Part shown: piece after piece, positions 1-64,000 of the stretch
Layout: each line of letters starts with the position of its first letter
Numbering within the stretch: the first letter of the stretch is position 1
Assembly: GCA_001464865.1 (NCBI GenBank)
Contig: LNEG01000115.1
Span: 40,351-104,350 of the forward strand
Direction: 5' to 3'
DNA: 64,000 nucleotides
Source: Burkholderiales bacterium Ga0074133
GTDB lineage: Bacteria; Pseudomonadota; Gammaproteobacteria; Burkholderiales; Burkholderiaceae_C
Made by a program: the position numbers and the translations under genes
Notes under the pieces: generated by a model
Seen by the model: the letters and a program-made list of their open reading frames with translations, nothing else
Database searches by the model: none
What the model was told of the DNA's origin: nothing

Positions 1-555
1 TTGCAGGATGGCCCCAGCGCCGATTTGACGGCTGCCCGCGCAGCCTGGCCGGGGTGCCGTGTCGCCATTGCCTACCGGTTTGCCGGCCCGTCGGCGTGCG
101 ACAGTTTCGCATCAACCGGGGCCCTGGTGGTGCGTGAACCGCTGGACGACCCCTCGCTCGGGGCGTGGCTGGCAACACTGGAGGCATCCCGGGCGGACCG
201 CGCAGGCCAGGCTGGTCTGGGCCAAGGGAGCAGCGGCCAGGGCGCTGGTGCGCAGATTGACCCTGCCATGAGCGGGCAGGCCACGGCGAGCCCGCCGCCG
301 CGCCGTTTCGACGATGCCACCCTGACGGAGTTTGCGGGCCTGTCGTCCGATGTGGCATGCGACTGCCCCGGCCACCTGGCCGAGCTGCTGCTGCAACTGG
401 CCAGTTTTGAAACCTACAGTGCCGAGTGCGCCAGTCGCAGTCCTGCCGACGCCGAGCTGCATGCCCAGCTCCACCACACCGCCGGAATGGCACGCGCCAT
501 GTTCGAAACCGCGCTGGAACGCGTGGCGTTGGCAGAAGGCTGGCCCTTGCCCTGA
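1..555 (+). CDS. C-terminal part of a MerR-family-like regulator with B12-binding-like domain (5' end cut by window edge)
   Basis: ORF open from base 1; C-terminus 'CPGHLAELLLQLASFETYSAECASRSPADAELHAQLHHTAGMARAMFETALERVA' resembles the tail of MerR/B12-binding-like regulators as recalled. Confidence 0.5.
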   Translation: MQDGPSADLTAARAAWPGCRVAIAYRFAGPSACDSFASTGALVVREPLDDPSLGAWLATLEASRADRAGQAGLGQGSSGQGAGAQIDPAMSGQATASPPPRRFDDATLTEFAGLSSDVACDCPGHLAELLLQLASFETYSAECASRSPADAELHAQLHHTAGMARAMFETALERVALAEGWPLP

Positions 556-641
556 CCATCGCCCCGCCTACACGCGGCCAACGGCCTGCACGCCGTTGCG
601 TCCCGGCCACCCACGATCCACCACCTTCGAGCTATCGCACC

Positions 642-1034
642 ATGACCCATGCCCTCGCTGTGCTCAGTACCGCCTTGCTTTTCGGCGGCATGGCCCTCTA
701 CTCGTTTGGGTTTGCTGCGTTCCTGTTCAGCGCCCTTCCTGCGGCGCAGGCCGGTGCAGCCCTGCGCCGCGCGTTCCCGTGGTTCTACAGCTTCGTGATC
801 GCGGTGGCGGGGATGGCGGCGTTGTTCTGGTGGCCGCACAACCCGACGATGGCCGCCGTGATGGCAGCCATCAGCGCCACCACCGTCCCGGTGCGCCAGC
901 TGCTGATGCCTGCGATCAACCGGGCGACCGATGCAGGGCAACGCCGGCGTTTTCAGTGGCTCCATGGCCTGTCGGTGCTGGTCACGCTGGGGCACATCGG
1001 CGCCAGCGGCTGGGTGCTGGCATCCCTGGCCTGA
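642..1034 (+). CDS. small integral membrane protein (DUF4149-like)
   Basis: 131 aa, ATG at 642, several hydrophobic segments. Confidence 0.6.
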   Translation: MTHALAVLSTALLFGGMALYSFGFAAFLFSALPAAQAGAALRRAFPWFYSFVIAVAGMAALFWWPHNPTMAAVMAAISATTVPVRQLLMPAINRATDAGQRRRFQWLHGLSVLVTLGHIGASGWVLASLA

Positions 1035-1054
1035 GCCAGGGTTTCGGTGGTGTC

Positions 1055-1291
1055 ATGACGCGACGCAACTCACCCCATCTCATCGAGGACCTGGACGACC
1101 TCAGTCATCTGGATGAGCTGGTGGAGGACAAGCGGCTGGGCCAGCGTTCTGCAGCCAAGAAAAACCGGCGCAACCGCCACTACGAAAAGCAGTTCATCCG
1201 CAACACCATGAGCCATCGCGCCACTCCGATTGCCGAGCCCACAGCAGGCATTACCGACCGCCGCAGCGAACCCACTGCCGCGCATCGCTGA
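1055..1291 (+). CDS. hypothetical small charged protein
   Basis: ATG 1055, 'MTRRNSPHLIEDLDDLSHLDELVEDKRLGQRSAAKKNRRNRHYEKQ', co-directional with upstream gene. Confidence 0.45.
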   Translation: MTRRNSPHLIEDLDDLSHLDELVEDKRLGQRSAAKKNRRNRHYEKQFIRNTMSHRATPIAEPTAGITDRRSEPTAAHR

Positions 1292-1485
1292 CACGCCTGG
1301 CGCCGCCCTGCATGCCTGCAGCGGCGCACTGCCGTTCACCAGAGCGGGCACATGCTGTTGCCAGCAGCACTTGCAGGTCTCTTTCCTCGGTCTGCCGTCC
1401 TGCGGCGCAACCACTGCGTCGCTAAACTGGCCGGGCAACCGGTGTCCGCAAGGCCACCTTCCCACTTTTTGCCTGGAGCCCCCGC

Positions 1486-2388
1486 ATGCCCGATTCAGTG
1501 ACCTACACCCCCCCCGCCATCTGGCAATGGAACAAGGAAAACGGCGGCCAGTTCGCCAGCATCAACCGGCCTGTTGCCGGGGCTACGCACGACAAGGAGC
1601 TGCCCGTAGGGCGCCACCCGCTGCAGCTGTATTCGCTGGGCACGCCCAACGGCGTGAAGGTGACCGTGATGCTGGAAGAGCTGCTGGCGCTGGGCCACAC
1701 CGGGGCGGAGTACGACGCGTGGCTGATCCGGATCAACGAGGGTGAGCAGTTTGGCAGCGGGTTCGTGTCTGTGAACCCCAATTCCAAGATCCCCGCGCTG
1801 CTGGACCGCACCGACCCGGCCAATCCGGTGCGGGTGTTCGAGTCCGGTGCCATCCTGATGTACTTGGCCGAGAAGTTCGGTAGCGCCTTTTTGCCCACCG
1901 GCGGCGCGGCGCGGGCCGAGTGCCTGTCGTGGCTGTTCTGGCAGATGGGCAGTGCGCCGTTTGTAGGGGGCGGGTTTGGGCATTTTTATGCCTACGCGCC
2001 GGTCAAGATCGAGTACGCGATTGACCGCTATGCCATGGAGGCCAAGCGCCAGCTGGATGTGCTGAACCAGCGCCTTGCCGTGACCGAGTACGTGGCGGGC
2101 GATGCGTACACGGTGGCCGACATCGCCATCTGGCCCTGGTACGGCCTGTTGGTGAAGGGGCAGGCGTACAACGCGGGCGAGTTCTTGCAGGTGCATGAAT
2201 ACACGCATGTGGTGCGCTGGGCCGAGCAGGTGGCCAGGCGCCCGGCGGTGCAGCGTGGGCGCAAGGTGAACCGTGTTCAGGGCGACCTGGCCAGCCAGTT
2301 GCGCGAGCGGCATGAGGCCAGCGACTTTGACACCAAGACGCAGGACAAGATCGAGGCGGCTGCGGCAGCTTCTTCACCCGCACGCTGA
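1486..2388 (+). CDS. yghU: glutathione S-transferase family / glutathione-dependent disulfide-bond oxidoreductase, YghU-type
   Basis: 'PVGRHPLQLYSLGTPNGVKVTVMLEELLALG...NPNSKIPALLD' typical of YghU. Confidence 0.9.
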   Translation: MPDSVTYTPPAIWQWNKENGGQFASINRPVAGATHDKELPVGRHPLQLYSLGTPNGVKVTVMLEELLALGHTGAEYDAWLIRINEGEQFGSGFVSVNPNSKIPALLDRTDPANPVRVFESGAILMYLAEKFGSAFLPTGGAARAECLSWLFWQMGSAPFVGGGFGHFYAYAPVKIEYAIDRYAMEAKRQLDVLNQRLAVTEYVAGDAYTVADIAIWPWYGLLVKGQAYNAGEFLQVHEYTHVVRWAEQVARRPAVQRGRKVNRVQGDLASQLRERHEASDFDTKTQDKIEAAAAASSPAR

Positions 2389-2409
2389 GTGTTGTTGCAA
2401 GGCCCCGCC

Positions 2410-3045
2410 ATGATCACTTTGTACGACTGCGCCACCGCGCCCAGCCCGCGCCGCGCGCGCATCCTGCTGGCTGAAAAGGGCATTGCCCACCACACCGTGC
2501 AGGTGGATCTGCGCAGTGGTGAACAGCTGGGCGATGCCTACCGGCAGATCAACCCGCAGTGCACGGTGCCCGCACTGCGCGCGCAGGACGATGGTGCGCT
2601 GATGACCGACAACGCCGCCATCACTGCCTACGTGGAGGCGCGCTGGCCGCAGCCGCCGCTGCTGGGCGAGACACCTGCCGAAAAGGCCGAGATCGCCAGC
2701 TGGAACTGGCGCATGGAGTTCGAGGGGCTGCAGGCCATTGCCGAGGCGCTGCGCAACAGCGCGCCCGCCATGGCCAACCGGGCGCTGCCGGGCGCGGTGG
2801 ACTACCCGCAGATCCCGGCCCTGGCCGAGCGTGGGCTGGTGCGCGTGGGGCAGTTCTTTCAGCTGCTCAACGAGCGCCTGGCGGACCGCGACTTCATTGC
2901 TGCCAACCGGTTCAGCGTAGCCGACATCACGGCGGTGGTGGCGGTGGACTTTGCCCGCGTGGTCAAGCACAAGCCGGGCGAGCAGCACCCGCACCTGCTG
3001 CGCTGGCGCGCGGCGATGGCACAGCGGCCGTCGATGGCGTTGTAG
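2410..3045 (+). CDS. glutathione S-transferase family protein
   Basis: 'MITLYDCATAPSPRRARILLAEKGIAHHTVQVDL...INPQCTVPAL' GST N-domain. Confidence 0.85.
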   Translation: MITLYDCATAPSPRRARILLAEKGIAHHTVQVDLRSGEQLGDAYRQINPQCTVPALRAQDDGALMTDNAAITAYVEARWPQPPLLGETPAEKAEIASWNWRMEFEGLQAIAEALRNSAPAMANRALPGAVDYPQIPALAERGLVRVGQFFQLLNERLADRDFIAANRFSVADITAVVAVDFARVVKHKPGEQHPHLLRWRAAMAQRPSMAL

Positions 3046-3075
3046 CGTTGAGGGTGCAGACTGACGGCTGATGGA

Positions 3076-3142
3076 TTGCTATTAAAATAATAGCTATCAG
3101 GCATTATTTCACCTGGGCTTGCAGCCTGTTTTTCTCGAAATC
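3076..3142 (+). repeat. AT-rich palindromic repeat, copy A
   Basis: 'TTGCTATTAAAATAATAGCTAT...CACCTGGGCTTGCAGCC' aligns by eye with copies B-G. Confidence 0.7.
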
Positions 3143-3305
3143 GTGCATTTCGGGGCAGTTTGGGCTGCCTGCCGTGTTCCAGCGGCCCGGTGCACTGCTG
3201 TGCGCGTCAAAGACTTGTCCGGCCTGAGCCTGCGCAGGGCCGACACGGCCCGGCGATGCAATGGGCAGATTCAGCAATTGCGCCGTCGGCCCATTCCTTG
3301 CATCT

Positions 3306-3579
3306 TTAGAACCTGTTCAATGTCTTTTTGGGGATCGCATTGGAGTGCAATCGGGAGGAGTGGATGCTTCGGATGCGCTGCATGGGCTCGTGCCCATGCA
3401 AGCAGCCGGGGCGTTCAATCACCCGATTTCACTCCAACCCTTCGGGCAAGTGCCTTGTCGGGCGGTCTGCGGCGTTGCGGCGCTTGCCAATAGCCGAGCT
3501 ATTGGCCGCGCGCCGCGCCTAGCATCCCATCCCGGCAAGGCACTTGAGCGACCCAAAAAAGACATTGAACAGGTTCTTA
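3306..3579. mobile_element. MITE-like non-autonomous element with terminal inverted repeats and TTA flanks
   Basis: AGAACCTGTTCAATGTCTTTTT (from 3308) is inverted at the right end (AAAAAGACATTGAACAGGTTCT); TTA at 3306-3308 and 3577-3579; nested internal inverted repeats. Confidence 0.75.
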
Positions 3580-3583
3580 GCCC

Positions 3584-4510
3584 ATGCGTCTTCGCCACAT
3601 AGAAGTTTTCAACGCCGTCATGCTTACCGGCAGCGTGAGCGCGGCGGCCCGCCTCATCAACGTCACGCAGCCAGCGGTCAGCCGCATCCTGGCGCATGCC
3701 GAGCTGCAGCTGGGGTTCCCGCTGTTCCATCGGCTCAAAGGCAAGCTGGTGCCCACCACCGAGGCGCAAACCCTGTACCCGCACATCGAGCGCCTGTTCA
3801 CCCAGCTTGACGATGTGCAGCGCCTGGCCAAAAGCCTCAAGGGCGACCAGCGCGAGGGCGAGCTGCACATCCTGAGCGTGCTGGCACTCAGCTACGAGGT
3901 ACTGCCGCGTGCGCTGCGGTTTTTCCGCCAGAAGCATCCCGATGTGAAGATCACCATCGACGCACTGCATTCGCCGCAGATCGTGTCGGCCCTGGTGCTG
4001 CAGGAGGCCGACGTAGGCTTTGTGTTCAGCGCCATCGCGCACCCCGCGCTCACGCAGGAGCACCTGGCCGATGGCCGCATGGTGTGCGTGGCGCCCAAGG
4101 GCATGCTGGCTGCGGCGCTGGTGGATGCGGGCGTGCTGCACCTGGCGGACCTGGGCGACACGCCGGTGGTGCATCTGGATGTACGCGACCCCATCGGCAC
4201 GGTGGTCAGCCACGCCTGCCGCGAGGCCGGGGTGGGCCTGCAGACCGCCATCACCGTGCAGACCTACCACGCCGCGCTGGCGCTGGCGCACCACGGCCAT
4301 GCGGTGGCCGTGATCGATACCTGCACCGCGGCGTCTGCCGATCGCAGCAAGGTCGATGTGCTGGCGCTCGCGCCGCACATTGCGGTGCCCATCAAGTCCT
4401 TGCGCACCGTCAACCGCCCCAGCTCGCTGCTGGCCAGCGCCATGACGCAGTGCATGCGCCGCGCAGTGGTGGAGACGATGGAATCGGTAGGCCTGCGCGA
4501 CGCCGAGTAG
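3584..4510 (+). CDS. LysR-family transcriptional regulator
   Basis: 'MRLRHIEVFNAVMLTGSVSAAARLINVTQPAVSRILAHAELQLGFPLFHR' HTH. Confidence 0.92.
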   Translation: MRLRHIEVFNAVMLTGSVSAAARLINVTQPAVSRILAHAELQLGFPLFHRLKGKLVPTTEAQTLYPHIERLFTQLDDVQRLAKSLKGDQREGELHILSVLALSYEVLPRALRFFRQKHPDVKITIDALHSPQIVSALVLQEADVGFVFSAIAHPALTQEHLADGRMVCVAPKGMLAAALVDAGVLHLADLGDTPVVHLDVRDPIGTVVSHACREAGVGLQTAITVQTYHAALALAHHGHAVAVIDTCTAASADRSKVDVLALAPHIAVPIKSLRTVNRPSSLLASAMTQCMRRAVVETMESVGLRDAE

Positions 4511-4544
4511 GGCTTTGTTCGGGCGGGTTCAACAGGCCTTCAAC

Positions 4545-4610
4545 CGTTCACGCGGAGCTTGTCGAAGCGCCGCGCGAGGCTTCGACCTTTCGACAAGTCC
4601 AGTACGGGCG
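4545..4610. repeat. palindromic intergenic repeat between convergent genes (possible bidirectional terminator)
   Basis: CTTGTCGAA (4558) / TTCGACAAG (4589) and alternative GTCGAAGC (4561) / GCTTCGAC (4579). Confidence 0.55.
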
Positions 4611-4686
4611 AGCGCATCCCAAAGGGGGCGTCAAGCATCAAGGATGCCGGGTCAGCATCGCAGGCTGTCGCCCGCCTGCACCAGCG

Positions 4687-5916
4687 TCAAGCTGCGGTGG
4701 CCAGCAGCTCCACCACCTGCGCGGCCGTGCCGAAGGCCAGCGTAAATCCCAGCGCGCCGTGGCCGGTGTTGAGCAGCAGGTTGGCCGGTGCCCCGGGGTG
4801 CCGCCCCACCAGCGGCACGCCCGTGGGTGTGGCGGGGCGCATGCCCGTCCAGGGGTGCATCTCGGTGAACGTGCTGCAGCCCGGAAACAGCGCCTGGGTG
4901 GCCTCGCGCAGGCTGTGGATGCGTGCGGGCGGAATGCGGTCGTCGTGCCCCACCAGCTCGGCCATGCCCGCCACGCGCAGCCGCTGGCCGATGCGTGCAA
5001 ACACCACCTTGCGCGCGGCGTCGGTCACGTTGACGCGCGGCGCTGCGCCGGGTGCGCCGGTGGTGTCCAGCGTGATGCTGTAGCCCTTGAGCGGATAAAT
5101 CGGCAGCCGGAAACCCAGGGTCTGCGCCACCGCGTGGCTGGCGCTGCCCAGGGCCAGCACAAACTGCTGCGCCTCGATGTCGCCCACGCTGGTCCTGACG
5201 GCGGTGATGCGCTGCGCTGTGCCCACCAAGCCGTGTGCAAAGCCCAGCACGCGCGCCCCCAGCACAAAGCGCACGCCACGCGCCGCCAGCAGCTTTTGCA
5301 GGCCCTGGCATACCGCCAGGCAGTCGGCTGCGCATTCGCTGGGCGTGTAGATAGCGCCTGCAATGTGGGGCTGGTAGTGGGCCAACGCTGGTTCGATGTC
5401 TGCGCACTGCTGGGCCGATACGGCCTCTTGTGTGCTGCCCCAGGGGCGCTGCAGCTCCATCTGCCGGCGGGCGGCATCCAGGCCCGCGGCCGTGTCGTAC
5501 AGCACCAGCTTGCCGGTGCGCGAGAAGTCGCAGTCGATCTGCTCGGCCTGCAGCATGGCCTCAAAGCCGTGGCGGCTGAGCGCTGCCAGCGCCAGCAGGC
5601 GCTGTGTGCTGTGCTCCGACGTGCTCTGGTTGCAGGCCTGCAGAAACTCGATGCCCCAGCGCCACTGGTGGGTGTCCCACTGCGGGCGCAGCTTGAGGGG
5701 CGAGCGGGGCGACAGCAGCAGCTTGGGCAGCTGGCGCCAGATGCTGGCATCTGCCAGGGGCTGCACGTAGCTGTAGCTCAGCTGTGCGCCGTTGCCGCCG
5801 CTGGCGCCAGCGCCGGGCTGGGCCTGGTCGATCACGGTGACCTGCATGCCGCGCTGCGCAAGTGCGTACGCGGTGGCCAGGCCCACGATGCCTGCGCCGA
5901 GGACACATACCTGCAT
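4687..5916 (-). CDS. FAD-dependent D-amino acid dehydrogenase small subunit (DadA-like)
   Basis: 'MQVCVLGAGIVGLATAYALAQRGMQVTVIDQ' Rossmann; 'HPWTGMRPATPTGVPLVG...NTGHGALGFTLAFGTA' DadA-type C-term. Confidence 0.88.
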   Translation of the reverse strand: MQVCVLGAGIVGLATAYALAQRGMQVTVIDQAQPGAGASGGNGAQLSYSYVQPLADASIWRQLPKLLLSPRSPLKLRPQWDTHQWRWGIEFLQACNQSTSEHSTQRLLALAALSRHGFEAMLQAEQIDCDFSRTGKLVLYDTAAGLDAARRQMELQRPWGSTQEAVSAQQCADIEPALAHYQPHIAGAIYTPSECAADCLAVCQGLQKLLAARGVRFVLGARVLGFAHGLVGTAQRITAVRTSVGDIEAQQFVLALGSASHAVAQTLGFRLPIYPLKGYSITLDTTGAPGAAPRVNVTDAARKVVFARIGQRLRVAGMAELVGHDDRIPPARIHSLREATQALFPGCSTFTEMHPWTGMRPATPTGVPLVGRHPGAPANLLLNTGHGALGFTLAFGTAAQVVELLATAA

Positions 5917-6256
5917 GTTGTGATGGTGTGTTGTGGTTGGGGTGACACCCAATGTAGGGTGTGGGCAAGGCCTTGAACAATGCCAATGCAGTGCGTACCC
6001 ATGCCGCCAGGTTATGCCCGTGCACCGATGCATGGTGATGCATGGCCACGTGCCCAATGCGGCTGAAGGGAGTGCAGACCGCGATGGAGAAGGGCACCCT
6101 GCTGGTGCGACGGTGTGCACCAGATTGGCGGCATAACTTTTCGTCATGGATACCCCGTGCAAATGAATTGTTCAAGTGCGGCGCGAATTCCTACAGTGCC
6201 CCTGCGTTCCGGTTTTTCAGATCATCCACCTGCATTTTTTCCGCAAAGGGATTCGC

Positions 6257-7147
6257 ATGAAGCTCTCCGCCATCACCTCCGCCGCCATCGTTGCCACCGG
6301 CTTGCTGGCCAGCACCCTGGCCAGTGCCGACACCCTCAAGAAGATTGCCGAGTCCGGCAAGATCACGCTGGCCTACCGCGAGTCTTCGGTGCCGTTCAGC
6401 TACCTGTCGGGCCCCGGCGCGCCGGTGGGCTTTTCAGTCGATATCTCCAACGCGGTGGTGGATGCCGTGAAGAAGCGCCTCAACAATCCGGCCCTCAAGG
6501 TCGAGCTGCAGGCCGTCACGTCGGCAAACCGCATTCCGCTGCTGACCAACGGCACGATTGATCTGGAGTGCGGCTCCACCACCAACAACAGCGTGCGTGG
6601 CAAAGACGTGCAGTTCGCCATCAACCATTTCTACACCGGCACGCGTTTGCTCACCAAAAAGTCGTCGGGCGTGAAGAACTATGCCGACCTGGCCAAGAAG
6701 AAGGTGGCCAGCACCACGGGTACCACCAACGCGCAGGTGATCCGCAAGTACAACCGCGACAACAACCTGGACATGGACATCATCCTGGGCAAGGACCACG
6801 ACGACTCCCTGCTGCTGGTGGACAGTGGCCGTGCCGAGGCGTTCGCGATGGACGACATCCTGCTGTTTGGCCTGATGGGCAACGCCCGCAACCCGGCCGA
6901 CTGGGTGGTGGTGGGCGATTCCCTGCAGGTCGAGCCCTACGCCTGCATGATGCGCAAGGACGACCCGCAGTTCCAGGCGCTGGTCAATGGCGTGATCGGC
7001 GGGATGATGAAGTCGGGCGACTTCGAGAAGCTCTACAACAAGTGGTTCATGTCGCCCATTGCACCGCGCGGCCAGAACCTGAACCTGGCCATGAGCAAGG
7101 AGCTGCGCGAGAACCTGGCGGCGCAGAGCGACAAGCCTGCGCAGTAG
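6257..7147 (+). CDS. amino-acid (glutamate/aspartate-type) ABC transporter periplasmic binding protein
   Basis: signal peptide; 'GKITLAYRESSVPFSYL...LECGSTTNNSVRGKDVQFA...EAFAMDDILL' GltI-like. Confidence 0.9.
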   Translation: MKLSAITSAAIVATGLLASTLASADTLKKIAESGKITLAYRESSVPFSYLSGPGAPVGFSVDISNAVVDAVKKRLNNPALKVELQAVTSANRIPLLTNGTIDLECGSTTNNSVRGKDVQFAINHFYTGTRLLTKKSSGVKNYADLAKKKVASTTGTTNAQVIRKYNRDNNLDMDIILGKDHDDSLLLVDSGRAEAFAMDDILLFGLMGNARNPADWVVVGDSLQVEPYACMMRKDDPQFQALVNGVIGGMMKSGDFEKLYNKWFMSPIAPRGQNLNLAMSKELRENLAAQSDKPAQ

Positions 7148-7159
7148 GCTGGGCGACAC

Positions 7160-7936
7160 ATGTCTGTTGCGACCGCAAGCCACCTGCCCACCCCGCAGGT
7201 GGTGGGAATCCTGGGCGGCATGGGCCCGGCAGCCGGGGCTGATTTTGTGCGCCTGTTCGTGCAGGCCTGCACGGCGCGCATGGAGGCGCTGGGCATTCCG
7301 GTGCACGACCAGGCCTACCCCGAGCACTGGCTGGCCCAGGTGCCCATCCCTGACCGCACCGCCGCGCTGCACGACACGCGTCCGGGTGCGCACCAGCCTG
7401 CAGACCCGATGCTGCAGGCCACCGGGCGGCTCGCAGCGCTGGGCGCACGCGTGGTGGCGATTGCCTGCAACACCGCGCACGCCTGGCACGGCATCCTGCA
7501 GCAGCGGTTTCCGCAGATGCTGGTGTTGCATGGCGTGCAGGAGGTGGTGGCGGATCTCGCAGCCCGCCAGGTGCGCGGGGTGGGCCTGCTGGCCACGCGT
7601 GGCGCGTACGACGCAGGCCTGTACCAGCGCGAGCTGGAGCACGCGCGCATCGACTGCTTTGTTCCGCAGGACCACGAGCAGGAGCAGCTGATGCAGGGCA
7701 TCTACGACGGCGTGAAGGCGGGTAACTACCCGCTGGCACGGGAGCGCTTCGAGGCGGTGTCCATTGCGCTGCGGGAGCGCTATGGCGTGACCACGCTGAT
7801 CATGGGGTGCACCGAGATCCCGCTGGCCCTGTCAGAGCAGCCACGGCTGCAGGGCCTGGCGCTGGTGAACCCGTCGGTGGTGCTGGCATCGGCCTTGGCA
7901 CGCCACGCTTACCGCAGCACGGTGCCATCGGCCTGA
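7160..7936 (+). CDS. aspartate/glutamate racemase family protein
   Basis: 'VVGILGGMGPAAGADFVRLFV', 'IACNTAHAW', 'IMGCTEIPL' racemase motifs. Confidence 0.9.
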   Translation: MSVATASHLPTPQVVGILGGMGPAAGADFVRLFVQACTARMEALGIPVHDQAYPEHWLAQVPIPDRTAALHDTRPGAHQPADPMLQATGRLAALGARVVAIACNTAHAWHGILQQRFPQMLVLHGVQEVVADLAARQVRGVGLLATRGAYDAGLYQRELEHARIDCFVPQDHEQEQLMQGIYDGVKAGNYPLARERFEAVSIALRERYGVTTLIMGCTEIPLALSEQPRLQGLALVNPSVVLASALARHAYRSTVPSA

Positions 7937-8063
7937 TGAGGCCTGCAGTGCGGCGTGCGCCCTGAGCCCTGAGCCAGGGTTGGGCAGCACCCGATCAGCT
8001 TGTTCAGCGTTGCCCCAGGCCCTCGAGATTCGGGCTGGCAACACATCCACAAAGGTGAGAGTC

Positions 8064-9017
8064 ATGACATTCGCAGTGAACCGGATGGAGCTGCGCGCGG
8101 GCGCTTGGGCGGTGGGGTTGTGGTGCGCTCTGGGTGGCGGACTGGTCTCTGCCTGGGGCCAGAGCGCGCCGCCTGTGCCGCCATCGTCTTCAGGCGGGGG
8201 CACCACGCTGCAGCGCATTCAGGCCAGCGGCGTGGTGGTCATTGGCCATCGCGAGTCGTCGCTGCCCATGTCCTATGTGGCCGATGGCGTGCCGATGGGC
8301 TACAGCGTGGATGTGTGCCAGGACATCGCCCAGGCGCTGGGCCGGCACCTCAAGCTGCGCGACGTGCGCACCACCTACCGCATGGTCACGTCCAGCACCC
8401 GCTTCGACGCCATTGAAAAGGGCGAGGTGGACCTGGAGTGTGGCTCCACCACCAACACCGCGGCGCGCCGCCAGCGCGTGGCGTTCACCATCCCGCACTT
8501 CATTGCGTCATCACGCATCGTGGTGCTCAGCGCCAAGCCGTACGAGCGCATCGAAGACCTCGAGGGCAAGGTGCTGGCATCTACCACCGGCACCACCAAC
8601 ATCGACTCGCTGGCGCGCGAGGCCGCCAACAAGTCGGTGCGCGTGCGCATCGAACCCGCCAAGGACCATGCCGAAGGCTTTGGCTGGGTGGTGAGCGGCA
8701 AGGCCGATGGTTTTGCGATGGACGATGTGCTGCTGTTCGGCCTGCGCGCCAGCCATTCGCGGCCCGAGGACCTGAAGGTCATCGGCAAACCCATGACGAT
8801 CGAGCCCTATGCAGTGGCGTTCGAGCGCAACAATGCGGAGCTGAAGGCGGTGGTGGATGCCGAGCTGCGCCGCCTGATCCAGACGCGCGAGTTGCACCGC
8901 CTGTATGACAAGTGGTTCACGCAGCCGATCCCGCCGCGGGGCATCAACCTGAGCATGCGCATGCCGCACCTGCTGGTGGATTCGCTCAAGTACCCGTCGG
9001 ACTACGTGCCGCAATAG
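8064..9017 (+). CDS. amino-acid ABC transporter periplasmic binding protein (paralogue of 6257-7147)
   Basis: 'GVVVIGHRESSLPMSYVADGVPMGYSVDVCQDIA...LECGSTTNTAARRQRVAFTIPHF'. Confidence 0.88.
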   Translation: MTFAVNRMELRAGAWAVGLWCALGGGLVSAWGQSAPPVPPSSSGGGTTLQRIQASGVVVIGHRESSLPMSYVADGVPMGYSVDVCQDIAQALGRHLKLRDVRTTYRMVTSSTRFDAIEKGEVDLECGSTTNTAARRQRVAFTIPHFIASSRIVVLSAKPYERIEDLEGKVLASTTGTTNIDSLAREAANKSVRVRIEPAKDHAEGFGWVVSGKADGFAMDDVLLFGLRASHSRPEDLKVIGKPMTIEPYAVAFERNNAELKAVVDAELRRLIQTRELHRLYDKWFTQPIPPRGINLSMRMPHLLVDSLKYPSDYVPQ

Positions 9018-9053
9018 GGGCGGCAGCCGCAGGCCCGGTGCGCGGGCTGGCGC

Positions 9054-9944
9054 TTACCGCCAGGCGGTGGCCACCAGCTGGCTGTAATGCACGCCCTTGC
9101 GCCCCAGCAGTTGCTCGAACGCCGCCGGGTTGCCCACGTTGTCGCTGCCCAGCATGGTCAGCGTCTCGGTGCACCAGGGCACGCTGGGCACCATGTCGCC
9201 CATGCGGGCGCTGAGCCGGGTCAGCGGGTCGGGCAGGCGGAACACGGTGGCGGGGCTGCTGCCCAGCTGCTGGCGCAGGCTGGCAATGAAGGCACCCATG
9301 GGCAGCGCCTCGGGGCCCGTGCATTCGATGACGCCTTCGGTGGCCAGGTGCGGGCCCAGCAGGGCGGTGATGGCGGCCGCCAGGTCGTGCACCGACACGG
9401 GCTGCACGCGGGCCGTGAGCATGGGCCCGGGGAACAGCGCGAGCGGCAGGCGCGCCAGGTTCATGAACAGCGCGCTGCTGTCGCCGCCCCTGCCAAACAC
9501 CACGCTGGGGCGCAGCACGGCCGGGCTGATGGCTGCTCCCTGCGTGCGCAGGCCCAGCAGGTGCTCGTCGGCCGCGAGCTTGGTGCGGGCGTAGCGCGTG
9601 CCGCTGCCCACAATGCCCAGGGCCGACACATGCACCACCCGGCGCACGCCGGCCTGCACGCAGGCGTCAAACAGCGCAATGGGCGTGTGCTGGTGCACCG
9701 CGTCGATGGGGCGCGCGCGGGTGTCGCGCAGCACGCCCACGGTGTTGACCACGGCATCCACGCCCTCCAGCCGGGGCAGCCATGCGGCGGGTGTGGTGTC
9801 GCGGGCAAAGTCCACCGGCACGCGGTTGCCGCCTGCACCATGGCGGGGTGACACGCCTGCCACCACGGTGTGCCCGGCCTGCTGCAGTGCCTGGGTGACG
9901 GTCTTGCCGATGAAGCCGGCGGAGCCAGTAAGAAATACACGCAT
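9054..9944 (-). CDS. NAD-dependent epimerase/dehydratase (complex I NDUFA9-like / NmrA-like)
   Basis: 'MRVFLTGSAGFIGKTVTQALQQAGHTVVAGV' Rossmann, 'YARTKLAADEHL'. Confidence 0.82.
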   Translation of the reverse strand: MRVFLTGSAGFIGKTVTQALQQAGHTVVAGVSPRHGAGGNRVPVDFARDTTPAAWLPRLEGVDAVVNTVGVLRDTRARPIDAVHQHTPIALFDACVQAGVRRVVHVSALGIVGSGTRYARTKLAADEHLLGLRTQGAAISPAVLRPSVVFGRGGDSSALFMNLARLPLALFPGPMLTARVQPVSVHDLAAAITALLGPHLATEGVIECTGPEALPMGAFIASLRQQLGSSPATVFRLPDPLTRLSARMGDMVPSVPWCTETLTMLGSDNVGNPAAFEQLLGRKGVHYSQLVATAWR

Positions 9945-10346
9945 GTGAAAAAGCCTCGTGATAGGTGCCGTGGCGCAGCCTGGCGGGAGCGCCGGCGGCT
10001 GGCGCCAGGCCCCAGGGCAACCTGCCTGCCCGCCAAGCGGTGGGCCTGGCAGCCGCGGTGAAAGCCAGTGTGCCAGAGGGCTGGCGCGCAGCGGGGCGGC
10101 CGCGGCCAATATCCCCGCAGGGCCGTGCCTGAAGATCCTGGCTGGGGCCTGCGATGCCACGGGGGCTGCCGGTTCCGGCATACGTTGTGCTTGCCCGCCT
10201 GCTGCTGCGGTCATGGCTGCGCGAGAATGCCGGGCGGGCAGCGTGCGTGCCATGTCGCGGCTGCCCGCGCCGGGCGCGCGCCCACCCTGTCCTGCGCCCA
10301 CCTTGTCTGCCCCTGCCAGCCCATTCCTCTTTTTCGGAGAACTGCC

Positions 10347-11243
10347 ATGCTCGACCACGATCTTCATTCCGACGCCCGCGCGCTCCTGCCGGGCAGCACC
10401 ACGGAAGCGGGCCCCACGCGGCGCACGGCGCTGCAGGTGGCGCTGGGGGTGGGCTATGCGGCCGCGGCTGCACCCGTGATGGCGCAAACCGCCATTGCCA
10501 CGCCGGCCGACGGCCTGACGGCCGGAGAGGTGAGCTTCATGGTCAACGGCTTCAAGGTGCCGGCCTACCGCGCGGCGCCTGCGGGCAAGACCGGCCTGCC
10601 CGTGGTGCTGGTCATCCAGGAAATCTTTGGCGTGCATGAATACATTGCCGACACCTGCCGCCGGTTTGCCAAGGCCGGCTACCTTGCCATCGCGCCGCAG
10701 CTGTTCGCCCGCCAGGGCGACGCCGCCCAGTACACCGAGGTGGCCAAGCTGATGGCCGAGATCGTCTCGAAGGTGCCCGATGCGCAGGTGATGGCCGACC
10801 TGGACGCGACCGTGCAGTGGGCCGTGGCCAACGGCGGTGACGCCGCCCGCGTGGGCGTAACCGGCTTTTGCTGGGGTGGCCGCATCACCTGGCTGTATGC
10901 CGCCCACGGGCCGGTGAAGGCAGGGGTGGCCTGGTACGGCCGCCTGGTGGGGGCATCCACCGACCTCACGCCCAAGCACCCGGTAGACATCCCCCTGATC
11001 CTCAAGGCGCCCGTGCTGGGGTTGTACGGTGAAAAAGACACCGGCATACCCCTTGACACGGTTGATAAGATGAAAACAGCCTTGGCCAGCGGTTCGCCGC
11101 AGGCCAAAGTTTCGGAGTTTGTGGTGTACCCGGACGCGCCCCATGCGTTCCATGCCGACTACCGCCCAAGCTTTCGCAAGGAGCCCGCGGAAGACGGCTG
11201 GAAGCGGGCCCTGGCCTGGTTCAGGACGCACGGCGTGGGCTGA
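10347..11243 (+). CDS. dienelactone hydrolase family protein with Tat-like N-terminus
   Basis: 'LPVVLVIQEIFGVHEYIADTCRRFAKAGYLAIAPQLFARQGD...VTGFCWGGRITWLYAA'. Confidence 0.9.
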   Translation: MLDHDLHSDARALLPGSTTEAGPTRRTALQVALGVGYAAAAAPVMAQTAIATPADGLTAGEVSFMVNGFKVPAYRAAPAGKTGLPVVLVIQEIFGVHEYIADTCRRFAKAGYLAIAPQLFARQGDAAQYTEVAKLMAEIVSKVPDAQVMADLDATVQWAVANGGDAARVGVTGFCWGGRITWLYAAHGPVKAGVAWYGRLVGASTDLTPKHPVDIPLILKAPVLGLYGEKDTGIPLDTVDKMKTALASGSPQAKVSEFVVYPDAPHAFHADYRPSFRKEPAEDGWKRALAWFRTHGVG

Positions 11244-11348
11244 TGCGGCGCTGCCTGGCCCGCGGCGGGGCCACGGCCCGGTGCCCGGTGCGGCGCGGTG
11301 TGGAACGGGTGTCCCGCTACCTGCGGGAAACCCATCAGGCCGAAACAC

Positions 11349-11419
11349 AAGATCAACAATAAAAACGGCCTGTGCCGCACTATTTATAAGCGCTTATAGC
11401 TATGACTTTAGTAGCAATC
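11349..11419 (-). repeat. AT-rich palindromic repeat, copy G (overlaps start of next CDS)
   Basis: reverse complement 'TTGCTACTAAAGTCATAGCTATAAGCGCTTAT...ACAGGCCG' matches the family. Confidence 0.6.
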
Positions 11420-12244
11420 ATTCTGGCCACGCTGGCCGCGGGCATTGGCAGCGTGTGGCTGGCGGCCCTGCTCATGCGCCTGGGGATGGGCGGGCGGGAC
11501 GACAGCGCTGTGGGCCCACAGCACCTGCTGAGCCTGGCAGCTGGCGCGCTGCTGGCCACGGCGTTCATGCACCTGCTGCCCGAGGCGTTCGAGAGTTCGG
11601 CCGGGGCGCACGACCTGTTTGCCACCCTGCTGGTGGGGGTAGTGTTTTTCTTCCTGCTCGACAAGGCCGAGCTGTGGCACCACGGGCACGAGCACAGCCA
11701 CCCGGTGCCGGCGCCCCATGCGCACGGACATGACCACGGCCACGACCACGACCACGACCACGGCCACTCACACGGCCATGCTCACGCCCCGCGCGGGGGT
11801 GGCTGGTCGGTGCTCACGGGCGACAGCGTGCACTGCTTTGGCGACGGCATCCTGATCGCCTCGGCCTTCCTGGCCGACATGCGGCTGGGCGTGATCGCCG
11901 CGGTGTCGGTGCTGGCGCACGAGGTGCCGCACCACATGGGCGACCTGGTGGTCCTGCGCCAGTCCAGCCCCAACCGCCGCATGGCGTTCATCAAGGTGTC
12001 GCTGGCCGGCGCAGTGACGGCGCTGGGCGGTGTGGTGGGCTACTACCTGGTGGGGCAGCTGCAGGACTTTTTGCCGTACTTTCTGGTGGTGGCCTCCAGC
12101 AGCTTTGTGTATGTGGCGCTGGCCGATCTGATTCCGCAGCTGCAAAAGCGGCTCAGTGCGCGCGACACTGCCGTCCAGATCGCCTGGCTCGTCGCCGGCA
12201 TGGCGGTGGTCACCATGGTGAGTGGCGTGGCCCACGCGCACTGA
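11402..12244 (+). CDS. ZIP-family metal transporter
   Basis: His-rich loop 'HAHGHDHGHDHDHDHGHSHGHAH', 'DSVHCFGDGILIASAFLADMRLG..AVLAHEVPHHMGD'. Confidence 0.92.
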   Translation: MTLVAIILATLAAGIGSVWLAALLMRLGMGGRDDSAVGPQHLLSLAAGALLATAFMHLLPEAFESSAGAHDLFATLLVGVVFFFLLDKAELWHHGHEHSHPVPAPHAHGHDHGHDHDHDHGHSHGHAHAPRGGGWSVLTGDSVHCFGDGILIASAFLADMRLGVIAAVSVLAHEVPHHMGDLVVLRQSSPNRRMAFIKVSLAGAVTALGGVVGYYLVGQLQDFLPYFLVVASSSFVYVALADLIPQLQKRLSARDTAVQIAWLVAGMAVVTMVSGVAHAH

Positions 12245-12254
12245 TTTGCCGGGC

Positions 12255-12268
12255 TTGATGTAGCTCAA
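12255..12268. promoter_or_regulatory. candidate FNR/CRP-type dyad upstream of arsA
   Basis: TTGATGTAGCTCAA, one mismatch to TTGATNNNNATCAA, 33 nt before ATG 12302. Confidence 0.3.
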
Positions 12269-12301
12269 GGCCGCAGGTCCGCCACGTGCCATGCTGCAGG
12301 C

Positions 12302-14131
12302 ATGAACACGCTGCACACCGCACCCGCTTCGCTGGGCCTGCTGGCCCACCCCACCCGTTTTCTGTTTTTTACCGGCAAGGGCGGTGTGGGCAAGACCTCG
12401 CTGTCCACCGCCGCCGCCATCGCGCTGGCCGATGCGGGGCGCAAGGTGCTGCTGGTCAGCACCGATGCGGCCTCCAACCTGGATGAAATGCTGGGCGTGC
12501 CGCTGTCCAACCACCCCGTGGCCGTGCCCGGTGTGCCGGGGCTGCACATGCTCAACATTGACCCCGACACCGCCGCCGAGGCGTATCGGCAGCGGGTGAT
12601 CGCGCAGATGGAAGCCAGTGCCACGCAGCCCGAGCGCGACACCGTGCGCGAGCAGCTCTCCGGCGCGTGCACCACCGAGATCGCGGCGTTTGACGAGTTT
12701 GCCGCGCTGCTGGCCAGCGAGGGCGATGCACAGGGCCACGCGTTCGACCATGTGGTGTTTGACACCGCGCCCACCGGCCACACCCTGCGCCTGCTGAGCC
12801 TGCCCAAGGCCTGGACGGGGTTCCTGGCGGGCAACGACCGCGGCGCCTCGTGCCTGGGGCCGCACTCCGGGCTCAAGATGCAGGAGGCGCGCTTTAACGC
12901 GGCACTGGCGGCCCTCAGCGACCCGGCACTGACCACCGTGGTGCTGGTCACCCGCCCCGACCCGCGCCCCATGCAGGAGGCGGCACGCACCGCGCTGGAG
13001 CTGCGTGCGCTGGGCCTGGCCAATCAGCGCCTGGCCATCAACGGCGTGTTCCACGCCAGCCAGCCAGGGCACGACGCCGTGGCCGATGCCATCGAAGCCC
13101 TGGGCCGCGCGGCACTGGACTCCATGCCCGATGCGCTGGCGCAGCTGCCGCGCGACGAGGTGCCCTTGCGCGCCTTCGACACCGTGGGCCTGCCCGCGCT
13201 GCGGGCCTTGCTGGGCGGTGGCAATGTGCCAGCCGCCGCGCCTGCTGCGGCCCCCGGCTTTGCGCTGCAGGCCGAGTCGCTCTCGGCACTGGCCGATGCG
13301 CTGGCCGCCAAGGGCCACGGCCTGATCATGGTGATGGGCAAGGGCGGCGTGGGCAAAACCACGGTGGCCGCCGCGCTGGCCGTGGGCCTGGTGCAGCGCG
13401 GGCACAGCGTGCACCTGACCACCACCGACCCGGCGGCCCATGTGCAAAGCCAGCTCGATGGCAGTCTGCCCGGCCTGAAAGTGGGCCGCATCGATCCCCA
13501 GGCCGAAACCCGGGCCTACATCGACAAGATCATGGCCACGCGCGGCAAGGCGCTGGACGACGCGGGCCGCGCGTTGCTCCTGGAAGACCTGCAGTCGCCC
13601 TGCACCGAAGAGGTGGCTGTGTTCCACGCCTTCAGCCGCGTGGTGAACGAGGCCCGCAGCGCCTTTGTGGTGCTGGACACCGCGCCCACCGGCCACAGCC
13701 TGCTGCTGATGGACGCCACTGGCGCCTACCACCGGCAGATGACGCAGCAGTACGAAGGCAACGCCAATGCCAAACACATCATCACGCCGCTGATGCGCCT
13801 GCAGGACGCCGACATGACGCATGTGGTCATCGTCACGCTGCCCGAGGTCACGCCCGTCAGCCAGGCCGCCGCGCTGCAGGACGACCTGCGCCGCGCCCGC
13901 ATCGAGCCCTGGGCGTGGGTCATCAACAAGAGCGTGGCCGCTACCGGTACCACCGACCCGCTGCTGCAGGCCCGCCTGGCGGGCGAACGCCAGCAGACGG
14001 CGCGCATTGCCAATGGCCTCGCGCAGCGCACCTATGTGCTGCCCTGGCTGGCCACGCCGCCCGTGGGGGTGGATGCGCTGGGGCGGCTGGTGGCTGTGGC
14101 GCCGGGTGATGGCGTGCCCATCGCGGGCTAA
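12302..14131 (+). CDS. arsA: arsenical pump-driving ATPase, full-length two-domain ArsA
   Basis: two P-loops (GKGGVGKTSLST; GKGGVGKTTVAA), DTAPTGHTLRLL / DTAPTGHSLLLM, cysteine contexts 'GACTTEIAAFDEF', 'ASCLGP', 'SPCTEEVAVF'. Confidence 0.92.
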   Translation: MNTLHTAPASLGLLAHPTRFLFFTGKGGVGKTSLSTAAAIALADAGRKVLLVSTDAASNLDEMLGVPLSNHPVAVPGVPGLHMLNIDPDTAAEAYRQRVIAQMEASATQPERDTVREQLSGACTTEIAAFDEFAALLASEGDAQGHAFDHVVFDTAPTGHTLRLLSLPKAWTGFLAGNDRGASCLGPHSGLKMQEARFNAALAALSDPALTTVVLVTRPDPRPMQEAARTALELRALGLANQRLAINGVFHASQPGHDAVADAIEALGRAALDSMPDALAQLPRDEVPLRAFDTVGLPALRALLGGGNVPAAAPAAAPGFALQAESLSALADALAAKGHGLIMVMGKGGVGKTTVAAALAVGLVQRGHSVHLTTTDPAAHVQSQLDGSLPGLKVGRIDPQAETRAYIDKIMATRGKALDDAGRALLLEDLQSPCTEEVAVFHAFSRVVNEARSAFVVLDTAPTGHSLLLMDATGAYHRQMTQQYEGNANAKHIITPLMRLQDADMTHVVIVTLPEVTPVSQAAALQDDLRRARIEPWAWVINKSVAATGTTDPLLQARLAGERQQTARIANGLAQRTYVLPWLATPPVGVDALGRLVAVAPGDGVPIAG

Positions 14132-14198
14132 GTGCTATGTATTTAATAGCAATAGGGGCAATTAATACCTGGACCTGAGGCCCAAAACGCTTCAAATC
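14132..14198 (+). repeat. AT-rich palindromic repeat, copy B
   Basis: 'GTGCTATGTATTTAATAGCAAT...AATACCTGGACCTGAGGCCCAAAACGCTTCAAAT', begins at the base after the arsA stop. Confidence 0.7.
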
Positions 14199-14213
14199 GC
14201 CGCCTGACAGCCC

Positions 14214-14269
14214 TTAGAACGTGTTTACGATCTTTTCGGGGCCCTGAAAAGATCGCAAACGCGTTCTTA
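14214..14269. mobile_element. 50 bp 'ends-only' palindrome with TTA flanks, related to the 3306-3579 element
   Basis: TTA GAACGTGTTTACGATCTTTTCGGGGCCCTGAAAAGATCGCAAACGCGTTC TTA; left end ~19/25 identical to left end of the 3309 element. Confidence 0.6.
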
Positions 14270-14306
14270 GCGTGCCCCGCACCGGGTGGGGCAGGGCGCC
14301 CGCCGG

Positions 14307-15071
14307 TCAGCGCGCCAGCTCTTCCCGCACCGCCGCCACCTGCCGGCGCGACACGGCCAGCAGCTCGGTCGAGCCCTGCAGCCGCACGGCCCAGCCTTCG
14401 CCTTCTTCGGCGTCGTAGTGCTTTTCCAGCGCCCGCACGGCTCGGCGGGCCACCAGCGCATTGCGGTGAATGCGCAGAAAGCGTGGTGCAAAGCGCGTTT
14501 CCAGGTCGCTCAGCGCTCCATCGACGATGTAGCTACGCGTGGCGGTGCGCACCGTCACGTACTTCTGCTCGGCCTTGAAGTACAGCACCTCGGCCACGGG
14601 CAGCCGTTCGGTGCGGCCGCGGTCCTGGATGAGCAGGGTGTCACCCTCGGGCAGATCGATGCTGGGTGCAGGCGCCGGGGCGCGCGTGGTGCGCTGCACC
14701 TTGGCAATGGCCTGCAGCAGCCGCTCGCGGCGCACGGGTTTGGTGAGGTAATCCACCGCATCGAGCTCGAACGCGCTCACGGCGTGGTCGGCGTGGGCCG
14801 TGACGAACACGATGGCGGGGGGCTGGGGCAGCGCGTGCAGTGCATGCGCCATCGCCAGGCCATCCTGGCCGGGCATGTGGATGTCCAGCAGTACCAGATC
14901 GAACCCCTTGCCCCCGGTGGTACCGAGCAGCGCCAGCGCCTCGGCCGCGTTCGAGGCCTCGGCCACGGTGGTGCGCTGCTGCGGCGCGGGCAGTGCATCG
15001 CGGCAATCGGCCAGCAGGGTGCGCAGGCGGCTGCGGGCCAGGGCCTCGTCGTCAACGATCAGGATGTTCAT
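14307..15071 (-). CDS. LytTR response regulator (AlgR-type)
   Basis: '[23 protein letters not shown]' receiver; 'YFKAEQKYVTVRT...RIHRNALVARRAV' LytTR. Confidence 0.92.
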   Translation of the reverse strand: MNILIVDDEALARSRLRTLLADCRDALPAPQQRTTVAEASNAAEALALLGTTGGKGFDLVLLDIHMPGQDGLAMAHALHALPQPPAIVFVTAHADHAVSAFELDAVDYLTKPVRRERLLQAIAKVQRTTRAPAPAPSIDLPEGDTLLIQDRGRTERLPVAEVLYFKAEQKYVTVRTATRSYIVDGALSDLETRFAPRFLRIHRNALVARRAVRALEKHYDAEEGEGWAVRLQGSTELLAVSRRQVAAVREELAR

Positions 15072-16282
15072 GGTTGATCTTCGGCGGGTGCTTGTGTGTC
15101 GGGGCGCAGGGCCTTGCGGCGGCTGCCCGTGGCGGTGCGGTCGCGCTGGCCGGCGGGGCGGCTGCGGGGCTCGCGCCCGGCGGGCCGGGTGTCGGGTGCG
15201 GGCAGGGTGATGCGCACTTCGTACAGGCCGTCGCGCACCCCTGCACTGAACTCGCCCTGCACATCGTGCAGCAGCGCCAGCCGCGCACGCACGTTGGCCA
15301 GCGCAATGCCGTGGCCGCGCGGGGCTGCATCGTCGCCCGCGCCCGGCTTGCCATCGCGCGTGGGCAGCGTGTTGGTGATGCGCACCACCACGCGGCTGCC
15401 GCGCAGCTCGGTCAGCACGCGCAGCCGGCCGCCGCGGTCACTGGGTTCCACACCGTGCTTCACGGCGTTTTCCACCAGGGGCTGCAGCAGCAGCGGGGGC
15501 AGGCGTGCAAGGTCGGTGCGGGTATCCAGGTTCCACTGCACCTGCAGGCGTTTACCAAAGCGCACCTCCTCGATGGCCAGGTAGCGGCGCGCCAGCGTGA
15601 TCTCTTCGGCCAGCGTGACGTACTCGCCCTGCTCGATCAGCGCATGGCGAAACAGGTCCGAGAGGTCTTCCAGCAGCGATTCGGCCTTGGCCGGTTCTTC
15701 GCGCACGAGGGCAATGGCACTGTTGAGGGTGTTGAACAAAAAGTGCGGCCGTATGCGCGACTGCAGCTCGGTCAGCCGCGCGGTGGTGGCCGCCGGCGTG
15801 CGCCCGCGGGCGCGCAGCACCAGTGCGGCCACCAGCAGGGCCGCCAGCAGTGCGCCCGTGGCCGCGCTGGCCACCCATGGCGGTGATGCGGTGGTGCCCA
15901 CCAAGGCCAGCATGCCGCAGGCATACGCGCCGGCCAGTGCGCCCAGCACCACGCCGGCGGCGTATTGCTGCGCCGTGGCCAGGCGCTGCAGCCAGGTCTT
16001 GAGGCTGCAGGCCGTGATCAGCCAGACCAGCGTGGCGGGCAGCGCACCGCCGGTGAGCAGCGCCAGCGTGGCCACCCATTCCATCGGGCTGGGCGACACA
16101 TACAGTGCGCCCACACCCAGGACGGCCTCGACAAAAAGCACGGCCCGCAGCACCACGCCCACATGGCAGGCATCGAACACCAGGGCCCGGCCGCGGGGCG
16201 GGCCGACATGCCGGTACGGCTTGCCCGGGGGGGGCAAATCGGGAGGCAGGGGCTGGGTCGATAAAATTTGGCTGTTATGCAT
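15068..16282 (-). CDS. LytS/AlgZ-type sensor histidine kinase
   Basis: '[43 protein letters not shown]', '[13 protein letters not shown]'; overlaps the regulator gene. Confidence 0.92.
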
Positions 16283-16334
16283 TGCGGCATCCGGGCAGTC
16301 CGGGTGTCTGAACCTCCGGATTATTGCCCTCCTT

Positions 16335-17822
16335 ATGTCCAAAGCCCAAGCCACCGGCAACGCGCCTGCGCCGTCCCACAACCAGCTCGACACCAAGGCC
16401 CAGGCCTGGTCGGCGCTGTTCTCCGAGCCCATGAGCGACCTGGTCAAGCGCTACACATCGAGCGTGTTCTTCGACAAGCGCCTGTGGCAGGCCGATATTG
16501 CCGGCAGCCTGGCGCATGCCGAGATGCTGGCGGCGCAGGGCATCATCAGTGCCGACGACCACGCCTCCATCCAGCGCGGCATGGCGCAGATCACGTCCGA
16601 GATCGAGGCCGGCAGTTTTGAGTGGAAGCTGGACCTGGAAGACGTGCACCTGAACATCGAGGCCCGCCTGACGCAACTGGTGGGCGATGCCGGCAAGCGC
16701 CTGCACACGGGCCGCAGCCGCAACGACCAGGTGGCCACCGACGTGCGCCTGTGGCTGCGCGGCGAGATCGACCTGATTGCCGACCTGCTCCAGGAGCTGC
16801 AGGTATCGCTGGTGGATGTGGCCGAGCAGAACGTTGAAGTGATCCTGCCGGGCTTTACCCACCTGCAGGTGGCACAGCCGGTGAGCTTTGCCCACCACAT
16901 GCTGGCCTATGTGGAAATGTTTGCCCGCGATGCCGAGCGCATGGCGGATGTGCGCCGCCGCGTGAACGTGCTGCCCCTGGGCAGTGCGGCCCTGGCCGGC
17001 ACCACCTACCCGCTGGACCGCGAGCGCGTGGCGCGCACGCTGGGCATGGTCGATGCCCATGGGGCCGCCATGGTGTGCCAGAACAGCCTGGACGCCGTGA
17101 GCGACCGCGACTTCGCCATCGAGTTCACCGCGGCAGCGAGCCTGTGCATGGTGCACGTGAGCCGCCTCTCTGAAGAACTCATCATCTGGATGAGCCAGAA
17201 CTTCGGCTTCATCAAGATTGCCGACCGTTTCACCACCGGCTCGTCGATCATGCCGCAGAAGAAGAACCCTGACGTGCCTGAACTCGCGCGCGGCAAGACC
17301 GGCCGCGTGGTCGGCCACCTGATGGGCCTGATCACGCTGATGAAGGGCCAGCCCCTGGCCTACAACAAGGACAACCAGGAAGACAAGGAGCCGCTGTTCG
17401 ACACGGTGGATACGCTCAAGGACACGCTGCGCATCTTTGCCGAGATGGTGGGCGGCCAGCTGAACCCCGCCACCGGCCAAAAGGAAGGCGGCATCACCGT
17501 GAATGCGCCTGCCATGGAGCAGGCCGCGCTCAAGGGCTACGCCACCGCCACCGACCTGGCCGACTACCTGGTGAAAAAGGGCCTGCCCTTCCGCGATGCC
17601 CATGAAACGGTGGCCCACGCCGTGAAGGCCGCCACCACGCACGCGTGCGACCTGTCCGAGCTGCCCTTGGCCGTGCTGCAGGGTTTTCATCCGCAGATCG
17701 AAAAGGATGTGTATGAGTGCCTGAGCCTGCGCGGCTCGCTCAACGCGCGCAACACCCTGGGCGGCACCGCACCGGCCCAGGTGCGTGTACAGCTGGCGCG
17801 GCACCGTGCCCGACTGGCCTGA
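16335..17822 (+). CDS. argH: argininosuccinate lyase
   Basis: '[31 protein letters not shown]', '[19 protein letters not shown]'. Confidence 0.98.
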
Positions 17823-17863
17823 CCCAGAAAACTTTCCACGTCCCCACGCCCCGGAGCCCGCCC

Positions 17864-18853
17864 ATGAAGAATTCCCGCCGCAGTCTGTTGTCCAACCTCT
17901 TGCGCGGCACGGCCGTGCTGGCCGCCGCGCTGACCCTGGGCACCGCCTTTGCGCAGTCTGGCAAGCCCATTCGTGTGCTGGTGGGCTTTCCGCCTGGTGG
18001 CGGCACCGACGCCATTGCGCGTGTGCTGTCGGAAAAGCTCAAGAGCGAACTGGGCGTGTCGGTGGTCGTGGAAAACCGCCCCGGTGCCGGCGGCCAGATT
18101 GCCGCCCAGGCCCTGAAGGCCGCAGCGCCGGACGGCACCACGCTGTTCCTCTCGCACGACCACACCATCTCCATCCTGCCCCAGGTGGTGAAGAACCCGG
18201 GCTTTGATCCGGTGCACGACTTTGTGCCTGTGGGCGGTTTTGCCACCTTCGTCAATGCGTTTGCCGTGTCGGGTGGCACACCGGCCAGGTCGTTCAACGA
18301 CTATGTGAGCTGGGTGCGCACCTCGAGCAGCGGCAAGGGCGCGGTGGGCGTTCCGGCACCGGCCTCCACGCCCGAGTTCCTGGTCAAGCTGGTGGGCCAG
18401 AAGTACCAGCTGGACCTGGTGGCTGCCCCGTACCGTGGCAGCGCCCCCATGATGGCCGACATGCTCGGCAACCAGATTGCGGCGGGCGTGGGCTCCGTGC
18501 CCGACTTCATCGAAAACCACAAGGCCGGCAAGGTGCGCGTGGTGGCCGTGCTGGGCAACAAACGCCAGGGCGCCATGCCCGATGTGCCCACCTTCGACGA
18601 ACTGGGCCTCAAGGGGTTTGACGATCTGCCGTACTACGGCATCTACGCCCCCGCCGGCACACCGCAGAAGTTCGTGACGGACTTTTCGGCAGCGCTTTCC
18701 CGCGTGGTGGCGATCCCTGAAGTGCGCGACCAGCTCACCGGCATGGGCCTCACCGTGGGCTACATGACGCCCGAGCAGCTGGGCACGCGCCAGGCGGCCT
18801 ACACCGAGGCCTGGTCGCGCATCATCAAGACCAGCGGCTTCGTCGCGCAGTAA
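17864..18853 (+). CDS. Bug-family tripartite tricarboxylate transporter substrate-binding protein
   Basis: signal peptide; 'KPIRVLVGFPPGGGTDAIARVLSEKLKSELGVSVVVENRPGAGG'. Confidence 0.93.
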   Translation: MKNSRRSLLSNLLRGTAVLAAALTLGTAFAQSGKPIRVLVGFPPGGGTDAIARVLSEKLKSELGVSVVVENRPGAGGQIAAQALKAAAPDGTTLFLSHDHTISILPQVVKNPGFDPVHDFVPVGGFATFVNAFAVSGGTPARSFNDYVSWVRTSSSGKGAVGVPAPASTPEFLVKLVGQKYQLDLVAAPYRGSAPMMADMLGNQIAAGVGSVPDFIENHKAGKVRVVAVLGNKRQGAMPDVPTFDELGLKGFDDLPYYGIYAPAGTPQKFVTDFSAALSRVVAIPEVRDQLTGMGLTVGYMTPEQLGTRQAAYTEAWSRIIKTSGFVAQ

Positions 18854-18873
18854 ACGGCTCGCTACGGAGCGCG

Positions 18874-21006
18874 TCAGGGCGCGGGCCGCATGGCGGCCTC
18901 GCGCTGCCACTGCCGCGTTTGCGCCGCGGCTACAAATCCCAGGGTATCGGCCGGGTCCAGCACCCCTGCATCGGGCTCGATGCCACCCGCCTTGAGGATC
19001 GCGTGCGAGCCGCGGCTGGCAGCAATGGCCTTCAGGTCCAGGAAGGCATCGCGAAACCAGTCCACCACGGCTCCATCGCGCGCCAGCGCCTCCCCCATCT
19101 CGGTCGTCATGACTGCGGCCACCGCATCAAACAGCACGGACGGCATGGTGCGGCAGGTCCCGTCTGCCGCCAGGTGGGTGCCGTCGCGCAGCACCGCGCC
19201 CGACACGCGGGGTGCCAGCACCTTGACTGCCGCGCCGGCCTTGTCCAGCGCCTTGCGCAGGTTGGCCACCGCCGCGCCATGGCTGCCGTCTGCGACCAGG
19301 ATGGCCACGCACCGACCCTGCAGCGTGGGCAGCATGCGGTCGATGGTGCGCAGCGCTGGCGATAGCGCCAAGTCTTGCACCGGCACTGCTGGCACCGGGG
19401 GCTCAGGCAGGGCCGGCAGGCCCAGGCCCTCGGCTACCTGCTCGGCCAACCCTTCATCCATTAATCGAAGGTGCGCCACCACCGCGTCGCGCACATGCGC
19501 GCTGCCCACGCACGACAGCTGGTGCACCAGGGCCTGCACGGTGTGCGCCTGCTCGGTGGCGCTCTGGCTGCGGTAGAACATGCGCGCCTGGCTGTAGTGG
19601 TCGGCAAAGCTCTCGGGGCGCGTACGGCCGCGGGCCTGTTCCGCTGCAGCTTCCGCCGCGGGGCGTACGGGACGTGTACCGGCAGACCGTGCGGCGCGGG
19701 GCGAATCGGGCTGCAGGCTGCTGGGCTCGTAGCTCACGCGGCCCCGGGGGGCGTTCACCAGCATTGACCCGCCCTGCAGCGCGTGGTGGTACGGGCACTG
19801 CGGCGCGTTGATGGGCAGCTGCGCATGGTTGGGCCCGCCCAGCCGGGCCAGGTGGGCGTCCAGGTAGGCAAACAGGCGGCCCTGCAGCAGCGGGTCGTTG
19901 CTGAAGTCGATGCCTGGCGGTACGTTGGCCGGGCTGAAGGCGACCTGCTCCGTGTCGGCAAAGAAGTTGTCGGGCCAGCGGTTGAGCACCATGCGGCCAA
20001 TGGGCTGCAGGGGCACCAGTTCTTCCGGGATGAGCTTGGTGGCATCGAGGTGGTCAAACGGAAACGCGGCGGCATCCTCTTCCGAAAAATGCTGCACGGA
20101 GAGCGTCCACTCCGGAAAGTCACCGGCCTCGATGGCCTCGAACAGGTCGCGGCGGTGGAAGTCGTTGTCGGCAGCCTGCAGCTTCACGGCTTCATCCCAC
20201 AGCGTGCATTGCAGCCCCAGCCGGGGCCGCCAGTGAAAGCGCGCGTACGTGCTTTCTCCCTGCGCGTTCACCAGCCGAAAGCTGTGCACGCCAAAGCCTT
20301 CCATCATGCGCAGGCTGCGGGGCAGGGCGCGGTCGCTCATCAGCCACATCACTCCGTGCAGGGCCTCTGGCATCAGCGACACGAAATCCCAGAAGGTGTC
20401 GTGCGCACTGGTCGCCTGCGGAAAGCCGCGGTCTGGTTCCATCTTGAGCGCATGGGCGAGGTCAGGGAACTTCATGGCGTCCTGCACCAGCGCCACGGGC
20501 ACGTTGCTACCCACCAGATCCCAGTTGCCCTCGCGGGTGTAGAACTTCACGGCAAAGCCGCGCAGGTCGCGCGGGGTGTCCACCGATCCTGCGCCGCCCG
20601 CCATGGTGGAAAAGCGTGCGAACACGGGCGTCTGCACGCCGGACTCGGTCAGTACGCGGGCCGTGGTGTGCTCGCGCAGCGAGCGTGTCAGCTCAAAGAA
20701 CCCATGGGCACCCGAGCCGCGGGCAAACACCACGCGTTCTGCCATGCGTTCGCGGTTGAAGTGCGCGAGCTTTTCGCGCAGCACAAAGTCTTCCAGCAGC
20801 GTCGGCCCCGGCGCACCTGCGCCGCGCAGGGAGTTCTGGTTGTCTGCTACCGGAATGCCCTGTGCCGTGGTCAGTACGGGGTGCCTCCCGCCGGCCTGCT
20901 GTTGCAGCTCGCCCGCGTAGCCACGGTAGGTGTCGGATGGAACGAGGGAGGCACCGGCCCCTGTGGACCGGTGAGCGGGGTTGCGCGGGGCGGGGGAGCG
21001 TGGCAT
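18874..21006 (-). CDS. katE: large-subunit monofunctional catalase HPII
   Basis: '[32 protein letters not shown]', '[23 protein letters not shown]', C-terminal class-I GATase-like domain; ~710 aa. Confidence 0.95.
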
Positions 21007-21222
21007 GAGGGTCGCGGTCCTGGCAGTCCGGCCGGTTACGGCCGTGAAATTGACGAAGCCTCCATGTTTGAGCCAGGTGCCTGCGACGGAGGTAGGACGC
21101 CGGCGCAATGTGCCGTGGTCGCCGCCTGGCGGTGGCGGCACGGGCAGACGTAAGCGCGTGCAACGCGCGCCCCGGCTCTGGGGCGTTTTGTTACGCTTGA
21201 CGCTTCCTGTGGAGGGGAAGCC

Positions 21223-24200
21223 GTGAACATAAAAAAATGGATGTGGAGCACCGGTATGGTGTTGCTCGCAACAGGCGCACACGCGCTGCAGATCACGGGC
21301 TTTTCGCCGCAGGGCGAAGTCGCTCGGGTGCGGCAGGTGGTGGCCAAGTTTGATGCCGCAGCGGTGAACTTCGGCGATCCCAAGGCGCCGGCGCCCCTGA
21401 CCGTGAGCTGTACCGATGCCAGTGCCAGCAAGGGCACCGGCCGCTGGACCAGCGAGCGCGAATGGGTGTTCGACTTTGAGAACGATCTGCCACCCGGCGT
21501 GCGCTGCACTGCCGTGGTCAAGCCCGGGTTCAAATCGCCCGCAGGGGCAGATCTGGTCGGGACCAAAAGCTTTCAGTTCAACAGCGGTGGCCCCTTTGTG
21601 CAGAACATGCGCCCGGGCACGTACGAGCGCATCGACGAAGAGCAGTTCTTCGTGCTGGAGCTCAACGGGCCGGCCACCCTGGAGAGCCTGCGCGCCAACG
21701 TGTGGTGCATGGCCGATGGCCTGGGCGAGCGCGTGCCCGTGCGCCTGATCGAGGGGGCGCAGCGCACCGACGTTCTCAAATCACAAGGTCTGGACAAGCG
21801 CGCCGCGCAGGCCCCGTTGCAGTTCGCCACGCTGACCTGCAACCGCCGCCTGGCCTCGGGCTCGCGCATGCAGCTGGTCTTTGGCAAAGGTGTGGCCACG
21901 CCCAGTGGCGTGCCCAATGCGGTGGAACGGCGCTTTGAATTCACCGTGCGCGAGCCGTTTGCGGCCGAGTTCAGCTGCGAGCGCGAGAACGCCCAGGCCG
22001 CGTGCCTGCCCATACGCCCGATGCAGCTGAGCTTCAACGCACCCGTGCCGCGCAAGCTGGCGGCGGGCATCCGCCTGAAGTCGGCCAAGGAAACCATCAA
22101 GCCCGTCATCGCGGGCGCCACCGAGGGCGCGCAGACCGATGCGCTGGTCAGCAGCGTGCAGTTTGCCGCGCCACTGGATGAGAACACCGCCTTCACGCTG
22201 GAGCTGCCGCGTGACCTGAAAGACGCCGCAGGCCGCACACTGCGCAACGCAGACAGCTTCCCGCTCAAGGTGGCTACCGGGGGCATGCCCCCCTTGGCCA
22301 AGTTTGCCGCCGCGCCCTTTGGCATCGTCGAGCGCTTTGCCGAGGGACCTGCCTCGGACAATCCTCCCGCGCTGCTGCCCGTGACCCTGCGCAACGTGGA
22401 AGCCGCCCTGCGCGTGCAGGGCCTGCAGGCCGGTGCGCCCTCTGCCGCAGCCGCGCAGCAGGGCAAGGTCAGCACCCTCAGGCCGCAATCTGACGCGGAC
22501 ATCATTGCGTGGTTTCGAAAGGTGCAGCGGTATGACAACTACCTGGTGGACCGTGGCCAGGCCCGCCGGGATGTGACGGGTCCGCTGCCCAAGCCCCTCG
22601 ACACGAACCGCGACCATGTGCAAACGCGCATGGTCTCGTTGCTGGCCGGCAAGCCCGGCGTCAGCACGCTGGAGTTGCCCAAGCCCGCCAGCAACGACCC
22701 GCGACCGTTCGAGGTGGTGGGCATTCCCCTGTCGCCCGGTTTCCATGTGGTGGAGATCGCATCGCAGCGGCTGGGCCAGTCGCTGCTGGACGAGCGCCAC
22801 GGCGACGCCCGCACGATGGTGGTGCGCACCTCGGCGCTGGTGACCAACCTGGGCGTGCATTTCAAGCTCGGCCGCGAGAACGCGCTGGTGTGGGTCACCT
22901 CGCTCGACAAGGGCCTGCCGGTGCAGGGCGCCACGGTGCGGGTGTCGGACTGCCGGGGCAAGGAACTGGCCCAGGCCCTGACGGATGCGCAGGGCGTGGC
23001 CCGTGTGGAAGGGCTCTCGTCCGAGCCGCCCGGCTGCAACAACACCACCGCCGAGGACGGCGGCCAGGCCTATTTTGTGAGTGCCCGCCACAAGGGTGCG
23101 GATGGTGTGGAGGACATGGCCTTCACCTGGAGCGACTGGCAGCGCGGCATCGAGCCCTGGCGCTTCAACGTGCCCACCAGCCGCATGCCGGTGCCGGACG
23201 AACGCGCCCACACCATCTTTGACCGCACGCTGTTCCGCGCGGGCGAAACCGTGTCGATGAAGCACCTGTTGCGCGCCGAAACGCGCCAGGGCTTTGCACT
23301 GCCGCGCTCGCGACCGGACCAGCTGGTCATCACCCACCTGGGCAGCGGCCAGCAGTTCACGCAGCCGCTGGCGTGGCGCGGCACGGCCACGGGCGGGCTC
23401 AGCGCGCAAAGCACGTTTGCCATACCCCCCGCTGCCAAGTTGGGCGTTTATCAGGTAGAGCTGGCGGGCAATGGCACGGTGAACGGCAGCTTCTCGTCCG
23501 GCATGTTCCGCGTGGAAGAGTTCCGCCTGCCGGTGCTGGAAGGCCGCATTGCGCCCGCCGACAAGAAGGCACTGGTCAGGGTGCGCTCGGTACCGACCGA
23601 CGTGCAGATCAACTATGTGTCGGGCGGCGGCGCCGCCAACCTGCCGGTGCGCGTGTCGGCCCTGGTGCGGGGCAAGTACCTGCAGTACGGCGACTACGAG
23701 ACCTTCAGCTTCAACCCGCCGCGCAATCGCGACCAGGGGAATGCCGGCAGCGATGACGAAGAGGCCGCGGCCAGCCAGGATGCGCGTGTGATCGCCGACA
23801 AGCTGCCGCTCACACTGAACAAGGACGGCGCGGGCAAGGTCACCATCGACAACGTGCCCGCCGCCCGCCAGCCGCAGGAGCTGCTGCTGGAGGCCACCTA
23901 CGCCGACCCCAATGGCGAGGTGCAGACCATCCGCAGCACACAGACACTGTGGCCCGCTGGCGTGGTAGCGGGCATCAAGACCGAAGGCTGGGTGTCGGCG
24001 CGGCAGAAGATCCGCTTTCAGGCGCTGGCGCTGCAGCACAGCGGCAAGCCTGCGGCCGACACCTCACTGCAGGTGCAGGCTGTGGCCCGCACCACCACCA
24101 GCACGCGCAAGCGCATGGTGGGTGGCTTCTACAGCTACGACAACCAGACCGAAACCAGGGATCTGGGCACGCTGTGCACCGGCAAGAGCGACACGCGCGG

Positions 24201-27200
24201 CCTGCTGCTGTGCGAGGCCAAACTCGACCAGCCGGGCGAAGTCGAGCTGGTGGTGACCGCCACCGACAAGGACGGCAACACCAGCGTGGCGGCCTCGTCG
24301 GTCTGGGTGACGCGCCAGGGAGAGCTGTGGTTTGGCGGCGAGGACCACGACCGCATGGACCTGCTGGCTGAAAAGAAGAGCTACCAGGCGGGCGAGACCG
24401 CCAAGTTCCAGGTGCGCATGCCGTTTCGCTACGCCACCGCCCTGGTGGCGGTGGAGCGCGAAGGCATCATCGATACACAGGTGGTGCAGCTCAACGGGCA
24501 AGATCCGACCGTGAGCCTGAAAGTGCAGCCCGACTGGGGGCCCAACGTGTACGTGAGCGTGCTGGCGCTGCGCGGCCGCCTGCGCGAGGTGCCGTGGTAC
24601 AGCTTCTTCACCTGGGGCTTCAAGGCCCCGCGCGAGTGGTGGACGTCCTTCTGGTACGAGGGCAAGGAATACCAGGCGCCCACCGCGCTGGTGGATTTGT
24701 CCAAGCCTGCCTTCCGCCTGGGCGTGGCCGAGATCCGCGTGGGCACCGAGGCCCACCGCATCGACGTGAAGGTGGCCACCGACAAGGAGAGCTACGCTGT
24801 GCGCGGCAAGGCGCAGGTCACCATCACCGCCACGCTTCCCGGGGGCAAGCCCGCTGCCAACGCCGAGGTGGCCGTGGCCGCGGTAGACCAGGCCCTGCTG
24901 GAGCTGATGCCCAACACCACCTGGAACCTGCTCGACGCCATGCTGCAGCGCCGCAGCTGGGGTGTGGAGACATCGACCGCGCAGATGGAAATCATCGGCC
25001 GCCGGCACTACGGCAAGAAGGCCGTGCCCGCGGGTGGTGGCGGGGGCAGGGCGCAGACGCGCGAGCTGCTCGACACCCTGCTGCTGTGGGAACCCGCGCT
25101 CAAGCTCGATGCCAATGGCCAGGCCAGGGTGACGGTGCCCCTGAACGACGCCCTCACCACGTTCAAGATCGTGGCTGTGGCCGATGCATCGATCGGGCTG
25201 TTTGGCACGGGCAGCGCCAGTATTCGCGCCACGCAAGATTTGCAGATCATCAGCGGCCTGCCACCGCTGGTGCGCGAGGACGACCAGTTCCGTGCCCAGC
25301 TCACCTTGCGCAACACCACCAAGGCGGCGATGAAGGTCGAGGTGGCCCCGCGCGCGACGCTGCTGGACTCGAGCGCCGCGCCGGGCCGCCCCAAGCAAGC
25401 GAACGCCCCCTCGGGGGGCAGCGATCCACGCGAAGCGGGAGAGCGTGGGGGCATGTTGTATTTGCAGACGGTGGAGATCCCCGCGGGCGAATCGCGCGAG
25501 GTGGCGTGGAACGTGACCGCACCGGCCCAGCTGGCGCAGACCCGCGCCCAGGCCATCCTGTGGGAGATCGAGGCCAAGGACACGGTGAGCGGCGCGCGCG
25601 ATGCCCTCAAGGCCAGCCAGCGGCTGATCCCGGCCGTGCCGCTGACCGTGCAGCAGGCCACGCTGGTGCAGGTGGATGGCAGCTACAACCTCGATGTGAA
25701 CCCCCCGGCCGACGCCTTGCCCGAATCTGGTGTAAAGCGTGGCGGCCTCAAGCTGTCGCTGCAGCCCAAGCTGGCCGAAGGCCTGCCGGGCGTGCGCGAC
25801 TGGTGGGCGCGTTACCCGTTTGCCTGCCTGGAGCAGCAATCGAGCAAGGCCGTCGGCCTGCGCGACCCTGCCCTGTGGCAAACCGTGATGGCGCAGCTGC
25901 CCACCTACCTCGACGCAGACGGGCTGGCCAGCTACTTCCCGCCGCGTGATGGCGATGCCAACCGCGGCAGCGACACGCTGACGGCCCACCTGCTGGCCGT
26001 GGCGCACGAGGCATCGGGCATCAACCCCGCGTTTGCGTTGCCCGATGCGGCCCGCGCCGCCATGGAGCGCGGCCTGGCCGCTTTTGTCGAGGGCCGCATT
26101 GAACGCAGCTTCTGGAGCCCCCGCAAGGATCTGGACATGCGCAAGGTGGCCGCGCTGGAAGCCCTGTCGCGCTACGGCAAGGCCCAGGGCCGCATGGCCA
26201 GCAGCATCACCATTGCGCCCAACCAGTGGCCCACGCACACGGTGATCGACTGGCTCAACGTGTTGAAGCGCGTGGCCGATGTGCCCGAACGCGACAAGCG
26301 CCTGGCCGAGGCCATGCAGATCCTGCGCGCCCGCCTGTCGTACCAGGGCACCAAGCTCATCTTCAGCACCGAGCAGGACGACTACTGGTGGTGGCTGATG
26401 CAAAGCGGCGACGTGAACACCGCCCGCCTGATGCTGGCCGTGATGGACGACCCCGCCTGGAAGGACGACATGGGCCGCGTGGCCAACGGCTTCATTGCGC
26501 GCCAGCAGGGCGGGGCGTGGCACACCACCACGGCCAACCTGTGGGGCTCGCTGGCGCTGGAGAAGTTCAGCGCCAAATTCGAAGCCACGCCGGTGTCGGG
26601 CACCACCCGGGCCGCGATGTCTGCGAACACTGCCAGCGTGGACTGGAGCAAGGTCGAGCGCATCAAGGCTGGCGACCCGGTGGGCGCCGCGCACCAGACC
26701 TCGTGGTTTGGTGCGCCGGCATCGCCCGGCAATTTCAGGAACAACACCATGTTCCTGCCCTGGGGCTCCGGTGCGGGCAAGGCGGGCGGCAAGGAGTCGC
26801 TGTCCGTCACGCACCAGGGCCCGGGCAAGCCCTGGCTCACGCTGCAGTCGGTGGCCGCCGTCCAGCTGAAGGCGCCGTTTGCAGCGGGTTACGCCATCAA
26901 GCGGACCATCACGCCCGTGGAGCAGGCCAACAAGAGCCTGCCCGCAGGCCAGTACACGCGCGGCGATGTGCTGCGCATCACGCTGGAGGTCAACGCCAGT
27001 GCCGACATGACCTGGGTGGCCATCACCGACCCGATCCCGGGCGGCGCCACCATCCTGGGCAGCGGCCTGGGCCGCGATTCAGAGATTGCCACGCAGGGCG
27101 AAAAGCGCAGCGGCGCCGGCTGGCCCGCGTTCGAGGAACGCAGTTTCGAATCCTTCCGCAGCTACTACGAGTACCTGCCCAAGGGCACGGTCAAGATGGA

Positions 27201-27327
27201 ATACACCGTGCGCCTGAACAACGTGGGCGATTTCGCCCTGCCGCCGAGCCGCGTGGAGGCGATGTACGCGCCCGAGATGTTTGGCGAGGTGCCGAATGCG
27301 CGGGTGAAGGTGGAGGCGGCGCGCTAG
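21223..27327 (+). CDS. alpha-2-macroglobulin family protein (bacterial A2M, thioester-containing)
   Basis: 2034 aa, GTG start with GGAGG upstream; MG-type domains; thioester motif in 'WWARYPFACLEQQSSKAVGL'. Confidence 0.93.
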   Translation: MNIKKWMWSTGMVLLATGAHALQITGFSPQGEVARVRQVVAKFDAAAVNFGDPKAPAPLTVSCTDASASKGTGRWTSEREWVFDFENDLPPGVRCTAVVKPGFKSPAGADLVGTKSFQFNSGGPFVQNMRPGTYERIDEEQFFVLELNGPATLESLRANVWCMADGLGERVPVRLIEGAQRTDVLKSQGLDKRAAQAPLQFATLTCNRRLASGSRMQLVFGKGVATPSGVPNAVERRFEFTVREPFAAEFSCERENAQAACLPIRPMQLSFNAPVPRKLAAGIRLKSAKETIKPVIAGATEGAQTDALVSSVQFAAPLDENTAFTLELPRDLKDAAGRTLRNADSFPLKVATGGMPPLAKFAAAPFGIVERFAEGPASDNPPALLPVTLRNVEAALRVQGLQAGAPSAAAAQQGKVSTLRPQSDADIIAWFRKVQRYDNYLVDRGQARRDVTGPLPKPLDTNRDHVQTRMVSLLAGKPGVSTLELPKPASNDPRPFEVVGIPLSPGFHVVEIASQRLGQSLLDERHGDARTMVVRTSALVTNLGVHFKLGRENALVWVTSLDKGLPVQGATVRVSDCRGKELAQALTDAQGVARVEGLSSEPPGCNNTTAEDGGQAYFVSARHKGADGVEDMAFTWSDWQRGIEPWRFNVPTSRMPVPDERAHTIFDRTLFRAGETVSMKHLLRAETRQGFALPRSRPDQLVITHLGSGQQFTQPLAWRGTATGGLSAQSTFAIPPAAKLGVYQVELAGNGTVNGSFSSGMFRVEEFRLPVLEGRIAPADKKALVRVRSVPTDVQINYVSGGGAANLPVRVSALVRGKYLQYGDYETFSFNPPRNRDQGNAGSDDEEAAASQDARVIADKLPLTLNKDGAGKVTIDNVPAARQPQELLLEATYADPNGEVQTIRSTQTLWPAGVVAGIKTEGWVSARQKIRFQALALQHSGKPAADTSLQVQAVARTTTSTRKRMVGGFYSYDNQTETRDLGTLCTGKSDTRGLLLCEAKLDQPGEVELVVTATDKDGNTSVAASSVWVTRQGELWFGGEDHDRMDLLAEKKSYQAGETAKFQVRMPFRYATALVAVEREGIIDTQVVQLNGQDPTVSLKVQPDWGPNVYVSVLALRGRLREVPWYSFFTWGFKAPREWWTSFWYEGKEYQAPTALVDLSKPAFRLGVAEIRVGTEAHRIDVKVATDKESYAVRGKAQVTITATLPGGKPAANAEVAVAAVDQALLELMPNTTWNLLDAMLQRRSWGVETSTAQMEIIGRRHYGKKAVPAGGGGGRAQTRELLDTLLLWEPALKLDANGQARVTVPLNDALTTFKIVAVADASIGLFGTGSASIRATQDLQIISGLPPLVREDDQFRAQLTLRNTTKAAMKVEVAPRATLLDSSAAPGRPKQANAPSGGSDPREAGERGGMLYLQTVEIPAGESREVAWNVTAPAQLAQTRAQAILWEIEAKDTVSGARDALKASQRLIPAVPLTVQQATLVQVDGSYNLDVNPPADALPESGVKRGGLKLSLQPKLAEGLPGVRDWWARYPFACLEQQSSKAVGLRDPALWQTVMAQLPTYLDADGLASYFPPRDGDANRGSDTLTAHLLAVAHEASGINPAFALPDAARAAMERGLAAFVEGRIERSFWSPRKDLDMRKVAALEALSRYGKAQGRMASSITIAPNQWPTHTVIDWLNVLKRVADVPERDKRLAEAMQILRARLSYQGTKLIFSTEQDDYWWWLMQSGDVNTARLMLAVMDDPAWKDDMGRVANGFIARQQGGAWHTTTANLWGSLALEKFSAKFEATPVSGTTRAAMSANTASVDWSKVERIKAGDPVGAAHQTSWFGAPASPGNFRNNTMFLPWGSGAGKAGGKESLSVTHQGPGKPWLTLQSVAAVQLKAPFAAGYAIKRTITPVEQANKSLPAGQYTRGDVLRITLEVNASADMTWVAITDPIPGGATILGSGLGRDSEIATQGEKRSGAGWPAFEERSFESFRSYYEYLPKGTVKMEYTVRLNNVGDFALPPSRVEAMYAPEMFGEVPNARVKVEAAR
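25381..25453 (+). repeat. GC-rich palindromic repeat inserted in frame in the A2M CDS
   Basis: 'GGGCCGCCCCAAGCAAGCGAACGCCCCCTCGGGGGGCAGCGATCCACGCGAAGCGGGAGAGCGTGGGGGC' with GCCCCC/GGGGGC hairpin. Confidence 0.55.
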
Positions 27328-27369
27328 GTGGCTGCGGCTCCGGCACTGCGTTGATGCAAGGACCAGCCC

Positions 27370-27738
27370 ATGAACAACAGTGTGTTTTTCGAGTTCCGTT
27401 TCTGGCTGCTGGTGGCGTTTTCGCTGGTGCTGCCGGTGGCCATCTACGTCGTGCTGCTGGCCACCCGGTCGATCTCAAGGCCGGCTGTGCTGGCGTTCGG
27501 CGTGGTGCTGGTGCTGATGGCCGGGGTGGATGTCTACCTGCTGCAGACGCTCAAATCCCTTGCGCATGCCAGCCCGTCGCTGGCGGACGACGCGCTGTTC
27601 AACACCGAGCTGTCGATCGCCCTGTATGTGCTGCCAGCGGTGTTTGGCGGCATTGGCGTGAACCTGATTTCGCATGTGCTGCTGCGCCACCTTGCCGAGG
27701 CGGAAGAGCGGTTTGACCGCGAGCATACGGATGAATAG
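27370..27738 (+). CDS. small integral membrane protein between A2M and pbpC
   Basis: 122 aa, hydrophobic segments, stop overlaps pbpC start. Confidence 0.75.
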   Translation: MNNSVFFEFRFWLLVAFSLVLPVAIYVVLLATRSISRPAVLAFGVVLVLMAGVDVYLLQTLKSLAHASPSLADDALFNTELSIALYVLPAVFGGIGVNLISHVLLRHLAEAEERFDREHTDE

Positions 27739-30088
27739 GCGGGGGCGCTGTTGGCACGCCGCGCCCTGGGCCGTGGGCGCAGCCACGGTGCTGGCGTGCT
27801 GGGCACTGCCCGCTGCCGCGCTGCCCGCCTTTGACGAGGTGCGCGCAGACTTTCGCCCCTCCGACACCCTCATCCTCTCGCGCGAGGGCGAGGTGCTGCA
27901 GCGCCTGCGCACCAATGCCACTGTGCGGCGCGGCCAGTGGGTGCCGCTGGCCGATGTGTCGCCCGCGCTGCGCCAGGCGCTGGTGCTCAGCGAGGACAAG
28001 CGGTTTTTTGAGCACAGCGGCGTGGACTGGCGCGCGGCCACGGCCGCCGCGTGGGGCAACCTGTGGAACCAGCGCACGCGCGGGGCCAGCACCATCACCA
28101 TGCAGCTCGCGGGCCTGCTGGATGGCGACTGGCGCCAGGGGCCGGGCGGGCGCACCGTACCGCAAAAGCTGGGGCAGACCGTGGCCGCGCAGGTGCTGGA
28201 CCGGCGCTGGCGCAAGGACCAGATTCTGGAGGCGTACCTCAACCTGGTGCCGTTTCGTGGTGAGCTGGTGGGCATTGATGCGCTGAGCCGCACGCTGTTT
28301 GGCAAGGCCGCCCATGCGCTGGACGACCGCGAAGCCGCCGTGGCCGCCGCGCTGGTGCGTGCGCCCAATGCGCGCCCGGCGCTGGTGGCGCAGCGCGCCT
28401 GCGGGGTGCTGCGCGACATGCAGGCGCAACCCGGCCTGCCGACTGCGCGGGTGGACTGCGATGCGCTGGATGTGTTTGCCAGCGCTGCCCTGCAGCGCCG
28501 CGCGTTTGAAGCCAGCGAGGGCGTGGCGCCACACCTGGCGCGCTATGCGCTGCGACAGCGCTTGGCTGAGGGTGGTGCAGGCAGCACGGCGGGTGTGGTG
28601 CCTGAGCGCGTGCCCACCACGCTGCGCGCGCCGCTGCAGCGTTTTGCCGTGCAAAGCCTGCAGCAGCACCTGCGCGAGCTGCGGGGCCGCAATGTGGAAG
28701 ACGGCGCGGTGCTGGTGCTCGACAACGCCACAGGCGAGGTGCTGGCGTGGGTGGGTTCGTCGGGCCAGCTCAGCCAGGCCAGCGAGGTCGATGGCGTGCT
28801 GGCAGCGCGCCAGCCGGGCTCCACACTCAAGCCCTTTTTGTATGCGCAGGCCATGGCCGAGCGGCGCCTCACCGCCGCATCGCTGGTCGATGATTCGCCC
28901 GCGCAGATCAGCACCGCCAGCGGCCTGTACATCCCGCAGAACTACGACCGCCAGTTCAAGGGCTGGGTGTCGGTGCGCACGGCGCTGGCGGCGTCGCTCA
29001 ATGTGCCGGCAGTGCGCACGCTGGTCATGGTCACGCCCGACGCGTTCCACCGCCAGCTGGCGTCCACGGGCATGCCGCTGCGCGAAACCGGCGACTACTT
29101 TGGCTACAGCCTGGCCCTGGGCAGCCCCGAGGTGCCGCTGCTGCACCTGACCAACGCGTACCGCACGCTGGCCAACGGCGGGCGTGCCAGTCCGGTGGCG
29201 GCGTTGCCCGCCGCATCCAGGGTTGCGCGGGCAGGCGCTGCCCCGGCGACAGCGCCCCCACTCAACCGGGCGCTGGCCGCAGACGCAGCCTTCATCGTGG
29301 GCGATATCCTGGCTGACGGCAATGCGCGCGCCCGCACCTTCGGCACCGACAGCGTGCTGGCCACGCGCTTCTGGGCGGCCGTCAAGACGGGCACCAGCAA
29401 GGACATGCGCGACAACTGGGCGGTGGGCTGGTCGGCCCGCTACACGGTGGGCGTGTGGGTGGGCAATGCCAGCGGCGCAGCCATGCACGACGTGAGCGGC
29501 ACCAGCGGTGCAGCGCCTGTCTGGGCGGCGGTGATGGGTTTCTTGCATGCCCGTGAACCCAGCCGGGCGCCGCGGCCGCCCACGGGCCTGGTGCGGGCGC
29601 CGGTGCGCTTTGGCAGCGGCGCAGACAGCCCCCAGCCGCTGGAAGCAGCGCGTGACGAATGGTTTGTGCCGGGCACGCAGCAGGCACTATTTGCTATTGA
29701 TTCAATAGCTATACAGGATGATTCTGAAAGGACTGTATCCCTAAAACGCCTCAAAAATGGCCCCACGGCAACCGTTGCCGCCCCTGACGTGTCTGGCGCC
29801 CGCATCACGGCCCCCGCGGCGGGCAGCGTGATTGCGCTGGACCCTGACATCCCGCCAGCCAGCCAGCGTCTGCAGTTCGTGGCGGGTTCGGCCGCGGCCG
29901 GTGCAGACCTGCGCTGGCGCATCGGCGGCAAGCCGCTGGGCCGCGGCGCGCGGGTCGGTTGGCTGCCGTGGCCGGGCCGGCATGTGGTGCAGCTCACCGA
30001 TGGCCAGGGGAGGGTGCTGGACGAGATCCGCATCGAGGTGCGGGGTGCGGGGATAGCGGCACCCGGACTCAAGTCGGGACGGTCCTGA
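27731..30088 (+). CDS. pbpC: penicillin-binding protein 1C
   Basis: transglycosylase 'VLSEDKRFFEHSGVDWRA...GASTITMQLAG'; transpeptidase 'QPGSTLKPFLYAQA', 'KTGTS'; C-terminal 'ITAPAAGSVIALDPDIPPASQRLQF'. Confidence 0.95.
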   Translation: MNRRGRCWHAAPWAVGAATVLACWALPAAALPAFDEVRADFRPSDTLILSREGEVLQRLRTNATVRRGQWVPLADVSPALRQALVLSEDKRFFEHSGVDWRAATAAAWGNLWNQRTRGASTITMQLAGLLDGDWRQGPGGRTVPQKLGQTVAAQVLDRRWRKDQILEAYLNLVPFRGELVGIDALSRTLFGKAAHALDDREAAVAAALVRAPNARPALVAQRACGVLRDMQAQPGLPTARVDCDALDVFASAALQRRAFEASEGVAPHLARYALRQRLAEGGAGSTAGVVPERVPTTLRAPLQRFAVQSLQQHLRELRGRNVEDGAVLVLDNATGEVLAWVGSSGQLSQASEVDGVLAARQPGSTLKPFLYAQAMAERRLTAASLVDDSPAQISTASGLYIPQNYDRQFKGWVSVRTALAASLNVPAVRTLVMVTPDAFHRQLASTGMPLRETGDYFGYSLALGSPEVPLLHLTNAYRTLANGGRASPVAALPAASRVARAGAAPATAPPLNRALAADAAFIVGDILADGNARARTFGTDSVLATRFWAAVKTGTSKDMRDNWAVGWSARYTVGVWVGNASGAAMHDVSGTSGAAPVWAAVMGFLHAREPSRAPRPPTGLVRAPVRFGSGADSPQPLEAARDEWFVPGTQQALFAIDSIAIQDDSERTVSLKRLKNGPTATVAAPDVSGARITAPAAGSVIALDPDIPPASQRLQFVAGSAAAGADLRWRIGGKPLGRGARVGWLPWPGRHVVQLTDGQGRVLDEIRIEVRGAGIAAPGLKSGRS
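29691..29757 (+). repeat. AT-rich palindromic repeat, copy C (inside pbpC)
   Basis: 'TTGCTATTGATTCAATAGCTAT...CCTAAAACGCCTCAAA'. Confidence 0.65.
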
Positions 30089-30167
30089 AAATGGCGTAAT
30101 CCCGGGGTGGCGCGGTGCCGCCCGCGAGCAGGGGTCGCATAAAATCGTTACAAATCATCTCCACCCT

Positions 30168-32483
30168 ATGCCGTCTTTGCGCCAGTTCTTCTCCCATCGG
30201 CTGATCTGGCTGGCACTGCTGGTTTCCGTGGGTATCGGTGCGCTTTTTGCCCAAGCCATCTGGACCATCCGCAACGACGAGTGGAACTACGCCGTCCAGA
30301 ACAACAACAACCTGGCGCGCACGCTGGAGCAGGGGCTGAGCTGGTCGCTGGGATCCATCGACAAGTCCCTGGAAGGGGTGGCCCGCGAAGCCGCACTCTC
30401 CGAGCTCTGGAGCCTGCGCCCCGACCTGCGCAACCGCCTGATATTCGACAACTCGCTGCGCGCTGGCGTCTCGGGCGACGTGTTCGTGCTGGATACCTCG
30501 GGTAACGTGGTGCTTTATTCGGGGAACATCGAACTGGGGCGCCGCAATTTCTCGGACACCGATTTTTTCCAGGCCTTTGCCGGCGGGGGCCACAAGGAGC
30601 TGTTCATCGGAAAGCCCGTGGTTGTCAGCGATGGGGGCCCCAAGGTGCTGCCGCTGGCTCGCAGTTCCTACACCGAGGACGGCCGCTTTGCTGGTGTGGT
30701 GGTGGCTGCCATCCGGTTGGGCTTTTTCAACGAGGTGTTCAGCACCCTCAACCTGGGCGACAAGAGCGGCATCAACCTCTTTCGGCAGGACGGGATCATC
30801 ATTTCGCGTTTTCCCTACGGCGATGCCGACGTGGGCAAGAACCTGGCCGGTACGCCGAACTTCACGCGGCTGCAAAAGGAGGGCACGGGTTCGTTCGTCG
30901 GCGTGGCCGCGATCGACAAGGTGGAGCGGCTGTACTCGTTTCGTCCCGTGGGCGACTACCCACTCATCATCAATGTGGCGCAGGCCACCGACACCATCCT
31001 GGCCCAGTGGTACCGCAGCGCATGGCTGCTGGGCAGCTTTGCCGGCGTGCTGATGGCGGCCTGCATCGGGCTGGCCGTGCTGTTCGTGCGTGAGCTGGGG
31101 TTGCGCCAGCGGGTGTCGGCCCGGCTGCGCGCGGCCGAGCATGACGTGCGCACCATCCTCAACAACATGCCATCCATGATCGGCTACTGGGATGCCGACC
31201 TGCGCAACCGCTTTGCCAACCAGGCCTATGTGGAATGGTTCGGCATGAACCCGGAGCGCCTGCGTGGCCTGCATGTGAGCGAGTTGCTGGGCCCCGAGCT
31301 GTACGAGCGCAACCGCCCGCTCCTGGAACGCGCGCTGCAGGGCGAGCCCCAGCTGTTCGAGCGCACCATCGTCGACACGCAGGGGCACGCACGCCACACC
31401 ATGATCTCCTACCACCCCGACCGCGACGAGGCCACGGGCGTGGTGCGGGGTATCTTTGCGCAGGCTACCGACATCTCCGAGCGCAAGCGCATGGAAGACG
31501 AGCTTTTTGATGAGAAGGAGCGCGTGCGCCTGACGCTGCAGGCCATTGGCGACGCGGTGGTGTGCTCTGACGCGCAAGGCCTTGTCACCTACCTGAACCC
31601 CGTGGCTGAAGGCCTGACCGGCTGGCAGGCCTTTGATGCAGCCGGGCACTTGATCGACGAGGTGCTGCGCCTGCGCAGCCCCCACAACGACAGCCCCATG
31701 GCCAGTGCCCTGCTGGCCGCCATACGCGACGGCACGAGCACCGGCGCAGAGCCGGTGAGCGGGGTGGTGGTGCACCGCATCTCCGGGCAGCGTTTCCAGG
31801 TGGCCAAGACGGTCAACCCCATCACCGACCGGCACGGCCGCATCACCGGCGCGGTGGCTGTGCTGCGCGACGTGACCGACGCCGTGGCCATGGCCGAGCG
31901 CATGGCGCACCTGGCCCAGTACGACGCGCTGACCGACCTGCCCAACCGCGTGCTGCTGCACGACCGCGCCGAACTGGGCATGGCGCAGGCCCGGCGCGAC
32001 GGCCGCATGCTGGCCGTGATGTATGTGGACCTCGATGGTTTCAAGCAGGTGAACGACCGCCTGGGCCACGACGCCGGAGACATGCTGCTGGTGCAGTTTG
32101 CCCAGCGGCTGAAGGCCGCGGTACGCGCCACCGACACCGTGTGCCGGCAAGGCGGCGACGAGTTTGTCGTGCTGCTGCCGGGGCTCGATGGCGCCGACGC
32201 GGCCTGTGCCGTCGCGCGCAAGATCCTGGCGGCGTGCGACGCACCGTTTGACCTGGGCACCGAGACATCGCGCATGTGCCTGAGTGGCGGCATCGCGCTG
32301 TACCCGCAGCACGGCGACACGTTTGATGTGCTTTCGCGCCACGCTGACGAGGCCATGTACGCGGCCAAGCGCGGCGGCCGCTGGCGCTTCATGCTTTACG
32401 CGCCACCGGACGCGCAACCACAAACGGTGCTGCCCGCGAACGCGGCGGCAGGCGCAGACCGGCAAGAAGCCGATGGCGCATGA
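30168..32483 (+). CDS. membrane sensor diguanylate cyclase (periplasmic sensor-PAS-PAS-GGDEF)
   Basis: N-terminal TM plus periplasmic sensor; PAS regions; 'RATDTVCRQGGDEFVVLLPG' with RxxD I-site. Confidence 0.92.
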   Translation: MPSLRQFFSHRLIWLALLVSVGIGALFAQAIWTIRNDEWNYAVQNNNNLARTLEQGLSWSLGSIDKSLEGVAREAALSELWSLRPDLRNRLIFDNSLRAGVSGDVFVLDTSGNVVLYSGNIELGRRNFSDTDFFQAFAGGGHKELFIGKPVVVSDGGPKVLPLARSSYTEDGRFAGVVVAAIRLGFFNEVFSTLNLGDKSGINLFRQDGIIISRFPYGDADVGKNLAGTPNFTRLQKEGTGSFVGVAAIDKVERLYSFRPVGDYPLIINVAQATDTILAQWYRSAWLLGSFAGVLMAACIGLAVLFVRELGLRQRVSARLRAAEHDVRTILNNMPSMIGYWDADLRNRFANQAYVEWFGMNPERLRGLHVSELLGPELYERNRPLLERALQGEPQLFERTIVDTQGHARHTMISYHPDRDEATGVVRGIFAQATDISERKRMEDELFDEKERVRLTLQAIGDAVVCSDAQGLVTYLNPVAEGLTGWQAFDAAGHLIDEVLRLRSPHNDSPMASALLAAIRDGTSTGAEPVSGVVVHRISGQRFQVAKTVNPITDRHGRITGAVAVLRDVTDAVAMAERMAHLAQYDALTDLPNRVLLHDRAELGMAQARRDGRMLAVMYVDLDGFKQVNDRLGHDAGDMLLVQFAQRLKAAVRATDTVCRQGGDEFVVLLPGLDGADAACAVARKILAACDAPFDLGTETSRMCLSGGIALYPQHGDTFDVLSRHADEAMYAAKRGGRWRFMLYAPPDAQPQTVLPANAAAGADRQEADGA

Positions 32484-32489
32484 AAGCGG

Positions 32490-32555
32490 TTTGCTATTAA
32501 ATACATAGCATTTCCGCCAATTAAAACCTGGACTTGCGGCGGTTTTGACTTGTTT
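32490..32555 (+). repeat. AT-rich palindromic repeat, copy D
   Basis: 'TTGCTATTAAATACATAGCA...AAACCTGGACTTGCGGC', 7 nt after a stop codon. Confidence 0.7.
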
Positions 32556-33008
32556 TCTGCATCTGGGGGCCTTGAGGGGCTGGTCCTGGGCTCCGGCATC
32601 TCCTGTGCACGTGGTGTGGTGTGCGAGCCTCCGGCGAAACGTGCGCATGTGGGCCGCCACGGCGGGCCTGTGCGGCCCGGCACCGGTGCCGTCAGCGTGG
32701 CGGTGCAGGGTGGAAATTTGTTGCAGGACCGCGCAAATAAATTTGATGGCCCTCATGGCGACCAGCGCCTACCATCCCCCCGACTTGCCCTTGCAGCGCT
32801 GGGAGCCTGCGCGGCAGAAGGCATGGAAGCGAAACGGGCGAAAGCCGAGGATCGCGTGGTGCTACCGACAAGCCGAGGGTGGACCCCTGGGCGCAGGAGG
32901 TAGTGCTGCGCGAGACCGGTTTGTCGTTCGTTGCAGCCGATGATCCTTCTGCCGTGCAGGCTCCTGGCCTGCAGCGCCCGCCTGTTGATTTCAATTTCGG
33001 AGCCTCGC

Positions 33009-34181
33009 GTGCCCAACCTGTCCAAAATCACCTGCATCGAAGACCTGCGCCTCATTGCCAAGCGCCGCGTGCCGCGCATGTTCTACGACTATGCCGACTC
33101 GGGCTCGTACACCGAAGGCACGTACCGCGCCAACACGCAGGACTTCCAGTCCATCAAGCTGCGCCAGCGCGTGGCCGTCAACATGGAAGGCCGTACCACC
33201 CGCACCACCATGGTGGGCCAGGACGTGGCCATGCCCGTGGCCATTGCACCCACGGGCCTGACCGGCATGCAGCATGCCGACGGCGAGATTTTGGGCGCCA
33301 AGGCCGCCAAGGCGTTCGGCATCCCGTTCACGCTCTCGACCATGAGCATCTGCTCCATTGAAGACGTGGCCGAGCACACGGGCAACCACCCGTTCTGGTT
33401 CCAGGTGTATGTGATGCGCGACCGCGACTTCATCGAGCGCCTGATCGACCGCGCCAAGGCCGCCAACTGCTCTGCGCTGCAGCTCACGCTGGATTTGCAG
33501 ATCCTGGGCCAGCGCCACAAGGACATCAAGAACGGCCTGTCGGCCCCGCCCAAGCCCACCATCGCCAACCTCATCAACCTGGCCACCAAGCCGCGCTGGT
33601 GCCTGGGCATGCTGGGCACGCCACGCCGCAGCTTCGGCAACATCGTGGGCCATGCCAAGGGCGTGGGCGATTTGTCTTCGCTGTCATCTTGGACGGCCGA
33701 GCAGTTCGACCCGCAGCTCAACTGGGGCGATGTGGAGTGGATCAAGAAGCGCTGGGGCGGCAAGCTGATCCTGAAAGGCATCATGGACGCCGAAGACGCC
33801 CGCCTGGCCGTCAACAGCGGGGCCGACGCGCTCATCGTCAGCAACCACGGCGGCCGCCAGCTCGATGGCGCACCGTCGTCCATTGCAGCGCTGCCCGGCA
33901 TCAAGCAGGCGGTCGATCAGATGGGCGGCGGCATCGAAGTGTGGATGGACGGCGGCATCCGCAGCGGGCAAGACGTGCTCAAGGCCCGCGCGCTCGGTGC
34001 GCAAGGCACGCTGATCGGCCGCAGTTTTCTGTACGGGCTGGGTGCATATGGCGAGGCGGGTGTGACCCGTGCGCTTCAGATCATCCAGAAGGAGCTGGAC
34101 ATCACCATGGCGTTCTGCGGGCACACCAATATCAACACGGTGGATCAGTCGATCCTGCTGCCGGGGACCTATCCGGTGTGA
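33009..34181 (+). CDS. lldD: FMN-dependent alpha-hydroxy-acid dehydrogenase (L-lactate dehydrogenase LldD-like)
   Basis: 'NLSKITCIEDLRLIAKRRVPRMFYDYADSGSYTE...ALIVSNHGGRQLDGAPSSI'; GTG start inferred. Confidence 0.88.
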   Translation: MPNLSKITCIEDLRLIAKRRVPRMFYDYADSGSYTEGTYRANTQDFQSIKLRQRVAVNMEGRTTRTTMVGQDVAMPVAIAPTGLTGMQHADGEILGAKAAKAFGIPFTLSTMSICSIEDVAEHTGNHPFWFQVYVMRDRDFIERLIDRAKAANCSALQLTLDLQILGQRHKDIKNGLSAPPKPTIANLINLATKPRWCLGMLGTPRRSFGNIVGHAKGVGDLSSLSSWTAEQFDPQLNWGDVEWIKKRWGGKLILKGIMDAEDARLAVNSGADALIVSNHGGRQLDGAPSSIAALPGIKQAVDQMGGGIEVWMDGGIRSGQDVLKARALGAQGTLIGRSFLYGLGAYGEAGVTRALQIIQKELDITMAFCGHTNINTVDQSILLPGTYPV

Positions 34182-34293
34182 GTCGAGGAGCCAGATTGAA
34201 TTGCGCGACTCGATCTGGCTTCGGTTTGTGCGGGGTTGTCGATGTGGCTCGTCACCGACTGTTTTGGGCCCGAAGCAGCCGGTCACTACGCCA

Positions 34294-34638
34294 CTAACGC
34301 CCGTGCTTACCGGCAATGACTCCGTCGAAATCCCATTGAAACTGCGCTCTTGAGAAAGCCGATTTGAACGACATTTCTACCGAAGGCATATCTCGGTCGT
34401 ATACGCGGTCATCCGCCACCACGATGCGGCTCAGTTTTTCAAACTGAGCAAGCCTAGCCAAAAGCTGGTCAAGTGGCATCGCGCTGTACAAATCCGCCCC
34501 CACCCGCAGTAATGTTGGTTGAGCACGGCTTGCTCTCGCCTCAAACTCTTCCAGGGCTTGGAGATCCAACAGTTCCAGTTCCAGCTCGAGGTTGTGCTGA
34601 GAGTTGCTGGAGGCCAGATCTAGCAGTGTCGTCGTCAT
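34294..34638 (-). CDS. hypothetical protein (orphan)
   Basis: 114 aa ORF in lower-GC segment. Confidence 0.5.
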   Translation of the reverse strand: MTTTLLDLASSNSQHNLELELELLDLQALEEFEARASRAQPTLLRVGADLYSAMPLDQLLARLAQFEKLSRIVVADDRVYDRDMPSVEMSFKSAFSRAQFQWDFDGVIAGKHGR

Positions 34639-34680
34639 AACATTCCTCGTCTACGGATGACCGCTCCTGGCCGAACACCG

Positions 34681-34932
34681 TCATCTGCTCTTGTAGCGCA
34701 GCGTTCGAGCAATCAGTATGAGCAACACACCAAGTCCCATCGGTAGGGCTGCAATGAACCAGCTCTGCTCAGTGGGGACCACGCGGTAGTAATGCGTTGT
34801 CCCGGTGAAAAAATCGATCGGTAACCCTGCGCGCAACAGCACTAGAACTAAGCCAACCACCATCAACACATAGCCTGCTCGCACAAGCCATTGGAAGCGC
34901 GTCTGGTTGGGGCGTTGCTGGTCGGTTTTCAT
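34681..34932 (-). CDS. hypothetical two-TM membrane protein
   Basis: 'WLVRAGYVLMVVGLVLVLLRAGLPIDF...WFIAALPMGLGVLLILIARTLRYKSR'. Confidence 0.5.
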   Translation of the reverse strand: MKTDQQRPNQTRFQWLVRAGYVLMVVGLVLVLLRAGLPIDFFTGTTHYYRVVPTEQSWFIAALPMGLGVLLILIARTLRYKSR

Positions 34933-35047
34933 ACGGTTTGAAAGTCCTCTTTTGGCCGGATTCTGCTCCACGACGAGGGACGCTAGCGGGCCCATTGCTG
35001 CCGTTGCTACGATCACGGCTTCCGCCCTAAATGAACCGGAGAGAGAC

Positions 35048-35338
35048 ATGGATGGCGCGACGCAGGAACGCATGTTTCGGAACACAGTGACTTGCAAAGG
35101 CTTGGCAGAGGGTGAAATCACTGGGGCGGTCGTGGACTTGCTCTCAGAGTTCGCAGAGCGGCCATGGCATCAGTCAGTGTCTTGTGAATGGCAAGGCGGA
35201 GTTCTGAGATTGACCACGCAAAGCGAAGGTGACGCCAATGGTGTGGCGTTGCTAGACGAGTTCCAAGATGCTGTAGTCGCATACATAAACTTTTCCGGCA
35301 CTGTTCGTTTTGAAATAGAGGCTGTTGTAGCGCTATGA
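35048..35338 (+). CDS. hypothetical protein (orphan)
   Basis: 97 aa, ATG preceded by GGAGAGAG. Confidence 0.5.
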   Translation: MDGATQERMFRNTVTCKGLAEGEITGAVVDLLSEFAERPWHQSVSCEWQGGVLRLTTQSEGDANGVALLDEFQDAVVAYINFSGTVRFEIEAVVAL

Positions 35339-35403
35339 CTCAGCAGCTCGCTCAGCTCTTTCTATCGCAGCCGTCCCCTCTGACAGCTTTTGGTCGCTAT
35401 TGG

Positions 35404-35682
35404 TCATGCAGGAGATGCCGCCTCGATCCAAATCGTCTGCCCGGGGTGATGCTCTTCGATGGTGCTCAAAGCGTCATCCAGCAGAACTCGATCCCTTAAC
35501 TCGTGGACAAAACGAGTGCATTTCGACGCAGGTAACGCGGCCCACGCTGTCTCTGAAATCGCATCGGCACCACACCATACCGCGTCATCATTTCCTGCTA
35601 CATGCAGCGCTTGAGAGAGGCCCTCGGGGGTGATTGCAAGGTAGATCATATGAAGATTCGAATGTGTCGAGTCGGGCTTCAC
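35404..35682 (-). CDS. hypothetical protein (orphan)
   Basis: 92 aa ORF in lower-GC segment. Confidence 0.4.
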   Translation of the reverse strand: MKPDSTHSNLHMIYLAITPEGLSQALHVAGNDDAVWCGADAISETAWAALPASKCTRFVHELRDRVLLDDALSTIEEHHPGQTIWIEAASPA

Positions 35683-35754
35683 CTAAGACCGCTTCTGGCC
35701 GCTTGCAGTCTGTCACGAACACCGCGCAACCCACGGCGCGGCACCCGCTCGACG

Positions 35755-36780
35755 TCACGCCGTAGCGTACCGCTCCTTCGCCAGCCTCGTGCCCTCTGCC
35801 AAGGCCTTCAGCTTGCCCCAGGCCACGTCCCGGGCCATGGGCGCCAGGCCGCAGTTCGTGCACGGGAACAGCCGGTCCTTCGGTACGAACTCCAGTGCCC
35901 GGCCGATGGTGTCGGCCACTTCCTCGGGTGTCTCGATCACGTCGCTGGCCACATCGATCACGCCGACCATCACGTCTTTGCCTGCCAATAGCTTCATCAG
36001 GTCTGGCGGTACGTGGGAGTGGATGCATTCCAGGCTCACCTGGTCGATGCTGCTCTTGGCCAGCGCGGGAAACACCGCTTCGTACTGGCGCCATTCGTCG
36101 CCCAGGGTGCTCTTCCAGTCGGTGTTGGCCTTGATGCCGTAGCCGTAGCAGATGTGCACTGCGGTCGTGCAGGTCAGGCCCTGCGCTGCGCGCTCCAGCG
36201 CCTGCACGCCCCAGTCGGCGGCATCTTTCATGTAGACGTTGAACGCGGGTTCGTCGAACTGGATGATGTCCACGCCATCGGCCTGCAGCGCGAGCGCTTC
36301 CTGGTTGAGCAGCTCCGCAAACGCGAAGGCCATCTTGATCTTGTCGCCGTAGAAGCGGTCGGCCACGGTGTCGACGATGGTCATGGGGCCGGGCAGGGTG
36401 AACTTCAGCTTCTTCCTGGTGTGGGCGCGCGCCAGCTGTGCCTCAAAGGCGTGGACGCGGCCTTTCAGGCGCAGGGCCGACACCACCTGCGGGACCATGG
36501 CGTCGTAGCGGTTGTCGCGGATGCCCATCTTGACCTTGTGCTCGAAGTCGATGCCCTCGACCTGCTCCAGAAAGCCGTGCACGAAGTGCTGTCGCGATTG
36601 CTCGCCGTCACCCACGATGTCCAGGCCCGCGTCTTCCTGGGCCTTGATCCACAGCAGCGTTGCGTCGGCCTTGGCCTGGCGCAGCGCATCGCCTTCGGCC
36701 ATCCACTGGGGCCAGAGCTTGTTGGTTTCAGCCAGCCAGGCGGGCTTGGGCAAGCTGCCGGCGATGGAGGTTTCGAACAT
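35755..36780 (-). CDS. core-MetE-type methionine synthase (COG0620, MesD-like)
   Basis: 'FETSIAGSLPKPAWLAE...DIVGDGEQSRQHFVHGFLEQVEGIDF...QFDEPAFNVYM...HICYGYGIKANTDWKSTLGDEWRQYE...FPCTNCGLAPMARDVA'; only ~340 aa. Confidence 0.88.
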   Translation of the reverse strand: MFETSIAGSLPKPAWLAETNKLWPQWMAEGDALRQAKADATLLWIKAQEDAGLDIVGDGEQSRQHFVHGFLEQVEGIDFEHKVKMGIRDNRYDAMVPQVVSALRLKGRVHAFEAQLARAHTRKKLKFTLPGPMTIVDTVADRFYGDKIKMAFAFAELLNQEALALQADGVDIIQFDEPAFNVYMKDAADWGVQALERAAQGLTCTTAVHICYGYGIKANTDWKSTLGDEWRQYEAVFPALAKSSIDQVSLECIHSHVPPDLMKLLAGKDVMVGVIDVASDVIETPEEVADTIGRALEFVPKDRLFPCTNCGLAPMARDVAWGKLKALAEGTRLAKERYATA

Positions 36781-36938
36781 CGGAGGATTCCTTTGAAGCA
36801 ACGGGGGAGGTGGCGAGCATACGTCGGTGCCGTTTTTCTTGCGCGGCCCAGGGCAGCGGCCTTCCTGCGCTTGTCCATACAGCGGTAGCAGCGATCCCAT
36901 GCGGTGCGCCACCTTTGCATGTGGGCACATGCGCTGTC

Positions 36939-37403
36939 TCAGCGCAGGCGTTTGAGCGTGGCGAGATATGCCACCACATCCTCGCGCTCGCGCTCGTCGT
37001 CCAGCAGGTAGTCCATGCCCTGGCCGGGGATCAGTGCCTCGGGGTTGGTCAGCCAGGCTTTCAGCGTGGCACGGGTCCACAAAATCTTGCTGTTGCGCAG
37101 CGCGGGTGAGTAGTCAAAGTCGGCCAGCGCCCCGGCACGCCGGCCCACCACGCCGCGGTGCGCGGGGCCGTCGCCGTGCACATCGGGGCTGTGGCAGCCG
37201 GCGCAATGCGCCTGGTACACCGCCCGCCCGCGCTCCACCGACTGCGCGGCAGCGGTGCCCGGTGTGCAGGCGGCCAGCAAAGCCAGGGTCATCGCCGCAA
37301 CACGCACGCGGTCCCCGATGCCGGTATGGCGCTGTGCGGGGCCCCGGGTCGGTGTGGCCGGGGCGGATGTGGGCGAAGCAGCGGGTGAGGCAGGGCGGTG
37401 CAT
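36939..37403 (-). CDS. secreted c-type cytochrome
   Basis: CXXCH in 'YQAHCAGCHSPDVHG', 'YSPALRNSKILWTRATLKAWLTNPEALIPGQGMDYLL'; start uncertain. Confidence 0.85.
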   Translation of the reverse strand: MHRPASPAASPTSAPATPTRGPAQRHTGIGDRVRVAAMTLALLAACTPGTAAAQSVERGRAVYQAHCAGCHSPDVHGDGPAHRGVVGRRAGALADFDYSPALRNSKILWTRATLKAWLTNPEALIPGQGMDYLLDDEREREDVVAYLATLKRLR

Positions 37404-37733
37404 GGGCAGGGAACGGGTGCGGGGGCTTGATCACAGAGTGGGACACGGTGTAGCTGAAGAGTACGCGCTAAAGAGTCCAACGGATTCAGGCCGATGCAAG
37501 CAGTGTGGCCGCAGTGCCCGCTGGTGCCAAGGGCTCGCTGCGCAACGCGGCGCATTCTCGGCGGCGCTTCCTTGCCCGCTGGCTCGCCCACCCAGCCGGG
37601 TCCATCCTGGCTGCAGTCAGCTTCCGGAGGTTTCTTTGCACCCGCTTTGCATCCAGAACGCTGTTTGTGGCGTATTCCACTACAGCAAGTCCCTCACTTT
37701 CACGTGAGCGGATGTATCCCAGACAATGGATGC

Positions 37734-38312
37734 ATGAGCAGCACCCTTCACCCCGACAGCGAACTGATGAACCTCATAGACCGCATTGCCGAGCAGGATG
37801 ACTCCGCGCTCAAGGAGCTGTACCGGCGCACGTCTGCCCAGCTCTTTGGCCTGGCGATGCGCATCGTGCGGCACCGCGACACGGCCGAGGAGGTGCTGCA
37901 GGAGGCCTTTTTAAGCGTCTGGCGCGGTGCAGGTAGCTACCGGGGGGCGCTCAGCCCGCCCATGGCCTGGCTGGGCCTGATCGTGCGAAGCCGTGCGCTG
38001 GATGCGCTGCGCAAGCGCGCCTCTGACCGGACCGACATGATGAACGAGCTGGACGACGACATGGCGCAGGTGCTGGAGGGCGATTCGCCCAACCCCATGG
38101 ACACGGCCGATGCCAGCGAGCAGGCGTTTGCGCTGCACCACTGCCTGGGCCGGCTGGAGAACAAGCAGCGCGAGGTGGTCAGCCTGGCCTACCTGCGCGA
38201 CATGAGTCATGGCGAACTGGCCGAGCAGCTCAAGCTGCCGCTGGGCACCGTCAAGACATGGATCCGAAGGGGTCTGGAACAGCTGCGCACCTGCATGGCG
38301 CGTTATGCCTGA
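37734..38312 (+). CDS. ECF-type RNA polymerase sigma factor
   Basis: sigma-70 region 2 'RHRDTAEEVLQEAFLSVWRGAGSY'; region 4 'GELAEQLKLPLGTVKTWIRRGLEQLR'. Confidence 0.93.
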   Translation: MSSTLHPDSELMNLIDRIAEQDDSALKELYRRTSAQLFGLAMRIVRHRDTAEEVLQEAFLSVWRGAGSYRGALSPPMAWLGLIVRSRALDALRKRASDRTDMMNELDDDMAQVLEGDSPNPMDTADASEQAFALHHCLGRLENKQREVVSLAYLRDMSHGELAEQLKLPLGTVKTWIRRGLEQLRTCMARYA

Positions 38313-38336
38313 ACAAGGCCTGAGGAACACGCCGTC

Positions 38337-39143
38337 ATGAACATTACCCAACACCCCGAACTGCTCGACCGCCTGGCGGTGAGCTATGCCCTGGGCACCC
38401 TGCGCGGTGGCGCACGCCGCCGCTTTGAAACCCTGGCCCGCGAACACGCCACCGTGCGTGCAGCCGCCCTGGTGTGGCAGACCCGCTGGTCGGGCCTGAC
38501 CGAGCTGCAGCCCGCGGTAGAGCCCGCGCCCGCCGTGTGGACGCGCATCGACAACCTGGTGCAGGCCGGCAAATCGCAGGCCGCCATGCAGGCCGCCCGC
38601 GCCGATGCAGCCCAGGCGGCAGCCCGCGAGCCAGCTGCAGGCGGCTGGTGGCGCAACCTGCTGGTGTGGCGTGGTGCGGCGGCCGCCGGTGCGGTGGCCA
38701 CGCTGGCCGCGGTGGTGGTGGGCGTGCAGGTCAATGGCGGCCTCAAGGCCACCACGGGCGCGCAGATCGCGTCGCTGCAGCAGCAACTGCAGGCCACGCC
38801 GCAGATCCAGTACGTGGCCGTGCTGGCCGACGCCAAGGCCGACGCATCGATGCTCGTCACCTTTGACCCCAAGAACAACCAGCTGGTGCTGCAACGTGTG
38901 GGTGGCTTCCAGGAGGGTGACGACAAATCCCTGCAGCTGTGGGCGCTGCCGCCTGCCGGTGGCCCGCGTTCGCTGGGCGTTCTGGGTGGCGACAAGCTGC
39001 TCAAGCTGACCGCGCAGGAGGGCGACGTGAAAGAGGTGCCCACGCTGGCCATCAGCCTGGAGCCACGCGGCGGCGTGCCCAGCGCCACCGGCCCCACAGG
39101 CCCTGTGCTGTTCAAGGGCGCACTCATCCGCAAGGCGACCTGA
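38337..39143 (+). CDS. anti-sigma factor (RskA-like), membrane anchored
   Basis: N-terminal anti-sigma region, one TM, 'LQLWALPPAGGPRSLGVL' RskA-type C-term; directly after sigma gene. Confidence 0.88.
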   Translation: MNITQHPELLDRLAVSYALGTLRGGARRRFETLAREHATVRAAALVWQTRWSGLTELQPAVEPAPAVWTRIDNLVQAGKSQAAMQAARADAAQAAAREPAAGGWWRNLLVWRGAAAAGAVATLAAVVVGVQVNGGLKATTGAQIASLQQQLQATPQIQYVAVLADAKADASMLVTFDPKNNQLVLQRVGGFQEGDDKSLQLWALPPAGGPRSLGVLGGDKLLKLTAQEGDVKEVPTLAISLEPRGGVPSATGPTGPVLFKGALIRKAT

Positions 39144-39393
39144 TCGCCTGCGCTGCTGCAGCGCTGCGTTGCCACGGGCCCCGTGCTGTGCCGTTTACCG
39201 GCCGCACGGGGCTTTTTCTTGTGGTGTGCACAGGCGCGCACAACGGCAAGTCAGATCAGGGTGCGGCGCGGTTTTCAGTATTTTTCGCGCAGCGGCATGA
39301 ACTTTGTTGGGCGTCCCTGAATCCGGTGGCGCCGCCTCCGCGTATTGAGGATGGGGCGCTCGGCTCCCCGCCACCACCTACGAGGAGATTTCC

Positions 39394-40947
39394 ATGCAAC
39401 TGAAGAAACTCAGCCTGGCCGTACTGGCCATGCTGGCAGCAGGTACCGCCGGCGTCAGCCTGGCGTCCAGCCACCGCGAAGCGCCATTCATCACCACCCA
39501 GCCCAAGGTCGACGGCGCAGACTTCTACATGTTCAACAGCTACGAGGCGGGCCGCTCGGGTTTTGTGACCATGATCGCCAACTACCTGCCCCTGCAGGAC
39601 GCGTACGGCGGCCCCAACTACTTCAGCCTGGACCCGAATGCGCTCTACGAGATCCACATCGACAACAACGGTGACGCGGCCGAAGACATCACCTTCCAGT
39701 TCCGCTTCAAGAACACCCTGAATAACGCGGGCGCCGGCATCACGCTCGACATCGGCCCCGATGGCGCGCGCAAGAAGGTGGCGATCCCGCTGCGCAACGC
39801 TGGCGGCATCACCGGCGCGGCGGCCGACCCGCTGGCCTACCGTGAAGAATATGAAATGTTCATCGTGCGCGGTGACCGCCGCACCGGCAAGCGAGAGCAG
39901 GTCACGCTGACCAGCGGTGGCACCACCTTCACCAAGCCCATCGACTACATCGGCGAGAAATCGCTGGGCAACGCTGCCGCCTACGACGCCTATGCCGGCC
40001 GCTACGTGTACGGCATCAACATCCCGGGCTGCAGCACGCCGGGCAAGGTGTTCGTGGGCCAGCGCCAGGACCCGTTCCCCGTGTCGCTGGGTACTATTTT
40101 CGACCTGGTCAACGCACCCGCAGCCGTCATCACCAGCGAGGCCAATGCCGCCGCTTTTGGCGCCGGGCAGATTGCCGACAAGAACGTGACCTCGCTGGCG
40201 GTGGAAGTGCCCACCAGCTGCGTCACGGCAGCGTCGGGCGAGAAGGTGATTGGCGGCTGGACCACCGCCAGCCTGCGCCAGGCGCGCGTGCTCAACGGAA
40301 AGCCCGATTCAGGCCTGCAGGCCAGCGAAAAGGCCGGCGGCGCATGGACGCAGGTCTCGCGCCTGGGCATGCCGCTGGTCAATGAAGTGGTCATCGGCCT
40401 CAAGGACAAGGACAAGTTCAATGCGTCCAGGCCCAAGGACGACGCGGCCAACTTTGCCGACTACGTGACGCACCCCACGCTGCCCGCGCTGATCGAGGTG
40501 CTGTTCGGCGCCAAGGCACCCACCAACTTCCCGCGCACCGACCTGATGACGGCCTTCCTGACCGGTCTGCCCACCGTGAACCGGCCGGGCAACATCACCG
40601 GCCTGGGTGCTGGCGGCCCGCTGTCCGAAATGCTGCGCCTGAACACGGGCATTGCTGCCACGGCAGCCAGCGCACAAAGCTCGCTGGGTGTGGTCGGTGG
40701 CGATGCCGCGGGCTTCCCCAACGGCCGCCGCCTGGGCGACGATGTGGTGGATGTGTCGCTGCGCGTGGCCATGGGTGCGCTGTGCAGCGTCACCGGCACC
40801 ACCGATGCGCTCAAGGTCGGCTGCAAGCCGTCGGATGCTCCCGCAGGCACCGTGCCCTTTGTGGACGGATCGCGCACCAAGGCCATCGACTACCGCACGG
40901 CCTTCCCGTATGTGAACCCGCCACTGCCCGGCGCCCGCAACTTCTGA
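39394..40947 (+). CDS. DUF4331 family secreted protein
   Basis: signal peptide then 'SSHREAPFITTQPKVDGADFYMFNSYE...YLPLQDAYGGPNYFSLDPNALYEIHIDNNGDA'. Confidence 0.92.
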   Translation: MQLKKLSLAVLAMLAAGTAGVSLASSHREAPFITTQPKVDGADFYMFNSYEAGRSGFVTMIANYLPLQDAYGGPNYFSLDPNALYEIHIDNNGDAAEDITFQFRFKNTLNNAGAGITLDIGPDGARKKVAIPLRNAGGITGAAADPLAYREEYEMFIVRGDRRTGKREQVTLTSGGTTFTKPIDYIGEKSLGNAAAYDAYAGRYVYGINIPGCSTPGKVFVGQRQDPFPVSLGTIFDLVNAPAAVITSEANAAAFGAGQIADKNVTSLAVEVPTSCVTAASGEKVIGGWTTASLRQARVLNGKPDSGLQASEKAGGAWTQVSRLGMPLVNEVVIGLKDKDKFNASRPKDDAANFADYVTHPTLPALIEVLFGAKAPTNFPRTDLMTAFLTGLPTVNRPGNITGLGAGGPLSEMLRLNTGIAATAASAQSSLGVVGGDAAGFPNGRRLGDDVVDVSLRVAMGALCSVTGTTDALKVGCKPSDAPAGTVPFVDGSRTKAIDYRTAFPYVNPPLPGARNF

Positions 40948-40961
40948 ACCGGGAGAAGAGC

Positions 40962-41213
40962 ATGAAAAACAAGGTTTCTCTTGCCCGCGTGCCGGTGGCG
41001 CTGGCCTGCGCTGCGGTGCTGGGCCTGGCAGGCTGCGGAGGCGGCGGCAGCGACAGCGCCGTCAGCCCTGAAACGGGTCCGGTGATGGTGGACGCCTTCA
41101 ACTACGTGGCGCCCATCGTGGGCATTGGCATGGCAGACATGACCGAGCCTCAGGACATCAGCCGCATCGTGCTGTCTACCACCGAGACCGAAGAGCCCGA
41201 TACACGGCTCTGA
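40962..41213 (+). CDS. small lipoprotein, unknown function
   Basis: lipobox 'VLGLAGCGGGG'; 83 aa. Confidence 0.7.
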   Translation: MKNKVSLARVPVALACAAVLGLAGCGGGGSDSAVSPETGPVMVDAFNYVAPIVGIGMADMTEPQDISRIVLSTTETEEPDTRL

Positions 41214-41357
41214 ACCCGCACTGATGCGGACTGAAGGCCCTGGCTGGCGCGCCACGATAGCGCCAGCCAGGGCCCGCGGCAACGCTGCGCTGGATTGCGC
41301 GTGGCGTTCCGTGCCCCCCCCAAATACGTATCTCCTGATGCTCCTGCCGGAGTCACC

Positions 41358-42560
41358 ATGCACCCCTCTTTCTACCTGGCTCGCTGCGCCACATTGACCC
41401 GCTGCGCGCGGCCTGTGCTGGCTGCACTCGGACTGACTGTTGCCGCCGTGACGGCCCATGCCGCCGCGCCGCAGGACCTGCGCGCAGGCGCTGACGCCGA
41501 GGTGGTGGAACGCCTGCCCGAACGCGTGGGCGCGGCCCCCGCCACACCGCAGGCTGCGGCCACGGCGGCCCGCCGCTGGATCACGCTGTCGCGCGACATG
41601 GCCGACCCGCGCTACCTGGGCCGTGCCCAGGCGGCCCTGGCGCCCTGGTGGGGCCAGCCCGGTGCCCCGGCAGAGCTGTTGGTGCTGCAGGCCACGGTGG
41701 AGCAGGCCCGCCACGAATTCACGGCTGCCCGTGCCACGCTGGAACGGGCGCTGCAGGCCAACCCGGCTCAGGTGCAGGGCTGGCTTACGCTGGCCACGCT
41801 GGAACGTGTGGCCGCACGCTATCCCGCTGCCGAAAACGCCTGTCGCAATGTGGCCCGCCACGGCGCGACGATGTATGCCGCCGCCTGCACGCTGGAAACG
41901 CGTTCGCTGCAAGGCCAGCATGATGCAGCGCGCAGCGGGTTGACCGCCCTCGCGCAGCAGCTGGGGGCCGCGCCTGCGCAGCGCGCCTGGGTGGTGTCGC
42001 TGCTGGCCGAAAGCGAGGAGCGCGCCGGCCGCGATGACGCCGCCGAGGCCGCCTATCGCCGCAGTCTGGCCGACGTGGCCGATGGCTACACGGCACTGGC
42101 CTATGCCGACCATCTGCTTCGCCGCGGGCGCGCCAGTGCCGTGCTGGACGTGCTGCGTGGCCAGCCCGCCAGCGACGCGGTGCTGCTGCGGCGGGCTTAC
42201 GCCCTGCGGCTGCTGGGTGACGATGCGTGGCGGCCCGTGGCGGCCGAGGTGCAGGAGCGGTTTGCTGCCATTGCGCAGCGCGGCGAGGGGCTGGACGCCC
42301 ACGCCCGTGAACGTGCCCTGATGGCCCTGTGGCTGGATGCCCGGCCGGATGTGGCCTGGCAGGCCGCCCGTACCAACCTCACCCTGCAAAAAGAGCCACT
42401 TGACTGGTGGCTGGCACTGCAGGCATCCGAACAGTCGCGCGACACGGCGGCGCACCGCGCCGTGGTCCAGGCGCTGGCGCAGACAGGCCTGCAGGACGCG
42501 CGGCTGGCCCGCTGGCAGCCGCAGGCGGCTACCAAGACATCCGCACAGGAAGGCCAATGA
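41358..42560 (+). CDS. TPR-repeat secreted protein
   Basis: signal peptide; helical repeats ('ATLERALQANPAQVQGWLTLATLERVAARYPAAENAC'). Confidence 0.82.
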   Translation: MHPSFYLARCATLTRCARPVLAALGLTVAAVTAHAAAPQDLRAGADAEVVERLPERVGAAPATPQAAATAARRWITLSRDMADPRYLGRAQAALAPWWGQPGAPAELLVLQATVEQARHEFTAARATLERALQANPAQVQGWLTLATLERVAARYPAAENACRNVARHGATMYAAACTLETRSLQGQHDAARSGLTALAQQLGAAPAQRAWVVSLLAESEERAGRDDAAEAAYRRSLADVADGYTALAYADHLLRRGRASAVLDVLRGQPASDAVLLRRAYALRLLGDDAWRPVAAEVQERFAAIAQRGEGLDAHARERALMALWLDARPDVAWQAARTNLTLQKEPLDWWLALQASEQSRDTAAHRAVVQALAQTGLQDARLARWQPQAATKTSAQEGQ

Positions 42561-43894
42561 TGTTCCGCACTCCATTCACGCGCGCGGCCGTGCTGGGCGC
42601 CCTGTGCCTGGCACTGTCCGCCCCGGCCCACGCTCACAAGGCCAGTGATGCCTACCTGCGCATCACCGATGCTGCCGCGGCCACCGACACTGGCGCCGGC
42701 ATTTCCGGTGCGCAGCAGGCTGCCCCTGCAGCACCGCCTGATGCGACTTCTGCATCGTCAGTGGGTGCGCTTTCGCTGTCCCTCTCCATCGCGCTCAAGG
42801 ATGTGGATGCCGCGGTGGACCAGCTCGATGCCGATGCCGACCGCCTGCTGACCTGGGGCGAGGTGCGCCAGGCAGCGGGCGCCATCGCGCAGTGGGTGGG
42901 TGCGGGCGTGCAGTGGACGTGCGCGGGGGCCGCCGTGGCCCCGCCTGCGTGGCGCCTGGCGGCCCTGGAGCAGCGCAGCGATGGCCGTTACGCGCGCCTG
43001 CAGTCCACGCTGGACTGTGCACCGGGCCAGCCTCTGGCATTGGGCTACAGCCTGATGCAGGGTGTGGACCCCACGCACCGCCTGCTGGTGGCTGGCAGCC
43101 TGGGTGGCCAGCCCCTGGCCGCCGTGGTGGTGCCCGACGGGCGCTCCACCACCGATCTGCGCTCGGCAGCGCAGGCGGGTGCCAATGGAGATGGCGAGGC
43201 CCAGGGCCTGGCCGCTGGCGAGGCGTCGGCGACGCCGCGCGGCGGGTTCGCCACGCTGCTGCACTTTGTCAGCGAAGGCGTGCACCACATTCTGGAGGGC
43301 TACGACCATCTGGCGTTTCTGCTGGCGCTGCTGCTGCCCATTACCCTTTGGCCGCGTCAGGCAGGGCAGGGCGTGGCATCTGGGCCGATGTACCGTCAGC
43401 GGGTGTCTGCCAGCCACGCCAGCGGCGGGCGCTGGGCGGGCCTTCGGGCACTGTTTGTCACCGTCACCTGCTTCACGCTGGGGCATTCCGTTACGCTGGC
43501 GCTGGCGGGCCTTGGCATCGTGCAGGTGTCCGGCAACTGGGTGGAGCCCGCCATTGCCGTGAGCATCGGCATCTCTGCCTGGCTCAACCTGTACCCCGTA
43601 CGCGGGCTGCGCGGCAGCTGGCTGGCGCTGGGCTTCGGGCTGGTGCACGGGCTGGGGTTCTCGGGCGTGCTGGTCGAGGCGGGGGTATCCGGCGGCCTGC
43701 TGCTGTGGGCGCTGGCCGGGTTCAATCTGGGGGTGGAGGCAGGGCAGCTGGCTCTGGTGGCGCTGTGGTGCGTGGTGTCGGCAGTGCTGATGCGCTGGCG
43801 CCTTTACACCCCCGTGGTGGTGCGGGGCGGCTCCGCGGCGCTGGTGGCCCTTTCGGTGTACTGGACGGTGCAGCGCGTGGCGTTTGCGGGCTGA
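42557..43894 (+). CDS. HupE/UreJ-like membrane protein
   Basis: 'AHAHKASDAYLRI', 'GVHHILEGYDHLAFLLALLLP', 'TVTCFTLGHSVTLALA', 'GFGLVHGLGFSGVL'. Confidence 0.88.
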   Translation: MMFRTPFTRAAVLGALCLALSAPAHAHKASDAYLRITDAAAATDTGAGISGAQQAAPAAPPDATSASSVGALSLSLSIALKDVDAAVDQLDADADRLLTWGEVRQAAGAIAQWVGAGVQWTCAGAAVAPPAWRLAALEQRSDGRYARLQSTLDCAPGQPLALGYSLMQGVDPTHRLLVAGSLGGQPLAAVVVPDGRSTTDLRSAAQAGANGDGEAQGLAAGEASATPRGGFATLLHFVSEGVHHILEGYDHLAFLLALLLPITLWPRQAGQGVASGPMYRQRVSASHASGGRWAGLRALFVTVTCFTLGHSVTLALAGLGIVQVSGNWVEPAIAVSIGISAWLNLYPVRGLRGSWLALGFGLVHGLGFSGVLVEAGVSGGLLLWALAGFNLGVEAGQLALVALWCVVSAVLMRWRLYTPVVVRGGSAALVALSVYWTVQRVAFAG

Positions 43895-44018
43895 CGGGGC
43901 CGCGGCCGCGCCAAAAACCTTCAGCCGTGCTCCAGCATTTGAAATGGTTGAATCCAGCCAGTGCCGGTCATCGTAGTCTGCATGGTCGAAGCAATTGCTA
44001 ACAAATACAGGAGTTCCG

Positions 44019-44957
44019 ATGAAGATGAAAACGATTCCGTCATTGGCATGGGTGGCAGGCCTTGCACTGGCTGCCGGCACCGTGCAGGCCGATACCGGCA
44101 AGCTGCTGCTCACAGGTGGGGTGAACACCATCGCCGGCTCTGCCGGCGGCGGGCTGACCCCCTGGGCTGTGATCGGCACCAACGCCACCCAAGGGGAGGT
44201 GGGCGTCAGCGGCTACGCCACCCGCGCAGCCACGCAGGACTACAGCCTGAACGGCTACGGCGTGGCCGTGGGGCTGTACGACCGGGTGGAGCTATCGCTG
44301 GCGCGCCAGGATTTCGATGCCTCTCCCGCCATCGCGCTCAACGGCATTGCGGCTTTTGGCGTCACGCCGGGCCAGCACATCAAGATGGACGTGGTGGGCA
44401 TCAAGGTGAAGGTGCTTGGTGATGCCGTGCTGGATGCCGACACCTGGGTGCCGCAAGTGGCGGTGGGTATCGAGCACAAGCGTACGCATCCCGGCAGCAT
44501 CGGATCGGTGCTGGACTTTCTGGGTACCAAAAGAAGCGGCACCGACGTGTACGTGAGCGCCACCAAGCTGCTGCTCGACAAGAGCCTGCTGCTCAACGGC
44601 ACCCTGCGCTACACCAACGCCAACCAGAACGGACTGCTGGGCTTTGGCTCGGCCGCGCCCGGCAAGAACAGCCGCAGTCTGCAGCCCGAGTTCTCGGTGG
44701 CCTACCTCCTCAACAAGAACCTGGCCGTGGGTGCCGAGTACCGCTTCAAGCCCAACAACCTGCAGGCCCTGGGTGCCGCGGCCGGCCTGGGCACCGCACT
44801 GCGCGAAGACGACTGGAAGGACATCTTCATTGCCTGGGCGCCCAGCAAGAACCTGTCGTTCACGCTGGCGTATGTGGACCTTGGCCGCATCGTGCCAGGC
44901 ATCACCAGCAACCGCCGGCAGACCGGCTACTACCTTTCGGCCCAGGTCGCCTTTTGA
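44019..44957 (+). CDS. DUF3034 family outer-membrane-like protein
   Basis: signal peptide, 'GKLLLTGGVNTIAGSAGGGLTPWAVIGT', terminal aromatic 'YYLSAQVAF'. Confidence 0.85.
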   Translation: MKMKTIPSLAWVAGLALAAGTVQADTGKLLLTGGVNTIAGSAGGGLTPWAVIGTNATQGEVGVSGYATRAATQDYSLNGYGVAVGLYDRVELSLARQDFDASPAIALNGIAAFGVTPGQHIKMDVVGIKVKVLGDAVLDADTWVPQVAVGIEHKRTHPGSIGSVLDFLGTKRSGTDVYVSATKLLLDKSLLLNGTLRYTNANQNGLLGFGSAAPGKNSRSLQPEFSVAYLLNKNLAVGAEYRFKPNNLQALGAAAGLGTALREDDWKDIFIAWAPSKNLSFTLAYVDLGRIVPGITSNRRQTGYYLSAQVAF

Positions 44958-44967
44958 GGAGAATTTC

Positions 44968-45435
44968 ATGACGCACCCCAAAACCCTCATGGCGCTTGCC
45001 GTGGCCCTGAGCGGCTTGCTGTCCGCCCCCGCGTTTGCCCAGCCTGCTGCGGCGCCAGCGGCGACCACCGCTGCCCCCGCCGGCCTGTACCAGGCGCTCG
45101 GCGAAAAGCCCGGCATCACCCGCCTCATGGATGATTTCGTCAATCGCTTGGTGAAAGACCCCCGTATCGGCAACCACTTCAAGGACACCAAGCCTGCCGC
45201 GCTGAAGGAAAGCCTGACCGATCAGGTCTGCCAGCTCAGTGGCGGCCCCTGCAAGTACGAGGGCGCCGACATGAAATCGGCCCATGCCGACATGGACATC
45301 AACAAGGGGCATTTCAATGCCCTCGTCGAGGTGCTGCAGGTCTCGATGGACGCGCAGGGCATCCCGTTTGTGCAGCAAAACCGACTGCTGGCGCTGCTGG
45401 CGCCCATGCACCGCGATGTGATCACCGTACGCTAA
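44968..45435 (+). CDS. group I truncated haemoglobin with signal peptide
   Basis: 'GLYQALGEKPGITRLMDDFVNRLVKDPRIGNHFKDT...MKSAHADMDINKGHFNALVEVLQ'; N-terminal signal ending 'SAPAFAQ'. Confidence 0.9.
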   Translation: MTHPKTLMALAVALSGLLSAPAFAQPAAAPAATTAAPAGLYQALGEKPGITRLMDDFVNRLVKDPRIGNHFKDTKPAALKESLTDQVCQLSGGPCKYEGADMKSAHADMDINKGHFNALVEVLQVSMDAQGIPFVQQNRLLALLAPMHRDVITVR

Positions 45436-45446
45436 GGCAGCACACC

Positions 45447-46205
45447 ATGAAAAACGCTATTTTTTTGATAGCTGCTACGGCATATGTTGCAAGCGCTAGC
45501 GCCGGAAATGTGCAAATTCAGGTGCTGGACCGCGACGGCAAGCCCGTTCCGGACGCCGTGGTGGTGCTGTACCCCGGCAGCGCGGCGGGCAGCCCGCCCA
45601 GCCTGCTGCAGGCCAGCCCCACCATCGACCAGGAAAAAATGCGCTTTGTCCCGGCCGTGACGGTGGTCGCGCCGGGCTCGACCGTGCGCTTTACCAATCA
45701 GGACCGCTGGGACCACCATGTGCGCGGCAACCCCTCGGGCGGCGCAGCCAGCACCCCGGCGGGCGGCGCGCAGGCCGCTGCCAGCGGTACGGCGGCTACG
45801 CCCAACTTCGAGTTGCGTCTGGCCGGCAAGGCCGATGGCAAGCCCGCCAACCACGCCGACGTGAAGCTCGACACCGCAGGCGTGGTGCTGCTGGGCTGCC
45901 ACCTGCACGGCTCCATGCGCGGCCACATCTTTGTCACCGATTCGGCCTGGACCCTCAAGACCGACAACGACGGCATCGCACGTTTCCCCGCCGTACCAGA
46001 TGGCGCGGCCCAGGTGCGCGTATGGCACGCCGAGCAACTGGTCGACCTGCCCCGCAAGGCCCTGACGGTAGTGCCGGGCCCGGTGCTCGACACCGTGCAG
46101 CTCAGCGTGGTGCCCCGCGTGCGCCGCGCCCCACCAGCCGCGCCAGCAGGTGGGCCCATGGGCTCCTACAGCCAGGCGCCCGCTGCGGCTACGCACGTCC
46201 ACTAG
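45447..46205 (+). CDS. cupredoxin-like secreted protein ('methylamine utilization protein' type)
   Basis: 'VTVVAPGSTVRFTNQDRWDHHVRG' and 'GVVLLGCHLHGSMRGHIFVTDS'. Confidence 0.82.
   Translation: MKNAIFLIAATAYVASASAGNVQIQVLDRDGKPVPDAVVVLYPGSAAGSPPSLLQASPTIDQEKMRFVPAVTVVAPGSTVRFTNQDRWDHHVRGNPSGGAASTPAGGAQAAASGTAATPNFELRLAGKADGKPANHADVKLDTAGVVLLGCHLHGSMRGHIFVTDSAWTLKTDNDGIARFPAVPDGAAQVRVWHAEQLVDLPRKALTVVPGPVLDTVQLSVVPRVRRAPPAAPAGGPMGSYSQAPAAATHVH
45451..45520 (+). repeat. AT-rich palindromic repeat, copy F (overlaps signal peptide codons)
   Basis: 'AACGCTATTTTTTTGATAGCTGCTACGGCATATGTTGCAAGCGCTAGCGCCGG'; most diverged copy. Confidence 0.5.
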
Positions 46206-46343
46206 CCGCTCTTGCACCGGCCGTCCAGTACCGCTCGCTGGCGGGCCCCTGGCGGCATCCCGCCCTTTCCCCACAGCCAGTCTGTCCAAAAAACCGGTCT
46301 TCACTTCGAATTTTTCCGGAGTGACGCCGGTCCTCGCACGCCA

Positions 46344-46392
46344 TTTTGTTTAAGTTGATAAAAACGTATTAAAATATGATAAATATATTTAA
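46344..46392 (+). promoter_or_regulatory. AT-rich promoter-like segment upstream of the GGDEF gene
   Basis: 'TTTTGTTTAAGTTGATAAAAACGTATTAAAATATGATAAATATATTTAA' immediately before the ATG. Confidence 0.4.
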
Positions 46393-47328
46393 ATGAGCGC
46401 TCCCAAGTCGCTGTCTCCCATGAAGACGAACATTCTTATCGTTGACGATAACGCCAGCATGATTCAGCTCGTGGCCCGGATGCTCAAGGGCGTCGCCCGG
46501 CTGCGTTTCGCCACAGGCGGGGCTGAGGCCTTGGAGCTGATGCGCCAGGAGCGCCCGGATCTGGTCCTGCTGGATGCGGAAATGCCTGGGATGAGTGGCT
46601 ATGAAGTGTGTGAAGCCATCCGGGCCGACGCTTTGCTCAGCACGGTGCCCGTGGTCTTCCTCACGGGCAATGGTGACACCGCTGCCGAGGTACGCGGGCT
46701 CGAGGCCGGGGCGGTGGACTTCATCACCAAGCCGGTCCATGAGGCGCTGTTGCTGGCGCGCGTGCGCACCCAGCTGCGCGTCAAGACCCTGTCGGACGAG
46801 CTGCGTCTGATGGCCTGCACGGACGGGCTGACCGGCGTGGCCAACCGCCGGCATTTTGACGAGATGCTCAACCTGGAATGGGTGCGCAATGCGCGCGAGG
46901 GAACGTCCCTGGCGCTGCTGATGGTCGACGTCGATCACTTCAAACGCTACAACGACTGCCACGGACATCCGGCGGGAGACGTTTGCCTGAAGGCCGTGGC
47001 CCGCGCGCTGGCTTCGGTGGCCAGGCGCCCTGCAGACCTGGTGGGTCGCGTGGGTGGCGAGGAGTTTGCGGTGCTGCTGCCCGGCACCGACCTGAAAGGC
47101 GCCCGTCGGGTGGCCCAGGAGGCCATTGAAGCAGTCCACGCGCTTGCGGTGCCACATGCCGACTCGCCCACCGCGCCGCAAGTGACTGCAAGCATCGGGG
47201 TGGCTGCGTGTTCGGACGCCGAGTTTGTCGACCGCGCGGCGTCATCGCTGGTGCGGGTCGCCGACGAAGCCCTGTACGCAGCAAAAAGCGCGGGCAGAAA
47301 CCGCTGGTGCACGGTGGAGAAAGGCTGA
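46393..47328 (+). CDS. PleD-like response regulator diguanylate cyclase (REC-GGDEF)
   Basis: 'TNILIVDDNASMIQLVARML' receiver; 'RPADLVGRVGGEEFAVLLPG' with RxxD I-site. Confidence 0.94.
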   Translation: MSAPKSLSPMKTNILIVDDNASMIQLVARMLKGVARLRFATGGAEALELMRQERPDLVLLDAEMPGMSGYEVCEAIRADALLSTVPVVFLTGNGDTAAEVRGLEAGAVDFITKPVHEALLLARVRTQLRVKTLSDELRLMACTDGLTGVANRRHFDEMLNLEWVRNAREGTSLALLMVDVDHFKRYNDCHGHPAGDVCLKAVARALASVARRPADLVGRVGGEEFAVLLPGTDLKGARRVAQEAIEAVHALAVPHADSPTAPQVTASIGVAACSDAEFVDRAASSLVRVADEALYAAKSAGRNRWCTVEKG

Positions 47329-47331
47329 GCC

Positions 47332-51882
<4,551 letters not shown>

Positions 51883-52221
51883 GGCGATGGCGGGTGGATG
51901 GCGATGCAGGAGAGTGAGGCCGCTCCAGCGGCCCTGTGGACCGAACCGGCAGCTTGGTGAAGACCATCCCCGCTGAGGTGTGCATGGCCTCCAGGCCCGA
52001 AGATCGGCCTGCAAACCAGGCCGACTCAAAGAGTGCCGTACTGCCCTGTGCGCGTCATGCCCGCAAGACCACGCCTGCGGTTGGGGCCAAAAGGGCGTGC
52101 AGACAGGTATCGCCAGGCGCAGGGTATGTGCAATGAGCGGGCAGCGGCGCCGTACGCCGCAAGCGCACCAAAAAATGTTGGAACGCGTTCAGAGCGCTGA
52201 TTTCGTGTGGAAAATGTCCGG

Positions 52222-53412
52222 ATGACTTCTCCACACCAGCCCATCGTCATCATTGGCGGTGGAGTCATCGGCAGCGCTATCGCCTATTTCCTCACGTTCC
52301 AGCAACCGGGCTGCGACGTGATCGTGGTCGAGCGCGACCCGACCTATGCGCGCGCATCGTCGGCGCTGTCGGCCAGCTCGATCCGCCAGCAGTTCTCCAC
52401 CGACATCAACATCCGGATATCGGCTTATGGCATCGGCTTTTTGCGCAATGCAGGCTCGCTGCTGGCCTGCGGCGGCGATGCGCCAGACATCGGCCTGCAC
52501 GAAGGGGGCTACCTGTATCTGGCCACGCATGCTGGCGCCGCTACGCTGCGCGAGAACCATGCGCTGCAAAGGCAGCATGGCGCCGATGTGGCGCTGCTGA
52601 GCCCGGCGCAGCTGGCCGAGCGGTTCCCGTGGCTGGCGCTGCAGGACGTGGCCCTGGGCTCTCTCGGCCTGTCGGGCGAGGGCTGGTTTGATGGTTACCT
52701 GCTGCTCACAGCCTTGCGCAAGAAGGCGCAGAGCCAGGGGGTGCGCTATGTGGCCGACGAGGCTGTAGGCCTGGACACGGTGGCCAGCGATGGCGTGTTG
52801 CATGTGAATGCGGTGCGCTTGCAAAGCGGCGCCGTGCTGCCCTGCCGCTACGCCGTGAACGCCGGTGGCCCCTGGGCCGCTGCCATTGCAGGCTGGGCGG
52901 GCATGGACCTGCCCGTGGTCGGCAAGCGGCGTACGGTGTTCCACATGGCCAGTCCGGCAGCGCTGCCCGGCTGCCCGCTGCTCATCGACACCAGCGGCAT
53001 CTGGTTGCGGCCTGAGGGGCAGGGCTACCTCTGCGGTTTTGCGCCCAGTCCGGAGAACGATGCCGACTTTGCACCGCTGGAGCCTGAATACGCCGCCTTC
53101 GAGGACCGGATCTGGCCCACGCTGGCCGGACGCATTCCGGGCTTTGAGGCGTTGCGCATGCAGGGCGCGTGGGCGGGCTACTACGAGATGAACACCTTTG
53201 ACCACAACGCCATCGTGGGCCTGCACCCGGCGTGCGACAACCTGGTGTTTGCCAACGGTTTTTCGGGCCATGGCCTGCAGCAGTGCCCGGCCGTGGGGCG
53301 CGGGCTGGCCGAGCTGATGCTGACGGGGCGGTACGAGACGCTGGACCTGTCGCCGCTGTCCATCGAGCGCATTGCACGCAAGGCGCCGCTGCTTGAGAAG
53401 AACGTGATCTGA
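52222..53412 (+). CDS. FAD-dependent oxidoreductase (DAO family)
   Basis: 'PIVIIGGGVIGSAIAYFLTFQQPGCDVIVVERD', 'NAIVGLHPACDNLVFANGFSGHGLQQCPAVGRGLAEL'. Confidence 0.9.
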   Translation: MTSPHQPIVIIGGGVIGSAIAYFLTFQQPGCDVIVVERDPTYARASSALSASSIRQQFSTDINIRISAYGIGFLRNAGSLLACGGDAPDIGLHEGGYLYLATHAGAATLRENHALQRQHGADVALLSPAQLAERFPWLALQDVALGSLGLSGEGWFDGYLLLTALRKKAQSQGVRYVADEAVGLDTVASDGVLHVNAVRLQSGAVLPCRYAVNAGGPWAAAIAGWAGMDLPVVGKRRTVFHMASPAALPGCPLLIDTSGIWLRPEGQGYLCGFAPSPENDADFAPLEPEYAAFEDRIWPTLAGRIPGFEALRMQGAWAGYYEMNTFDHNAIVGLHPACDNLVFANGFSGHGLQQCPAVGRGLAELMLTGRYETLDLSPLSIERIARKAPLLEKNVI

Positions 53413-53527
53413 TGGAACCAATTCCCCATGCACCCCGTGGTTTCCGGGCCAGTACGGATCGGCGGGCTGATACCTCGCCTTACCGGTTAACTTCCCTTTC
53501 CATGACCTTTTGTTCTGGATGCCTGAC

Positions 53528-55225
53528 ATGACCAAGCCCTCCCTTCCTGACAGCAACGCCCCGCGTACCGGCGGCGAGATCCTGGTCCGGCAGCTCATCA
53601 CCCATGGTGTGCAGCAGCTCTTTTGCGTGCCTGGCGAAAGCTATCTGGCCGTGCTGGACGCCCTGCACGACGCCAGCATCGCCGTCACGGTGTGCCGCCA
53701 GGAAGGCGGCGCGGCCATGATGGCCGAGGCGCAAGGCAAGCTCACGGGGCAGCCCGGCATCTGCTTTGTGACGCGCGGGCCTGGTGCCACCAATGCGTCG
53801 GCCGGTGTGCACATCGCGCACCAGGACTCGACCCCCATGATCCTGTTCGTGGGCCAGGTGGCACGCGGTGCCATCGGGCGCGAGGCATTCCAGGAGCTGG
53901 ACTACAGCGCCGTGTTCGGCACCATGGCCAAGTGGGTGGTGCAGATTGACGACCCGGCCCGTGTGCCCGAGCTGATCTCGCGCGCCTTCCATGTGGCGAC
54001 CTCCGGCCGCCCCGGCCCCGTGGTGGTGGCGCTGCCCGAAGACATGCTGACCGAAGCAGCCACCGTGGCCGATGCGCTGCCCTATCAGGTGACCGAAACG
54101 CACCCCGGCCCCGCGCAGATGGCCGAGCTGGCCCAGCGCCTGAAGGCTGCGCACCAGCCCGTGGCCATCCTGGGCGGCAGCCGATGGTCCGAGCAGGCCG
54201 TGCGCGAGTTTGTCGCCTTTGCTTCAGATTGGTCGCTGCCGGTGTACTGCTCGTTCCGGCGGCAGATGCTGTTCCCGGCCAACCATGCGTGCTACGGCGG
54301 CGACCTGGGCCTGGGCGTGAACCCGCGCCTCCTGGCGCGGATACGCGACGCTGACCTGGTGCTGGTCGTGGGTGGGCGGCTGTCGGAGATCCCGTCGCAG
54401 GGTTACGAGCTGTTTGCCATTCCCAACCCTGCGCAGCCGCTGGTCCATGTGCATGCCGATGCCGATGAGCTGGGGCGGCTGTACCGCCCCGCGCAGGCCA
54501 TCCATGCCACACCGCAGGGGTTTGCAGCCGCTCTGGGCAGCGTTCGTCCCGATGGGCCGGTGGCCTGGCACGCCCATGCCGAGATGGCACGGTCTGAATA
54601 CATCCTGTGGAGCGACACCAACCCGATCCAGATTCCCGGTGCGCTGCAGATGGGACCGGTCATGCAGCACCTGAAATCCACGCTGCCCGCCAACACCATC
54701 TTCTGCAACGGCGCGGGCAACTTCGCCACCTGGGTGCACCGCTTCTGGCCGTTCACCACCTATGCCAGCCAGCTGGCACCCACCAGCGGCTCCATGGGCT
54801 ATGGGCTGCCGGCCGGGGTAGGCGCCAAGCGCCTGTGGCCTGAGCGCGAGGTGGTGGTATTTGCGGGCGATGGCGACTTCTTGATGCACGGGCAGGAATT
54901 CGCCACCGCCGTGCAGTATGGCCTGCCCATCATCGTGGTGCTGCTGGACAACGGCATGTACGGCACCATCCGCATGCATCAGGAGCGTGAGTACCCGGGC
55001 CGCATCAGCGCCACGCAGCTCAAAAACCCCGACTTCAAGGCCTATGCGCAGGCCTTTGGCGGCCATGGCGAGCGGGTCGAATGCACGGAAGACTTTGCCC
55101 CGGCCTTGGCCCGCGCGCGCGCGAGCGGCCTGCCCAGTGTGCTGCACTGCCTGATCGACCCTGAGGCCATCACGCCCACGGGCACGCTGCAGGGCATTCG
55201 CAGCGCGGCACTCTCCAAAAGGTAG
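53528..55225 (+). CDS. thiamine-pyrophosphate-dependent enzyme (acetolactate synthase large-subunit-like)
   Basis: 'HGVQQLFCVPGESYLAVLDALHD', 'CRQEGGAAMMAEAQGKLTGQPGICFVTRGPGATNA', 'VVFAGDGDFLMHGQEFATAVQYGLPIIVVLLDN'. Confidence 0.9.
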   Translation: MTKPSLPDSNAPRTGGEILVRQLITHGVQQLFCVPGESYLAVLDALHDASIAVTVCRQEGGAAMMAEAQGKLTGQPGICFVTRGPGATNASAGVHIAHQDSTPMILFVGQVARGAIGREAFQELDYSAVFGTMAKWVVQIDDPARVPELISRAFHVATSGRPGPVVVALPEDMLTEAATVADALPYQVTETHPGPAQMAELAQRLKAAHQPVAILGGSRWSEQAVREFVAFASDWSLPVYCSFRRQMLFPANHACYGGDLGLGVNPRLLARIRDADLVLVVGGRLSEIPSQGYELFAIPNPAQPLVHVHADADELGRLYRPAQAIHATPQGFAAALGSVRPDGPVAWHAHAEMARSEYILWSDTNPIQIPGALQMGPVMQHLKSTLPANTIFCNGAGNFATWVHRFWPFTTYASQLAPTSGSMGYGLPAGVGAKRLWPEREVVVFAGDGDFLMHGQEFATAVQYGLPIIVVLLDNGMYGTIRMHQEREYPGRISATQLKNPDFKAYAQAFGGHGERVECTEDFAPALARARASGLPSVLHCLIDPEAITPTGTLQGIRSAALSKR

Positions 55226-55264
55226 GCGCCCGTTTTGTAAGCAGGCGCTTAGGCTCTTAGGCGC

Positions 55265-56158
55265 TCAGCCAGTCACGCGGGCGCCGCCCGACTGCCGCAG
55301 GGTCTGCACCAGCAGGTTCTGCAGGCTGTCCACCGCCTTGGAGCCGCGCGATGCGCGGCTGCGGTACACGGCCACCTCCATCGGGGCCAGCGGCCCCAGG
55401 CCGTGTTCGGTGCCGAGCACTTGCAGCTGCGGTGGCACGCTGCAGTGGGTGAGGGCTGCCACCGCCAGGCCGCTTTCCACCGCTGCAATTTGCCCGGCCA
55501 GGCTGGAGCTGTGATAGACCACCTTGTAGCGGCGCCCCTGCTGCGCCAGCGCGTGGATGGCGCCGCGCCGCGCCAGGCTGGCCGATTCGTACACCGCAAT
55601 CGGCAGCGGGTCCCGCCTCCACAACTCGAACTGCGCCGCCCCCGCCCACACCATGGGCTCATGGAACAGCAGCGTGCCCCGGCGAGCGTGGTCGCGCGAG
55701 ATCAGGGCCAGGTCCAGGTCACCATTGACCACGCGCGGGATGAGTGCGGTGGACTGTTCGCAGTCCAGCTCAATCTCCACCGCACTGTGCCGGGGCGCAA
55801 AGCGCTTGAGCACAGGCGTGAGGTAGCGCGCAGCGTAGTCATCCGGCACCCCCAGCCGCACCCGGCCTGTGAGGGCGTCGCCGTTCAGTGCGTCATGTGC
55901 TTCCGCATGCAGTTGCAGAATGCGGCGCGCATAGCCCAGCAGGGTTTCACCCTCGGGAGTGAGGTGCTGCTTGCGTGCATCGCGCTCCAGCAGTCGGTGG
56001 CCTACGGCGTCTTCGAGCTTTTTGAGCTGCATGCTGACCGCCGACTGGGACCGGTGCACCTCGGCTGCCGCGCCAGAGAGCGAGCCCGCATCCACCACAG
56101 CCACCAGGCAGTGGAGCCAATCGAATTGCAAATCGCGGTAGCTCATGGATTTTCCCAT
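55265..56158 (-). CDS. LysR-family transcriptional regulator
   Basis: 'FDWLHCLVAVVDAGSLSGAAAEVHRSQSAVSMQLKKLEDAVGHRLLERD'. Confidence 0.93.
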   Translation of the reverse strand: MGKSMSYRDLQFDWLHCLVAVVDAGSLSGAAAEVHRSQSAVSMQLKKLEDAVGHRLLERDARKQHLTPEGETLLGYARRILQLHAEAHDALNGDALTGRVRLGVPDDYAARYLTPVLKRFAPRHSAVEIELDCEQSTALIPRVVNGDLDLALISRDHARRGTLLFHEPMVWAGAAQFELWRRDPLPIAVYESASLARRGAIHALAQQGRRYKVVYHSSSLAGQIAAVESGLAVAALTHCSVPPQLQVLGTEHGLGPLAPMEVAVYRSRASRGSKAVDSLQNLLVQTLRQSGGARVTG

Positions 56159-56209
56159 TGATGATGTATTCGATGATCGAATGGTTGGTGTTTAAATTAT
56201 GCGCTTTGG

Positions 56210-57229
56210 ATGGCATGGACTGGCAGCCACACTGCGGGCATGCAGCAGCCTTCCTCTACCGTTTCAGGCACATCCACACCCGTGGTTCCGGCGTCCGCTT
56301 CACCGGTGGCCGTTGCCCGCGTGCTGCCGGATGCCCGCCGGCTGGATGGCTGGGTCGCCTTCGTGCTGGGCAATGCGCTGCTGGGCACCATCGGCGTGTT
56401 TGTGCACGAGGCGCAGGTGGCGCCGTTGACCGTCACTTGGTTCCGGTGCGCGTTTGGCCTCATCGGGCTCACGTTGTGGATGGCGTGGCGCAACCAGTCT
56501 TGGTCGGGACTGCGGCGGGGGCTCTGGGTGGGCTGGGCTGCTTTGCCGTGGGTGTTGCTGCTTAGCGGGCTCAGGTTGGCGAGCTGGTGGCTGTTTTTCA
56601 CCGCAATCCAGCAGGTGCCCACCGGGGTGGCGGTGGTGCTGTTCCATGTGCAACCGCTGTGGGTGTTGCTGCTGGGGGCTTGGTGGTTGAAAGAGGCCGT
56701 GCCCCGGCAGCGCGTGGTGTCGGTGCTGGTCGCCATGGTGGGGCTGGTCCTGGCCACGGGCGTTGCCGAGGGGTTGGCTCCATGGGGCGGTAGCCACGCG
56801 CCAGGCTACTGGGTGGGCGTGGGCCTGTCCCTGATCGGTGCGCTGTGCACAGCCACCGTCACCGTGGTCGCCAAGCGCTTGGGGGCGCTGCCGCTGGGGA
56901 CCCTGGCGTGGTGGCAATGTGCGCTGGGTGCGACCGTGCTGTGGGTGGCACCCGTGGGACACGGTTGGCCTGCCTGGGGTGTCTCCTGGGCATGGCTGGC
57001 TGGGCTGGGGCTGATCCACACCGGATTGGCGTACACCCTGATGTACGCAGGGATGACCCGCCTGGCCACGACCCGGGTGGCGGTACTGCAGTTTGCTTAC
57101 CCCACAGTCGCCATCGTGGTGGACTGGTTGTACTTTCAGAACACTCTGGGCGCTTGGCAGATGGCGGGTGTGGTGCTGATGCTGGGGGCCATCGGGGCCG
57201 GGGAGCGCAGTGCGCGGCGCAATGGCTAA
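56210..57229 (+). CDS. DMT-superfamily (EamA) transporter
   Basis: about ten hydrophobic segments, duplicated EamA halves. Confidence 0.88.
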   Translation: MAWTGSHTAGMQQPSSTVSGTSTPVVPASASPVAVARVLPDARRLDGWVAFVLGNALLGTIGVFVHEAQVAPLTVTWFRCAFGLIGLTLWMAWRNQSWSGLRRGLWVGWAALPWVLLLSGLRLASWWLFFTAIQQVPTGVAVVLFHVQPLWVLLLGAWWLKEAVPRQRVVSVLVAMVGLVLATGVAEGLAPWGGSHAPGYWVGVGLSLIGALCTATVTVVAKRLGALPLGTLAWWQCALGATVLWVAPVGHGWPAWGVSWAWLAGLGLIHTGLAYTLMYAGMTRLATTRVAVLQFAYPTVAIVVDWLYFQNTLGAWQMAGVVLMLGAIGAGERSARRNG

Positions 57230-57265
57230 TGCACCGCCTGCGCAGGGAGGGCGCCACCCTGCACA

Positions 57266-58606
57266 ATGTCGGGCGTGACCGCCACCGAGCCCGATTTTCC
57301 CGAGAAATCTCCCCCTGCACAGTCTGCCCCTTCCGGCAAGCTGCGCCGCATTGCCCACCTCGACATGGATGCGTTTTTTGCCTCGGTCGAGCTGCTCCGC
57401 TATCCCCAGCTCAAAGGTCTGCCGGTGGTCATTGGCGGCGGGCGCCGCAAGGTCGATGACCTGCTGCTGCAAAGCCCCGATGGAACGGGGCCGCGCGAGC
57501 CGTGCTTCATCCCGGTGGAAGACTTTCCGCTGCTCAGGGACTACGTCGGCCGCGGTGTGATCACCACGGCCACCTACCCCGCGCGGCAGTTTGGCGTGGG
57601 CTCGGCCATGGGCATGATGAAGGCGGCCAGGCTGTGCCCGCAGGCCATCGTGCTGCCGGTGGATTTTGACGAGGTGCGCAAGTATTCGCGCGCCTTCAAG
57701 GCCGCCATCCTGGAGATCGCGCCGGTGATGCAGGACCGCGGCGTGGACGAGGTCTACATCGATTTCACCGAGGTACCTGGCGGGCAGCGCGAGGGCGGCC
57801 GTGTGCTGGCGCGCCTCATTCAGAAAAGCATCTTCGACAAGACGGGGCTGACCTGCTCCATCGGCGTGGCACCCAACCGGCTGCTGGCCAAGATGGCCAG
57901 CGAGTTTGACAAGCCCAATGGCATCTCCATCGTGTACGAGGAGGACCTGCAGACGCGGATCTGGCCGCTGGGGGTGCGCAAGATCAACGGCATCGGGCCG
58001 AAGGCGGGCGAGAAGCTGGCGGGGCTGGGCATCCAGACCATCGGCGAGCTGGCCGCGCAAGACCCGCAGTGGCTCATTGCGAAGTTCGGCAAATCGACCG
58101 GCGCCTGGATGCACCGCGTGGCCTGGGGCCAGGATGAAAGCCCGGTGGTGACCGAGAGCGAGCCGGTGAGCATGAGCCGCGAGACCACGTTCGACCGCGA
58201 CCTGCACGCCGTACGCGACCGGGCCGAGCTGTCCCGCATCTTCACCGACCTGTGCGTGCGCGTGGCCCAGGACCTGGAGCGCAAGGGCTATGTGGCGCGG
58301 ACCATCGGCATCAAGCTGCGCTACGACGACTTCAGGATTGCCACGCGCGACCACACCGCCGAGGCGTACACCGCAGACGCGGCCACCATCCGGCAGCTGG
58401 CGGGGCAGTGCCTCAAGCGCGTGCCGCTGGACAGGCGCTTGCGGTTGCTGGGCGTGCGGGCCAGCGGGCTGGTGCGTGTGGGCGACGAGTCCGCCCCAAA
58501 GGTTGCGGCCGGGCCCGAGGGGCTGCCTCTGCGGGCAACCACCGGCATGGCGGCTCGCCGCCAGCGCAAGCAGATCGAAGCCATGGAAAACGGCGAGCTT
58601 TTCTGA
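57266..58606 (+). CDS. dinB: DNA polymerase IV (Y-family)
   Basis: 'AHLDMDAFFASVELLRYPQLKGLPVVIGG', 'DRGVDEVYIDFTEV', 'CSIGVAPNRLLAKMASEFDKPNGISIV'. Confidence 0.95.
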   Translation: MSGVTATEPDFPEKSPPAQSAPSGKLRRIAHLDMDAFFASVELLRYPQLKGLPVVIGGGRRKVDDLLLQSPDGTGPREPCFIPVEDFPLLRDYVGRGVITTATYPARQFGVGSAMGMMKAARLCPQAIVLPVDFDEVRKYSRAFKAAILEIAPVMQDRGVDEVYIDFTEVPGGQREGGRVLARLIQKSIFDKTGLTCSIGVAPNRLLAKMASEFDKPNGISIVYEEDLQTRIWPLGVRKINGIGPKAGEKLAGLGIQTIGELAAQDPQWLIAKFGKSTGAWMHRVAWGQDESPVVTESEPVSMSRETTFDRDLHAVRDRAELSRIFTDLCVRVAQDLERKGYVARTIGIKLRYDDFRIATRDHTAEAYTADAATIRQLAGQCLKRVPLDRRLRLLGVRASGLVRVGDESAPKVAAGPEGLPLRATTGMAARRQRKQIEAMENGELF

Positions 58607-58661
58607 AGCGCCTGCAGAGGCCCTGCCGCAGGCCGGGCAGTTCCCCGCGTCCTGCCGCCGT

Positions 58662-59507
58662 TTACTGGCGTGCCGTGCGCACGTTGCGCGGCAGACCCTG
58701 CGGGTGGCTGGTGCGCAGCGGGTTGATGTCCAGCCCGCCGCGGCGTGTGTAGCGCGCGTACACCGTGAGCTTGATGGGCTTGCAGCGTGTCCACACGTCC
58801 ATGAAGATGCGTTCCACGCACTGCTCATGGAACTCGTTGTGGTTGCGAAAGCTCACCAGGTACTGCAGCAGGCCTTCCTGGTTGATCTGCGGGCCGCTGT
58901 AGGCGATCTGCACGCTGCCCCAGTCGGGCTGGCCGGTCACCAGGCAATTGCTCTTGAGCAGGTTGCTGGTCAGCACCTCCGACACCGGTGCCTGGTCAAA
59001 CTCGGCGGTCAGCAGATCCGGCGCAGGCTCGTAGCGTGTGCATTCCACGTCCAGGCGGTCCAGGCTCAGGCCGTCGAGTTCATGCACCGGCTCCTGGTCG
59101 AACAGGTCGGCTCCGATGAGCCTGACGCCCACCGTGGCCGCGTGCTCTGCACCGCGCCATGCGGCTTCGCTGATGTCGGCACGGATGCGCGCCTGCACCT
59201 CGGACGCGTCGGCAAAGCGCGTGTTGTTGAAGCTGTTGAGGTACAGCTTGAATGACTTGCTCTCGACGATGTTGGGGGTCTCGCACGGCACCGTGATGTG
59301 GGCCAGTGCCACCTGCGGTTTGCCGCGCAGGTTCAGCCACGACAGCTCGAACGCCGTCCACAGGTCGGCCCCGAAGAAGGGCGCTGCGCCAGCGATGCCG
59401 ATTTCGGCCCGCTTGCCAGCGCGGGGAATGGGGAACAGCAACGATGCGTCGTACTGGTCGACGTATGCCGACGCCTTGCCCAGTTGTGATTGTTCTGGCG
59501 TGTTCAT
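58662..59507 (-). CDS. queF: NADPH-dependent 7-cyano-7-deazaguanine reductase
   Basis: '[17 protein letters not shown]', '[23 protein letters not shown]', '[13 protein letters not shown]'. Confidence 0.97.
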
Positions 59508-59522
59508 TGCCTATCCCTTGAT

Positions 59523-59590
59523 TTTGCTATTAAAAGTATAGCTATAAGCCATTGTTTTGATTGGACTTCAGCCCGATTTGGCTTGAAATC
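59523..59590 (+). repeat. AT-rich palindromic repeat, copy E
   Basis: 'TTGCTATTAAAAGTATAGCTATAAGCC...GATTGGACTTCAGCCCGATTTGGCTTGAAATC'. Confidence 0.7.
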
Positions 59591-59598
59591 ATGCCGAA

Positions 59599-60477
59599 TC
59601 AGGCGAATTCGCGCTCGCGCAGCCATTTGGTGGCGATCCACTTGTGCCCGGCGATCACCGGAGCACCGCCATGCAGCGTGCGTGTGCTGGGGTGGGGGCG
59701 TTCGTAGCTGAAGAACACCGCGTTGCCGCGCTGCGGTGCCACCTCCAGGTGCATATCGGGAAAGACGGTGCCGCCGCCCTTTTCAGGCGTATTCAGGTAC
59801 ATCACCAGGGTGCCCACGCGCTGCCCGCCGCGCCTGACGATGGTGGGCGTGCCCGGCTCGGCGGGGTCGAAATAATCGTAGTGCGGCTTGTACTCGGCGC
59901 CTGGACGGTAGTGCAGTACCTGCAGGCCTTCGCCGTTTTCCAGCGGCCACTGCAGCAATCGTGCAATGCGCTGCTCAATGCGCCGGATCAGGGGTGACTC
60001 GCCGCGCTGGAAGAACATGCCGTCGCTGGTGCGGTCGTCGTTGATCTCCTCGCCGCCGGTCTTGGTCGCCACCGTGAGCGAGCGCGCCATGCGGGGCTCG
60101 GCCGCGGCAATCAGCGCCTCGCATTCCTCGTCAGACAGCAGGTTGCCCAGCACCACGATGCGCGGTTGCGCCATGGCCAGCAGCACGCTGACCTGGCGGT
60201 CGCCGCCGTCGAGCAGGGCAGGCGATTCATCGAGCTGCGGTTCCGGCACGGGCACGGCGGCGGGCAACCCCTGCTGCACTGCAAGCTCGTTGAGGTGGTC
60301 GTGCAGCGTGGCTTCCAGTGCCTGGGCGGCCACGTCCTCGTCCCACCCCGCATCGCGCATCGACTGCAGCACCACCGGTGCGGCAAAGCCCGCCTGTGCC
60401 TGGTCGATGATCCAGCGCCGCAACTCGGGCGTGACGGACTGCGGGGCGGTACGGCTGGCTTGGGTGCTTGACGGCAT
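59599..60477 (-). CDS. 2OG-Fe(II) oxygenase (prolyl 4-hydroxylase-like)
   Basis: 'YKPHYDYFDP', 'GTLVMYLNTPEKGGGTVFPDMHLEVAPQRGNAVFFSY', 'TLHGGAPVIAGHKWIATKWLRE'. Confidence 0.93.
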   Translation of the reverse strand: MPSSTQASRTAPQSVTPELRRWIIDQAQAGFAAPVVLQSMRDAGWDEDVAAQALEATLHDHLNELAVQQGLPAAVPVPEPQLDESPALLDGGDRQVSVLLAMAQPRIVVLGNLLSDEECEALIAAAEPRMARSLTVATKTGGEEINDDRTSDGMFFQRGESPLIRRIEQRIARLLQWPLENGEGLQVLHYRPGAEYKPHYDYFDPAEPGTPTIVRRGGQRVGTLVMYLNTPEKGGGTVFPDMHLEVAPQRGNAVFFSYERPHPSTRTLHGGAPVIAGHKWIATKWLREREFA

Positions 60478-60620
60478 GGCGGAGTCTTCTGGGTTCCAGG
60501 CAGGAAGGTATCAGGGGCGCATTGTGATGATTTAGCGGTGCCGGGCCAACCGTCAGGCGTGCTGGTTGCAGCCTGATGCCGCTGCAGGCAGGGCTTGCAT
60601 GTGCCGGGCTCCTTGCGAGG

Positions 60621-61397
60621 CTAAGCCGCCTTTCGGCGAAACACCAGCCGCTCGGCTGTGGACGCGCCCGGTGCAAAGCCGTAACCATCGAGGTCAAAGG
60701 CCTCCAGCTGGTGGGGCGTGGCCACGCGGTGGGTAATGGCGAAGCGCGCCATCAGCCCACGGGCCCGCTTGGCATAAAAGCTGATGATCTTGTACTGGCC
60801 GCCCTTCCAGTCCTCGAACACACATTCAATCACCCGTGCCTTGAGCACCGACACATCGACCGCCTTGAAGTATTCCTGCGAAGCCAAGTTGACCACCACC
60901 GGCGTGGTGTCGGCGCGCAGGCGCGCATTGAGGTGATCGGCAATCTGGCGACCCCAGAACTGGTAGAGGTTGCTGCCTGCATCGGTTCCCAGGCGCGTGC
61001 CCATTTCGAGCCGGTAGGGCTGCATGCGATCGAGTGGGCGCAGCACGCCGTACAGCCCGCTCAGGACCGCCACATGCTGCTGGGCCCAGGCGAGATCCTG
61101 CGCATCGAGCGATCGTGCCTGCAGGCCGTCATACACATCGCCATCAAACGCCAGCAGGGCCTGCCGGGAGTTGCCAGCCGTGAAGCGGGGCGTCCAGGCG
61201 GCATAGCGCGCCACGTTCAGGGCCGCCAGCTTGTCGCTCAGCTCCATCAGCGAGGCGATCTCCTGTGGCGATTTCTGGCGCAGCACCTCGATCAGCGCCT
61301 TGGACTGCGGCACGAACTGCGGCGTGGTGTGCGGCAGGTCATCGGGCAGCGGCGTGTCGTAGTCGAGCGACTTGGCGGGAGACAGCAGGAAAAGCAT
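60621..61397 (-). CDS. yaaA: peroxide stress protein YaaA
   Basis: 'MLFLLSPAKSLDYDTPLP', 'YGVLRPLDRMQPYRLEMGTRL', 'ISFYAKRARGLMARF'. Confidence 0.96.
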   Translation of the reverse strand: MLFLLSPAKSLDYDTPLPDDLPHTTPQFVPQSKALIEVLRQKSPQEIASLMELSDKLAALNVARYAAWTPRFTAGNSRQALLAFDGDVYDGLQARSLDAQDLAWAQQHVAVLSGLYGVLRPLDRMQPYRLEMGTRLGTDAGSNLYQFWGRQIADHLNARLRADTTPVVVNLASQEYFKAVDVSVLKARVIECVFEDWKGGQYKIISFYAKRARGLMARFAITHRVATPHQLEAFDLDGYGFAPGASTAERLVFRRKAA

Positions 61398-61707
61398 GGC
61401 GATGACAACGCATGAGGAAGGAGAAAGGACCAGCAGGTAAACGGACAAACCTGCAGGCCGGCGACGATGGCTACCAGCCGCGCAGTATTGCGGCAGGGTG
61501 TTGGCGAACCGGGCTGTCGGTGGTGCCGCAGCCCATGGCTTCTGACGGTGCCCGAACGCCGCCGGGGCGCCGAGATGGTACCGGCTGCCCTGCAGGCCAC
61601 CGGATCACGGGGTTTTGCCCGCCGTGCGGCGTGCAAACAAAAATGGCGGCCGAGGCCGCCTTTTTGTGCTGCGCCCAGTGCCGGAGCACCGGGCGCGACT
61701 GCCGGGA

Positions 61708-64000
61708 TCAGGCGGCCGGTGGCTGCTCAAACGGCAGCTTCATGGCCGAGAGATCGCGGCGTGTCTCCACCAGCACCAGCGGACCTTCGTCGATGACGAC
61801 GGCTGGAGGGCGCTCGCGGGGCACGCGCACCGGCTGTGGCTCGGCGGCGATGGATGCCTGCACCGCGGCCACCTTGGCGGCGTCGGAGTTCACCCATTGC
61901 AGACCGGAGGACGCTGCCACCTGGTGCAGCGCATCGAGGGGCAGTTCAAAGCCCTGGACCTTGGGCATGCCGTTGCCTGCCGCGCTGGAAGCTGCCGATG
62001 GGGCTGGCGCTGCCGGTGAAACGACCGGCGCGGGCGCTGGCACAGGAGCCTGCACGGGGGCTGCAGGAGCCGGTGCCGCCACCACAGGGGCTGCTACTGC
62101 GACCGCGGGGGCGGATGCCACCGGAGCCGCGACTGCCGCGGGCACATGGACGGCAGAGGCCGTTTGTGCCGAAGGCTGAGCCTGCGCTGAAGCCGCTTCA
62201 CCGGGGGCCGTTGCTGCGGTGTTGAAGTAGCTGCGGCGTGGGGCTTCATCCTGTGCCGGTTCCGCTGCGCGGTCTGCGCTGGCGGCCACCGTCGGGTCAA
62301 AGTCCATCATCGCAGGGGCAGCCGCGCCAGCGCTATCGCGCGCCCCGCGTTCGCGGCGGTCACGGCCGTAGCGGTCGCGGGAGCGGCGCTCGCGGCGCTG
62401 CTCTTCGCTGCCGGCGTTGCCGGTGCTCACTTCATTGCCGGAGAGGTCCAGGTCAGGCAGGCTGGCCAGCGGTGCTGTGTCCACAAAGTCTGCGGGGCCG
62501 TTCGCAGGTGCTGCGTTGGTCGCGTCCTGGCCTTCGGCCGAGCGGGGTGCCCGGTCGCCGCGCTCGGTGCGCTCGCCACGGCCACCGCGTTCGCCGCGTT
62601 CACGGCGGGGGCCGCGTTCGCCGCGGGGCTGCTGTGCAGCACCGGCATCCGTCGCCACTGCGTTGCTGCCTGGCATTTCGACCTGGCCCTGCGCGCCAGC
62701 TTCGCCGTTCAGCGATGCAGCCTGGTGGTTGCGGGGCTCGGCATCCCGGCGGCCACGGCCACCTTCGCGGCCACCCTCGCGGCCATTTCGGCCTTCACGG
62801 GGCTCACGCGGCTCGCGTGGTTCACGGGCTTCGCTGCCCTCGGGGCGGCGATCACCATCGCGGGGTGCGCGACCTTCGGTCGAACGCTCGCCACGGCGGC
62901 CGCGTCCTTCTGCAGGTGCGCCGCCTTCACGCTGGGCATCCCTCGGGGCGCCGTCACGGTTGCCATCGCGGCCACCGCGGCGGCCACGGCCTTCGCTGTT
63001 GCGGCCATCACGGCGGGGCTCGCCCCGACCGGTGGTTTCGGGTGTGGCAGCAGGGGCCGGTGCAGCCACCGGTGCGGGTGCCGCGGCGGGGGCGCTGCCG
63101 CCACCGAACAGGCTCTTGATCCAGCCGAAGAAGCCTTGCTCCTGCGGAGCAGCCACAGGAGCGGGTGCGGGTGCCGCCACGGGGGCAGGGGCAGCTGCGG
63201 CGGGTGCCGGGCGCTGGCCTGCGCGCGGTGGTCGTGCAGCGCCTTCGGGACGGGGCTCGGCGACCGGAGCCGGTGCGTCGGGCAGTACGCCCTTGATCAC
63301 GGGCGTCTGCTTGTTGGTAGGCTCCTGCGAGCGGCGCGTCACGGCGGTGGGGTCTTCCACGTCTTCGGCGAGCTTGTAGCTGGCCTCGATGTGGTCGAGG
63401 CGCGGGTCGTCGTGCTTGAGGCGTTCCAGACGGTAGTTCGGGGTTTCCAGCGTCTTGTTGGGAACCATCAGCACGGCCACGCGCTGCTTGAGTTCGATCT
63501 TCGCGATCTCGGTACGCTTTTCGTTGAGCAGGAACGAAGCCACTTCCACGGGCACCTGGCAGTGCACGGCGGCCGTGTTGTCCTTCATGGACTCTTCCTG
63601 GATGATTCGCAGGATCTGCAGTGCCGACGATTCGGTGTCGCGGATGTGGCCTGCGCCGCCGCAGCGGGGGCAGGGGATGGACGAGCCTTCCGAGAGGGCG
63701 GGCTTGAGGCGCTGGCGGCTCATTTCCATCAGGCCGAACTTGCTGATGGTGCCGAACTGCACGCGGGCGCGGTCCTGGCGCAGCGCATCGCGCAGGCGGT
63801 TTTCCACTTCGCGGCGGTTCTTCGACTCTTCCATGTCGATGAAGTCAATCACGATCAGGCCGCCGAGGTCGCGCAGGCGCATCTGGCGCGCCACTTCGTC
63901 AGCGGCTTCCAGGTTGGTACGGGTGGCGGTTTCCTCGATGTCGCCGCCCTTGATGGCGCGGGCCGAGTTCACGTCCACCGACACCAGCGCTTCGGTGTGG
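61708..64000 (-). CDS. rne: ribonuclease E, 3' part (N-terminus beyond window)
   Basis: '[56 protein letters not shown]', Zn-link 'CPRCGGAGH', disordered Arg-rich C-term. Confidence 0.95.

Follow-up and report, generated by a model that had tools for sequence, protein, structure and literature searches.

MITEs are usually viewed as leftovers of a single IS, with ends that carry meaning and an interior that is arbitrary. Bacterial MITEs that are moved in trans by IS (PMC10969869; R0 and R2 of Pseudomonas fluorescens SBW25, PMC2718517) resemble the element described here in that they are shorter than 500 bp, have no transposase of their own, and carry the same inverted ends as an IS; they are also alike in target duplication, in intergenic position, and in having a strong hairpin. 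Mattes et al. (2008), as cited in PMC10969869, reported a MITE from Polaromonas sp. JS666; it comes from the same bacterial group and may be a relative of the present family. Among the papers searched, no description of this MITE family was found.

The element lies between a glutathione S-transferase-like (GST) gene and a LysR-type regulator gene in the window, the 64,000-nucleotide stretch of DNA that was analyzed. It is short (268 bp), non-coding, and bounded by terminal inverted repeats whose outer 22 bp are perfect; the inverted ends as a whole (3308-3333 and 3552-3577 in the repeat search) extend over 26 nt and are 96% complementary. In both arms the stem pairs at 15 of 16 positions (3340-3355 with 3422-3437 in arm 1; 3447-3462 with 3531-3546 in arm 2), the odd pair in arm 2 being G-U, and four bases separate the right TTA from the ATG of the LysR gene. 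The exact 22 bp inverted ends, the TTA flanks, and both arms had been described in the first-pass annotation, and all of these coordinates agree with our direct reading.

Table 1. Features of the element and its neighborhood at the GST-LysR locus (positions in the window).
Feature	Position	Strand	Basis
268-bp element, flanked by direct repeats TTA	3309..3576		direct reading; bounds set by the target rule
Left TTA, copy of the target-site duplication	3306..3308	.	sequence; same TNA rule across 122 sites
Left terminal inverted repeat, GAACCTGTTCAATGTCTTTTTGGGG	3309..3333	+	repeat search; IS5-family IS of a relative has the same ends
Arm 1, stem and inner perfect hairpin (3379-3400)	3340..3437	+	direct reading; consensus helices 2-4
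Small central hairpin CCC-TTC-GGG, between the arms	3438..3446	+	consensus helix 5, 99.5% of cells paired
Arm 2, the widespread core module	3447..3546	+	match to model R1 at 3447-3547, 100.2 bits; copies order-wide
Arm 2 parts: GGGCGGTCTGCGGCGTTGC; inner hairpin; GCGCCTAGCATCCCATCCC	3460-3478; 3486-3506; 3515-3533	+	
Right terminal inverted repeat	3552..3576	+	repeat search
Right TTA, copy of the target-site duplication	3577..3579	.	direct reading
LysR-type regulator gene, downstream; host gene, outside the element	3584..4510	+	ORF; orthologues in the genus
Glutathione S-transferase-like gene, upstream; host gene	2389..3045	+	ORF; orthologues in the genus

The source genome (G000) holds about 10 full-length or near-full-length copies as well as fragments, with identities of 79-93% for the longer copies. 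Elsewhere in the genus, 35 of 36 genomes gave matches (G031 is the sole exception, and G008 and G025 have one weak match each), so that the multiple copies for which the first-pass annotation had proposed to look are present in related genomes as well as at home. Seven complete or near-complete genomes of the genus contain 14-42 matches each, fragments counted. Copies at different sites are 97-98% alike in G007, G022, G023, G032, and G036, while the most alike pair in G000 is only 93% identical and no intact IS5-family transposase was found in its draft genome (255 contigs); the family thus looks recently active in the relatives and less so in its own genome, and present mobility in the source strain appears doubtful. 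Orthologous insertions at other loci are common to 11 genome pairs. A search of phages returned zero matches to the element, and a search of plasmids returned a match on one Comamonas plasmid only.

Junctions taken from 129 loci with a full-length copy gave 122 distinct sites. TNA was present on both sides at 85 of them, and the two copies were identical in 62 of these 85, whereas the base frequencies at N predict 29; across the 122 sites, C before and G after the TNA were enriched. This pattern points to C-TNA-G as the target, with duplication of TNA. Since the end of the element starts with G and finishes with C, insertion would restore CTNAG at both junctions. At the other 37 sites, the lack of a two-sided TNA is probably due to decay.

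The GST and LysR genes are adjacent in many genomes of the genus, and the gap between them is free of the element in most. The empty gaps nearest in sequence read CATTGTTAGTTGATG or CATTGTTATTTGATG and contain a single TTA; orthologous empty sites of this kind, another proposal of the first-pass annotation, thus exist in the nearest relatives, alongside three deleted remnants (L139 in G020, L142 in G034, and L154 in G021) in which both ends are kept and most of the hairpin interior is deleted. Insertion followed by decay would predict such remnants, although separate insertions at one point would be an alternative account of them. The GST-LysR gap of G018 (L150) contains a different element upstream of the LysR start, with ends GTGTGCTGTCCCGCAAATAACTGCAC and the same kind of core.

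Folded as a single strand, the element reaches -183.6 kcal/mol, compared with -106.6 +/- 5.2 kcal/mol in dinucleotide shuffles (z -14.8; 0 of 200), and its predicted fold strength is far outside chance. It is barely conceivable that we are dealing with a chance GC-rich inverted repeat or a local terminator with no tie to transposition: the position between two genes would suit such a feature, and nothing more does, while the fold and the many copies with target duplications speak against it. The copies and the empty orthologous sites had already refuted this candidate.

Partner transposases were sought in the genus by a PF13340 search and later with PF05598 and PF01609. In G022, an IS with ends GAACCTGTTCAAAATCTTTTC (L172:1396-2271) directly follows a MITE, with one TTA in common. 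Further copies put the length of the IS at 878 bp; it has AGAACCTGTTCA ends and is flanked by TTA repeats. Its transposase lies in two overlapping frames (L172:1471-2263), which are recognized by the IS5-family model NF033580 and also by PF13340 and PF01609 (DUF4096 plus DDE). An autonomous partner with the same ends, the full-length IS that the first-pass annotation had hoped to see, is therefore present in relatives (G022; L172/L431/L436); the draft of G000 gave zero PF13340 matches, and its PF05598 and PF01609 matches were partial or weak only. Because the 878-bp IS in a relative combines the same ends with TTA repeats, mobilization in trans by an IS5-family transposase appears to be the best explanation. 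The arrangement at L172:1124-2271 places a MITE and an IS with the same ends side by side, one TTA being common to both.

Taken together, these results indicate that the feature is very probably a MITE that belongs to Acidovorax and related bacteria and is moved in trans by IS5-family transposases and inserted at C-TNA-G. On the sequence evidence, a MITE of the IS5 family is strongly supported, and the MITE reading of the first-pass annotation is favored alike by the copies, the TNA duplication, the empty sites, and the IS with the same ends. We propose that the 22-25 bp ends would be the recognition sites of IS5-family (IS427/IS402-like, DUF4096 plus DDE) transposases, which would act in trans to cut out or copy the MITE; it would then be inserted at C-TNA-G with duplication of TNA, the transposition event itself being deduced from these traces. 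Entry into the GST-LysR gap would have occurred in an ancestor of this strain, and partial deletion would have followed in the three relatives unless they represent separate insertions at the same point. The element now lies between the LysR upstream region and the start codon, probably as a structured leader if transcription starts upstream, and its interior carries a core hairpin module also found in MITEs with other IS5-family ends.

The consequences for the neighboring genes were examined with home-made gene calls, from a codon-usage caller trained on the window. No copy at the 122 sites lies wholly within a called gene. Where both flanks were called, the neighbors were tandem at 34 and 38 sites, divergent at 28, and convergent at 22, so that there is no orientation bias to the neighboring genes (34:38). 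The junction falls on a stop codon at 35 of the 122 sites; since a stop is formed by the second repeat copy as well at 27 of these 35 (identical TNA copies at 18), the stop predates the insertion in most of them. Insertions in stop codons would follow from the fact that TNA includes TAA and TGA, together with selection against gene disruption, and the target rule would thereby allow copies to sit harmlessly in stop codons. Copies located exactly in the stop codon of a neighboring gene, about one quarter, include L004, L024, L026, L049, L063, and L068, and in these the insertion keeps the stop.

Just upstream of the insertion, a palindromic stretch (3240-3305) ends in TTCCTTGCAT, and relatives keep part of it as TGCAAGGATTGC..TTCCTTGCA. 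This stretch may be an operator or promoter of LysR, and the element puts about 270 bp between it and the LysR ATG. If the palindromic stretch holds the promoter, the folded element would form the beginning of the LysR transcript; a search of the element itself revealed no promoter-like site. The earlier statement that the element must form the leader of LysR is too strong in its "must," since it depends on a transcription start that lies upstream of the insertion. The element also offers a presence/absence marker immediately in front of a LysR gene.

Part of the interior reaches far beyond this family. Matches limited to query positions 159-235 turned up in many genera, with a common core string consisting of GGGCGGTCTGCNNCGTTGC, a variable hairpin, and GCGCCTNGCANCCCATCCC. 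When one genome from each species was scanned for the exact pattern, at least 120 stretches with the core were recovered; the letters fixed by the search pattern are no evidence of conservation among these matches, while the hairpin between them was left free. Among the matches listed, the core is carried by Acidovorax, Comamonas, Polaromonas, Simplicispira, Diaphorobacter, and Curvibacter, which suggests that the genus studied here is Acidovorax or a close neighbor of it. A covariance model of the core (R1, with rough E-values) detected 50 copies in G000 and 35-44 in three relatives. Within the order it matched 45 of 115 good genomes, with weaker matches in 29 of 123 good genomes of a further class-wide sample. 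In the window, R1 did not detect arm 1 as an inverted copy of the core (best overlap 3.5 bits), although arm 1 looks like a putative one by eye. Outside the MITE family, several elements consist of a pair of cores in inverted orientation on either side of a CCCTTCGGG-like hairpin. Such paired inverted cores are found at L378, L379, L383, L384, L391, and L392, often with many per genome.

To address how the stems are kept, a consensus fold was built from 70 copies less than 95% alike. It contains 102 pairs, with 97.8% of cells paired, and changes on both sides were observed at 35 of the 102 predicted pairs; 325 cells were changed on both sides, whereas shuffles gave 89 and slid controls 13-36. 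The strongest two-sided changes fall in the ends (columns 14/268, 15/267, 22/259, and 26/255) and at the foot of the arm-2 hairpin (columns 186-188/203-205). In the core, the halves of the variable hairpin pair at -18.0 kcal/mol in their native combination versus -11.7 kcal/mol when swapped. The excess of paired changes over shuffles, the better pairing of native halves, and the conserved core strings that flank a covarying hairpin across genera would all suit a structured RNA or regulatory leader under RNA-level selection, with mobility secondary. We nevertheless regard this account as very unlikely. With the forward-strand structure, single-sided changes in the arms favor G-U over A-C by 70:29, but the reverse-strand structure turns this bias round, and pairs predicted on both strands give 19:21. 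RNA-strand-specific selection was dropped on these grounds, the G-U excess being an artefact of choosing the structure of one strand. Further points against an RNA are the unbiased orientation of the neighboring genes, the absence of the element from the GST-LysR locus in most genomes of the genus, and a search of Rfam 15 with the element that found no family (best score 16.2 bits against a gathering cut-off of 90.5).

The balance of 19:21 suggests that stem pairing is maintained in a strand-neutral way, by selection on a DNA hairpin, by template-switch correction, or by both. Template-switch repair in the palindrome (quasi-palindrome correction) would produce covariation without functional meaning; it leaves the MITE reading intact and is a rival only on the question of what maintains the stems. 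We consider it a real possibility, though not the probable one: the ends also show many two-sided changes (58 events, inferred on one tree), these changes come as blocks such as CCA/TGG, TTG/CAA, and TGG/CCA, and the pairing is strand-neutral, but the cross-genus likeness of the unpaired core strings is left unexplained, even though the search pattern fixed part of it.

Returning to the MITE, the arm-2 core recurs across Burkholderiales in MITEs whose IS5-family ends are of three or more kinds, on elements of about 160-170 bp and about 270 bp. The first kind of end, AGAACCTGTTCA with TNA repeats, is matched in the genus by the 878-bp DUF4096 IS. The second, GGGATCCTCTGCACGAATC or GGCAACGCTGAACAAGTC with CTAG/CTAA-type repeats, is matched by a DUF772 IS of about 1190 bp (CTAGGGATTCTCTGCACGAATC; L411, L445, and L449), and the third, GAGCGTGTTATG (L203), by an IS of 880 bp in the genus (GAGCGTGTTATGAACTT; L432 and others). 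More than one end type is seen on both short and long bodies, which suggests that ends may have been exchanged between elements; gradual divergence from one ancestor would be the alternative. The element is most likely of an ordinary kind, with an unusual and widely shared core whose function is putative. A bolder and rather unlikely hypothesis is that the core is a long-lived parasitic module, selected for its own activity (perhaps the binding of a factor from the host or of one used in transposition), repeatedly re-capped with the ends of at least three groups of IS5-family IS, and spreading over Burkholderiales, and perhaps beyond, by switching transposases.

Compared with the REP/BIME of the RAYT (TnpA-REP) system, the element is alike as a repeated intergenic palindrome, and its core sometimes occurs in inverted pairs; unlike them, it has terminal inverted repeats and a TNA target duplication, and the GTAG/GGAG foot of REP/BIME was not seen in the core on reading. 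With the IS427/IS402-like IS (IS5 family, DUF4096 plus DDE in two overlapping frames, 878 bp), it has in common the ends GAACCTGTTCAA..TCTTTT and the TNA duplication, whereas the IS carries a transposase and, as far as compared, only the ends are common to both. Its interior matches the cores of other MITEs, and we noticed no sign of a deleted transposase gene, a comparison made without direct alignment. The interior is here the common part, the same structured core occurring with IS5-family ends of different target rules (TNA and CTAG-type). A core with varied ends allows one to test if the core of a MITE is functional, and if switching to another transposase is a way for non-autonomous elements to persist. 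What sets the element apart from bacterial MITEs such as R0 and R2 is one core hairpin common to MITEs with the ends of different IS5-family groups.
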